Source of the DNA: Oscillospiraceae bacterium
GTDB taxonomy: Bacteria; Bacillota; Clostridia; Oscillospirales; CAG-272
Length of the DNA: 41,287 nt
Assembly: GCA_015064745.1 (NCBI GenBank)
Contig: SVRR01000015.1
Location: 1 to 41,287, forward strand
Direction of reading: 5' to 3'
A program made the position numbers and the translations under genes. The number at the start of each line of letters is the position of its first letter. Position 1 is the stretch's first letter. Shown here piece after piece: positions 1-41,287 of this stretch. A model generated the notes under the pieces. The model was not told the DNA's origin. It saw only the letters and a list, made by a program, of their open reading frames with translations, and did no database searches.

Positions 1-588
1 GACGTCTGCCGCTTTGGTGTAAATACCGCCGCCGACGCGGGCAAAGAGCGCCATCATGGAGGCGCCCATACCGAAGGTGAGCATAGCGGAGGAGATCTCC
101 GCGGCTTCCTTGTGGAACACGTACTTCAAAAGAGCAAACCAAACGGAAATATCCAAAAGTCCGAGACCTACGACCACGAAGCCCATAACAGAGCCCGCCG
201 AAAAGGCGACACGCAAGCCCTTCGCGAGGCTCGACTGCGAGGCGCAGGCAGTGCGCGCGTTGGCGTGGGTCGCGATCTTCATACCGAAGAAGCCCGAAAG
301 TCCCGAAAAAATACCGCCCGTCACGAAGGCAAAGGGAGTAAACCAGCTAAAATCCTCAAAGAACGCTGCCATCAAGCACAAAACGACGAATACTACCGCA
401 AAAAAGACACCGACCACGGTATACTGGCGGCGCAGATAAGCGGAAGCACCCGAGCGAATGGAGGCGGAAATTCTTTGCATCTTTTCCGTGCCCGCATCCG
501 CGCGCAGAACGCGCCGTGCCGTGAAAAAGGCGTAAATGAGAGCGACAATCGCCCCGACAAACGTGAGTACAACAATTGAATTCTCCAT
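1..588 (-). CDS. hppA: Membrane-bound proton/sodium-translocating pyrophosphatase, N-terminal part
   Basis: The first 196 residues of an H+/Na+-pumping inorganic pyrophosphatase are visible; the gene runs off the left edge. It hydrolyses pyrophosphate in the cytoplasm and exports cations across the inner membrane. The ATG at 588 is preceded by a strong GGGAGGA box (592-598). The protein opens with a hydrophobic helix (MENSIVVLTFVGAI), then a basic ARRV loop, several membrane helices, and the conserved end ALFARVGGGIYTKAADV that leads into the substrate-binding site of this family. The residues that decide Na+ versus H+ specificity and K+ dependence lie beyond the window. It is divergent from the isomerase-like gene and has its own consensus promoter. 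The family assignment is firm; the ion is not determined. Confidence 0.92.
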   Translation of the reverse strand, partial: MENSIVVLTFVGAIVALIYAFFTARRVLRADAGTEKMQRISASIRSGASAYLRRQYTVVGVFFAVVFVVLCLMAAFFEDFSWFTPFAFVTGGIFSGLSGFFGMKIATHANARTACASQSSLAKGLRVAFSAGSVMGFVVVGLGLLDISVWFALLKYVFHKEAAEISSAMLTFGMGASMMALFARVGGGIYTKAADV

Positions 589-684
589 ACTTTCCTCCCT
601 TCTTTTCTTCCAAACGAACACTGCTATATATGCACAAGCGTCTCTGCTTGACATTTTTTGTCATTCTTTAACTTTATACTAAAT

Positions 685-713
685 ATTATAAAACAAGCTT
701 TTTCGTTTGTCAA
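685..713 (-). promoter_or_regulatory. Sigma-A promoter of hppA
   Basis: On the minus strand TTGACA (713-708) and TATAAT (690-685) are separated by exactly 17 bp, a perfect housekeeping consensus. Transcription would start about 90 bp upstream of the hppA ATG. Confidence 0.85.
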
Positions 714-857
714 GAGTTTTCGCAAGTTTTTTTCTTGTTTTTGCATTTTCGTTCCCGTGCAACGGAGAGAAATCGCCTATTTTCGCCATTTTTCGGGAGT
801 GTCGTTATCCGTTTTTGCAAGTTCTTTTTAAAAAGCATCAAAAAAACGCATAGGTAC

Positions 858-886
858 TTGCAAAAGCATCTTGTTTGTGCTAAAAT
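858..886 (+). promoter_or_regulatory. Promoter of the isomerase-like gene
   Basis: TTGCAA (858-863) and TAAAAT (881-886) are 17 bp apart, and TGC directly precedes the -10 (extended -10). The start codon lies 40 bp downstream. Confidence 0.65.
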
Positions 887-925
887 GAAGTTACATTGAT
901 TTTATTCCCAAAAGGAGAAGCATCC

Positions 926-1765
926 ATGAAAAAATTTGGTGTAGGTATTCAGCTGTACGGCGTCAAAAACGCCATGCAAAAGGATTTCGAGGGCACACTT
1001 GCCGCCGTCAAGGAAATGGGCTACGAATACGTGGAATTTGCCGGATTTTACGGCAAAACCGCCGAAGAGATCAGGGCGATCCTCGCCAAGCTCGGCTTGA
1101 AATGCGTTTCCGTGCATCAAGGACTTGATTTCTTCAACGAGGATCCGCAAGCGGGTGTTGATTTTCTGAAAGCCTTCGGTGTAAAATACGTTGTAATTCC
1201 TTGGTACGCCAAGGAAGCGCTTGCCGGCACGGACAAGTGGGAAGCTACCTTGGCATCCTTTACGGAAAAGGCAAAGCTCTTCCAAGCAAACGGCATGATG
1301 CTCGGCTATCACAACCACGATTTCGAATTTAAACGGTTTGAGGGAAAATACATCCACGATCACATTTTCGACGCTATTCCCGAGGAGCTTATCGTCCCCG
1401 AGCTTGACACCTGCTGGGTCCACTACGCAGGTCTTGACCCTGCCGACAAAATCCGTGAATTCGCAGGCCGTGTAGACATCGTCCATCTGAAGGACTTCAA
1501 CTGCAAGGAGCTTGGCGGCGGTCCCGCGTACGCGCTTATCGACGCTGACGGCAACCCCATAGACGTTCCTTCTAGAGAGGATAACGGTTTTCGCTTTGCC
1601 CCGCTCGGCAGAGGAAGACAGGATTTTACCAAAATTCTCACCGCGTGCGAGGAAAGCGGAACACAGATCGTCATCGTCGAGCAGGATCGGGTATACGACG
1701 GCATGACCGAGCTTGAAGCTGCCAAGATCAGCCGCGATTACTTAAAAAACACCTTCGGTCTTTGA
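926..1765 (+). CDS. Sugar phosphate isomerase/epimerase family TIM-barrel protein
   Basis: This 279-residue protein belongs to the xylose-isomerase-like TIM barrel (AP endonuclease 2) superfamily, which interconverts sugars or inositol derivatives using a divalent metal. Visible hallmarks are the N-terminal strand GVGIQLYGVKN, the VSVHQG strand, the GYHNHDFEF metal/substrate motif, PELDTCWVHYAG, the HLKDF strand and a late acidic residue in IVIVEQD. The ATG at 926 is preferred over upstream codons because AAAAGGAGAAG (910-920) sits just before it. Only 13 bp separate it from the YegP-like gene, so the two are probably co-transcribed. The exact substrate cannot be read from the sequence; inosose dehydratase- and hydroxypyruvate isomerase-like roles are both possible. 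Confidence 0.85.
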   Translation: MKKFGVGIQLYGVKNAMQKDFEGTLAAVKEMGYEYVEFAGFYGKTAEEIRAILAKLGLKCVSVHQGLDFFNEDPQAGVDFLKAFGVKYVVIPWYAKEALAGTDKWEATLASFTEKAKLFQANGMMLGYHNHDFEFKRFEGKYIHDHIFDAIPEELIVPELDTCWVHYAGLDPADKIREFAGRVDIVHLKDFNCKELGGGPAYALIDADGNPIDVPSREDNGFRFAPLGRGRQDFTKILTACEESGTQIVIVEQDRVYDGMTELEAAKISRDYLKNTFGL

Positions 1766-1778
1766 GGAGGAGATAAAA

Positions 1779-2156
1779 ATGGCTGCCAGATTTGAAATTA
1801 AGATTGCCAAAAACGGCGACTATATGTTCAACCTCTATGCTCCCAACGGCAGAGTTGTTGCGACCTCGGAAACCTATACCACCCTACAAAACTGCAAGAA
1901 TGGCATAGAGAGTGTAAAAAGGAATGCCCGTTCGCATACAGAGGATCAAACGCAGGCAAAAGCAGAAACGCTTCTCTGCCCCAAATACGAGCTTTTTCTG
2001 GACAAAGAAGAAAAATTCCGCTTCCGCCTGCGCGCCTCGAACGGCGAAATCATCTGTGTTTCCCAATCCTATACGGTGAAGGCAAGCGCGCAGACGGGCA
2101 TCGCGAGCATCGCGGAAAACGCCCCCGATGCCGAAACGGTAATGTTTGAACAATAA
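1779..2156 (+). CDS. YegP/DUF1508 family protein, two tandem repeats
   Basis: The 125-residue protein contains two copies of the small alpha/beta DUF1508 repeat. The first is FEIKIAKNGDYMFNL..NGRVVATSETY..L..C..GIESV (residues 3-46). The second is YELFLDKEEKFRFRL..NGEIICVSQSY..K..A..GIASI (about 67-116). The pattern of a fold built around a F-x-L-x-A-x-N-G strand, a SExY turn and a following G-I-x-S-V helix is typical. The biochemical role of the family is not known. It is the last gene of a two-gene unit, ended by the hairpin that follows directly. Confidence 0.85.
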   Translation: MAARFEIKIAKNGDYMFNLYAPNGRVVATSETYTTLQNCKNGIESVKRNARSHTEDQTQAKAETLLCPKYELFLDKEEKFRFRLRASNGEIICVSQSYTVKASAQTGIASIAENAPDAETVMFEQ

Positions 2157-2167
2157 TTTTTTTGCCG

Positions 2168-2200
2168 CGGAGATCCTTTTTAGGGTCTCCGTGCTTTTTT
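2168..2200 (+). terminator. Rho-independent terminator after the YegP-like gene
   Basis: CGGAGATCC (2168-2176) pairs with GGGTCTCCG (2183-2191) with one T-G pair and a 6-nt loop, followed by TGCTTTTTT. Confidence 0.85.
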
Positions 2201-2213
2201 CACGCTTTTTCAC

Positions 2214-2242
2214 TTGACAAACGCGCAAAAGAAGGCTATAAT
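2214..2242 (+). promoter_or_regulatory. Sigma-A promoter of proS
   Basis: TTGACA (2214-2219) and TATAAT (2237-2242) are separated by 17 bp, a perfect consensus. The leader is under 50 nt, too short for a T-box riboswitch. Confidence 0.85.
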
Positions 2243-2286
2243 GATATAATGATTAAGATAAAATGTTGCTTTTCAAGGAGAACGCT

Positions 2287-3726
2287 ATGGCAAACGAGAA
2301 AAAAATGGTGGAAGCGATCACCTCACGCGACGAGGACTTCGCGCAATGGTACACCGACATTGTCAAAAAAGCTGACCTCATCGACTATTCAAGTGTCAAG
2401 GGCTGTATGATCATCAGACCCTACGGCTATGCTATTTGGGAAAACATCCAAAAGCTCCTCGACACTCGCTTCAAGGAGACGGGGCACGAGAACGTATACA
2501 TGCCCATGTTTATCCCCGAGAGTCTTCTGCAAAAGGAAAAAGAGCACGTTGAAGGCTTTGCCCCCGAGGTGGCTTGGGTCACGATGGGCGGCTCCGAGCG
2601 TCTTACCGAGCGCCTTTGCGTGCGCCCGACCTCCGAGACGCTGTTCTGTGAGCATTATAAAAACATCATTCGCTCCTACCGCGATCTTCCCAAGCTCTAC
2701 AACCAGTGGTGCTCGGTCGTCCGTTGGGAAAAGACCACCCGCCCCTTCCTTCGCAGCCGCGAATTTCTCTGGCAAGAGGGTCACACCATGCACGCGACCG
2801 CCGAGGACGCCGAGGCTGAAACGCTCCGCATGCTGAACGTATACGGCGACTTTTTTGAAAAGGATCTCGGCATGCCCGTGCTTCGCGGTCAGAAGACCGA
2901 CAAGGAAAAGTTTGCCGGTGCGAAGGCGACCTATACGGTAGAGGCCTTGATGCACGACGGTAAGGCGTTGCAGGGCGGTACCTCGCATAACTTCGGTGAT
3001 GGCTTCTGCCGCGCCTTTGACATTCAGTATCTTGACAAGGATAACACGCTCAAATACTGTCACCAAACCTCTTGGGGCGTTTCCACCCGCATTATCGGCG
3101 GTATCATCATGACCCACGGTGATGACCGCGGTCTCGTGCTTCCCCCCGCCGTCGCGCCCATTCAGGTCATCATCGTTCCCGTGCAACAGCACAAGGAGGG
3201 CGTCCTCGAAGCAGCCGAAGCACTCCGCGCGCGTCTTTCCTCCGTCTGCCGCGTGAAGGTGGACGACAGCGACAACTCGCCCGGTTGGAAGTTTGCCGAG
3301 CACGAAATGCGCGGTGTTCCCGTCCGCATTGAGATCGGTCCTCGCGACATTGCTTCGAACAGCTGCGTGCTTGTCCGCCGCGACAATCTTGAAAAGCAAT
3401 TTCTCTCGCTTGACGGCATTGAGGAAACGGTAAAGGAGCAGCTTGCTCTCGTCACCGCCTCTCTTTACGAAAAGGCACTCGCCAACCGTGCCGCCCGCAC
3501 CTACACCGCCACGACGATGGATGAGCTCATCACCATCGCAAACGAGAAAAGCGGATACATCCGCGCCATGTGGTGCGGCGAGCTTGACTGCGAGCTGAAG
3601 CTCAAAGAGGAAGCGGACGTTTCCTCCCGTTGCATGCCCTTCGGCGATACCGAGGCGATCAGCGACAAGTGCGTTTGCTGCGGTCGTCCCGCGAAGAAGC
3701 TCGTTTATTGGGGCAAGGCATACTGA
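2287..3726 (+). CDS. proS: Prolyl-tRNA synthetase (archaeal/eukaryotic type)
   Basis: This 479-residue class II aminoacyl-tRNA synthetase charges tRNA-Pro in the cytoplasm. Its length, the lack of an inserted editing domain and the C-terminal cysteine-rich zinc-like domain (MWCGELDC...CVCCGRPA) mark it as the short ProS type 3 form. Class II motif 2 (RPTSET), the [18 protein letters not shown] stretch and motif 3 ([13 protein letters not shown]) are all present. The anticodon-binding domain follows from about residue 290 ([10 protein letters not shown]). The ATG at 2287 is chosen because CAAGGAGAA lies 6-13 bases before it; the in-frame upstream start lacks such a box. Confidence 0.96.
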
Positions 3727-3762
3727 TCCACATCATTCAAAAATAACGGAAAGGAGACGGCA

Positions 3763-4554
3763 ATGGCACCCTCCCACAGAGATTCTGCCCTAACATCCCT
3801 ACAAATTCCGGGCGGCAGGACGCTTCTCATCGACAACCGTATCGGTGTTGCGGACGCGGCATCCACTCTCGTCTCCTTTGCTAAGCGCGGTGCGGAGGAG
3901 GGCTATACCGTCATTTCCGACAGGAACCAGGGAGAGGATGTCCCTACCAATCCTCCGCAGCTTCACATTTGCACCCTTTTGCGCCCCGGCAAGCACACCG
4001 ATCTTGCAGGAGTCATCAACGCCATGGGAACGCTTGCCGTTTCACATGCCATTGAACGAAATTCCGAGGCGCGTACGCAGATTCGTTGGCTGGGTGATGT
4101 GCATTTGGAACGACGGCGCTTTGCTGCTTTTTCCCAAAAAAGGATCGCAACCGTTTTTTCGCAAAGTCTCCTATTACCCAGCGGTTTTCTAGATTACATG
4201 ATCCTCCACGCCGTGATCGACATGCCAGAATCCCGCTTTCCCGTCCGCATGGTGGATGCGGTGGCAAGGATCTTCACCTCCCGTCCCGTAAGCAACGCCG
4301 ACCACTTAACGCAGGCGTTTTTGCACGACTTTTACAACATGTACGATGCTATTCCCAAGGCAGGGGACGAAAAGCTTTCCTTTTGGGATGAATACATTTC
4401 CCGTTCGCTCTTGATCGGACGCCGCGTGCGTTTCCGCCACGGAAAAAAGCATTACCGCGGAAAAGCGGTCTCGGTTACGGAAACGGGAGCGCTCGTCGTC
4501 GTCGGTAAGCGCGGAGCACGTTACGAGATCACCTCACAAGCCGCACTGATTTAA
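3763..4554 (+). CDS. Degenerate biotin-protein-ligase-like protein (BirA/LplA fold)
   Basis: The 263-residue protein follows the linear layout of the BirA catalytic and C-terminal domains. It has GYTVISDRNQGE (48-58, where active ligases have v-A-D-x-Q-T-A-G-R-G-R), HICTLLRP (68-75), AGVINAMGTLAVSHAIE (82-98), IRWLGDVHLERRRFAA (107-122, aligned to K-W-P-N-D...K-L-A-G-I) and a C-terminal barrel, LLIGRRVRFRHG...GALVVV. The GRGRxGR adenylate/biotin loop is missing, WPND reads WLGD, and the catalytic lysine positions are arginines. Ligase activity is therefore unlikely. It lies 36 bp after proS with a good AAAGGAGACGG box and ends in a strong terminator. The fold assignment is an inference from motif order. 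A regulatory or scaffolding role is possible but unproven. Confidence 0.6.
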   Translation: MAPSHRDSALTSLQIPGGRTLLIDNRIGVADAASTLVSFAKRGAEEGYTVISDRNQGEDVPTNPPQLHICTLLRPGKHTDLAGVINAMGTLAVSHAIERNSEARTQIRWLGDVHLERRRFAAFSQKRIATVFSQSLLLPSGFLDYMILHAVIDMPESRFPVRMVDAVARIFTSRPVSNADHLTQAFLHDFYNMYDAIPKAGDEKLSFWDEYISRSLLIGRRVRFRHGKKHYRGKAVSVTETGALVVVGKRGARYEITSQAALI

Positions 4555-4587
4555 AACCGTTCTAAAAAAGAACGGTTTTATTTTTTT
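4553..4587 (+). terminator. Rho-independent terminator after the BirA-like gene
   Basis: An 11-bp perfect stem, AAAACCGTTCT (4553-4563) with AGAACGGTTTT (4569-4579), has a 5-nt loop and is followed by ATTTTTTT. The stem overlaps the TAA stop. Confidence 0.92.
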
Positions 4588-4632
4588 GCGCCGTGCATAT
4601 ATTTCTTTTAAAAAAGCATTTGGGAGGATGTT

Positions 4633-4866
4633 ATGCGTTGGCAGAAGGAAAAGGATCCCCTGATTCCCGGAAGAACGAACGAGCGAAAAGGTTCTGTACG
4701 CCTATCTTTCATCGGATTTTTAGCAGCACTTCTCTTTCTTTTCTCCTTTTGTCTATGGGATGAACGGGAGGGGCAAGGAGATATCAGCCGCGCCGTTTCC
4801 TACTTCGAGGAGTTCTTTTCCGATAATGAAGCGATCGCCGTTTTTCTCGGTTGGGAGGGCAAGTGA
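4633..4866 (+). CDS. Small single-pass membrane protein coupled to the M50 protease
   Basis: The 77-residue protein has a basic, charged N-terminus (about 1-24), one hydrophobic helix (about 25-43, LSFIGFLAALLFLFSFCLW) and an acidic 34-residue tail containing VSYFEEFFSDNEAIAVFLGW. A GGGAGGA box (4621-4627) precedes the ATG. Its stop overlaps the presumed GTG start of the M50 protease, so the two are translationally coupled. In spore formers the partner of SpoIVFB is SpoIVFA, a one-TM protein with an M23-like outer domain. This protein has no such domain and would be a strongly shortened counterpart at best. The family is not recognised, and the SpoIVFA comparison rests on context only. Confidence 0.7.
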   Translation: MRWQKEKDPLIPGRTNERKGSVRLSFIGFLAALLFLFSFCLWDEREGQGDISRAVSYFEEFFSDNEAIAVFLGWEGK

Positions 4867-5447
4867 ACAAAGGAACCGATCTTTGCGCCACGCTCCCTGC
4901 CTTCACATTGCTTTTGTACCTTTTCCTCTCCGAAACACCTGCCGTTTGGCTGCTCTTTTTCAGTGCGCTCGCCTTTCACGAGTGGGGACACCTTTGTGCC
5001 TTTCGTCTGTTGAGAAGAGATCCTCCTACCCTTTACTTTGAGGGGGTGGGCGCACGGCTTTCCGCAACGCTCCCTTTGCTTCCTTGGGAAGAGGCGGTCG
5101 TTGTGCTTACAGGACCTCTTTTTAACATTTTCTTCGCGCTTTTGGCGCTTCGGTTTGGACACGGCGCTTTTTTCTTGCTCGCCGCCGCCGTGCATCTGCT
5201 CTTTGGCATCGGCAATCTTTTGCCCTTTGGCGCTTCCGACGGTGAGCGTCTTTTAAGACTGTTTTTTCGTCGCTTTTTCCCACGCTTTGCCGAATGTGCC
5301 GCCGACTTCCTGTGCATGGCTTGCCTTGCCGTGTTTTTTTATTTTTCTCTTTTTTTGTACTACCTCACAGGGGACGGTCTTTGCGGTGTTTTTTTTGCCC
5401 TCTTTTTTCTCCTTGGAGAGAGAAAATCGCCCGCCGTTCCTCATTAA
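4863..5447 (+). CDS. M50 family intramembrane metalloprotease (SpoIVFB/S2P-like)
   Basis: This is a 194-residue polytopic site-2 protease that cleaves membrane-embedded substrates. The zinc motif HEWGH is at residues 39-43, a GPLFN motif at 84-88 and the third-ligand motif N-LLPFGASD-G at 118-127 (aspartate 126). The order matches SpoIVFB/S2P proteases. At least four further hydrophobic helices surround them, and there are no PDZ or CBS domains. GTG 4863 overlaps the previous stop (GTGA) with GGGAGGG just upstream; TTG 4851 is an alternative. In Bacillus, SpoIVFB activates pro-sigma-K. The substrate here is unknown, and sporulation of this organism cannot be judged from the window. Confidence 0.85.
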   Translation: MNKGTDLCATLPAFTLLLYLFLSETPAVWLLFFSALAFHEWGHLCAFRLLRRDPPTLYFEGVGARLSATLPLLPWEEAVVVLTGPLFNIFFALLALRFGHGAFFLLAAAVHLLFGIGNLLPFGASDGERLLRLFFRRFFPRFAECAADFLCMACLAVFFYFSLFLYYLTGDGLCGVFFALFFLLGERKSPAVPH

Positions 5448-5570
5448 ATCGATCCGTCATGCCGTCTCGCGCCCTACGATTTTTTGTGGGGGCGGAACGG
5501 TATTTTTTTCTTTCTTTTTTCTTCTTCCAAAAAAAACGCAAAAATAGTTGAAAGTTGTATAATTAACGTA

Positions 5571-5599
5571 TTGATTTTTCAATTTTTTTCTGCTATAAT
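5571..5599 (+). promoter_or_regulatory. Promoter of the potABCD operon
   Basis: TTGATT (5571-5576) and TATAAT (5594-5599) are 17 bp apart, with an extended TGC before the -10. The preceding AT-rich stretch (5448-5570) has no gene, only an imperfect GC-rich inverted repeat followed by T-runs (about 5460-5515) that may terminate the protease unit. Confidence 0.8.
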
Positions 5600-5604
5600 G
5601 TAAG

Positions 5605-5697
5605 ATGTTATATTTCGCTTTTCTTTAAATTGGGGATATTTACTCCCCCTGTGAGCGGGCGAAAATATTGAAAACAAAAATACGTTATTTCAAGGAG
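5605..5697 (+). promoter_or_regulatory. Structured 5' leader of potABCD
   Basis: The ~110-nt leader can fold into an outer stem of 5610-5618 (ATATTTCGC) with 5659-5668 (GCGAAAATAT, one bulge). Nested inside is GGGGA (5632-5636) with TCCCC (5644-5648). A CAAGGAG box (5691-5697) follows. I recognise no known riboswitch family. Confidence 0.35.
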
Positions 5698-5709
5698 TAT
5701 TTATGTTAA

Positions 5710-6786
5710 ATGAAAAAGGAAAAGCTCATAGAACTTGTGGGTATTACTAAGTCCTTCGGCACAGAACAGGTATTAAAGGATCTCGATCTGTATATTCTTG
5801 ACAACGAGTTCATCACCCTGCTCGGTCCCTCCGGTTGCGGTAAAACTACCACACTCCGTATCATCGGCGGCTTTGTAACGCCCGATACGGGAAAAGTCAT
5901 TTTCGAGGACAAGGACATCACTTCACTACCCCCTTACAAAAGACAACTTAACACGGTGTTCCAAAAATACGCCCTTTTTCCTCACATGGATGTGTTTGAG
6001 AACATCGCGTTCGGTCTGCGCATTAAGAACCTCCCCGAGGAGGAGATCCGCAAGCGCGTAGGTGAAATGCTCGATATGGTTGGACTTTCCGGCTTTGAAG
6101 AGCGCGCCGTCACCAGCATGTCTGGCGGTCAGCAGCAGAGAATCGCCATCGCAAGAGCGCTGGTGAACAAGCCGCGCGTGCTTCTTCTCGACGAGCCTCT
6201 CGGGGCGCTCGACCTCAAAATGCGTCAGGACATGCAATACGAGCTGAAAAACATTCACAAACAGGCAGGCATTACCTTTATTTACGTGACGCACGATCAA
6301 GAGGAGGCATTGACGCTTTCGGATACCATCGCGGTCATGAATCAGGGTGTTATCCAACAGATCGGCACGCCTGAGGATATTTATAACGAGCCCAAGAATG
6401 CCTTCGTTGCCGATTTTATCGGCGACAGCAATATCATCGACGGCATTATGATCAGGGACCGTCTCGTTCATATTTTCGGCGTCAATTTCCCCTGCGTTGA
6501 TACCGGCTTCGGCGAAAACAAGCCCGTTGACGTTGTGATCCGCCCTGAGGACGTGATGCTGATCTCACCCGAAAAGAGCGATCTTAAGGGCGTTGTCACC
6601 TCTCTCATCTTCCGTGGCGTACATTACGAGATCGACGTGATGGCAAACGGCTACGAGTGGCTCGTCCACAGCACCAAAGCGGTTCCCGTCGGTACTGTGG
6701 TGGGCATCTCCGTTGAGCCCGAAAACATTCAGATCATGCACAAGCCGCGTTCCGTGGACGAGGAGGCAGCCAGTGTTGACGAATAA
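5710..6786 (+). CDS. potA: Polyamine ABC transporter ATP-binding protein
   Basis: This 358-residue ATPase energises uptake of spermidine/putrescine. Walker [10 protein letters not shown] is at residues 39-47. The Q-loop ([11 protein letters not shown]), the signature [15 protein letters not shown], Walker [13 protein letters not shown] and the switch histidine THDQEEAL are in canonical order. A C-terminal TOBE region from about residue 240 contains the VIRPEDV strand typical of PotA/CysA-type ATPases. The ATG at 5710 is the only in-frame option, because a TAA directly precedes it; the ribosome binding site is 12 nt away, somewhat far. Its 3' end overlaps the start of potB. Together with PotB, PotC and PotD it forms one complete importer. 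Confidence 0.94.
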
Positions 6787-7597
6787 GAAGAGTATTTGGC
6801 TTTCGGGTCCCTATCTCGTATGGATCGCGGGCTTCATTATCCTTCCCCTTCTCGTAATCCTTTACTACGGTCTCACCACCCAAGAGGGGAGCTTCACTCT
6901 AAAAAACATTATTGGTGCGGTTACCGATACGACCAATCTCAAAGCGACCTTCCTTACCATTTTGCTTGCGGGCGGCGCAACGCTTATTTGCCTTTTCCTC
7001 GCCTACCCTCTCGCAATGTTTCTCACAAAGCTCAACATGAAGAGCAAGACCTCTCTCATTTTTCTGTTCATTCTCCCGATGTGGATGAACTTTATGCTCC
7101 AAATGGTCGCCATCAACGTCATTCTTGAAGAAAACGGTATCATTAACGGCATTCTCGCCGCCATCGGCGCAAAAAAAATGCACGTGGCAAACACCTACAC
7201 GGCGGTTCTCATCGGCATGACCTACGATTACTTCCCTTTTATGCTCTTGCCCATCTATAACACCGTTTCCAAAATTGACGGCGATCTTGTCAACGCCTCT
7301 CACGATTTGGGGGCAGGGCATATCAGAACGTTTTTCAAAGTCATTTTTCCGCTTTCCCTTCCCGGCGTCATTAGCGGTATTACCATGGTATTTATTCCTG
7401 CCATTTCCGACTTCGCGATCTCCGAGATGCTTGGCGGCGGTATGACGCTTCTGATTGGCAACGTGGTCGAAATGAGCTTTACAAAGGGACTTTACCATTC
7501 CGGCTCCGGGCTTGCCCTCATCCTGATGGCATTCGTGCTTCTTTCCTCGCTTCTCACAGGAAACAAGGGCGATGAAGGAGGTGCTTTGATCCCATGA
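6773..7597 (+). CDS. potB: Polyamine ABC transporter permease PotB
   Basis: The 274-residue inner-membrane permease has six predicted helices and the cytoplasmic EAA-type loop [25 protein letters not shown], which docks onto PotA. The likely start is GTG 6773 (or TTG 6776), placed 6-9 nt after a perfect AGGAGG (6761-6766) inside the end of potA. The two reading frames therefore overlap by 14 bp. An upstream ATG-like codon at 6713 lies inside potA and lacks a ribosome binding site. The stop overlaps the potC ATG (ATGA), indicating tight translational coupling. Confidence 0.93.
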
Positions 7598-8427
7598 CAA
7601 AGATGAAAAAGCTGTCCTCCGTCCTGCAAAAGGTATATATCGGCATTATTTTCACCTTTCTCTACGCGCCCGTGGTTTTGATGATCGTCTTGTCGTTCAA
7701 CGGCTCCAAATCCGCTTACGAGTGGGGCGGTTTTTCGACCGTAAAGTACGAGGCGCTCTTTTCCAACGCCACCATCATGGAGGCGCTTGTGACTACCGTT
7801 ATTTTAGCTTTTGCCGCCGCGGCGATCGCAACCATCCTCGGCACGGTTGCCTCGGTCGGACTTTTGTCCATGAAGGTGAAGGCGAGAAACGCCGTTACCG
7901 CGGTATCCAACATTCCGCTTCTCAATGCCGACATCGTGACGGGTGTGTCCTTAATGCTGTTTTTCGCCGCTTTCGTGACACGCATGAGCAGCACCACCCT
8001 TCTGATTTCCCACGTAACGCTCGTTCTTCCCTACGTCATGCTCAACGTGCTTCCCAAGCTCATGCAGTTTGACGTATCCGTTTACCATGCGGCGCTCGAT
8101 TTGGGGGCGTCCCCTGCAAAAGCGTTTTTCAAGGTCGTGCTTCCCGATATTTTTCCGGGACTGCTCACCGGATTTTTGCTCGCCCTTACCATTTCCCTTG
8201 ACGACTTTACCATCACCTACTTCACCAAGGGACAGGGACTGAACACCCTCTCGACGCTCATCTACACCAACCGCATCCGCGGAATTCTTCCCGAATACTA
8301 CGCCCTCGCGGCGATCATGTTCATCGGGGTACTCCTTCTTATTCTCGTGATGCAGATCGTAAACGTCCGTTCCGTGCCCAAGGGCGGAAAGGAAAAGGAA
8401 CTGTCTAAGAAAGGTAACAACTATTGA
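7594..8427 (+). CDS. potC: Polyamine ABC transporter permease PotC
   Basis: The 277-residue second permease has six helices and the EAA loop HAALDLGASPAKAFFKVVLPDIFPG. The family motif SLDDFTITYFTKGQG before the last helix is typical of PotC. AAGGAGGTG lies upstream of the ATG, which overlaps the potB stop by 4 bp. A basic, Lys-rich tail (KGGKEKELSKKG) ends the protein in the cytoplasm. Confidence 0.94.
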   Translation: MTKMKKLSSVLQKVYIGIIFTFLYAPVVLMIVLSFNGSKSAYEWGGFSTVKYEALFSNATIMEALVTTVILAFAAAAIATILGTVASVGLLSMKVKARNAVTAVSNIPLLNADIVTGVSLMLFFAAFVTRMSSTTLLISHVTLVLPYVMLNVLPKLMQFDVSVYHAALDLGASPAKAFFKVVLPDIFPGLLTGFLLALTISLDDFTITYFTKGQGLNTLSTLIYTNRIRGILPEYYALAAIMFIGVLLLILVMQIVNVRSVPKGGKEKELSKKGNNY

Positions 8428-9494
8428 TGAAAAAAAATCTGAAATACACCCTTCTCACTGTTTTCGTATTACTTGCCGTTTTGGTAAGCGCTATCCCTCT
8501 CTCCTCCTGCTCGTCCGCCGAAAAGCTTTACCTTTTCAACTACGGTGACTATATTGATCCCGATGTGTACGAGCTCTTCGAGGAAGAATACGGAATTAGG
8601 GTGGTGGTAGACGAATATGCCGCCCCCGAAGACATGTATGCTAAATTCACGTCGGGCACGGCGAGCTATGACCTTATTTGCTCTTCGGACTATATGATCG
8701 AAAAGCTCATCGCGGGCGGATATCTCTCCGAGATCGATTACGAAAACATTCCCAATTTTTCCAACATTGACGAAAACCAGAAGAATGCCCAAAAGAGCTT
8801 CGATGCCGAATTAAAATATACCGTTCCTCACTTTTGGGGCACGGTGGGTCTTCTCTACAACACCGAAACGGTAGACGCGGAAGACGTAAAGAGCTGGGAC
8901 GTTCTTTTTAGCGGCGAGTATTCCGGACGCATCATCATGCCAAACAGTGAGCGTGACGCGATGTTCACTGCCCTGAAAAAGCTGGGCTATGATGCCAACA
9001 CGAAGGAAAAGAGTGAGCTGGATGCCGCGGCGGCACTGCTGAAAGAGCAGAAAAAAGACGTGCAGGCATATCTTCTTGACGAGGCGGCTCGCGTAAAGCT
9101 CGAATCGGGAAACGCCGATATCGCCGTGATCTACAACGGCGAAGCCTATCTTGCCTTTGAGAACAACGACAAGCTTGATTTTGTGATACCCGACGAGGGC
9201 ACCTGCATTTGGCAGGATGCGTTTGCTGTTCCGAAGGACACGAAAAACAAAGCAAATGCAGAGCTTTTCCTCAATTTTCTCTGCCGCGAGGATATCGCAA
9301 AAATGAATTTTGAGTATATTTACTATTCTACGCCCAACAAGGCGGTCACGGCTTCTCTTGACGCCGAGATCCTTGCTGAAACGGCGATCTTTCCCGACGT
9401 GGCTGTCTACCATGACGCAGAGGTATTCAAGTATCTCGGAAAAGAAATCGAAGAGTATTATGCCGAGCTTTGGAAAGCAATCAAATCTTCTTAA
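8427..9494 (+). CDS. potD: Polyamine-binding lipoprotein PotD
   Basis: The 355-residue extracellular binding protein delivers spermidine/putrescine to PotBC. The signal peptide has a KKNLKY start, a hydrophobic core (LLTVFVLLAVLVSAI) and the lipobox LSSC near residue 28, so it is a lipoprotein anchored to the outer face of the membrane. LYLFNYGDYIDPDV is the classic PotD opening. SYDLICSSDYMIEKLI, a FWGTVGLLYNT strand and the late PDEGTCIWQDAFAVPK stretch follow in the expected order. ATG 8427 overlaps the potC stop (TGATG); TTG 8424 is an equally coupled alternative. Confidence 0.94.
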   Translation: MKKNLKYTLLTVFVLLAVLVSAIPLSSCSSAEKLYLFNYGDYIDPDVYELFEEEYGIRVVVDEYAAPEDMYAKFTSGTASYDLICSSDYMIEKLIAGGYLSEIDYENIPNFSNIDENQKNAQKSFDAELKYTVPHFWGTVGLLYNTETVDAEDVKSWDVLFSGEYSGRIIMPNSERDAMFTALKKLGYDANTKEKSELDAAAALLKEQKKDVQAYLLDEAARVKLESGNADIAVIYNGEAYLAFENNDKLDFVIPDEGTCIWQDAFAVPKDTKNKANAELFLNFLCREDIAKMNFEYIYYSTPNKAVTASLDAEILAETAIFPDVAVYHDAEVFKYLGKEIEEYYAELWKAIKSS

Positions 9495-9528
9495 AAATCT
9501 TTAACCGTCTTAAGGAGGCGAATTATTC

Positions 9529-10110
9529 TTGGCACTCAGAATAGAAACGGGACTCACAGCACCTTCCGGTTTCATTGAAGACGTTTTTGCCATAGATAAG
9601 GACACGTACAGCCCTGAGCTTTGCGGCAAAATCGAAAATCTTTATAAGCGTTACGACGTTTGCCCCGATTCTTTTATTCTTGTTTATGACGGTGATACCC
9701 TCGCCGGATATTTGAATGTGTTCCCCATTTCCGATGGGCTTTACCGTCAGTTGAACGCGCCCGATTTCTTCGGCATGAGAGACGACGATATCGAACCCGA
9801 AGAAATGGATGCTTGGAGAAAGGATAAGCCGAACGAGCTCTTTATCATCTCCGTTGCCATTATCCCCCGGTACAGGAAGGGAGAAGCTATCAAGCTTATT
9901 GGAAACGGCTTTCTTGATTTTTTGAGAAAAAAGGACGCTGAGGGTTACAAAATCGGCTCCATTGCCGGCTCGGCGATCTCGGCGGGCGGCGAAAAATTCT
10001 TACAGCGATTTGGCGGAAAATTCATCAAAAAGCTGGAGGATGGCTACAAATATTATCTTGCCGACGGTGAGAGTGTAGGAGGAGTGATCGAAAATGGGCT
10101 CATACTCTAA
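9529..10110 (+). CDS. GNAT-like acetyltransferase
   Basis: The 193-residue protein resembles the GNAT fold. It has a central strand with SFILVYDGDTLAGYLNVFPI and a motif-A-like segment, ISVAIIPRYRKGEAIKLIGNGFLDFL, where GNATs bind the acetyl-CoA pyrophosphate. A GSIAGSAISAGGEKFLQRFGGKFI stretch is compatible with motif B. The acceptor substrate is unknown. The start is TTG 9529 with AAGGAGG (9512-9518) before it. It lies 34 bp after potD and overlaps the next gene by 17 bp, so it probably belongs to the pot transcription unit. Confidence 0.65.
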   Translation: MALRIETGLTAPSGFIEDVFAIDKDTYSPELCGKIENLYKRYDVCPDSFILVYDGDTLAGYLNVFPISDGLYRQLNAPDFFGMRDDDIEPEEMDAWRKDKPNELFIISVAIIPRYRKGEAIKLIGNGFLDFLRKKDAEGYKIGSIAGSAISAGGEKFLQRFGGKFIKKLEDGYKYYLADGESVGGVIENGLIL

Positions 10111-11407
10111 AACCTACGAGGACGATATTTACTTTTTCCTTCCAATGACATCCGCAAGAAGAGAGGAAACCCATGCAGCTCTCGTACGCGACCGTCTCAA
10201 CAGACCCTTCTCCAAGGACGAGGAAAGAGAGGACGCGACCTTTGGCGAAATCTATTGCGACACCCTTACCAATCACTGCCTTTATGAGTGCAACAGTCCG
10301 ATCTTCAAGCAGCTCTCCAGAATTCATCTCGGGAGCTTTGAGCTTGCCTGCTACGACGATAATTACGACGGCACTGTGCTGGATACCGAAAAGGTAGATC
10401 TGTTTGTGACCGCGCACTACCGTACAGGCATATACGTTGTCACCCTCGTATGCGTAGACAACCATTATATCCCTACACAGCTCATCGACCAAATGTCCAC
10501 GGATCACCTCGCTATCAAGGACCCCGAAAGCGGCGAATACGTCAACGTAGCTTCTTATATGGGTCGTCGCTATTTTCTTTCCCAATGCGGCGAAGCCAAG
10601 TGCGTTATCTGTATGTCAAACCATCCGAAGGACGAAAACGAGCTTGGGTATATTCTTGCGGGCGAGACCAGCGTCAGTGAGCATATTGACTACAAGATCC
10701 TCCCCCACAGACTTGAGCCTCTGCTCGAATGCCGTGCCTACTACGATTATTACGACTCGTACATATCCCGTTCGGTCGTGGCGTTCATTTTTAAGGAATA
10801 TCCCGACGATATTGCCGAGCGTCTGGAAACAGAAGCATCCGAGCTCTTTATCGTTGAAATCGTGCTTTTCCAGAACACTGCCGTTACAAGAACCAACAAC
10901 CGCGTGATTGAGGAGCTTGATGAAAACGACGGCATCACCAACACAGAGATCGAGGAATTGTATGTTGAGTTCGGACGCACGATGAAGTTTTGGAGCTCGA
11001 ACGTCTTTAAGTACACCTTTGCGCAGAAGGAAGCCGACTCGCTCATCGAGGCGTTTGAGATCAACAAAACACTGGATGAGTATTACAGGAATCAGGACTT
11101 CCTTGACCGCATGGTAGAGCTTAAAAGCAACATTGCCGATCAAAGATCCGACGAGCAAATGAACGTTTTGCTGTTTGTCCTTTCCTGCTTTGAGGGATGC
11201 TCCATTTCGCTGGCGGCTATTCTTTGTATTTTGGGTTGGCTGATGCCCTCCTCCGCCCCCCATTATTCCTTTGTTGAGGGATTCACCTCAGTGCTTTGGG
11301 TCGTCATATTTTTCTCTTCCGCGTTGCTCTTCTTCCTCACGATTTCGGGAAAGATCGTACCCAAAAGAAAAAAACGCCCCAAAAAGGAAAAGAAAAAAAG
11401 AAATTGA
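10094..11407 (+). CDS. Hypothetical protein with two C-terminal membrane helices
   Basis: The 437-residue protein is not recognised. Residues 1-350 are soluble and mixed alpha/beta, followed by a long charged helical region (SLIEAFEINKTLDEYY...MVELKSNIADQRSDEQ). Two hydrophobic helices come next (about 357-383 and 399-419), and a very basic tail ends it (PKRKKRPKKEKKKRN). A large cytoplasmic domain, a long helix and then two terminal helices recall the topology of CorA/Rmd1-like proteins, but no GMN or comparable motif is present, so this is only a shape comparison. ATG 10094 follows a GTAGGAGGAG box and overlaps the GNAT-like gene. A strong terminator ends the unit. Confidence 0.75.
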   Translation: MGSYSKTYEDDIYFFLPMTSARREETHAALVRDRLNRPFSKDEEREDATFGEIYCDTLTNHCLYECNSPIFKQLSRIHLGSFELACYDDNYDGTVLDTEKVDLFVTAHYRTGIYVVTLVCVDNHYIPTQLIDQMSTDHLAIKDPESGEYVNVASYMGRRYFLSQCGEAKCVICMSNHPKDENELGYILAGETSVSEHIDYKILPHRLEPLLECRAYYDYYDSYISRSVVAFIFKEYPDDIAERLETEASELFIVEIVLFQNTAVTRTNNRVIEELDENDGITNTEIEELYVEFGRTMKFWSSNVFKYTFAQKEADSLIEAFEINKTLDEYYRNQDFLDRMVELKSNIADQRSDEQMNVLLFVLSCFEGCSISLAAILCILGWLMPSSAPHYSFVEGFTSVLWVVIFFSSALLFFLTISGKIVPKRKKRPKKEKKKRN

Positions 11408-11413
11408 CCATGT

Positions 11414-11448
11414 ATCCTCGCCCCTTTCCCTGTGGGCGGGGATTTTTT
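11414..11448 (+). terminator. Terminator after the pot/GNAT/hypothetical unit
   Basis: ATCCTCGCCC (11414-11423) pairs with GGGCGGGGAT (11434-11443) with one T-G pair, followed by a T-run. Confidence 0.9.
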
Positions 11449-11480
11449 CACGACTTTTTCCACTTTTTTTGCAAAAAGGC

Positions 11481-11509
11481 TTGACAAAGTATATTTTTTT
11501 ATATATAAT
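11481..11509 (+). promoter_or_regulatory. Sigma-A promoter of rpmH-rnpA
   Basis: TTGACA (11481-11486) and TATAAT (11504-11509) are separated by 17 bp. The spacer is almost pure A/T, as in very strong ribosomal promoters. Confidence 0.9.
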
Positions 11510-11594
11510 ACAAGATGTCTTTGTATGAATACGCGCGGAATGAAGCATTCAAACCACGCAAATACCAACGAAACGAATAAAGGAGGTGCCACTC

Positions 11595-11729
11595 GTGAAA
11601 AGAACCTACCAGCCTAAGAAGAGACAGAGAAAGATGGAGCACGGTTTCAGAAAAAGAATGGCTACTGCCAACGGCAGAAAAGTTCTTAAGAGAAGACGCG
11701 CCAAGGGAAGAGCAAGACTCACCTATTGA
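11595..11729 (+). CDS. rpmH: 50S ribosomal protein L34
   Basis: The 44-residue basic protein has the complete L34 signature: [20 protein letters not shown] at the start, then [18 protein letters not shown] and the terminal RLTY. It is an assembly component of the large ribosomal subunit. The start is GTG 11595, which follows a perfect AAAGGAGGTG box (11579-11588). The gene is too short to appear in most open-reading-frame lists. Its position before rnpA is the standard bacterial arrangement. Confidence 0.97.
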
Positions 11730-11751
11730 TCGTGCGCTATGAAGTGAAATT

Positions 11752-11791
11752 CTCCGATAACGCGCCACCCCGCCGTTTATCGGAGTTTTTT
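11752..11791 (+). terminator. Hairpin between rpmH and rnpA (attenuator/partial terminator)
   Basis: CTCCGATAA (11752-11760) pairs perfectly with TTATCGGAG (11777-11785) and is followed by TTTTTT. No separate promoter for rnpA is evident, so it probably lowers rnpA expression relative to rpmH. Confidence 0.8.
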
Positions 11792-11825
11792 CATATCATA
11801 AAAAACCTACTCGGCAGGAGACCAA

Positions 11826-12218
11826 ATGAAATTTCATGCCATTTGTGAAAATCACTTATATTCCAAAGCGTATTCCAAAGGGAAACGGGCAGTAACGCCC
11901 GCGGTTGCCGTATACGTTTTGCCTGATTTAAAGGCAGAGCTTCTCCGTCGGCAAAACCCGCAAAAGACAAAGATCAATCGCATCGGACTCACCGTTTCCA
12001 AAAAGCTTGGCGGCGCCGTGACACGCAACCGTGTCAAGCGTATTCTCCGCGAAGGACTTCGCGCGGTGATGCGTGAGAAAGAATTGAAAAAGGGCTTTTT
12101 GATCGTGATCGCCGCAAGAGAGAGAGCGCGCGATAAGAAAAGCACCGATATTTCCAAGGAGCTATCCTCCGCCTTCGTAAAGCTTGGGCTGTTTGCCCAC
12201 ACTCCCGATGCCAAATGA
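11826..12218 (+). CDS. rnpA: Ribonuclease P protein component
   Basis: This 130-residue basic protein binds RNase P RNA and helps it remove the 5' leader from pre-tRNAs. The diagnostic RNR segment is [15 protein letters not shown], preceded by [10 protein letters not shown] and followed by the [11 protein letters not shown] strand. The ATG at 11826 has AGGAGA just upstream. Its stop overlaps the yidD ATG. Confidence 0.96.
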
Positions 12219-12586
12219 AGCATCTCGCATGCTTGCTCATACGGTTTTACCGTAAATTTATCTCCCCCATCAAACCGCCTTGCTGCAGGTTCACACCGTC
12301 CTGCTCTCGCTATGCTCTCGAAGCATTTCAAAACCGTGGCTTTATAATAGGAGCTTTCCTTTCCTTGCGCCGTATTCTCCGCTGCAATCCCTTTGGTGGA
12401 CAGGGGTATGACCCCGTTCCCACGCGCGTTTCGTGGAAAAGGATCGATCTTATTCGCAAGAAGATGGGTGAGCGTCCCAAGAAGGGACAAGGTGCCTCAT
12501 TCGATATTACCGTATCGAAAAAGAAACACAAAAGAAAGGTCGGGTCTCTCCTTCCTTACGAAAGAGAACACGAAATAAACAAATGA
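12215..12586 (+). CDS. yidD: Membrane protein insertion efficiency factor YidD
   Basis: The 123-residue protein has the YidD hallmark pattern: [14 protein letters not shown], then [21 protein letters not shown], with the conserved cysteines. It begins with an amphipathic membrane-associated helix. YidD assists YidC-dependent membrane insertion, and the gene sits between rnpA and yidC as usual. A roughly 45-residue lysine-rich extension after DPVP is longer than in many homologues. It overlaps both neighbours by 4 bp (ATGA). Confidence 0.94.
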
Positions 12587-13698
12587 GCTTTATACAAATC
12601 ATTTCTTGGCCCTTTGCCAAGCTACTTTGGCTCTTTAATTTCACGGGCAGCTATGCCGTAGCGCTTCTGCTTTTTGCCATTGTGGTGAAGATCGTTCTTC
12701 TCCCTATGTCAATCAAGCAGCAGAAAACACAGATCAAAGGCGCAAAGCTTCGCCCCAAGATGGCGGCTATTGAGAAAAAGTACGCAGGCCGCACCGATCA
12801 AAAAACGTTGCAAAAGAAGCAGCAAGAGATGATGGCTCTTCAACAAGAGGAGGGCTACTCTCCCCTTTCGGGATGCCTGCCTCTTTTGATCCAGCTTCCC
12901 ATCATCATCATTCTTTACAACATCATTCAAAACCCCTTAACGAACATTCTCGGCTTTAACGACGCGTTTATAAGCACCAACATTCATCCCTTCATTCCCG
13001 TGGAAGCGCACGAAACACAGCTCAAAACGCTCGCTGCGATCTTTGAGCCCGCCAATGCCGCGGGAGTAGCGCAGATCGCGCCCGACATCCTTGAAAAGCT
13101 TCAATCCATCAATTTGAACTTCTTTGGGCTTAATATGGGTGTCGTGCCCACAGTTAGCTGGTCTTGGTATCTTCTGATCCCCATTTTCACCGCGCTGTCC
13201 TCTTATGCGTCGATGAAGATCTCGCGCAAGCTGATGGGGCAAAACCCCGCTATGCAGGCGCAATCCCCCGAAACGCGCACGTCGGGCATTATCATGGACT
13301 TGATGATGCCGCTGATGTCTCTGTGGTTTGCCTTCAAGCTTCCCGCGCTTCTCGGTCTTTACTGGATCTATCAATCCATTCTCGGCGTCGTTCAGCAGTT
13401 TATTCTTTCCAAAGCAATGCCTCTTCCCACCTACACGGAGGATGAGATCCGCGCTATCTTAAAGGCGGAAAAGGAAAAAGCAAACGCCAACCGTGCCGCG
13501 ATGCGTCAAGGCAATTACAGCTCGAAGTCGCTCCACCACATTGACGACGATGACGACGACGATATCATCGTGCCCACCATTCGCTCAAAGTTTGACGATG
13601 ACGATACCCCCGCAAGCCCCACCCCAAGCGCGAAGCCCGCGTCGCAAAAGCCGAGCGGCTCCGCAAGCCACAAGAAACAAATAAAAAAGAAGAAATAA
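12583..13698 (+). CDS. yidC: Membrane protein insertase YidC/Oxa1
   Basis: The 371-residue insertase integrates proteins into the cytoplasmic membrane alone or with SecYEG. The core is recognisable from [19 protein letters not shown], the coiled K-rich loop with [13 protein letters not shown] and the signature [19 protein letters not shown]. No lipobox is present at the N-terminus, unlike Bacillus SpoIIIJ. An unusual run of seven aspartates ([10 protein letters not shown]), then a Pro/Ser-rich segment and a KKQIKKKK tail end the protein; basic tails of YidC bind ribosomes. Confidence 0.95.
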
Positions 13699-13713
13699 TA
13701 AAAAGGTAACAAT

Positions 13714-14727
13714 ATGAGAAAAGAAATTCTTGCTACAGGTAAGGATGTTGAGGTTGCTGTTCAGAACGCCTTGGATGCCCTTGGTGTCACGGCACTTGAA
13801 GACATCTCCTATGAAATTGTAGATCTCGGCAGTAAGGGCATTTTCGGCATTGGCGCCCGTCCCACCAAGGTGCGCGCGTGGATCGATATGCCCGACACCG
13901 TTGCCCCCCGTCAGCACGGTAATGTAATCGTTTCGCCCCGCAAAGAGGAAAAGGAAGAGAGCGACCACAAGCCCACGCAGAATGCCGGACAGAAAAAAAG
14001 CAGAAACAACCGCCGCCGCAAGAACGGTGGCAAGCGTCAAGGCGGCTCCTCCCTGAACGATTTTGTTCCACCCACAGAGCCCTCCACCCCGCGCGAGGCA
14101 GTCATTCCCGAATCGGAGCTCAAAATGGAGCCTGTTACGGTTAAGGAAGGCGAAGACCTTGCCTTCGATTTTGTGAAGCAGCTCGTGGCGCATCTCGGCA
14201 TTGACGCTGAGGTGGCACTCTTCCACTGCGAGGACAACTCCCGCCGCATCACCATTACGGGCGAGGAGGCTTCCATGCTGATCGGCCACCACGGCGAGGC
14301 ACTTGACTCTCTTCAGTATCTTGCAAACCTTGCCAGCACCAAGAAAAACGCAGAGGGCGGTCGCGACCGCCGCCGCGTCACCATCGACATTGAGGGCTAT
14401 CGTGCGAAGCGCGAGGAGACTCTGCGTGCTCTTGCACGCAAGATGGCAGCGAAGGCTCTGCGCAACCACCGCAACGTTATGCTTGAGCCTATGAGCGCTT
14501 ACGAGCGCCGCATCATTCACTCCGAGATTCAAGGAATTGAGGGCGTTGCCACCAACTCCATCGGCTCGGACAACAACCGTAAGATCGTCATCTATCTGAC
14601 CGACGCCAAAAAGGCTGTTGCAGAAGAGCCCCAAGACGTTGAAGAGACTGTAGAGCTCCCGGGCGAGGTGCTTGACACCGTCGCGGAGGAGACCGTCTCT
14701 GCCGAAACCGAAGATGCAACCGTTTAA
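13714..14727 (+). CDS. khpB: RNA-binding protein Jag/KhpB (Jag_N, KH, R3H)
   Basis: The 337-residue protein carries an N-terminal Jag_N domain (residues 1-55, with SKGIFGIGARPTKVRAW). A low-complexity basic/Lys-Arg linker (about 75-110) follows. The KH domain has the GxxG loop in LIGHHGEALDSLQYL, and the C-terminal R3H domain has PMSAYERRIIHSEI and SIGSDNNRKIVI. Homologues bind RNA and influence cell division and sporulation. It lies directly after yidC as in most Firmicutes and overlaps mnmE by 14 bp. Confidence 0.93.
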   Translation: MRKEILATGKDVEVAVQNALDALGVTALEDISYEIVDLGSKGIFGIGARPTKVRAWIDMPDTVAPRQHGNVIVSPRKEEKEESDHKPTQNAGQKKSRNNRRRKNGGKRQGGSSLNDFVPPTEPSTPREAVIPESELKMEPVTVKEGEDLAFDFVKQLVAHLGIDAEVALFHCEDNSRRITITGEEASMLIGHHGEALDSLQYLANLASTKKNAEGGRDRRRVTIDIEGYRAKREETLRALARKMAAKALRNHRNVMLEPMSAYERRIIHSEIQGIEGVATNSIGSDNNRKIVIYLTDAKKAVAEEPQDVEETVELPGEVLDTVAEETVSAETEDATV

Positions 14728-16093
14728 TCAAACCATTGCCGCACTTTCAACCCCGCCCGGAAAGGGCGGGGTTGCCCTTATCCGTCTTTCGGGTGAGGAC
14801 GCGATCGCTATTGCGGAGCGTGTTTTCCGTGCAAAAAGCGGCACGCCCGTTTCCCACCTTCCTGCAAGGTATGCCGCCTACGGCGACATTTTTCTTGACG
14901 GCGCGCCGATTGACGACGTGCTTTTAACCGTGTTTCGCGCCCCCGCCTCCTACACGGGAGAGGACACGGTGGAGATCGCGTCGCACGGCGGCATGCTTAT
15001 CACCGAAGCAATCTTGACCGCGCTTTATACGGAAGGCGCTACGCCTGCCGCCAAGGGAGAATTTACGCGCCGCGCTTATGCGGCGGGCAAGCTTTCTCTT
15101 TCTGAGGCGGAGGCAATTGGCGAGCTCCTTGACGCGAAGAGCATGGCGCAGGTCAAGCTCTTTCAACGAGACTCCCGTACAAAGCTATCGCAAACGCTCC
15201 AAGAGCTGTACGAGGACGTAAGCGCGTTGCTTTCCTCACTCTGCGCAAGGCTTGACTATCCCGACGAGGATCTCGGTGAGCTTTCCACGGAGGATATCGC
15301 GGCACGAATCGAAACGGCAAAGGAAAAATGCCGGCGTCTGCTCTCTACCTATAAAACCGGGCACGCCATCGCCGAGGGAATCCCTACGGTGCTTCTTGGC
15401 AAGCCGAACACGGGAAAGAGCAGTCTTTACAATCTTCTTTGCGGCAAGGACGCCGCCATCGTTACGAGCCTTGCCGGCACGACGAGAGACGTGCTTGAAA
15501 CCACCGTCCCCCTTGGACGCGTGCTTTTACGTCTTGCCGATACGGCAGGCGTACGAGAGACCGACAACCCCGTAGAGCAGATCGGTGTTGCGCGTGCCAA
15601 GGAAACGGCAAAGGAAGCGGCGCTCGTATTCGCTCTTTTTGACGCTTCACAGCCTGCCGACGAAGAGGACGCAGAGCTTCTCGCCTTTCTTGACACGCTG
15701 ACGGGAGAAAAAATAGCGCTCTTAAACAAGAGCGACCTTGCCCAAGCCTTTGACGCCAACCTGCTTGTCGGACACGTATCCGAGTGCCTTCCCTTTTCTG
15801 TCAAGGATGGCGACCTTGCAGCTCTCACGGCACTCGTAGACCGCACCTTCACGGATGGGGATATCCGTCTTGGCGAGGACGCAGTTCTCTTTTCCGCTCG
15901 CAGTCATGCGGCGCTCCTTTTGGGATACGAAAGACTTTCCGCCGCGCTTGACGCACTTTGCGTCGGCTTTGCGATGGACGCGGCGCTTACCGAGCTTGAG
16001 GGGGCACTTGCCGCGTTTGCGGAAACGGATGGGATAAGCGTCGGCGAGGACGTCGTTTCCGGGATTTTCAGCAAATTCTGTGTAGGCAAGTGA
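14714..16093 (+). CDS. mnmE: tRNA modification GTPase MnmE
   Basis: The 459-residue GTPase works with MnmG to install cmnm5 on U34 of tRNAs. It begins with the folate-binding domain (QTIAALSTPPGKGGVALIRLSG). The G domain has G1 GKPNTGKSS (from residue 229), G3 DTAG and G4 NKSD, and the protein ends in the catalytic C-terminal motif FCVGK (usually FCIGK). ATG 14714 is the conserved start, inside the end of khpB. The usual mnmG neighbour is absent; an RNHCP gene follows instead. Confidence 0.96.
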   Translation: MQPFNQTIAALSTPPGKGGVALIRLSGEDAIAIAERVFRAKSGTPVSHLPARYAAYGDIFLDGAPIDDVLLTVFRAPASYTGEDTVEIASHGGMLITEAILTALYTEGATPAAKGEFTRRAYAAGKLSLSEAEAIGELLDAKSMAQVKLFQRDSRTKLSQTLQELYEDVSALLSSLCARLDYPDEDLGELSTEDIAARIETAKEKCRRLLSTYKTGHAIAEGIPTVLLGKPNTGKSSLYNLLCGKDAAIVTSLAGTTRDVLETTVPLGRVLLRLADTAGVRETDNPVEQIGVARAKETAKEAALVFALFDASQPADEEDAELLAFLDTLTGEKIALLNKSDLAQAFDANLLVGHVSECLPFSVKDGDLAALTALVDRTFTDGDIRLGEDAVLFSARSHAALLLGYERLSAALDALCVGFAMDAALTELEGALAAFAETDGISVGEDVVSGIFSKFCVGK

Positions 16094-16101
16094 GGGCTCT
16101 T

Positions 16102-16440
16102 ATGGACACGGCACTTTTTACAAAAAACGATAACGGCTTTGTTTGCGCGCATTGCGGCAAGGAGGTATTGCCGCTGGGATACACCTCTCGCAATCATTGC
16201 CCCTTTTGCCTGTATTCGCTTCACGTTGACGTGAATCCCGGCGACAGAGCGAACGACTGCGGCGGTCCTCTGCGTCCCTTGCGCGCAGAGCCACATCCCA
16301 AGCGCGGCTATATCATCGTGCATCGCTGTGAAAAATGCGGTGCGCTCTCGCGTTGCCGTGCCGCACACGAGGCAAAGGTACAGCCCGATGACATAAGCTT
16401 GATCATCGCGCTCACCGCAGGCGAATATCCACTCCCATAA
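16102..16440 (+). CDS. RNHCP domain zinc-ribbon protein
   Basis: The ~112-residue protein has the family-defining motif RNHCPFCL, a preceding FVCAHCGKEV knuckle, HVDVNPGDRANDCGG and a second HRCEKCGAL knuckle, so it should hold two zinc ions. The family has no established function. ATG 16102 has GAGGG 5 nt before it; GTG 16090, overlapping the mnmE stop, is an alternative. It is the last gene of the rpmH-mnmE run, followed by a strong terminator. Confidence 0.88.
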   Translation: MDTALFTKNDNGFVCAHCGKEVLPLGYTSRNHCPFCLYSLHVDVNPGDRANDCGGPLRPLRAEPHPKRGYIIVHRCEKCGALSRCRAAHEAKVQPDDISLIIALTAGEYPLP

Positions 16441-16450
16441 ACCACGTTCC

Positions 16451-16485
16451 GGGTGCTCCTTTTGGGGGAGCACCCTTTTATTTTA
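16451..16485 (+). terminator. Rho-independent terminator after the RNHCP gene
   Basis: GGGTGCTCC (16451-16459) pairs perfectly with GGAGCACCC (16467-16475), followed by TTTTATTTT. Confidence 0.92.
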
Positions 16486-16508
16486 CATCATAGCAGGCAT
16501 GCAATGTC

Positions 16509-16537
16509 TTGACAAACAGAGCTTTTTGTGGTAAAAT
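16509..16537 (+). promoter_or_regulatory. Promoter of the phospholipid operon
   Basis: TTGACA (16509-16514) and TAAAAT (16532-16537) are 17 bp apart, 57 bp upstream of the first start codon. Confidence 0.85.
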
Positions 16538-16593
16538 AAGATGGTATTTGTTTTTGTCTACGATTGCGTAAAATACGGTTCACGGGGAAATCC

Positions 16594-17742
16594 ATGCTTA
16601 AAGATAAAAAATCAAAAGAAGGAAAAAGCGGCGCGAGCCCAACGTCGGGCATTCGTAAAAAAGCGCTTTGGACGATCGTTTTCGTCCTTGTCGCCGTCTT
16701 AACGGTTTGGGCTGTCACATCCCAAACAAAAAGCTTCTCCTTCCGTTCCTTTTGGGGCTTTTTGAGCAGCCTCAACGTCGGGTGGACGTTCGCGGCGTTT
16801 GCCGCAATGCTTCTTTATATCGTTTTTGAGGGCACGGCGCTTCTTGCCGTCTGTCAAGGACTCGGCTATCGCCGTTCCTTTGGCTGCGGTTACTCCTATT
16901 CGGCGGCGGATATTTATTTCTCCGCCATTACCCCGTCAGCCACGGGCGGTCAGCCTGCCAGTGCCTACCTGATGTTAAAGGACGGTATCCCCGGCTCTAC
17001 GGTCACGGTGGCACTCTTGCTCAACCTCATCATGTATACCTTTTCCATCATCATTCTGGGAATCGCCGCGTTTATTGCCGCACCTTCGGTTTTTTTGCAC
17101 TTCTCCTTGGCATCGAAGATCCTCATCCTTCTCGGTCTTGCCATGCAGATGGGACTTGCCGCCATCTTTATTTTGCTCTTGCGTAAAGCGTCCGTTCTGC
17201 GCTTTCTCGGCAACAAGCTCTTGTCCTTCCTCGGGTGGATCAAGCTTATTCGCCGTGTGGAAAAGAAGCGAGTGAAATTGAACGCATCCATCGATGCATA
17301 CGAGACTTGCGTTCGTTCGATCGGAAAACGGCGCGGCATGCTCTTTAAGGTGCTCCTTTACAACGTGCTTCAGCGCGGCATGCTGATTGCCGTAACCGTC
17401 TTCGCGTTTCTGGCGGCGGGGGGAGCGCCCGCGCTTTCCATCGACGTTTGGAGCGCACAGTGCATGGTGGTGCTCGGCTCCAACTACGTTCCTATCCCCG
17501 GCGCTATGGGAATTGCTGACGGGCTGATGCTTGACGTCTTTGGAGCGTTTTTGGGAGACAGCGCCATGGCGACCAACCTCGAATTACTCAGCCGCGCCAT
17601 TTCCTTCTATCTTTGTGTGATCCTTTGCGGTATCTCCTTCCTTTTGCGCTGTGCACAGCACTCTTTTCGGACAAAAAACCGTCCAAGGAAAGCGCTCGTA
17701 CAAGAAGACAAGCATGGCGCTGTACCGGAAGAAAACCAATAA
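16594..17742 (+). CDS. Flippase-like membrane protein (lysylphosphatidylglycerol synthase TM family)
   Basis: The ~382-residue polytopic protein matches the YbhN/LPG-synthase transmembrane family. After a Lys-rich cytoplasmic N-terminus come roughly seven to eight helices. The conserved segment YFSAITPSATGGQPASAYLM and the late motif LGSNYVPIPGAMGIADGLM are present. There is no C-terminal aminoacyl-transferase domain, so it is the flippase-like half only. ATG 16594 is preferred (GGGG 7 nt upstream); TTG 16564 is less likely. Next to pssA and psd it probably handles aminophospholipids, but the substrate is an inference. Confidence 0.85.
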   Translation: MLKDKKSKEGKSGASPTSGIRKKALWTIVFVLVAVLTVWAVTSQTKSFSFRSFWGFLSSLNVGWTFAAFAAMLLYIVFEGTALLAVCQGLGYRRSFGCGYSYSAADIYFSAITPSATGGQPASAYLMLKDGIPGSTVTVALLLNLIMYTFSIIILGIAAFIAAPSVFLHFSLASKILILLGLAMQMGLAAIFILLLRKASVLRFLGNKLLSFLGWIKLIRRVEKKRVKLNASIDAYETCVRSIGKRRGMLFKVLLYNVLQRGMLIAVTVFAFLAAGGAPALSIDVWSAQCMVVLGSNYVPIPGAMGIADGLMLDVFGAFLGDSAMATNLELLSRAISFYLCVILCGISFLLRCAQHSFRTKNRPRKALVQEDKHGAVPEENQ

Positions 17743-17778
17743 CACTATAAAACATTTGCACCATGAAAGGGGCACGAT

Positions 17779-18471
17779 ATGTTAGGCTATTATAATTACA
17801 CCACCCTTTTGACCTACCTTTCCCTCATGTCGGCAGGGCTTGGCATCGTTACATCGCTCGGCGGCGCAGGCCATCCCTACGTCGGCATGTGCTTTCTGCT
17901 TTTTTGCGGACTTTGTGACGCCTTTGACGGCAAGGTCGCACGTACGAAAACCGACCGCACGGAGGAGGAATGCTGCTTTGGCGTGCAGATAGACTCACTC
18001 TCCGATATTGTCGCCTTTGGTGTGCTTCCCGTTTGTATCGGTGCGGCACTCCTGAAAAGGGACTTATTTATTGCCATGAAGGAAGAGCCCGCGCTCGGTA
18101 AAGTTACCGTAGTGCTTCTCGTTGCTGTGATGGCACTGTATCTTTTGGCAGGCATGATCCGACTTGCCTACTTTAATGTCACCGAGGAAAAGAGACAGCA
18201 AACGGAAACGGGAGCAAGAAAATATTACTATGGGCTTCCCATCACCTCCGCTTCCCTGATCTTCCCCACCATTTTGCTCCTCGACCTTATTCTTGACAAA
18301 ACCGCGCACTTTGACATCACACCGATCTATTTCGCCGTAATGGCAATTTGCGCTATCGCCTTTGTTACCAAATTTCAGTTAAAAAAGCCCGGTTTGCGCG
18401 GTATTCTTATCATGGTTGGCATCGGCGCCGTAGAGTTCGTGCTTTTGATGCTCAGCTATTATTTCTTCTGA
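17779..18471 (+). CDS. pssA: CDP-diacylglycerol-serine O-phosphatidyltransferase
   Basis: This 230-residue membrane enzyme of the CDP-alcohol phosphatidyltransferase family makes phosphatidylserine from CDP-diacylglycerol and serine. The catalytic motif is complete: DAFDG (47-51), AR (54-55), G68, D72 and D76. The spacer between AR and G is 12 residues, about four longer than in the standard pattern. Six hydrophobic helices are apparent. The serine assignment rests on the psd gene directly downstream (1-bp gap). The AAGGGG box precedes the ATG. Confidence 0.92.
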   Translation: MLGYYNYTTLLTYLSLMSAGLGIVTSLGGAGHPYVGMCFLLFCGLCDAFDGKVARTKTDRTEEECCFGVQIDSLSDIVAFGVLPVCIGAALLKRDLFIAMKEEPALGKVTVVLLVAVMALYLLAGMIRLAYFNVTEEKRQQTETGARKYYYGLPITSASLIFPTILLLDLILDKTAHFDITPIYFAVMAICAIAFVTKFQLKKPGLRGILIMVGIGAVEFVLLMLSYYFF

Positions 18472-18472
18472 T

Positions 18473-19318
18473 ATGCAAACAAATAAAGTAAAAAAAGAAA
18501 GCGCCTCGTTGCGCTTTCTTTATCATACGGCTGTGGGAAGGCTTTTGTTAAGGCCCCTCGTTGCGCCGCCCGTATCGAGACTCATCGGCGCGTTTATGTC
18601 CTCATCGCTTTCCCGTCCGCTTATCAGACGCTTTGTGAAGAAAAACGGCATCTGTCTTTCGGATTATGAGGATGTGCGCTACCGTTCCTTTAACGATTGC
18701 TTTACGAGAAAGATCAAGGGTGAGAACCGTCCCATCCCCCAAGACAAGGACGTCTTCATCGCGCCCTGCGACGCATACCTTTCCGCCTACCCCATTCAAA
18801 GCGGAAGCGTTTTCCACGTAAAAGGAAACGATTACAGTCTTTTGGGGCTTCTTGACGGCAACCAAGCCTTAGCCGAGAAATACGAGGGCGGTACGGCACT
18901 TATATTCCGTCTTTGCGTGCATCATTATCACCGTTATATTTATCTTGACGCAGGCACGAAGGGCGAAAACGTTTTTATCAAGGGCAAGCTGCACACAGTG
19001 CGTCCCATTGCGCTGGAGGCCTTTCCCGTCTTTGTGCAAAATTCTCGCGAGTATACGGTGTTAAACACGGAAAGCTTCGGCGCAGTCACACAGATTGAGG
19101 TCGGCGCGCTTCTCGTTGGTAAGATCAAAAACCATCACGAAGCACACACCTTTGCTCGCGGCGAGGAAAAAGGGCTGTTTCTTTACGGTGGCTCGACGAT
19201 CATCCTCCTTGTGCCTAAGGATGCCGTTCATTTTGACGAACGTCTTTTCCTTGCAACAGAGGCAAACGAGGAGACTGAGGTAAAGATGGGTGACGTGCTC
19301 GGCAAGCGCCGCGCTTGA
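18473..19318 (+). CDS. psd: Phosphatidylserine decarboxylase proenzyme
   Basis: The 281-residue proenzyme decarboxylates phosphatidylserine to phosphatidylethanolamine. It cleaves itself at the conserved GST motif (GGST, cleavage before Ser about 241), generating the pyruvoyl cofactor. FNDCFTRKIK, the APCDAYLS segment, the HHYHRYIYLDAG histidine motif and the GALLVGKI strand are typical of the family. It is cotranscribed with pssA and the flippase-like gene, giving a complete PE branch. No clear terminator follows before the tRNA promoter. Confidence 0.95.
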   Translation: MQTNKVKKESASLRFLYHTAVGRLLLRPLVAPPVSRLIGAFMSSSLSRPLIRRFVKKNGICLSDYEDVRYRSFNDCFTRKIKGENRPIPQDKDVFIAPCDAYLSAYPIQSGSVFHVKGNDYSLLGLLDGNQALAEKYEGGTALIFRLCVHHYHRYIYLDAGTKGENVFIKGKLHTVRPIALEAFPVFVQNSREYTVLNTESFGAVTQIEVGALLVGKIKNHHEAHTFARGEEKGLFLYGGSTIILLVPKDAVHFDERLFLATEANEETEVKMGDVLGKRRA

Positions 19319-19376
19319 CGGATTTTTCTCCTACTCTCTCGCGCTTTAATTTTATTTTGTTTTTTTATAAAAAGCC

Positions 19377-19405
19377 TTGACTTTTTCGGTTTTGTTGTGT
19401 ATAAT
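19377..19405 (+). promoter_or_regulatory. Promoter of tRNA-Ser
   Basis: TTGACT (19377-19382) and TATAAT (19400-19405) are 17 bp apart, 34 bp before the tRNA. Confidence 0.85.
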
Positions 19406-19439
19406 GATATGGCAAGCTTGAAATCGGGAGCTTGTCTAT

Positions 19440-19532
19440 GGAGAAGTACTCAAGTGGCCGAAGAGGCGTCCCTGCTAAGGATGTAGGCCGGGCTTATCCG
19501 GCGCGAGAGTTCAAATCTCTCCTTCTCCGCCA
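19440..19532 (+). tRNA. tRNA-Ser (anticodon GCT)
   Basis: The 93-nt gene folds as a class II tRNA. The acceptor GGAGAAG pairs with CTTCTCC, the D-stem is CTC/GAG, the anticodon stem CGTCC/GGATG encloses CTGCTAA with anticodon GCT at 19474-19476, the long variable arm GCCGG/CCGGC is present, and the T-stem is GAGAG/CTCTC. The discriminator G and an encoded CCA end it. The gene is intact and sits directly at the phage boundary, so it is the probable integration target. Confidence 0.96.
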
Positions 19533-19590
19533 AAAAGACTATCTAAAAACTACCCAAAAAGTAGGATTTTAGGTAGTCTTTTTCCTTTAT
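19532..19590 (+). terminator. Hairpin directly after tRNA-Ser
   Basis: The arms 19532-19548 and 19567-19583 pair over 17 positions with one T-G pair. They are flanked by A- and T-runs, and an inner CTAC/GTAG stem extends the hairpin. It can act in both directions. It may be host sequence or part of the attachment region. Confidence 0.8.
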
Positions 19591-19637
19591 TTGCAGGGGT
19601 TTATCGACTTTTTGCATAGTTTTTATATAGTCTTTCG

Positions 19638-19710
19638 TTGGTCAGAAAGTTGGTCAAAAAAATTGGTCAAACTTGGTCATAGCAAGTTTAATTGGTCAAA
19701 AAGTTGGTCA
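19638..19710 (+). repeat. Six direct TTGGTCA heptamers, candidate attL arm-type sites
   Basis: Identical TTGGTCA copies start at 19638, 19650, 19663, 19673, 19692 and 19704, i.e. 10-19 bp apart. They lie between the tRNA-Ser 3' end and the terminator of the phage late operon. Short direct repeats beside a tRNA 3' end are what tyrosine-integrase arm or excisionase sites look like. The protein that would bind them is not in the window. Confidence 0.65.
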
Positions 19711-19737
19711 GTTTTTTTGTGAACAAAAGAGGAAAAC

Positions 19738-19770
19738 AAAAAAAGAGGCAAGGATTTTCGTCCTTGCCTC
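19738..19770 (-). terminator. Terminator of the prophage late operon
   Basis: On the minus strand GAGGCAAGGA pairs perfectly with TCCTTGCCTC (19770-19761 with 19754-19745), with a 6-nt loop, followed by seven Ts. It lies 7 bp after the stop of the 2421-aa gene. Confidence 0.93.
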
Positions 19771-19776
19771 AATTTT

Positions 19777-22700
19777 TTATTTGTAGCCGCAGAGCTCAAG
19801 GAGCTTGCGCTTTTGGCTCGGCGTGAGGTCGAGGCGGTTGATGTACGCCCGCACCTGCGCCTTGCCGTTGGTGTTGGTGTAGCCGAGGTAGCCCATGATC
19901 ATGTACTTCTCGACAGCAGTCAAGCGCAGAGACGAAACGTACTTTTGCACCTTTGCCTTGCGCGTGCCGCTGATGCTGTCGCCCTTCTTATCCTTATCGG
20001 CTTCAAAAAGGCTTGCGGTCGCAACGGCGAGCGCGAAGGATTCCGCCTTGTCGGCGAACGCCGTGCCGAAGAGCGCGCCCTTGGTTTCGAGATCCAGGTC
20101 AAGTGCCGCTTCCCTTGCCAGCTCGCGGTAGATGCTGTAAAGAGTCGTCATTGCCTTTGCCTTGGCTTCGGGGGTTGCCGACTTGTACGCGGACGTCCGA
20201 ACGAGCGTCGCAATCTTTTCGAGTGAGGTGTTATACACCTTCTCGTAGGTCGCCTTCTGCTCTTCGTCAAGCTCGTATTTAACCTTGTCGATGGTAACAG
20301 TGCTTGGCACACTGCTCGGGATCACGCCATCAAAACCTTGCCCCACGAGCGCCGCCATTTCTCGGCGCACCTCATCGTCCTCGATACCGACCTTCTCGTC
20401 AAGCATCAAGCCCACGATCTTTGCGATCTTGTCCTCGTCGCCGCTTTCGATGGCGCCCTCAAGCTGTTCACGATAGCTTTCCGTCTCGTAGAGAGAGCCG
20501 TCAAAATCCGCACCGAGACGGCGCGAGATGCCGGAGACGAAGTTATATGCGTTTCTCGTCGGGATGCCGAAGAGAGCGCCGCCGGCGTAGAGTATATCCT
20601 TCGCCGCCTTACCGACATCCTTGCCTGTTGCCTTTCCTTGAATGATATCACCCGAAAGCTCGCCGAGCGACCATGCGGCGGAGAAAAGATCGTTTACGGT
20701 AGCATAGGCGTAGTGTTCAAGATCATAGCCGTTCGTGACGCGCGAGACGAAGTCACGAATGAGAGGAAGACCGCCGAAGAGATTGCCGAACACGTCAGCA
20801 AGGAAGGTCCAAACGGTGTCCTCATCGTCCTTGTCGTAGAGGAAGCGGAAGCCTTGTGCAATGAGCGCCATAAAGATAGAGGTCATCAAGAGTGCGCCGA
20901 CCGATTTCCGCGTCTTCTGTGCGGCTTTCTTGATGGCGGCATCGAGTGCTTTGATCTCTGCCGGATCGGTTGCCTGTGCGCGTTTTTTCTTCAAGGTTGC
21001 AAGCTCGCCGATCGCGTCCACCGTTCTACCGACGATTTTCATCGCGTCCGCCGAGAACATCGTCATGGTCTTTACAATCTCATTATGATGTCGCATGGCA
21101 GCAGAGCGCTCGGTCGCAAGCGAGTTTTGCTGTGTCTCGTAGATGACCTGGGTCAGAAGCTCGCCCGCCTTCACCTTGTTCTCCTCGGTGCCAATCTTTG
21201 CACCGCCATCCTTTTCTACCTGCACCTGGCAAGCGGCAAAGAGCTTGCGAACGACGAGACGGTCCATCTTGCCGATGGGCGTCATCAAGACGTCGCCGAG
21301 CTTGTCCGTCTTCTCGATTACGCCTTGCGCGAGCGCCGCCGTGTTCTCGTGGTTGCGGAGCTTGGCGAGCGCGCAATACTTGTCGACATCCGCGCCTGAG
21401 ATACCGAAGCCCTTTACGACGCTCGCATAATCAAGGATCGACGTTGCGGCGATGAAGGAAGAAAGCTGTGTGAGCCATACCTTGGGATTGGCGCCAAGCT
21501 GAAACTTGGCAAAGGAACCGCGGAGCTTGCCGAGCGCCCTATCCCAAGCATCGCGCTTGGATACGCCTTGGATGTCGGCGATGAGCTTCTTGAAATACTC
21601 GTCTGCTATATCCTTGGGGTCGGTGCCGTTCGCGTTCTTCTGCCTGGCGTTTTTGCTGATGCTCGTATTCACGCCCGCCGTGCCGATCGTCACAGGCTTG
21701 TTGGGATTCTCATTCAAATCAAGATTGTAAAGAACGTCGTACTCGTTTAAGACGAGCGCAAGGTTTGCGTACATAGAAACGGCGCGCACGTGGCGATCGA
21801 TCACGCGGTCGAGCCCTTCCATAAAGAGCTCGTTCTTGGCGTTCTTCACGGTATCCTTGTTAAAGCCGGCATTTGATACACGGTCAAGCTCCTCGTAGAA
21901 GGTGCTTGCGTCGTCCACGCTCTTTGCAATGTTTCCGCGGCGAATCGGGACGTAATAGCTTTCGAGCGCGTTGCTGTATCCGCGAAGAAGCATATCGGTG
22001 TCGCGCTTGGCTTGCTTGCAATCCTCGTTAAAGAGCTTTTCGATGATGGAGATGTATTCCTTCTCGGTCGCGGTAAACTGTTCCCCGACCGCTTGCTGTT
22101 CCAGCCTCGCGCGGAAGCGAAGCTCCTCAATACTAAGGTCGGAGGCGAACTCTGCGAAGCCTTCCACGGTGATCACATCATCGCCGTTATAATACTTGAA
22201 GCCCGAATACGCGAGACCGCGGAGTGCCTGGTCACGATTGAAGGTCATATAGAGAAGCATCGCTTGCGCAAGCGGGATCTGCTGTCCGCGGTATTTAACC
22301 GTTTTCTCTTGAATTTCCGTCAAGAAGTCCTTGTGCTTCTCGTAGAAGGCTTCAAGATCCTCGCGCATCTCCATCTCCATCAGCTGCGCCTTGGTCAAGC
22401 CGTCGCGGAGCTTTAAGAACATGGTGGTGTAGAAGCCGGTCGGATCGTAGGCATCCATATAGCGCATGAGCGCCTCAGGGTCGCCGAAGGAACGATAGTA
22501 TTTCTCAAACCACTTACGCATCCACCCGACCTTGGCGCGATTGTTGCGAATGATGCCGTCGCGGTAATCCTTTGCAAGAGGCTTTGCTTCGACGTACTTG
22601 CCGTCGCGATACACCTTGCCCCAATTCTGCACGAAGTGGGTGAAGTAATCGACCACAGATTCAAGCGCGAGAAGCTCGTCTGCGGTGAATTCGCCCTCGC

Positions 22701-25700
22701 CCTTCATCAGAATCTCCAGCGTCGCGGCAACGCCTTCATCGTAGTTTTCCTTGGTAATGACAAGGTTTCCGTCGCCGAGCTTGTACCACTCCGCAAGCCC
22801 CGCGAGGATCTTGCGCGAGCTTGATTTGTTCAGGTTTCCTCGGTGCTCGATTTTCGCCAGTTGCTCGATGCTGCCCTTGAAGGTGTCGGTCTTGTACTGT
22901 GACGCGTTGAGAAACGCGCCTGTCTTAAGGTCCTTCAGCTTGCGCAGCTTGTGAAGCACGCGGTTGCCGTAGTAGGTGCGGTTGTATTCCTCCTCAAAAC
23001 GTTCTTTCCACGTTTGGTTGACCTTGCGCAGCTTCTCGCGCTGCTCGCTTATGAACTCCGAAAGCATCGAGGTGCTTCCCTTTTCGTCGTAAGTACGAAG
23101 AACGCGGCGCACGATCTCTTGTCTGAGCGCGCGGATCTCTTCCGCGCCGACGGCATCCTTCAGCATGCGCTTTGTTGCCGCGAGGCTGTCTGTGGCATCC
23201 TCGTATGCCGACGCAATCGCAAAGAAAACATCGGCGGGGTTTTGCTCCTCGATTGTGAAGCCCTGCTCCGCAAGCTCTTTGGCAACGACGTCGACAGGAA
23301 GCCCTTGTTTGTCCTTCGGCTTATTCCATCGACCGTATACACCTTTGGTTTTGTCGTCATAGCGGTGAGAGATCTCATCCCTCAAAGGCTCAAGGTCCAG
23401 CTTTTGCAGATAGGGGCGAAGGATATTTAAAAGCTCAATATCCATCTGCAAGCCAACGTCAAGAACGCGCTCAAGCATGGCGTGCTCGATAATATAGTCC
23501 GCAACCTTGTTTGCCACAGCACCGCGCTTTCCCGGAGCTGCACCGTTCAACCCTTGCCAAAGCATATCGACAACCTCTTCGCGGGATTTGCCGCGCAAGG
23601 TTGCTTGCTCATCTTCGGAATACAGAGTGTTTGTCAGGATCTCGTGGATGGCTTCATCTGCTTCGGTCTTGGAGTAGGTCTTGGCGCGGGTGTAGTTCGC
23701 GACCATCTTCTTGATCTGCCCGTCGGACACCTCGTAGACTGTACCCGAAGGATTGGGGGATTTGAGCGAAAAGTTTACCTTTTTGCTTGCTTTGGCTTTA
23801 GCTGTTTGCTCAGGAATCCCGTAAAGCGTTTTTAATTTTCGGAGGATTTCTGCGATTTCTGCGCTTGTGTAAGTTCTATGATTCTCCCCAGCTCGTTCAG
23901 AATCTCCTGGTTGGTTGCGCGCGGATTTTCTTTGAGAAACATAATCATTCTCATTTGTTCCTCTTCCGTCTCCAATGCCGAGAAGATTGCCTCCTCTTCC
24001 TCGTCCGGAAGATCGGTGAGGCTCAGTCCATACGTCAGCAATTTCTCTGTCATTGTTAATTGCATTGATTCTTTCCTTTCTCGACGCTTTTCCGTCGTTA
24101 ACACGCAACATCGTGCCGTGCATATAGCCATCTGCTTTGAAGACATAAACACTGCCGGCGTAAATGGCGACCGTTCTCTCTTCGCCTTCTGCGATGTCGG
24201 CGGTTTTGTTCGCTAGACTTCTTGCGAACGAATCTCGATCTTCAGAAGCAACTTCTTGCGCAAATTGGTCGGTCGCTATGTAAAGATCTTCACCGTCACC
24301 TCCACGAGCTTTCCTCGAAAACCGAATATCCGCATTTCTTGTCGGAGGCTTGTCGGTCTCGTGTTCCGCCTGCGCTTCGGTCAGCGCGGCGCCGGTGGAG
24401 GATTTGCGGGAGAATTTTACAGCCCTGCGATTTCTTGCGCTTTCGTTAGAATCTCCGCTTCGGTCGCTTCCGGATTCTTCTCCGTAAAACTCACGAGATC
24501 GTCCATTTGTGTCTTGTTCTTCAACATCGAAGTTATCATCTCCGAGGTTGCTTGAGCGATCCCAATATCTCTCATAATTCTCGCGAACGCTTTCACTAGC
24601 TCTTTGTTTTTCTCCGTGATTTTCATTATATACCTCGCTGTGCAAGTTTTTTATTACTTCTGCATTTTTCGGCACATCTTCGATAGAGAGGAGAGTTCCG
24701 TATCGATCCTCTGTTTCGTCCGCTACAAGCTTGTTCCAAGTGTTGTCGCTTGGGTTGTAGAGGACCTTGATGTCGCCGGGCTTAGTTTTGGAAGAAAAAG
24801 CCCATTGCATCGCCGTAGAATAGTATTGACTGTATGTCTGCTTTTTCTTTTTTACCGTAGTGCTTTTTCTATTATACTGCACCGCCTCTTCGCTGTCAAG
24901 GCTTTCTTCCTCCTCGATCTCGGGAGCGTGGGAGAGGAAATACTTTGCAAGGCGGGTGTTTCCCGACTGCTCTGCGGCTTTGATGTACAGCTTCTGCGCG
25001 GTCTTCAGCGTTTTGCTTGCGCCCTTGCCGCCGATCGCCTTGCAGACGTCAACGAGCTTGTCGAAGATCTTACGCGCAAGCGGCGCGTCCTTGGCAACAA
25101 GCTTATCAATGAACGCCTCGTTTCCAAGCAGATGCTCGGTCGCGTGCGCCATCAGCTCGTCGTTGAAAACGGAGTATTTGTCCGCTTCTTCTTCGGTCAG
25201 ATCTTTGCCTGCCTGTTTCTTATCGATAATGGCGCCGATCTCTTCGGCGGTAAAGCCATAGCCTTTTGACAGCACGCTCTCTGCCGCGACCTTATAGAGC
25301 GCCTGTTTGCCATTTTTTGTGTCAACGGTGAGATCTTCGTCGATCAAGAATTTTGCGAGCTTTGCATACTCTGCCGAGCCTTCCGAGAAGTGAGTGTGCT
25401 CGTGGATGAGATCCTTTTCCCAGGTGCCATTTTCAAAGGAATCTGCGCCGATGTACAGCTTACCGTCCTTTGCCGCCGCGTGGAAGGTGTCGTTCGCCTT
25501 CGTGACGACGAAGCCCGTCTTCGCGCCTGCGATGGTATCAAGGGCGTTGCGCGCCTTGACGAACCTACGGAAGGCTTCCTGTCCCTTCTCCGAAAGTTCC
25601 GCATCGTTGACGGCAAAGGTGCCTACGGCGGCACGTGCTTCTTCGATAGAGACACCGTTTTCCTCGGCATACATTTCCGCTGCTTCCTCTGCCATATCGT

Positions 25701-27042
25701 CAAGATCGGCTTGGACGGTCTTATCCTTGCCCGCGAGAGAGCGTGAAACAAAGGCGGTCGTTGCCTTGCCGCTTTCGATCTGTGCAGAAAGAGAATCCAT
25801 CACGTCGGCGTTAAGCTCGCCTTTGCCGTTCATGAAATCGTGAAGGATGGGGGCTGCTTTGAGACATTCCACTCTCTGCGCCTCGCTCATTCCTTTGAGG
25901 TTTGCGGAGATGCTTTCGAGCGACGAAACGATCTGTTTGTTCGCCGCACTCTCCACGGCATCCTTTTGCTCGTCGGTGCTTGTCTCGGACATCTTGATCG
26001 CCTCGGAGGCCTTCATCACGTCCTCGATGTTCTGCATTTCGGCGGCGACGGAAAGAAACCGCTTTCCGCCCTTGCTCTTGTTTTTCACGGCACTGATGCC
26101 GCTTTGCAATCCGCCCATCACAACGCCTGTGGCGCCGCCGATGACAAAGGTCTTGGGGAGGCCCTTAAGGACCTCGCCATAGTTCGACATCGCATCTTCG
26201 TCTATGCCGAACACTTGCTTATTGATGGGGTCGACAAGGTCCGCAAGAATTTCCTCGACGCCCTCGGATGCAAAGTTGTACGCGACCTTTCCGATGCCAC
26301 GGCGGACGAAGGAATCCGCGCCCTTTTTGACGAGCGCGCGGCCGATCACGGAATCCGCAAGCTGATTCGCACCGCCCATCGTGATACCGCCGAGGCTTTC
26401 AAGGCCGCCCTCGATGACACCCGCGACGGTACCGTAACCGAGCGCCTGTCCGAAGGATGCGCCTTCCTTCAGCGCGCCCTCAGTGCTTCTGCCTGCCGCG
26501 CTTGTGATAAAGGTTGCAGTCGGGAGTTTTGAAAGAACCGCGCCGGCGGCGGCACCGCCCGTCGCCGCAGAGATCGCCACAGCAGGAAGCATGCCGCCGA
26601 TGCCTTGTGCGATACCGTTGATGATGCCGTCCTCTTCGAGGTAGGATGCCTTTGAGATATCGGAGCCCCACGTCGTATCAAACAAGCCTTCATCGCCATC
26701 TCTGCCGAACGCATCCGAGGTAAAATCGTAGGCGATAAAATTCTTGACGTCGTTTTCAAACTCATCGCTGAACAGTCCGCCGATAAGTCCGACGCCCCCT
26801 GCAACAAAGTCGACGATACCCTCGACAGCATCCGTGGCACCTTGGAGCACGTTGACAGAGACGTCGAGCACCGTTGCGCCTGAGCGCAGAAGGGGGCTGT
26901 AATCTTCCTTCTGCTCCTTTTGCGGTTGGGACAGCGGCATTGCTTTGCGATTATCGCTGAAGGAAACGCCCTGCTTCTCCTTCGCCTTGAGCGATGCGAA
27001 GCTTGCCTTGCGCTCCATCGGTGAGATCTTATAGGTCGTCAT
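19777..27042 (-). CDS. Giant polyvalent virion protein with zincin-like domain (2421 aa)
   Basis: This resembles the large polyvalent proteins that phages carry in the capsid and inject with their DNA. The N-terminal ~330 residues alternate basic stretches with Gly/Ala-rich hydrophobic segments (GGAAAGAVL, IGGATGVVMGGL). A zincin-like domain follows, with HEHTH at 547-551 and a downstream glutamate in NDELMAH (E629). Motifs VQYNRK (721), VKFSRK (875), IRFSRK (906) and VNFSLK (1089) separate small domains at about 727-805 and 911-992. Residues 806-875 and 993-1071 are charged, Ser/Arg/Asn-rich and overprinted by two nested genes. The rest is long and helical, with one membrane-like helix (about 2040-2062) and a duplicated 24-residue repeat at the end (2365-2421). 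ATG 27042 follows CAGGAGAG. No single activity can be assigned; the polyvalent/ejection role is inferred from size, domain style and position. Confidence 0.8.
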   Translation of the reverse strand: MTTYKISPMERKASFASLKAKEKQGVSFSDNRKAMPLSQPQKEQKEDYSPLLRSGATVLDVSVNVLQGATDAVEGIVDFVAGGVGLIGGLFSDEFENDVKNFIAYDFTSDAFGRDGDEGLFDTTWGSDISKASYLEEDGIINGIAQGIGGMLPAVAISAATGGAAAGAVLSKLPTATFITSAAGRSTEGALKEGASFGQALGYGTVAGVIEGGLESLGGITMGGANQLADSVIGRALVKKGADSFVRRGIGKVAYNFASEGVEEILADLVDPINKQVFGIDEDAMSNYGEVLKGLPKTFVIGGATGVVMGGLQSGISAVKNKSKGGKRFLSVAAEMQNIEDVMKASEAIKMSETSTDEQKDAVESAANKQIVSSLESISANLKGMSEAQRVECLKAAPILHDFMNGKGELNADVMDSLSAQIESGKATTAFVSRSLAGKDKTVQADLDDMAEEAAEMYAEENGVSIEEARAAVGTFAVNDAELSEKGQEAFRRFVKARNALDTIAGAKTGFVVTKANDTFHAAAKDGKLYIGADSFENGTWEKDLIHEHTHFSEGSAEYAKLAKFLIDEDLTVDTKNGKQALYKVAAESVLSKGYGFTAEEIGAIIDKKQAGKDLTEEEADKYSVFNDELMAHATEHLLGNEAFIDKLVAKDAPLARKIFDKLVDVCKAIGGKGASKTLKTAQKLYIKAAEQSGNTRLAKYFLSHAPEIEEEESLDSEEAVQYNRKSTTVKKKKQTYSQYYSTAMQWAFSSKTKPGDIKVLYNPSDNTWNKLVADETEDRYGTLLSIEDVPKNAEVIKNLHSEVYNENHGEKQRASESVRENYERYWDRSSNLGDDNFDVEEQDTNGRSREFYGEESGSDRSGDSNESARNRRAVKFSRKSSTGAALTEAQAEHETDKPPTRNADIRFSRKARGGDGEDLYIATDQFAQEVASEDRDSFARSLANKTADIAEGEERTVAIYAGSVYVFKADGYMHGTMLRVNDGKASRKERINAINNDREIADVWTEPHRSSGRGRGGNLLGIGDGRGTNENDYVSQRKSARNQPGDSERAGENHRTYTSAEIAEILRKLKTLYGIPEQTAKAKASKKVNFSLKSPNPSGTVYEVSDGQIKKMVANYTRAKTYSKTEADEAIHEILTNTLYSEDEQATLRGKSREEVVDMLWQGLNGAAPGKRGAVANKVADYIIEHAMLERVLDVGLQMDIELLNILRPYLQKLDLEPLRDEISHRYDDKTKGVYGRWNKPKDKQGLPVDVVAKELAEQGFTIEEQNPADVFFAIASAYEDATDSLAATKRMLKDAVGAEEIRALRQEIVRRVLRTYDEKGSTSMLSEFISEQREKLRKVNQTWKERFEEEYNRTYYGNRVLHKLRKLKDLKTGAFLNASQYKTDTFKGSIEQLAKIEHRGNLNKSSSRKILAGLAEWYKLGDGNLVITKENYDEGVAATLEILMKGEGEFTADELLALESVVDYFTHFVQNWGKVYRDGKYVEAKPLAKDYRDGIIRNNRAKVGWMRKWFEKYYRSFGDPEALMRYMDAYDPTGFYTTMFLKLRDGLTKAQLMEMEMREDLEAFYEKHKDFLTEIQEKTVKYRGQQIPLAQAMLLYMTFNRDQALRGLAYSGFKYYNGDDVITVEGFAEFASDLSIEELRFRARLEQQAVGEQFTATEKEYISIIEKLFNEDCKQAKRDTDMLLRGYSNALESYYVPIRRGNIAKSVDDASTFYEELDRVSNAGFNKDTVKNAKNELFMEGLDRVIDRHVRAVSMYANLALVLNEYDVLYNLDLNENPNKPVTIGTAGVNTSISKNARQKNANGTDPKDIADEYFKKLIADIQGVSKRDAWDRALGKLRGSFAKFQLGANPKVWLTQLSSFIAATSILDYASVVKGFGISGADVDKYCALAKLRNHENTAALAQGVIEKTDKLGDVLMTPIGKMDRLVVRKLFAACQVQVEKDGGAKIGTEENKVKAGELLTQVIYETQQNSLATERSAAMRHHNEIVKTMTMFSADAMKIVGRTVDAIGELATLKKKRAQATDPAEIKALDAAIKKAAQKTRKSVGALLMTSIFMALIAQGFRFLYDKDDEDTVWTFLADVFGNLFGGLPLIRDFVSRVTNGYDLEHYAYATVNDLFSAAWSLGELSGDIIQGKATGKDVGKAAKDILYAGGALFGIPTRNAYNFVSGISRRLGADFDGSLYETESYREQLEGAIESGDEDKIAKIVGLMLDEKVGIEDDEVRREMAALVGQGFDGVIPSSVPSTVTIDKVKYELDEEQKATYEKVYNTSLEKIATLVRTSAYKSATPEAKAKAMTTLYSIYRELAREAALDLDLETKGALFGTAFADKAESFALAVATASLFEADKDKKGDSISGTRKAKVQKYVSSLRLTAVEKYMIMGYLGYTNTNGKAQVRAYINRLDLTPSQKRKLLELCGYK
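23832..24065 (-). CDS. Nested small gene B, overprinted in +1 frame of the polyvalent gene (77 aa)
   Basis: In the same relative frame as gene A, codons 993-1071 of the giant gene overlap a 77-residue acidic helical protein (MQLTMTEKLLTYGLSLTD...KENPRATNQEILNELGRIIEL). ATG 24065 is preceded by GAGAAAGGAAAGAATCA, giving AAAGGA 8 nt upstream. It shares QM-x-F-KENPxAT-x2-EIL with gene A, so the two are paralogues. The host frame across it (for example SSGRGRGGNLLGIGDGRG) is polar and of low complexity. The gene ends about 54 bp before the VNFSLK motif. A longer in-frame extension up to 24152 exists but has no good ribosome binding site and an unlikely composition. Confidence 0.7.
   Translation of the reverse strand: MQLTMTEKLLTYGLSLTDLPDEEEEAIFSALETEEEQMRMIMFLKENPRATNQEILNELGRIIELTQAQKSQKSSEN
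24417..24626 (-). CDS. Nested small gene A, overprinted in +1 frame of the polyvalent gene (69 aa)
   Basis: Within codons 806-875 of the giant gene, the +1 frame encodes a compact 69-residue helical protein (MKITEKNKELVKAFARIM...KNPEATEAEILTKAQEIAGL). The ATG at 24626 has a GAGG box 6 nt upstream (complement of 24633-24636). The TAA stop lies exactly at the Val of the VKFSRK motif in the host frame. It is clearly related to nested gene B: both have QM, a 5-6 residue spacer with F, (K/E)NPxAT and EIL. In contrast, the host frame here is hydrophilic and disordered-looking (Ser, Arg, Asn, Glu, Gly rich). I do not recognise the family by name. An antidote or immunity role for the preceding domain is a hypothesis. 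Confidence 0.7.
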   Translation of the reverse strand: MKITEKNKELVKAFARIMRDIGIAQATSEMITSMLKNKTQMDDLVSFTEKNPEATEAEILTKAQEIAGL

Positions 27043-27057
27043 AGTGCTCTCCTGTGA

Positions 27058-28167
27058 TTAGTTTTTGAGGTATTCTTTGGCGTCGGTGGCGCTCGAAGCG
27101 TTCGTCTCATACCACTTTCCGTTGTAAAATACAAATACTTTTGCGCCTCTGAGTTTCCCGCCTACATTAAAAGAGACCAAGGTTCCGTTTTGCTCCGGTC
27201 CCCAAGACGCAGATTCTGAAAGCACCGCCTGCACCGCTTTTGCTTGTTCTTCGTCCACATAAATGCCGAGACCCTTAGAGATTTGCCAAGCGGTTTCGTA
27301 TGTCGTTTCCGCGTTTGCGTCAAAGGTTTTTCCGTTGTTTTTCAACTGAAGCCGATCGTAAGCCGGTTTTGACGCATTCTGCTCGGCTACAAAATCCTGC
27401 ACGGACTTTTGGGGTGTAGGTTGGCTTGTCGGAGCTTGGCTTCCTTCCGCCACGCCTTGCCCTTCCGCTGATTCCCCCTGCGTAGTCTCCGCTGCTGTCG
27501 GCTTGTAGGCTTCGGGTAAAATACTCGCAAAATAGTTATACGTAATCTCATCCACGGAATCCTTCAGTTCCTCGAGGCGTTGTGCAGCGGCGCCATAGTC
27601 GCCCGTCGTTTCCGCTTCCGCAAATTTCACTTCAAGCTCTTCCATAATCTTTTCATTGAGGGCGGATCTACTTTCCGTGTTATCGACGCGCGTCATGTAG
27701 TTTTGGAGTGCTGTGTGATAGGCGCTGTCTCGCGTTGCATCAAGTCCTGCAAGGTCGGTCTTGTACGCTTTTTCGAGCGCTGATACTCTGTCTGCATAAT
27801 CCGCGTCTACACCTGCGACAGCGTTGCGGTAATTGCCATAGGCGCCTAAGAGCGCAGATTGGCTCAACCCCTGTCCGTGCAACCCCTGCGCCTTCAACTG
27901 CTCGGGAAGATAATTAAGAAGCTTTGCGTAAGAATAGCTTGCGGCGCGCTTCTGCGCCGTTTTATTTTTCTCAAGCGCGGCTTTGCTTGTAGCAAGGTTT
28001 GTGTCCAGCTGCTCTTTTCCCGACGTGTGCGCGGCATCGGCGGCGGCGACATCAAGATCGTAGAAGCTTCCCGCTGTGGGGTTCGCCGCATACAACCTTT
28101 CAAGCAAAGCTTTCGAGTCTTCGTTTTTAATGGCGTTCTGGTAAACAGAAAGTTTAGACGTGCTCAA
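27058..28167 (-). CDS. Putative internal virion (ejection) protein, helical
   Basis: The 369-residue protein is rich in Ala, Lys and Glu with long helical segments (residues about 30-200), including a LLNYLPEQLKAQGLHGQGLSQSALLG-like turn region. A Ser/Gln/Thr/Pro linker (about 240-260, TSQPTPQK) follows, then a small C-terminal alpha/beta domain ending VFVFYNGKWYETN. TTG 28167 is the start: GGAGG lies 9 nt upstream, and it overlaps the previous gene by 14 bp. Upstream codons in this frame give an implausible Lys/Arg run. The position between membrane proteins and the giant polyvalent gene suggests an internal or ejection protein; the family is not named. Confidence 0.7.
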   Translation of the reverse strand: MSTSKLSVYQNAIKNEDSKALLERLYAANPTAGSFYDLDVAAADAAHTSGKEQLDTNLATSKAALEKNKTAQKRAASYSYAKLLNYLPEQLKAQGLHGQGLSQSALLGAYGNYRNAVAGVDADYADRVSALEKAYKTDLAGLDATRDSAYHTALQNYMTRVDNTESRSALNEKIMEELEVKFAEAETTGDYGAAAQRLEELKDSVDEITYNYFASILPEAYKPTAAETTQGESAEGQGVAEGSQAPTSQPTPQKSVQDFVAEQNASKPAYDRLQLKNNGKTFDANAETTYETAWQISKGLGIYVDEEQAKAVQAVLSESASWGPEQNGTLVSFNVGGKLRGAKVFVFYNGKWYETNASSATDAKEYLKN

Positions 28168-29083
28168 CTTCTTTTTCCTCCGTTTTCTTTTCTTGCGTCT
28201 CCACTTCCTTCGTGGGCAGAGGAGATTTTTCTTCTTTCGGCACGGTCGCGCCGACGTGATTTTCAAACTTTTGCAGATTATCGATTTTTTTGACGATCCT
28301 GCCGCGAAATTCATCCGTGATGAAGTTATAGGCTTGGTACATCTTGATCACACCCATGACGAGAAAGAGCCCTACTTGCAGGGTCGTCCATATGAGATTG
28401 GCGTAGTCAAAGTTGTCGATCAGTGAGACGCCGTAATAGCCGAAAATAATAGCGACGCCGAGCTTGGAGATAATATCACCAAGTCCGCCCTGTGTTTCGT
28501 ACTGCGCTTTGGTGCGCCCAAAATAAAACGGGTCTTGCTGTCTTCCTCCTTCGCTCGTGAGCTCTCCTGCAGAGAGCAACGTTAGGTGCAGGTTGACAGC
28601 TTTTTTGTAACCGTGAAGCCTACGCATTTCTGCTTTTCGAAGGAGCTTGCTTTGCAGAGCTTCTTCGTTCGGTGTCCATGCCTTCGCGACGCCATTCTCG
28701 TCAAAGCAGTCCTCGTATTTCAGCCCGACGCGAGCGAGGATCTTCGTGCGCTGAAGCTTATAATTTTTCTCATTTTCCTCCTCGCACCACCCATCAAGCA
28801 TCTCGATATACGGCGATATGCGAAGTACGATAGCACCGTGCTCGGCTTTGATTGCTTGGACTTGCTCCTCGCGTTCTCCACTCATCATGCCTTGTAGGTC
28901 GAAGATGCGATTGATAAGAACGCCGAGGAAGAAGGCGATCGCGCCGTCCGCGAGGATCTGCGCGACGCTCTTCCCTGTTTGGTCGATGGTGAGAAAGGCT
29001 GTCATGATGTACACGACCGAAACGAAGCCCACGATGAAATAACCGATGTTCTGCTTGATAAAATCTCTTATTTTATCGTTCAT
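28154..29083 (-). CDS. Phage-encoded membrane protein, four predicted helices
   Basis: The 309-residue protein has hydrophobic helices at about 13-31 and 41-62, a charged soluble middle part (about 65-195) and two more helices at about 203-222 and 228-250. It ends in a strongly charged tail (EKKTEEKEVEHV). Not recognised. It lies 3 bp after another membrane protein in the late operon. It could act in the host membrane during DNA ejection or superinfection exclusion, or be a lysis accessory; no motif decides. Confidence 0.7.
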   Translation of the reverse strand: MNDKIRDFIKQNIGYFIVGFVSVVYIMTAFLTIDQTGKSVAQILADGAIAFFLGVLINRIFDLQGMMSGEREEQVQAIKAEHGAIVLRISPYIEMLDGWCEEENEKNYKLQRTKILARVGLKYEDCFDENGVAKAWTPNEEALQSKLLRKAEMRRLHGYKKAVNLHLTLLSAGELTSEGGRQQDPFYFGRTKAQYETQGGLGDIISKLGVAIIFGYYGVSLIDNFDYANLIWTTLQVGLFLVMGVIKMYQAYNFITDEFRGRIVKKIDNLQKFENHVGATVPKEEKSPLPTKEVETQEKKTEEKEVEHV

Positions 29084-29086
29084 GCC

Positions 29087-29524
29087 TTACACCCTTCCTA
29101 TGTATTTCTTGACAACCTCTTCTACCTGCGCGGCAGTCGCATCCGCAGTCTTTCCAATGAGAACGTTTTCCTTAGTCTTGCGGATCGCTCGCTGAAAGAA
29201 GATGAAATCTACCGTTTCGCCGAGAAGCGCCATGCCGCTGAGGAGTACGAGATCAGAGAGCAAAGCTTTGAGAAAATACGCCATGGCAAAGACCGCGCCA
29301 TAAAACACAATACGGCTTGGCATCTTTAGCTTGCCGAGGACCTTTAACACCAAGAAAAGCAGGACGAGCATACCGCCAAGACTGAGAGAGACCGCGTCGC
29401 CCGGTGTTTTTACGTACTTCTCCCAATTGGCAACGACGCACAAAAAGAGTGGCGCTGTGCTGACGAGAAAGCTGCCGATGGAAAGGAAGAAGAGGCGTCG
29501 CTTAAGATTCGGTGCTTTGCTCAT
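29087..29524 (-). CDS. Phage-encoded small membrane protein
   Basis: The 145-residue protein has three to four hydrophobic helices (about 11-34, 48-64 and 72-104). A short charged C-terminus includes TKENVLIGKTADATAAQVEEVVKKY. It overlaps the upstream gene by 23 bp in another frame. Size and topology would allow a holin, but no endolysin is adjacent, so the role is open. Confidence 0.7.
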   Translation of the reverse strand: MSKAPNLKRRLFFLSIGSFLVSTAPLFLCVVANWEKYVKTPGDAVSLSLGGMLVLLFLVLKVLGKLKMPSRIVFYGAVFAMAYFLKALLSDLVLLSGMALLGETVDFIFFQRAIRKTKENVLIGKTADATAAQVEEVVKKYIGRV

Positions 29525-30029
29525 CTTCTCTCACTTCCTTCTTTGCTTCTTTGTCTGCAAGCACCTTGGCGATCTCGGCGGCGAAGCCCTTTTCTACAAG
29601 CTCTCGGTTGTTGCAAAAAGCGATCTTCACCACGGTGTTTATTTTGTTGAGCCCCTCGCGCATTTCGGCACGATCCTCTTCGAGACTTTCCTTCATCTTG
29701 CAGAGCCCATCGTAGAGCACGGTATTATCCGAAAAGATGGTCCTCATTTCTTGCGTCAAGGCTTTGTCTTTTTCCGCTGTTGCACACACGCCGTCTGTCG
29801 CCTTTTTGAAGTTCTCCAAAGCCGCTTTGATCTTTGTGAGGACAGGGGTACTCGCAACGTATAGCGCACCGATCGTTGTTGCGATGAAGACCACGTTCGG
29901 GATCAGCTTCTCTTCAACGTATTCTTGCCACGCAACCTCACCGACGGTGAGAAAATAAACGCCCGCCGCCGCAAGCACGCCGACAACTACCCCAAGCGCG
30001 AGTAACATCAAAGTCTTGCTTCTCTTCAT
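29502..30029 (-). CDS. Phage-encoded two-helix membrane protein with coiled-coil tail
   Basis: The 175-residue protein has two hydrophobic helices (about 6-30 and 41-60). A long charged helical region (65-175) with KESLEEDRAEMREGLNKI suggests a coiled coil. ATG 30029 is chosen because GGAGG lies 7 nt upstream; it overlaps the preceding gene stop (ATGA). Not recognised. With the next two genes it forms a run of three phage membrane proteins. Confidence 0.7.
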   Translation of the reverse strand: MKRSKTLMLLALGVVVGVLAAAGVYFLTVGEVAWQEYVEEKLIPNVVFIATTIGALYVASTPVLTKIKAALENFKKATDGVCATAEKDKALTQEMRTIFSDNTVLYDGLCKMKESLEEDRAEMREGLNKINTVVKIAFCNNRELVEKGFAAEIAKVLADKEAKKEVREDEQSTES

Positions 30030-30253
30030 TCCGCTTCCTCCTCCCCGTACACTTCTTTCTTTGCATCTGCCTTGCACTGTTCCGCATATGCGTAATACTC
30101 GGCAAACGCCTCGGGGTCTGTATCGCGCTTGCGTAGGACGGAGAGCTCTTGCCCGGGAGAATATTTTCGGCGAAGCTTACGTTCAACCAATTGCTCATAC
30201 CCCTCGCGTTGTTTGCCGTTCTTCTCAAACAGCCTTTTTTCAATTTCAGTCAT
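30026..30253 (-). CDS. Small phage protein of unknown function
   Basis: The 75-residue, highly charged protein (EIEKRLFEKNGKQREGYEQL...EVYGEEEAE) is probably helical with no membrane segment. An AAGGAGGAATTACC box precedes ATG 30253. It ends in a 4-bp overlap with the following membrane protein gene. Not recognised. Confidence 0.65.
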   Translation of the reverse strand: MTEIEKRLFEKNGKQREGYEQLVERKLRRKYSPGQELSVLRKRDTDPEAFAEYYAYAEQCKADAKKEVYGEEEAE

Positions 30254-30265
30254 GGTAATTCCTCC

Positions 30266-32386
30266 TTAAATTTTTACGAGATAGGTCATGTCGCACATGA
30301 TTTGCGCCATTGTCTCAAGATTCTCGGACATTTCCGTAACGATATGACCACTCGACACAACGGTTATAAAACCTGCATCTTTGGGAAGGTGTGCGGACAC
30401 GTCGACAGTCTCAGGAGCATCCAACAAGACAACCTTGTCGTCCGCATCCTTCCTACACACTCGGACAAAGGTACGGCTATCGAAGTCTAGGTAGTTGTAT
30501 TGCGTCTCAGAATACATAAGACCGTAACCTTCTAACGCTTGGATGGCATCAGGGATTATGATTTCTTCCACGGTTTCCATTCCTTCGTAGATGCTCGTGG
30601 TGCTGATAATCTTCGGAATGGGATAGGAGACGATCCTTTCCATGACGGCTTCTATGGACACAGTGAATTGATAATTGTTAAACGAGCATTCCTGACCGCC
30701 AACTAAACGAATACAATCTATCGTCACATCCTCAAGATATAACCAACCGCTATCATAGCCTCCGTTGCCATCAAGACTAGGGTAGTAGAAGAGATCGGCG
30801 ATGCTACCTGTCGCTGAATTTAACACATCAATACTACAATCGCCTTCAAAGCTGATGTTATCCGTTGGCGTTATCTTGATGCGACAATTTGTGCCATCTT
30901 TAGGAATAGTAATCGGGGCAAAAGGTATGCGGATAACAGGGGAATCGGTCAAAGGTGGATGAATGACATTTCCTTCTTCGTCCTCATCCTCGCCAAATCG
31001 GCGTGCTGCATCAATATAGTACACGTTGGAAGTGTCGGGAAGTAAACCCGCCATCCAACCGTATGTGTTAACTTCAGAAGCATCATTCTCAAACACGGTA
31101 TCATAGCCGTAAAAAGCATCCTCGGTGTAAGTCTCATAGTTGAAGTTCGCGCCCAGCTTGTTCACCATTGCCATAGATAGTGCGTTGCTAGGCACGTCCT
31201 TACCAACAGTAGCAGACCAACTCGGCTCGGTATCTTCCAAGATCGTAAACAGACTTCCAACCGCGACTTTTTTCAATATATCGATATCACTCTTCATCGG
31301 TACAAGGTTATCATCTACATATTTTTTGTTGGCACAGTCCAAATCCGCAACAGGTGTTTCTGACATCAATGTCTTTCGAGAGGTAAACCTTGGAATGCGT
31401 GATGCAACTGGTATATTTTGACAAGTTCGAAAAGCAGTTACTTCTCCTTTGTAGTACCCAATAACGGTATAATCGTATAGTTCTGTTTGGGGTGTATTAA
31501 CCTTTAAGTCAAGCCCCTCATTCACCGCTTGTACACTCGGTGCTTTGTCGGCATCGTTGCCTTTAAGGGTTGGGGCGAGGGAGGCCTTGTCAAGCTTGTC
31601 TTCAAGAGCTTTTGCAAAAACCTCCTGAGACACAAGTCCGCCAACGAGATCGGCAACGCTGAAGGAGACACTTTCACCATTCTTAAGCGTCAAGGTGAGC
31701 GTCTTTTCGTCATCAGAAACCGCAGCTTTGGAAATCATCGTTTCAAGCGGAAGATCTATCACGTTGCTTTCGGCGAGCGGGTTCCCATCTACATCCTTGA
31801 TGACCGCCTTCAGTTTATATTCGCTCTCCGGGCACCATTCGAGCGCAAGCTTGAGCTTTGTTCCTTTGCCGATTGGGTTGCCCTTCTCGTCCTCGAGTTG
31901 CAGAGAAAACGCCTCACCGTCACTTTGCGCGCCGATACCTCTGACATCGTTCTCACCAAGCCCGACAAGCTTCTCCTCGGCGTCCTTCATCCTCTCGCGG
32001 AGAGATGCGCCGTTCTCCCCTTCTGCTTCTTCGCCATAGATTTCTTCTTTGAGGGATTGTACTTCGGCTTCGTTTTCGGATAGGCGTGCGGAGAAGGAGC
32101 TTTTTTGGGGGGATTCGGGCGTGCCGCTTTCACCGTAGAGGGCTTTGTCAATCTTCTTTTCTTGCTCATAAATGCCTTCAAACGCCGCATTTGCTTCTTG
32201 TACAACACGATCCAGCTCTTCTATGATAGAGTTTTGTGCGTCAGTGATGGGTGCACAAAAAGCTTTCTTGATATCGACGGGCTTCATTCCCGCAGCCGAC
32301 GGATTATCGGGCAAAGCATAGACTGTCTTTCTCTCGATGCTTACTCTTGTTTCGGATCCGACACGATTAATTTTCTTTTTTTCCAT
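30266..32386 (-). CDS. Tail fibre / receptor-binding-like protein
   Basis: The 706-residue protein starts with a conserved-looking basic N-terminus, then a coiled-coil region (about 55-150, with SENEAEVQSLKEEI). Beta-rich segments follow, including LTLTLKNGESVSFSVADL and the fibre-like motif NKKYVDDN (about residue 354). The C-terminal half is a different beta-rich region with Tyr/Asn-rich strands, visibly less GC-rich than the first half. This head-stalk-tip layout and its place right after the tail tubular protein support a tail fibre. The receptor is unknown. The gene starts immediately after the stop of the tail tubular gene. Confidence 0.75.
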   Translation of the reverse strand: MEKKKINRVGSETRVSIERKTVYALPDNPSAAGMKPVDIKKAFCAPITDAQNSIIEELDRVVQEANAAFEGIYEQEKKIDKALYGESGTPESPQKSSFSARLSENEAEVQSLKEEIYGEEAEGENGASLRERMKDAEEKLVGLGENDVRGIGAQSDGEAFSLQLEDEKGNPIGKGTKLKLALEWCPESEYKLKAVIKDVDGNPLAESNVIDLPLETMISKAAVSDDEKTLTLTLKNGESVSFSVADLVGGLVSQEVFAKALEDKLDKASLAPTLKGNDADKAPSVQAVNEGLDLKVNTPQTELYDYTVIGYYKGEVTAFRTCQNIPVASRIPRFTSRKTLMSETPVADLDCANKKYVDDNLVPMKSDIDILKKVAVGSLFTILEDTEPSWSATVGKDVPSNALSMAMVNKLGANFNYETYTEDAFYGYDTVFENDASEVNTYGWMAGLLPDTSNVYYIDAARRFGEDEDEEGNVIHPPLTDSPVIRIPFAPITIPKDGTNCRIKITPTDNISFEGDCSIDVLNSATGSIADLFYYPSLDGNGGYDSGWLYLEDVTIDCIRLVGGQECSFNNYQFTVSIEAVMERIVSYPIPKIISTTSIYEGMETVEEIIIPDAIQALEGYGLMYSETQYNYLDFDSRTFVRVCRKDADDKVVLLDAPETVDVSAHLPKDAGFITVVSSGHIVTEMSENLETMAQIMCDMTYLVKI

Positions 32387-35014
32387 TTATCTCACTCCTT
32401 TGTTTTCGCGGTTGATCTTATAAACGACGGAAAAATCACTGACCGCGCAGTCGCCGTCGTCGTCCGACAAAAAGCGGAACAGGATGTAGTTGAAGTTTCT
32501 CTCATTGCATCGCACCGAATAGCTGTTCGCGAAGCCTGTGTCGAAAGAAAAGGCGTTGAAGGAAAAATCCTCAAACGAGAACCGATCTCCCCCCCTCTTA
32601 TCGAGGAGCATTCGCGCGTTTCGTGTTTCGTACCCAAAAGAGAGCTTTCCGTGTGTTTCAGGCGCGGTGGCGACCGTCATCTTGAGAAGAGTCTTACTAT
32701 ACGCGTTTGTGCCTAAATCAAAAACAGGCGTGACCCATTCAGCAACAACGGGGGCGCTTATTTTCACAGTTGCAAGGATCTCGATAGGTGTTCCGTTCTT
32801 ATAGGCGACAAGACGCAGGCGCTTTCCTTCCTTTGCTTCTTTGAGATAGACATTTTCGTTTTCTTTCTCGATGAAAAGCGTCTCTCCCGACAAAGAACGG
32901 TAAAGTGAAAATGTCGTTTCGGTCTGCGTTACGAGATTTCCGTTCTCATCCTTCAGCGAATACGTCCCCTCGCCAAAATCAATATTGGTGACCGTATATA
33001 ACCCATCCGAAACAAGTCCACTCGAATACACCTGCATCCCCTCGTAGAAAGAAAAGATGCCGTTCTCGTTTGCTGTAGAGATTCTGTCATTTGCCACCGT
33101 TGCGCTCTCCTCTACGAGCGCATACAGCCTCTCGTTATTAACGACGATCTCCGCGCCGTTCTCGATAGAACCGTAAAGCGTTGTCTTGCAAGTAAGCCGC
33201 CCGCCTTCGGTGATATCAAGAGAAAGATCACCCGAAGCGGTGTGTAAATACGTTCGGTCGGTGTACTCACCGTCGAACACACAAACGCGACCGTCTTTGC
33301 TTCCAAAAGCAAGTTTGCCGCCCAGCTCCGTCCATACACGTGCGGGGATGTTATCCCAATACCACCACTCGTAATTGAAAGAACCGTCGCTTGCGTCGGC
33401 TGTGTACTTGTGTCTTGCATCGGCAATATAGCAAACGCCGTCGATAGCGAGATAATAACGACCGTCATAAACAGTAGCGACCGCATCGGCAAGATTTTCG
33501 TGTCCCTTGAGCTTTTCCGCAATCGAGCGAGAACGCTCTCGTGTATAGCGTACGGTTGTCATAACGTCCTCTTGGAGCTCCACGCCAAACACGCCGTTTT
33601 TCGAAAGCAGAAGCGTATCTCCTGCGAGATTTGCGCACGCATACGCCGTCAGCGCGCATTCCCCCTCTGCGCCCGCAGATTTCGGGAAAAGCGCGGAAAA
33701 GGATGTCGTCACGCCGTTTTCATCTTCGGTGCTCGTATATGTGCCACCAAGCGTAAAGAGCGACGCGTCGTGGCTTGATTGCTCCTTAAAAACGGCAAGC
33801 GCACCGTCTGCAAGACGCGCAAAAGCAGTGATTGGTACAGAAGACACGCCCACGGAAACGGTATTAACGTCGGGAAAATAGGTAAAGTCGTCCATGGCGG
33901 AATAAACGACCGTTGCCGCATGCTTGGGGTTTCCACCGAGGAAAAGGCGATCAAGATTTCCATTCACGCCGTATACGGTACCGAAGGCGGCTTGCTCGAT
34001 TACCGCTGCATTCGAGGCGGTGGTTTCCGCGGTGTAGGTCACCGTGATGTTCGGCTCTGATTCGTCGGGCGGTGCGGTAGAAAAAGAAAGGGTGAAATAT
34101 TGACCCGCAATTTTCCCCACTTCGGCCCCTTTTTCTAACGGCTGAAGAAGGCCTAAGCTATGAAACGACCCGCCGTCTGTAGGCACCGATGTGCGTTCCT
34201 TTATCGTTAATACGCCATTTTTACCCTCCTCGATGGTGTAGGTAGCGACACAGGCAGCATACACCGCTTGACCAAGAACCTCTTCTTTTTCTTCCTCGAT
34301 ACGGTCCACCGTCATGCTTTCAATGCGCCCTTTTGGAACACTGTCAAGCGTCCAAACCCAAATAGGCTTATCCGGATCTTCATCGTAACCCGCAAGCTCT
34401 TTGTCGTCGGTGCCGAACAACACATTTTTCCGCCTTCCTGTAAGAAGATTTGCTGACTCCAACGCCTCAATCTTTCCCGGGGTGAGAGCGTCGTTTGGAT
34501 AAATCCTTGCCGTTACGGGAACGCGGGTATCCACATTTTCTGCCACCCTGCGAAGCTCCCTTCTGCCCTTCCACGTGCCATAGACAAGAAAATCACCACA
34601 ACCGACGATATAGAGGCAATTGCTTGCGAGAAAAGCTTGGCTTCGTTGGTCTTTGAGCGCACTTTTCTCAATCTCGGCGCCCTTATATGTACAACTTTTG
34701 GTGATATCTTCACAAGTGTACTTGCCGTTTACTTTTGTCGCTCGATAGAAACTTGTCCCGGCATGAATGATAAGTGTGTCGTCCGCGTACTCAAACACAC
34801 CGTTGATGTGCGGGCGCGGGTTTCCCTCAATCTGCAAAATCTCGTTCCAGCCGCTTCTTTTTCGGTTGACGCCGCCACGGTTGATAAGATTTCGCATCTT
34901 CGTCGCCCGCGCACCTGCCGCCTGTGTCACAGATGACGAGAAATCCACGCCGCGAAAATTATTGAGCGTCAATTGCTTGCGATCCTTCAGTGATATACTT
35001 GTGTGCGCTCTCAT
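32387..35014 (-). CDS. Tail tubular / stabilisation protein (T7 gp12- or P22 gp10-like role)
   Basis: The 875-residue protein opens with LTLNNFRGVDFSSSVTQAAG and the MRNLINRGGVNRKRSGWNE segment, a start common in short-tail nozzle proteins of Firmicute phages. Long beta-propeller-like stretches follow, with repeated strand-turn motifs (FEYADDTLIIHAGTSFY, RLADGALAVFKE, LAFGSKDGRVCVFDG). It overlaps the connector gene by 4 bp (ATGA). By position it should form the tail nozzle of the short tail. The role is inferred from context and composition, not from a specific catalytic motif. Confidence 0.75.
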   Translation of the reverse strand: MRAHTSISLKDRKQLTLNNFRGVDFSSSVTQAAGARATKMRNLINRGGVNRKRSGWNEILQIEGNPRPHINGVFEYADDTLIIHAGTSFYRATKVNGKYTCEDITKSCTYKGAEIEKSALKDQRSQAFLASNCLYIVGCGDFLVYGTWKGRRELRRVAENVDTRVPVTARIYPNDALTPGKIEALESANLLTGRRKNVLFGTDDKELAGYDEDPDKPIWVWTLDSVPKGRIESMTVDRIEEEKEEVLGQAVYAACVATYTIEEGKNGVLTIKERTSVPTDGGSFHSLGLLQPLEKGAEVGKIAGQYFTLSFSTAPPDESEPNITVTYTAETTASNAAVIEQAAFGTVYGVNGNLDRLFLGGNPKHAATVVYSAMDDFTYFPDVNTVSVGVSSVPITAFARLADGALAVFKEQSSHDASLFTLGGTYTSTEDENGVTTSFSALFPKSAGAEGECALTAYACANLAGDTLLLSKNGVFGVELQEDVMTTVRYTRERSRSIAEKLKGHENLADAVATVYDGRYYLAIDGVCYIADARHKYTADASDGSFNYEWWYWDNIPARVWTELGGKLAFGSKDGRVCVFDGEYTDRTYLHTASGDLSLDITEGGRLTCKTTLYGSIENGAEIVVNNERLYALVEESATVANDRISTANENGIFSFYEGMQVYSSGLVSDGLYTVTNIDFGEGTYSLKDENGNLVTQTETTFSLYRSLSGETLFIEKENENVYLKEAKEGKRLRLVAYKNGTPIEILATVKISAPVVAEWVTPVFDLGTNAYSKTLLKMTVATAPETHGKLSFGYETRNARMLLDKRGGDRFSFEDFSFNAFSFDTGFANSYSVRCNERNFNYILFRFLSDDDGDCAVSDFSVVYKINRENKGVR

Positions 35015-35646
35015 GCCTCGCCCTCCGTTTGTGAGTAGATGTTTTTGACAGAGGTGGATCTTCCCTCCGTTTTGCTCACAATGGCTTCCATCGCCGCCTC
35101 GTACCAGTTTCGCGCTTCGCTTGCCTCGTTCGGCTCATCCGCACGGAAGAGGTCGCCCTTGATGAAATATGGGATGTGCGCAGCAATACCGTCGGGAATG
35201 GGAAGTTCTGTATCCTCCGCCGTCGCCGCCGTGATGCGCGGGATAGTAGGATGGTACAGCACCACATATCTTTCTCCGAACCCAATGGCCGGAAGCACGA
35301 TCGTGTTTCCTTCGCGGCGGAAGCTGATATCCGCCTCATAGTCTCCGCGATCGTTCTCGTACACAACACGGTGAAGGTCGAGGAAATCATCCACAGGCGC
35401 GTCCATATCAACCCGCAGGACGAGCGAGCGCATAGGACCTCCCACGATTTCGTGCCGCTTGCACGGCAACACGCGCTTTTCCTCGATGCTCGCGAAGCAA
35501 CGGTTGATCGCACCGGGCATATTTACGAGGTAGTCACGATAGGTCTCGTCCTGTTTGTAATATTCAATTCTATCAAGGTACAAATCAATGTCCACGTTAG
35601 CGAACATCAGCTTGAGCGATTCAAGCTTGATCTCTCCAAGTTTCAT
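35011..35646 (-). CDS. Head-tail connector / tail adaptor protein
   Basis: The 211-residue protein lies between capsid genes and the tail tubular gene, where podoviruses encode the adaptor that binds the portal. It begins KLGEIKLESLKLMFANVDID and has an alpha/beta middle part (LHRVVYENDRGDYEADISF, VLYHPTIPRI). A C-terminal helical stretch (EARNWYEAAMEAIVSK) ends it. The AAAGGAGAA box precedes ATG 35646. The function is inferred from location. Confidence 0.7.
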   Translation of the reverse strand: MKLGEIKLESLKLMFANVDIDLYLDRIEYYKQDETYRDYLVNMPGAINRCFASIEEKRVLPCKRHEIVGGPMRSLVLRVDMDAPVDDFLDLHRVVYENDRGDYEADISFRREGNTIVLPAIGFGERYVVLYHPTIPRITAATAEDTELPIPDGIAAHIPYFIKGDLFRADEPNEASEARNWYEAAMEAIVSKTEGRSTSVKNIYSQTEGEA

Positions 35647-35668
35647 AGCGTTCTCCTTTGCGCAATCT

Positions 35669-35737
35669 GGGGGAGTTGCACCCCCGAATACTTTTGAATT
35701 GCATAAAAGCGCCTATCCAAAGGAAGCGGATAGGCGC
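35669..35737 (-). terminator. Two hairpins between capsid and connector genes
   Basis: On the minus strand a 10-bp perfect stem, GCGCCTATCC/GGATAGGCGC (35709-35718 with 35728-35737), is followed by TTTT. A second smaller GGGGG/CCCCC hairpin (35669-35673 with 35681-35685) comes next. They probably reduce read-through from the abundant capsid mRNA into tail genes. Confidence 0.6.
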
Positions 35738-35743
35738 CAAATT

Positions 35744-36058
35744 TTATACGAGTGCCGCGACGCCTACGGCAGGGGTGCCCTCGGATACGAGGACGATCTT
35801 GCCCTTGTTCTCGCCGCTGACGTTCTTAAAGCGTCCGCTTTCGAGCTTCAAAAGGCTGATGCCCTTGGGCACCGCGACAACGAGATCTGCGACACCCTGA
35901 ATGCCATTGCCCGCCTTGACGGTGATCGACGTGGCAGCGGATGCGTTGATAACGAGCACCATCTTCTCGTCGCTCTCGCTCCACGCGATCGCAGTGGGGG
36001 TAGAAGCAACGAGCGCGGCGGTTTCAACGGTAGCGAGCGTGTTTCTCATAGTAACCAT
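35744..36058 (-). CDS. Small capsid-associated (decoration-like) protein
   Basis: The 104-residue protein is small, hydrophobic and beta-rich (MVLVINASAATSITVKAG, LVVAVPKGISLLKLESGRF, GKIVLVSEGTPAVGVAAL), with no charged helix. It lies directly after the major capsid gene, the usual site of decoration or capsid-fibre proteins. The assignment rests on position and composition only. Confidence 0.65.
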   Translation of the reverse strand: MVTMRNTLATVETAALVASTPTAIAWSESDEKMVLVINASAATSITVKAGNGIQGVADLVVAVPKGISLLKLESGRFKNVSGENKGKIVLVSEGTPAVGVAALV

Positions 36059-36071
36059 CGTTTATTCCTCC

Positions 36072-36938
36072 TTACGCAAACTTGACGTTGATGTTGACGA
36101 TTTCCTTGGGGCGAACGACCTTCGCATCAAAGAGAATGAATCCCTTCACCGCATCGGCAAAGTGGTTTTCAGGACGGTACGCCTCGGTGTGAGTAAGAGG
36201 CTTCGCAAACGCAACAGCTCTCTGCGTGCGGATCATAATGTTGTCAACGGTGCCGCTATCCGTAGTGTGCACGTTGTTCGACATCTTCACGATGACGTTG
36301 CCGTATTTAGCCACCTTGCCGTTTTTGAGGATCTCCGAATTGTCGGTATCCTTATCGGCATACTCTCTTTTGAAAAGAGTGTAAAAGCGGGGGGAAACGG
36401 TTACAACGATCTTGGTGCTCGCTTTCACGTCGTTCTCATAAAGTCTTTGAATCGCCTCATCCAAGACATGAAGCACGTTCTTCTCGCCGCTTGCTGCGGT
36501 GCCCGCCACGACCTTGACCGGAGCGTTGCCGTACAGTTTTTTCACGGAAGAGTCGACGGCAAAGCTGGATACGTACTTGTCAACCTCATCCGCAAGGCCC
36601 TCCGAGGTCTCGGCGGAAAGCGCGTCCATAACGCCCCCGGTCGCCTGCGCCTTATCGATGTCGCCGATCATATAGTTAAAGTAGCGGATCTGATTGATGT
36701 ACATAATGACCGAGGTATCCTCGATCTCCTCCGCCTGATCGATTGCGTTGTTTCGCTGTGCCTTGGTAAGGCTTTTGATGGTAGGCTTGCCAACGCCGAG
36801 AATGGTGACCGATTCACCCTTCTTGGACACTGCACCCTCGTACTTGGTGTTGCAGTCCTCGACGAAGACGCAGAGTCTTTCGAGCTCTCGATTGATCTCT
36901 TCGCTCCAAACGCCGGGGATAAAGTTCTGATATGCCAT
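36072..36938 (-). CDS. Major capsid protein
   Basis: The 288-residue protein follows the scaffold gene and has a strong AGGAGG box. The N-arm (MAYQNFIPGVWSEEINREL) and a helix-rich middle (spine-helix-like ADEVDKYVSSFAVDSSV) precede a strand-rich C-terminal part with the KIVVTVSPRFYTLFKR, NNVHTTDSG and ENHFADAVKGFILFDAKVV segments. This order is typical of HK97-fold capsid proteins of short-tailed and related phages. The assignment is supported by order; the exact family is not named. Confidence 0.82.
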   Translation of the reverse strand: MAYQNFIPGVWSEEINRELERLCVFVEDCNTKYEGAVSKKGESVTILGVGKPTIKSLTKAQRNNAIDQAEEIEDTSVIMYINQIRYFNYMIGDIDKAQATGGVMDALSAETSEGLADEVDKYVSSFAVDSSVKKLYGNAPVKVVAGTAASGEKNVLHVLDEAIQRLYENDVKASTKIVVTVSPRFYTLFKREYADKDTDNSEILKNGKVAKYGNVIVKMSNNVHTTDSGTVDNIMIRTQRAVAFAKPLTHTEAYRPENHFADAVKGFILFDAKVVRPKEIVNINVKFA

Positions 36939-36959
36939 AGTTTTTTCCTCCTGTTTTGA

Positions 36960-37739
36960 TTACCACCGCTTCATACTTGCACGAATCTTGTCATAGTTCT
37001 CGTGGATCTCCTTTGGGCTCATCCCTTGAACCTGCTCTTTGGTGTAGTAGCCCTCACCGTCTGTGTTCGTGCTTGAAAGCGACCCCGGGGAAGCCTTTTT
37101 GTTTGCGAGGAGCTGCGTTGCTTTTTTTTGCGCTTGCTTTTCGAATCCGCCCACGATCTTGATGTAACCTTCATAGATCTCTGCAAGCGGCACTCTTTTT
37201 TCGACCTTTCCGTCGGCAAAGAGTTGAAAGCCCTCGTCTTGGATGAGCTTGTCGAGGTCGACCTCGGGATGCTTCGCCTTGAAAGCCTCGGCATCGCTCC
37301 GATACCATCCCCTCTCTTCCTCGTTCTCCTTTTCCTTTGCAACCTGCTCCCTCGCCTTCTCCTTGTGGTGCCGGGAGAAGTCTGTAAGGGGGTCGCCACC
37401 TTTCTCTTCGATTTCCCGCATTGCAAGGTACTCGTCCACGTCGGCAGAGTCTTTCATTGGCTCTCCTGTATACGGGTTCTTGCCCTTGAGGGTGTCGATG
37501 ATGGCTTGCTCGCGCGCTTCTTTGAGCGCGGCTTGCCGTTCTGCCTCGCGGCGACGGCGTGCGTTGGCGGCATTCTGTTCTCTGCCCTGCTTGTCGGCAT
37601 CGCTCTCCCCTTCGGCCGTTGGGGTATTCGTGTCCTCAAAAGCGGCATCATTTACAGTCTCCGCACCTGTGCCAGCATCAGCGTGGCTGCTGACCTCCGA
37701 TTCCTCGGTTGTTTGCGCTGTTTTCGTTTCTTCTGTCAT
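36960..37739 (-). CDS. Scaffold-like protein
   Basis: The 259-residue protein is highly charged. It has an acidic, Thr/Glu-rich N-terminus, a long Arg/Lys/Glu helical central part (ARRRREAERQAALKEAREQA) and a C-terminal NYDKIRASMKRW basic end. This profile and its place between portal and capsid are characteristic of assembly scaffolds. The C-terminal basic helix would bind capsid subunits. Confidence 0.78.
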   Translation of the reverse strand: MTEETKTAQTTEESEVSSHADAGTGAETVNDAAFEDTNTPTAEGESDADKQGREQNAANARRRREAERQAALKEAREQAIIDTLKGKNPYTGEPMKDSADVDEYLAMREIEEKGGDPLTDFSRHHKEKAREQVAKEKENEEERGWYRSDAEAFKAKHPEVDLDKLIQDEGFQLFADGKVEKRVPLAEIYEGYIKIVGGFEKQAQKKATQLLANKKASPGSLSSTNTDGEGYYTKEQVQGMSPKEIHENYDKIRASMKRW

Positions 37740-37802
37740 AGAAGCCTCCTTGGATTTTTCCGCGTTCCTGCGTAATATAGCAACGGATGTACCGTTAGTC
37801 TA

Positions 37803-39749
37803 TCAAACGAGATTTACAGCACCTTGATTGGCGGCAGCTGCAATTGTCGCCGCCATCTCCTGCGCGTCGTGGGTCGTGTCGGCGAGCGCTTGATTCCCGC
37901 GTGCAACCTCGATGTTTCCCTGCGAGATCTTTGTTTTCGCCTCGGTATAAAGCTGCGCTAAGAACGCCTTCGTCCGCATCAGCTCTTCTATGATCGACTG
38001 CACTTGGTCGACGCTCTTTTGCTGTTTTTGGATGATTTCCGCGCTCTCTGCGAGCTTTTTTATAGCCTGCTCGTATTGTGCAGACATCACCCGAAGCTGA
38101 TCGTTCTCCTCTTCCTCGATCGCCTTGAGGAGCTTGCTCTTGTTGGTGATCGCATCGTCGGGGTATACCTTGATATATGTCTTCGGCGAAATGAGACCCT
38201 TTGATACCATCACATCGAGAATGTTGATATCACCCGCGGCGGAAGCCTTCGTGCCCGACGTCGCCTCCGTGACGACGGTGAATTCAACGGCTCGGAACTC
38301 GGCGCTGTCGAAGATATCCTCTAGCTGCACTTCCTCTGTCTTTCCGTTTTCGGAAGTCACGGAATCCATATACGAGAAGGATTTCTGCTCATAGTAGTGC
38401 TTAAAGAATTGAGCGAGAACAAGACCTTGCTTTTCCTTGACCTTCCAAAAGGTATCTCTTAACTCCTCGACGGGCTGCTGCGCTTGCGATTGTAGTTGAG
38501 CAATGGCGGCGCCCGACATATTTGCGCCAATGGTTTCTCCCGTCATAACCTCGGAAGATCCGGTCACAGCGCGTGTCAGCTGCGTCAACGTATCGACGAG
38601 CGTGAGTGGTTGGGATTGCATCGCTTGTTCGGTCATTTTGCGGATACCCGAGCCCGTTTCCGAGTAGTCCACGAGCACCTGGCCCGGCTCGTTGTTGATG
38701 ACCTGCCCTTGAAGCGCTCTTGGGTGGACGATGTATTTTCCCCACGCGGTTTCCTGCGCATTTAGAAGCGCCATTGCGAGGTTGAAGTTGATGCTCTTTT
38801 GGTTGGGAATGATCCCTTCTACCTCGCCAAGGCCGTAAATGGAGCTTTCGCGGTATTCGTAGTTACCGACGACAATGGGATAAAGATACATCTTTGCGGC
38901 GTCGGGGATCAGCTGATCCTTTGCGGTTGCATCCGGTAATGCGTTGTTGGGGGCGTCCTCTTCTACAAAAAAGCCAAGTTCGACGCCGGCACTTGCGAGG
39001 TCGGGCGTGAGGGGGAAAGGCTTGTTGACGATGGTCGTCTTGGTCGCCTTCTCGCAAAAGACCTCTCCGTCACGGCGAAAGTAGCGCGTGAGAACGGTGC
39101 AAAGCTTGTTGCCCTCTTGCTCTACCGTGCCGTATTTGCTGTTGTTTTCATCAGCGACGATGCTTTCCTTGTCCACGTCACTGTCGCACTTGGCTCGTAC
39201 CGAGCTCACGTCCTCACGCGAGGCGATCATAATCCATTTCTGTTTCTGCTCGTCGACCTCGGTGGGATTCGAAAAAAAGATGTTCAAGGGGTCGATGGTT
39301 TCACATCGAAGTCCGCCCTCTTTCACGCCGTCCTTCCCCTTTGCTTCGGCGTCCCAATAGTAGTGATAGAAGTAAGACCCCTTAACGACGCCGTCTCCCA
39401 CGGCTTTTTTATCAAGCGCGTCCTGCCCGATCTCTTTTTGAATGTAGTCGGCAAAGCGATTGAATTTCTCCACATCTGCCAACGTGTCCTCGGCGCGGAA
39501 CACAATGCGCACGGGGGTGGACAGGATCGCGGATTTTTTGTTGCGGCAAATCATCTTGATAATGTTTACCACGGGGCGAGGAAGGTTTTTCGTGGCAGGC
39601 GTAGCTTTCGGCCACTGGTCGCCTTGATAGAATTTGACAAACCGAGGCAGGTTTTTCGAAAGCCCGCAGTTCGCCTGATACGAAAGCCCGTTTTGGTAAT
39701 CGTCCCACAGCTTCTGTGCCTCAGTCGCGGTGTCAAAACGCTCGTTCAT
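37803..39749 (-). CDS. Portal protein
   Basis: The 648-residue protein lies between the terminase pair and the scaffold gene. Typical portal segments are FVKFYQGDQWP near the start, RPVVNIIKMICRNKKSAIL and a PIVVGNYEYRESSIYGLGEVE stretch. A middle SGAAIAQLQSQAQQPVEELRDTFWKVKE helix and a long coiled-coil-rich C-terminus with an Ala/Gln-rich end (TIAAAANQGAVNLV) follow. Twelve copies would form the DNA entry ring. Its ATG overlaps the preceding stop by 4 bp. Confidence 0.85.
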   Translation of the reverse strand: MNERFDTATEAQKLWDDYQNGLSYQANCGLSKNLPRFVKFYQGDQWPKATPATKNLPRPVVNIIKMICRNKKSAILSTPVRIVFRAEDTLADVEKFNRFADYIQKEIGQDALDKKAVGDGVVKGSYFYHYYWDAEAKGKDGVKEGGLRCETIDPLNIFFSNPTEVDEQKQKWIMIASREDVSSVRAKCDSDVDKESIVADENNSKYGTVEQEGNKLCTVLTRYFRRDGEVFCEKATKTTIVNKPFPLTPDLASAGVELGFFVEEDAPNNALPDATAKDQLIPDAAKMYLYPIVVGNYEYRESSIYGLGEVEGIIPNQKSINFNLAMALLNAQETAWGKYIVHPRALQGQVINNEPGQVLVDYSETGSGIRKMTEQAMQSQPLTLVDTLTQLTRAVTGSSEVMTGETIGANMSGAAIAQLQSQAQQPVEELRDTFWKVKEKQGLVLAQFFKHYYEQKSFSYMDSVTSENGKTEEVQLEDIFDSAEFRAVEFTVVTEATSGTKASAAGDINILDVMVSKGLISPKTYIKVYPDDAITNKSKLLKAIEEEENDQLRVMSAQYEQAIKKLAESAEIIQKQQKSVDQVQSIIEELMRTKAFLAQLYTEAKTKISQGNIEVARGNQALADTTHDAQEMAATIAAAANQGAVNLV

Positions 39750-40024
39750 TCGTCCTCACCTTCCTCTCCATTTAGCCACTGATCCATAACCTCCGCGCTC
39801 GAAAGCACCGCGCTCGGCTTCGTCGTCGCCTCCGAAACGGTCTTTTTCGGCATAGCGGCAATCACATCTCGCATCTGCGCGAAATCGCTTTTCAGCTCTT
39901 CAAGCTCAAGCGAAAGCCTTTCGTTTTCTTCCCAAAGGTCATCAAGCTCCTTTTGGAGCTCCTCTTCTTTTTCCTTTGCCACACGCGCGAGATCTTCGTT
40001 ATACTTCTTTCTTCTGATGAACAT
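39746..40024 (-). CDS. Small coiled-coil protein between terL and portal
   Basis: The 92-residue protein starts MFIRRKKYNEDLARVAKEKE, followed by a long acidic coiled coil (ELDDLWEENERLSLELEELK) and an acidic end (NGEEGEDE). ATG 40024 overlaps the terL TGA (TGATG), with GGGAGGA 6 nt upstream; the longer upstream frame is not coding. Not recognised. Its position suggests a portal- or terminase-associated accessory. Confidence 0.7.
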   Translation of the reverse strand: MFIRRKKYNEDLARVAKEKEEELQKELDDLWEENERLSLELEELKSDFAQMRDVIAAMPKKTVSEATTKPSAVLSSAEVMDQWLNGEEGEDE

Positions 40025-41287
40025 CAAAAATCCTCCCAGCTGATATACGAGAGGCCTTGCGCCTCTTGTGTGTGAAAATTGGACGAGATAAAGTCCTTCT
40101 CGTCGTTCTCTGCCGTGATCCACGAGGTTGTTTGCGACTTCGATATGAAATGAGTGATGGCAAGCGCCATAACAAGGTCGTCGTGCGCACCGTCAATAGC
40201 TTCTTGCTTTCCGTTGTCTTTTTTGACAAAGGTCGTCATTTCCTTAAGCGTCGGGATGTCCACCTCGACACTCGGATCGTCGCGCATAATCTCCACGAGC
40301 TCGCCGATGATGATGGGCTTCGTCTTTGTGGTCGTCACAAATCCATAGTCCATCGTTGGCTTGTCCGTCATCCTGTCGAGGATCTCGCGCATATAAAGGT
40401 TTGGGTACCTGTATTTTTTCTGCAGCACTCTTGTCGGGTGCCTGGAATAGTTGATTTCGAGCCCGACCAAAGCGTCGTGATAATATTTGCCTAAGCAGTA
40501 AATTTGTTCGGCGTACAGGTCCTCGTCTATGTATTGCTTGTGCAAGGTCGCCACCGTGTGACCGTCAAGATTGCAAATGACCTTGGCTGAGAAATAGTCT
40601 TGCCCGGTACCTGCCGTGTCACCTCCGATAACGTAAGGCGCCCTTGCTGCCACGTTGCCATCTGTGTCTGTCTTGACTCTTGGCTCCTCATGTATCGTGA
40701 TGAACCCGTCAGCTGTCTCGCGGAAAACGATATCCTTGATGTGCCACTCGGTATCCACAATGTTGCCGTTTGCATCCGTGATTGGCACACACTCCTTTTT
40801 GTACTCGAAGGCACCGCGTCGAGCCCCCTTCAAGGCCCCCGCACGGATGATCTGGTTGCTGATGGCTTCTTTGTCGAAGACGCACTCTCCGCTGGATATA
40901 AACGCTTCCTCGGGCGTGATGGGGTATTCTTGTTTGATGGTGTTCTTGTCGAGGTAAGAGGCGTATTTCTTCGCGTACCACGCAAGCTGCTCGCGATCGC
41001 ACCCTCGCTCGGCAAGCACTTGAAGGCGTTCCTTTAGCCACGCATCGGGCGTGTCAAGATACTCATACTCCGTCGAGCGATACTCAGGGGAGCGCCACCA
41101 CTCGTAGAAAAGATTGTGACAGCTTTCCGAATCCCATAAGTCCTTCGCTTGGTTAAAGCCGTTCGCGGTCGTCTCATACACTTGAATAGCCCCCGCGGTG
41201 ATTGCCTCACCGATACCCGCCTGCAAGGAAGCGAGATCACACTCGTAAAAAGCTACCTCGGAAAAATGCACAAAGTTCAGTGTGCGA
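40024..41287 (-). CDS. terL: Terminase large subunit, C-terminal part
   Basis: The gene extends past the right edge; about 420 C-terminal residues are visible. It opens in the ATPase at the Walker B-like VHFSEVAFYE and the coupling motif TTANGF. The RNase-H-like nuclease follows: GGDTAGTGQDYFSA (first Asp), VGLEINYS (Glu) and DGAHDDLVMALAI (third Asp). TerL packages and cuts phage DNA at the portal. The visible start-like codon at 41271 is an internal valine, so the true start is outside the window. Its stop overlaps the coiled-coil gene. Confidence 0.93.
   Translation of the reverse strand, partial: RTLNFVHFSEVAFYECDLASLQAGIGEAITAGAIQVYETTANGFNQAKDLWDSESCHNLFYEWWRSPEYRSTEYEYLDTPDAWLKERLQVLAERGCDREQLAWYAKKYASYLDKNTIKQEYPITPEEAFISSGECVFDKEAISNQIIRAGALKGARRGAFEYKKECVPITDANGNIVDTEWHIKDIVFRETADGFITIHEEPRVKTDTDGNVAARAPYVIGGDTAGTGQDYFSAKVICNLDGHTVATLHKQYIDEDLYAEQIYCLGKYYHDALVGLEINYSRHPTRVLQKKYRYPNLYMREILDRMTDKPTMDYGFVTTTKTKPIIIGELVEIMRDDPSVEVDIPTLKEMTTFVKKDNGKQEAIDGAHDDLVMALAITHFISKSQTTSWITAENDEKDFISSNFHTQEAQGLSYISWEDF

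What the first reader, a model, noticed from the sequence alone, without database searches (positions are those of the whole stretch)
23832..24626. Two paralogous small genes nested in the +1 frame of one giant phage gene
Inside the 2421-aa polyvalent gene, two short frames (24626-24417 and 24065-23832) encode compact helical proteins that share QM, NPxAT and EIL at equivalent positions. Both use the same +1 frame, and each has an ATG and a purine-rich ribosome binding site at normal spacing (GAGG; AAAGGA). Seen directly: the giant frame stays open, but exactly there becomes polar, low in hydrophobic residues and Ser/Arg/Asn/Gly rich. That is what is expected when the other frame is the one under protein-level constraint. 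Inference: each follows a distinct ~80-aa domain, so this may be a duplicated effector-domain plus overprinted antidote cassette, protecting the producing cell from a virion-carried domain.
Basis: partly seen in the sequence, partly recalled or inferred. Interest (0 to 1): 0.92.

Follow-up and report, generated by a model that had tools for sequence, protein, structure and literature searches.

The report
Small genes hidden inside phage gene
A giant phage gene from gut bacteria carries small second genes written in another reading frame of the same DNA, each tied to the protein domain just before it, perhaps as a built-in antidote to that domain.

Summary
Two small ORFs (24626-24417, 24065-23832, minus strand) lie in the +1 frame of the 2421-codon gene 27042-19777. 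An open +1 frame alone proves nothing here; homology and constraint do. I found 29 distinct members; in 29 of 29 the long frame stays open across the small ORF while the third frame has 3-14 stops. In 8 disjoint sequence pairs the small frame is under purifying selection (omega 0.25, 0.19-0.33) and the long frame is near neutral there (1.18, 0.90-1.65). Starts carry strong Shine-Dalgarno sequences. Searching by neighbouring domain alone, 9 of 9 new places carried the nested ORF. Five domain types occur, and small-protein subfamilies follow domain type. One giant-gene backbone holds different domain-plus-nested-gene cassettes.

Best reading: exchangeable effector/antidote cassettes inside a polyvalent protein, the antidote written in the other frame. 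Dual coding is well supported; antidote function is inferred. The two domains in the window are not detectable duplicates.

The parts
19777..27042 (-). giant gene, 2421 codons; polyvalent-protein-like; host of the nested genes
   Evidence: PHROG phrog_22978 (unknown function) E 2.9e-34 over residues 1356-2173; homologues carry ART-PolyVal and LPD3
24417..24626 (-). nested gene 1 (P0001), 69 codons, +1 frame, ATG
   Evidence: relatives L082 and L063 (second ORF) behind the same domain type; pair P0001/L063 is one of the 8 constraint pairs
24633..24636 (-). SD-like GAGG of nested gene 1
   Evidence: best anti-SD energy of 36 nested starts in the gene
24622..24876 (-). domain A in the giant frame, in front of nested gene 1 (conserved ENYERYW runs on into the overlap)
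   Evidence: profile A7 match; alignments
23832..24065 (-). nested gene 2 (P0002), 77 codons, +1 frame, ATG
   Evidence: 10 further distinct relatives behind the same domain type
24074..24079 (-). SD-like AAAGGA of nested gene 2
   Evidence: sixth of 36 nested starts by anti-SD energy
24019..24291 (-). domain B in the giant frame, in front of and overlapping the start of nested gene 2
   Evidence: profile A3 match
25390..25404 (-). HEHTH (HExxH) motif, residues 547-551, of a zincin-type peptidase by motif only
   Evidence: position; no Pfam peptidase match
24403..24420 (-). linker motif VKFSRK (residues 875-880) directly behind nested gene 1; IRFSRK at 906 and VNFSLK at 1089 are alike
   Evidence: positions; a role as processing site is inference
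37803..39749 (-). P22-like portal gene (context)
36072..36938 (-). major head protein gene (context)

Best explanation
The giant gene encodes a polyvalent protein, probably carried in the virion, with exchangeable effector domains. Each of the domains studied travels with a second gene written in the +1 frame over the end of the domain and the linker behind it. That gene makes an acidic protein of about 70 aa that looks helical from its sequence. Shown: the small frame encodes a conserved protein family, it has its own start and SD, its subfamily follows the domain type, and different cassettes sit in one backbone. Inferred: the small protein binds and neutralises the domain encoded just before it while the giant protein is made in the producing cell. 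It would be made from the same mRNA by internal initiation and left behind at packaging, so that only the effector reaches the next cell. A lysogen might also be protected against a superinfecting phage with the same cassette.
For: Domain-first searches: 9 of 9 new places carry the nested ORF. Small frame constrained, giant frame near neutral in the overlap, yet the giant frame is kept open in 29 of 29. SD enrichment. Domain type on the small-protein tree: 5 changes where 4 is the least, shuffled mean 14.5, as low in 0 of 200. Backbone 78% and 53% identical on either side of domains that are 13% identical. 29 of 29 small proteins net negative, as is common for antitoxins (the comparison is general knowledge). 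Homologues of the giant protein carry ART-PolyVal or LPD3, and the gene lies beside virion genes.
Against: No domain or small protein matches anything of known function, so toxicity and neutralisation are inference. One small-protein family serves domains that look unrelated, which is unusual for specific antidotes. Two members have lost the domain in front (L093, L094) and one relative seems to stand free (L105), so the small gene can exist without a domain partner. A chaperone would leave most of the same traces. For domains A, D and E there is no independent domain-first test (searched only genomes already known to hold a small ORF).
Confidence: 0.55

Rival explanations
1. Cassette-specific chaperone or loading factor: the small protein binds its neighbouring domain to keep it soluble, unfolded or correctly packaged, and does not block a harmful activity.
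For: The same pairing, subfamily concordance and cassette exchange are expected; small, acidic proteins are usual for such chaperones (general knowledge).
Against: Nothing found here speaks directly against it.
Confidence: 0.22
2. Independent accessory gene: the small protein has its own job (regulator, counter-defence) and merely sits in a tolerant linker.
For: L093 and L094 keep the small ORF without the full domain; L105 may be free-standing.
Against: 9 of 9 domain-first places carry it and subfamily follows domain type.
Confidence: 0.13
3. Frameshift product: ribosomes shift by +1 near the end of the domain and make a domain-small-protein fusion.
For: In 12 of 29 the +1 frame is open for more than 10 codons before the start.
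Against: In 17 of 29 a stop in the small frame lies within 10 codons before the start; starts have strong SD sequences; 25 of 29 use ATG, 3 GTG, 1 TTG.
Confidence: 0.05
4. Shadow ORF without a function: an open +1 frame by composition.
For: Such open frames are common in this gene.
Against: Profile-level homology across genomes, constraint in the small frame, SD enrichment.
Confidence: 0.01

Closest known systems
Polyvalent proteins of phages and conjugative elements (Iyer et al. 2017, PMC5512222; listing, outline with abstract, and passages seen)
   Same: Very long, many domains, next to virion genes, HExxH motif; homologues carry ART-PolyVal and LPD3
   Different: No nested partner gene is mentioned in the passages that I saw; the domains A-E are not in Pfam
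Polymorphic toxin systems with exchangeable toxin/immunity cassettes (described in passages of PMC5512222; otherwise recalled)
   Same: Constant backbone with exchanged domain plus partner gene
   Different: Cassette lies in the middle of the protein, and the partner gene is inside the same gene in another frame, not behind it
Type II toxin-antitoxin pairs (e.g. the H. pylori tfs4 pair in PMC7584586; passages and outline seen)
   Same: Small acidic putative partner encoded next to the effector; partner genes may overlap
   Different: Here the partner lies wholly inside a giant gene; toxicity and neutralisation untested
Overprinted bacterial orphan genes (PMC4683798; search listing only)
   Same: Protein-coding frame inside another gene
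   Different: Here one small-gene family recurs over several dissimilar domains in many genomes, and the small frame is the better conserved one

Membership tests
Polyvalent protein | very long protein beside virion or conjugation genes | tested here: met
   2421 aa; portal, major head and terminase-like genes on the same strand
Polyvalent protein | curated polyvalent-protein domain | tested here: inconclusive
   none in the window's own protein; ART-PolyVal in L009 and L043, LPD3 in L041, which are homologues of it
Polyvalent protein | zincin-like peptidase | tested here: inconclusive
   HEHTH motif at residue 547 but no Pfam match
Polyvalent protein | packaged and delivered with the DNA | not testable with these tools
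   needs virion proteomics
Nested overlapping protein-coding gene | purifying selection in the nested frame | tested here: met
   omega 0.25 (0.19-0.33) over 540 codons, 8 disjoint pairs
Nested overlapping protein-coding gene | own initiation signal | tested here: met
   anti-SD energy median -7.6 for 28 starts, -3.0 for 311 same-frame ATGs; use in the cell not tested
Polymorphic toxin/immunity cassette | domain and partner gene exchanged together in a constant backbone | tested here: met
   backbone 78% and 53% on either side of domains 13% alike, both with a nested family member
Polymorphic toxin/immunity cassette | toxin at the C-terminal tip, immunity gene behind it | tested here: not met
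   internal domain, partner nested
Toxin-antitoxin pair | toxin inhibits growth and the partner neutralises it | not testable with these tools
   bench test needed
PBECR or other known effector domain | matches a curated domain model or a known fold | tested here: inconclusive
   no Pfam match for domains A-E, no PADLOC match for those scanned; fold not testable because structure prediction was off

The most novel reading that the evidence does not exclude
Phage polyvalent proteins carry a modular system of effector domains whose antidotes are written in a second frame of the same gene. Effector and antidote then cannot easily be separated by recombination and come from one mRNA, but only the effector is delivered to the next cell. 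One antidote family has diversified to serve several unrelated effector domains.
Probability: 0.45. Interest if true: 0.93.

Novelty: new variant of a known kind. Interest (0 to 1): 0.85.

Why it matters
It offers an answer to a simple question about injected phage effectors: how the producing cell survives them. It also suggests that annotation which discards nested ORFs misses a class of small phage genes, and that these genes point to new effector domains. The pairs are small and can be tested directly in laboratory E. coli. Repeated long overlaps in which the small frame bears the main constraint are also good material for studying how one stretch of DNA can encode two proteins.

Tried and rejected
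Chance ORFs: openness alone is expected, but homology and constraint reject chance. Duplicated effector domains: A and B not detectably related, nor the four other pairs compared; 5 of the 10 possible pairs of A-E were compared, with shallow profiles. Known families: no acceptable match for the small family in Pfam, NCBIfam, PHROGs, PADLOC or PDB sequences (P0001 matched ADDB_N at 20.5 bits, under its 26.6-bit cut-off), nor for the domains in Pfam or, for A/B and C, PDB sequences. Annotated phages: no match for P0002, P0004 or domains B, D, E; plasmids: none for domains B, D, E. P0001 and domains A and C were not searched there. Viral contigs: profiles of D, E and two small subfamilies gave no confirmed locus; A gave one contig, which also carries a nested ORF identical to P0001. 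Codon usage as an age test: the giant frame over the overlap looks more like the upstream codon usage than the small frame in 27 of 28, against my inclination that the small gene is older; the usage signal is very weak and tied to the small frame's amino acids, so I draw no conclusion. Mechanism by fold comparison was not possible.

Rows dropped or circular: profiles A3 and A4 were built from members first found through the small ORF, so only L050-L054, L063-L065 and L043 count as domain-first (L041 repeats L050, L044 repeats L043, L042 ends at its contig edge). Weak domain hits L055-L058 and L066 (E 6e-4 to 9e-3) showed no small ORF and no domain-like context; I treated them as chance. L020 is a weak small-profile hit inside what looks like a ribosomal S4 gene and was dropped; weak hits below 20 bits were not counted. 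L083, cut by a contig end, was left out of the constraint, SD and tree tests. L093 and L094 were left out of the tree but are in the constraint pairs although their domain is lost; the upstream control for L015/L093 is largely non-homologous DNA and that for L065/L094 has no codons. Both L104 members and one of the two L106 members are not in the tree. Tree labels of L025 (A) and L091 (C) were given by eye. In one search my script picked a wrong ATG for L104a, so that row is void; one search shows the long frame open over its matched stretch.

Full report
What is there. The window holds a prophage with a P22-like portal (37803-39749), a major head gene (36072-36938) and a terminase-like gene (40024-41271), all on the minus strand, and further along that strand the 2421-codon gene 27042-19777. 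Inside it, in the +1 frame, lie ORFs of 69 and 77 codons with ATG starts and SD-like sequences. Their products are alike (34% over 41 aa, E 2e-4 for one comparison).

Is it chance? Openness is no argument: keeping the giant protein and shuffling its synonymous codons leaves the +1 frame open in 15476 and 12236 of 20000 shuffles. So I turned to relatives. A profile of the two ORFs and a third from the same genome (G000:C39) matched 27 of 246 family genomes at E up to 0.05; 11 places are strong (E below 1e-7), 3 of them in the window's own genome. All 11 lie at offset +1 of a long open frame. With a 19-sequence profile, 29 places in 18 of 395 family genomes match at E up to 0.001, four of them in the own genome. 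In 132 genomes of the order 5 match, the own genome and 4 from three other families.

Domain-first test. I built profiles of the domains in front of the small ORFs and searched with those alone. Domain B gave 15 places in 395 family genomes, 11 of them strong; domain C gave 8, of which 7 are strong; viral contigs gave L041-L044. Nine distinct places had not been used to build the profiles: L050-L054 (B), L063-L065 and viral L043 (C). In 9 of 9 a small ORF at +1 lies at the end of the domain and matches the small-protein profile at 27-80 bits. For A, D and E no such independent test was made: searched only genomes already known to hold a small ORF. In 391 genomes of the class the domain B profile hit only the own genome.

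Constraint. Over 29 distinct small ORFs in the loci held, the giant frame has no stop in 29 of 29 while the third frame has 3-14. If the small proteins are kept and their codons shuffled, the giant frame stays open with probability from below 0.00025 to 0.0485 (24 sequences, 5), so the giant frame seems to be kept open. In 19 pairs under 40% divergence the small-frame protein is more conserved than the giant-frame protein in 19 of 19, and substitutions at small-codon position 3 exceed those at position 2 in 19 of 19 (these pairs share sequences). In 8 disjoint pairs, substitutions at giant positions 1/2/3 are 194/117/79 in the overlap and 195/161/295 upstream (chi-square p 4e-16). A two-frame count gives omega 0.35 for the small and 1.16 for the giant frame uncorrected, and 0.25 (0.19-0.33) and 1.18 (0.90-1.65) corrected, with bootstrap over 540 codons. 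Caveats: two of the 8 pairs contain members whose domain is lost (L093, L094), so part of the upstream control is not homologous; some pairs are near saturation; P0002 itself is in none of the pairs.

Starts. The anti-SD duplex energy has median -7.6 for 28 small starts, -3.0 for 311 other ATGs in the same frame (p 3e-11) and -2.9 for 1160 random positions. One of the 28 has no SD (+0.6). In 17 of 29 an in-frame stop lies within 10 codons before the start.

Cassettes. Five domain types stand in front of the nested gene: A and B (both in the window), C, D (own genome C21 and G726) and E (G837 and G849, other families). A further, poorly resolved one stands before the other L106 member and an L104 member. 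None of the 5 profile comparisons made, out of 10 possible, linked two types. On a tree of 28 small proteins domain type needs 5 changes where 4 is the least; shuffled labels need 14.5 on average and were never as low in 200 (many branches weak, two labels by eye). The window's giant protein and the C39 protein share the backbone on both sides of the cassette (78% over 195 and 53% over 104 residues), while domain A and domain C between them are 13% identical (10 of 79); the overlap part behind them is alike (BLASTP E 7e-6 over the cassette's second half), as expected if both encode a member of one nested family. So the domain differs while backbone and nested-gene family stay. Conserved domain ends (ENYxRYW in A, DRxxADxW in B) reach into the first ~20 codons of the small ORF; the rest of the overlap is a Gly/Arg/Ser/Asp-rich linker in the giant frame.

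What the giant protein is. The window's own protein has no Pfam match above cut-off but matches phrog_22978, of unknown function. Homologues carry ART-PolyVal (L009, L043) and LPD3 (L041). It has an HExxH motif at residue 547. L009 lies beside tail genes and a reverse transcriptase. This fits the polyvalent proteins of PMC5512222 (listing, outline with abstract, and passages seen), which are proposed to be injected with the DNA and perhaps processed by zincin peptidases. The passages seen mention no nested partner gene. Searches of the paper library that listed no report of such nesting; most listed papers were not opened, and the library holds no preprints and few subscription journals.

How it may work. 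The most economical reading is an effector whose antidote is written over its own tail: one mRNA gives the giant protein and, by internal initiation, a small acidic protein that holds the domain inactive in the producing cell. The small protein is left behind, so the recipient meets the effector alone. Strict pairing, subfamily concordance, exchange and acidity (29 of 29 net negative, median pI 5.0) support this without proving it. A chaperone or loading factor would leave most of the same traces. Domain fold and activity are unknown; structure prediction was busy and then switched off. That the domains begin with a helix followed by strands is my reading of the sequences, not a result.

Exceptions told. 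L105 (G876) resembles the family (40 bits) but is not nested throughout: it follows two genes that look to me like chromate-transporter genes, so free-standing members may exist. L093 keeps only the tail of domain B, and L094 follows an unrelated gene. In L063/L090 the first half of domain A is missing from the open frame. Codon usage favours the giant frame in 27 of 28, against my inclination that the small gene came first; the signal is weak, and the question of origin stays open.

Noticed in passing
L009:4298-5671 (+), beside tail gene L009:3174-4280: A reverse transcriptase (phrog_1423, E 1.5e-101) follows a tail protein upstream of the homologous giant gene, as in a diversity-generating retroelement.
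   Followed up: no
L105:918-1136 (-): A 72-aa relative of the small family that seems free-standing, behind two genes that look like chromate-transporter genes; it may show what the family was before nesting, or be a chance likeness.
   Followed up: partly
window 24420-24403, 24327-24310, 23778-23761 (-): Recurrent short motif [VI][KRN]FS[RL]K at the borders of cassettes in the giant protein; possible processing sites of the protein's own HExxH peptidase (positions; role is inference).
   Followed up: no
window 18473-19318 (+): Phosphatidylserine decarboxylase gene (Pfam PF02666, E 4e-48) just outside the prophage end, on the other strand.
   Followed up: no
L063/L090 (G736:C40): Two nested small genes, one behind domain C and one behind a domain A that lacks its first half; the giant frame is broken between them.
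   Followed up: partly
L010: A contig with a 56% homologue of the giant protein's C-terminal part is labelled Alistipes, while the other relatives are Clostridia or Christensenellaceae; possibly a mis-binned contig.
   Followed up: no
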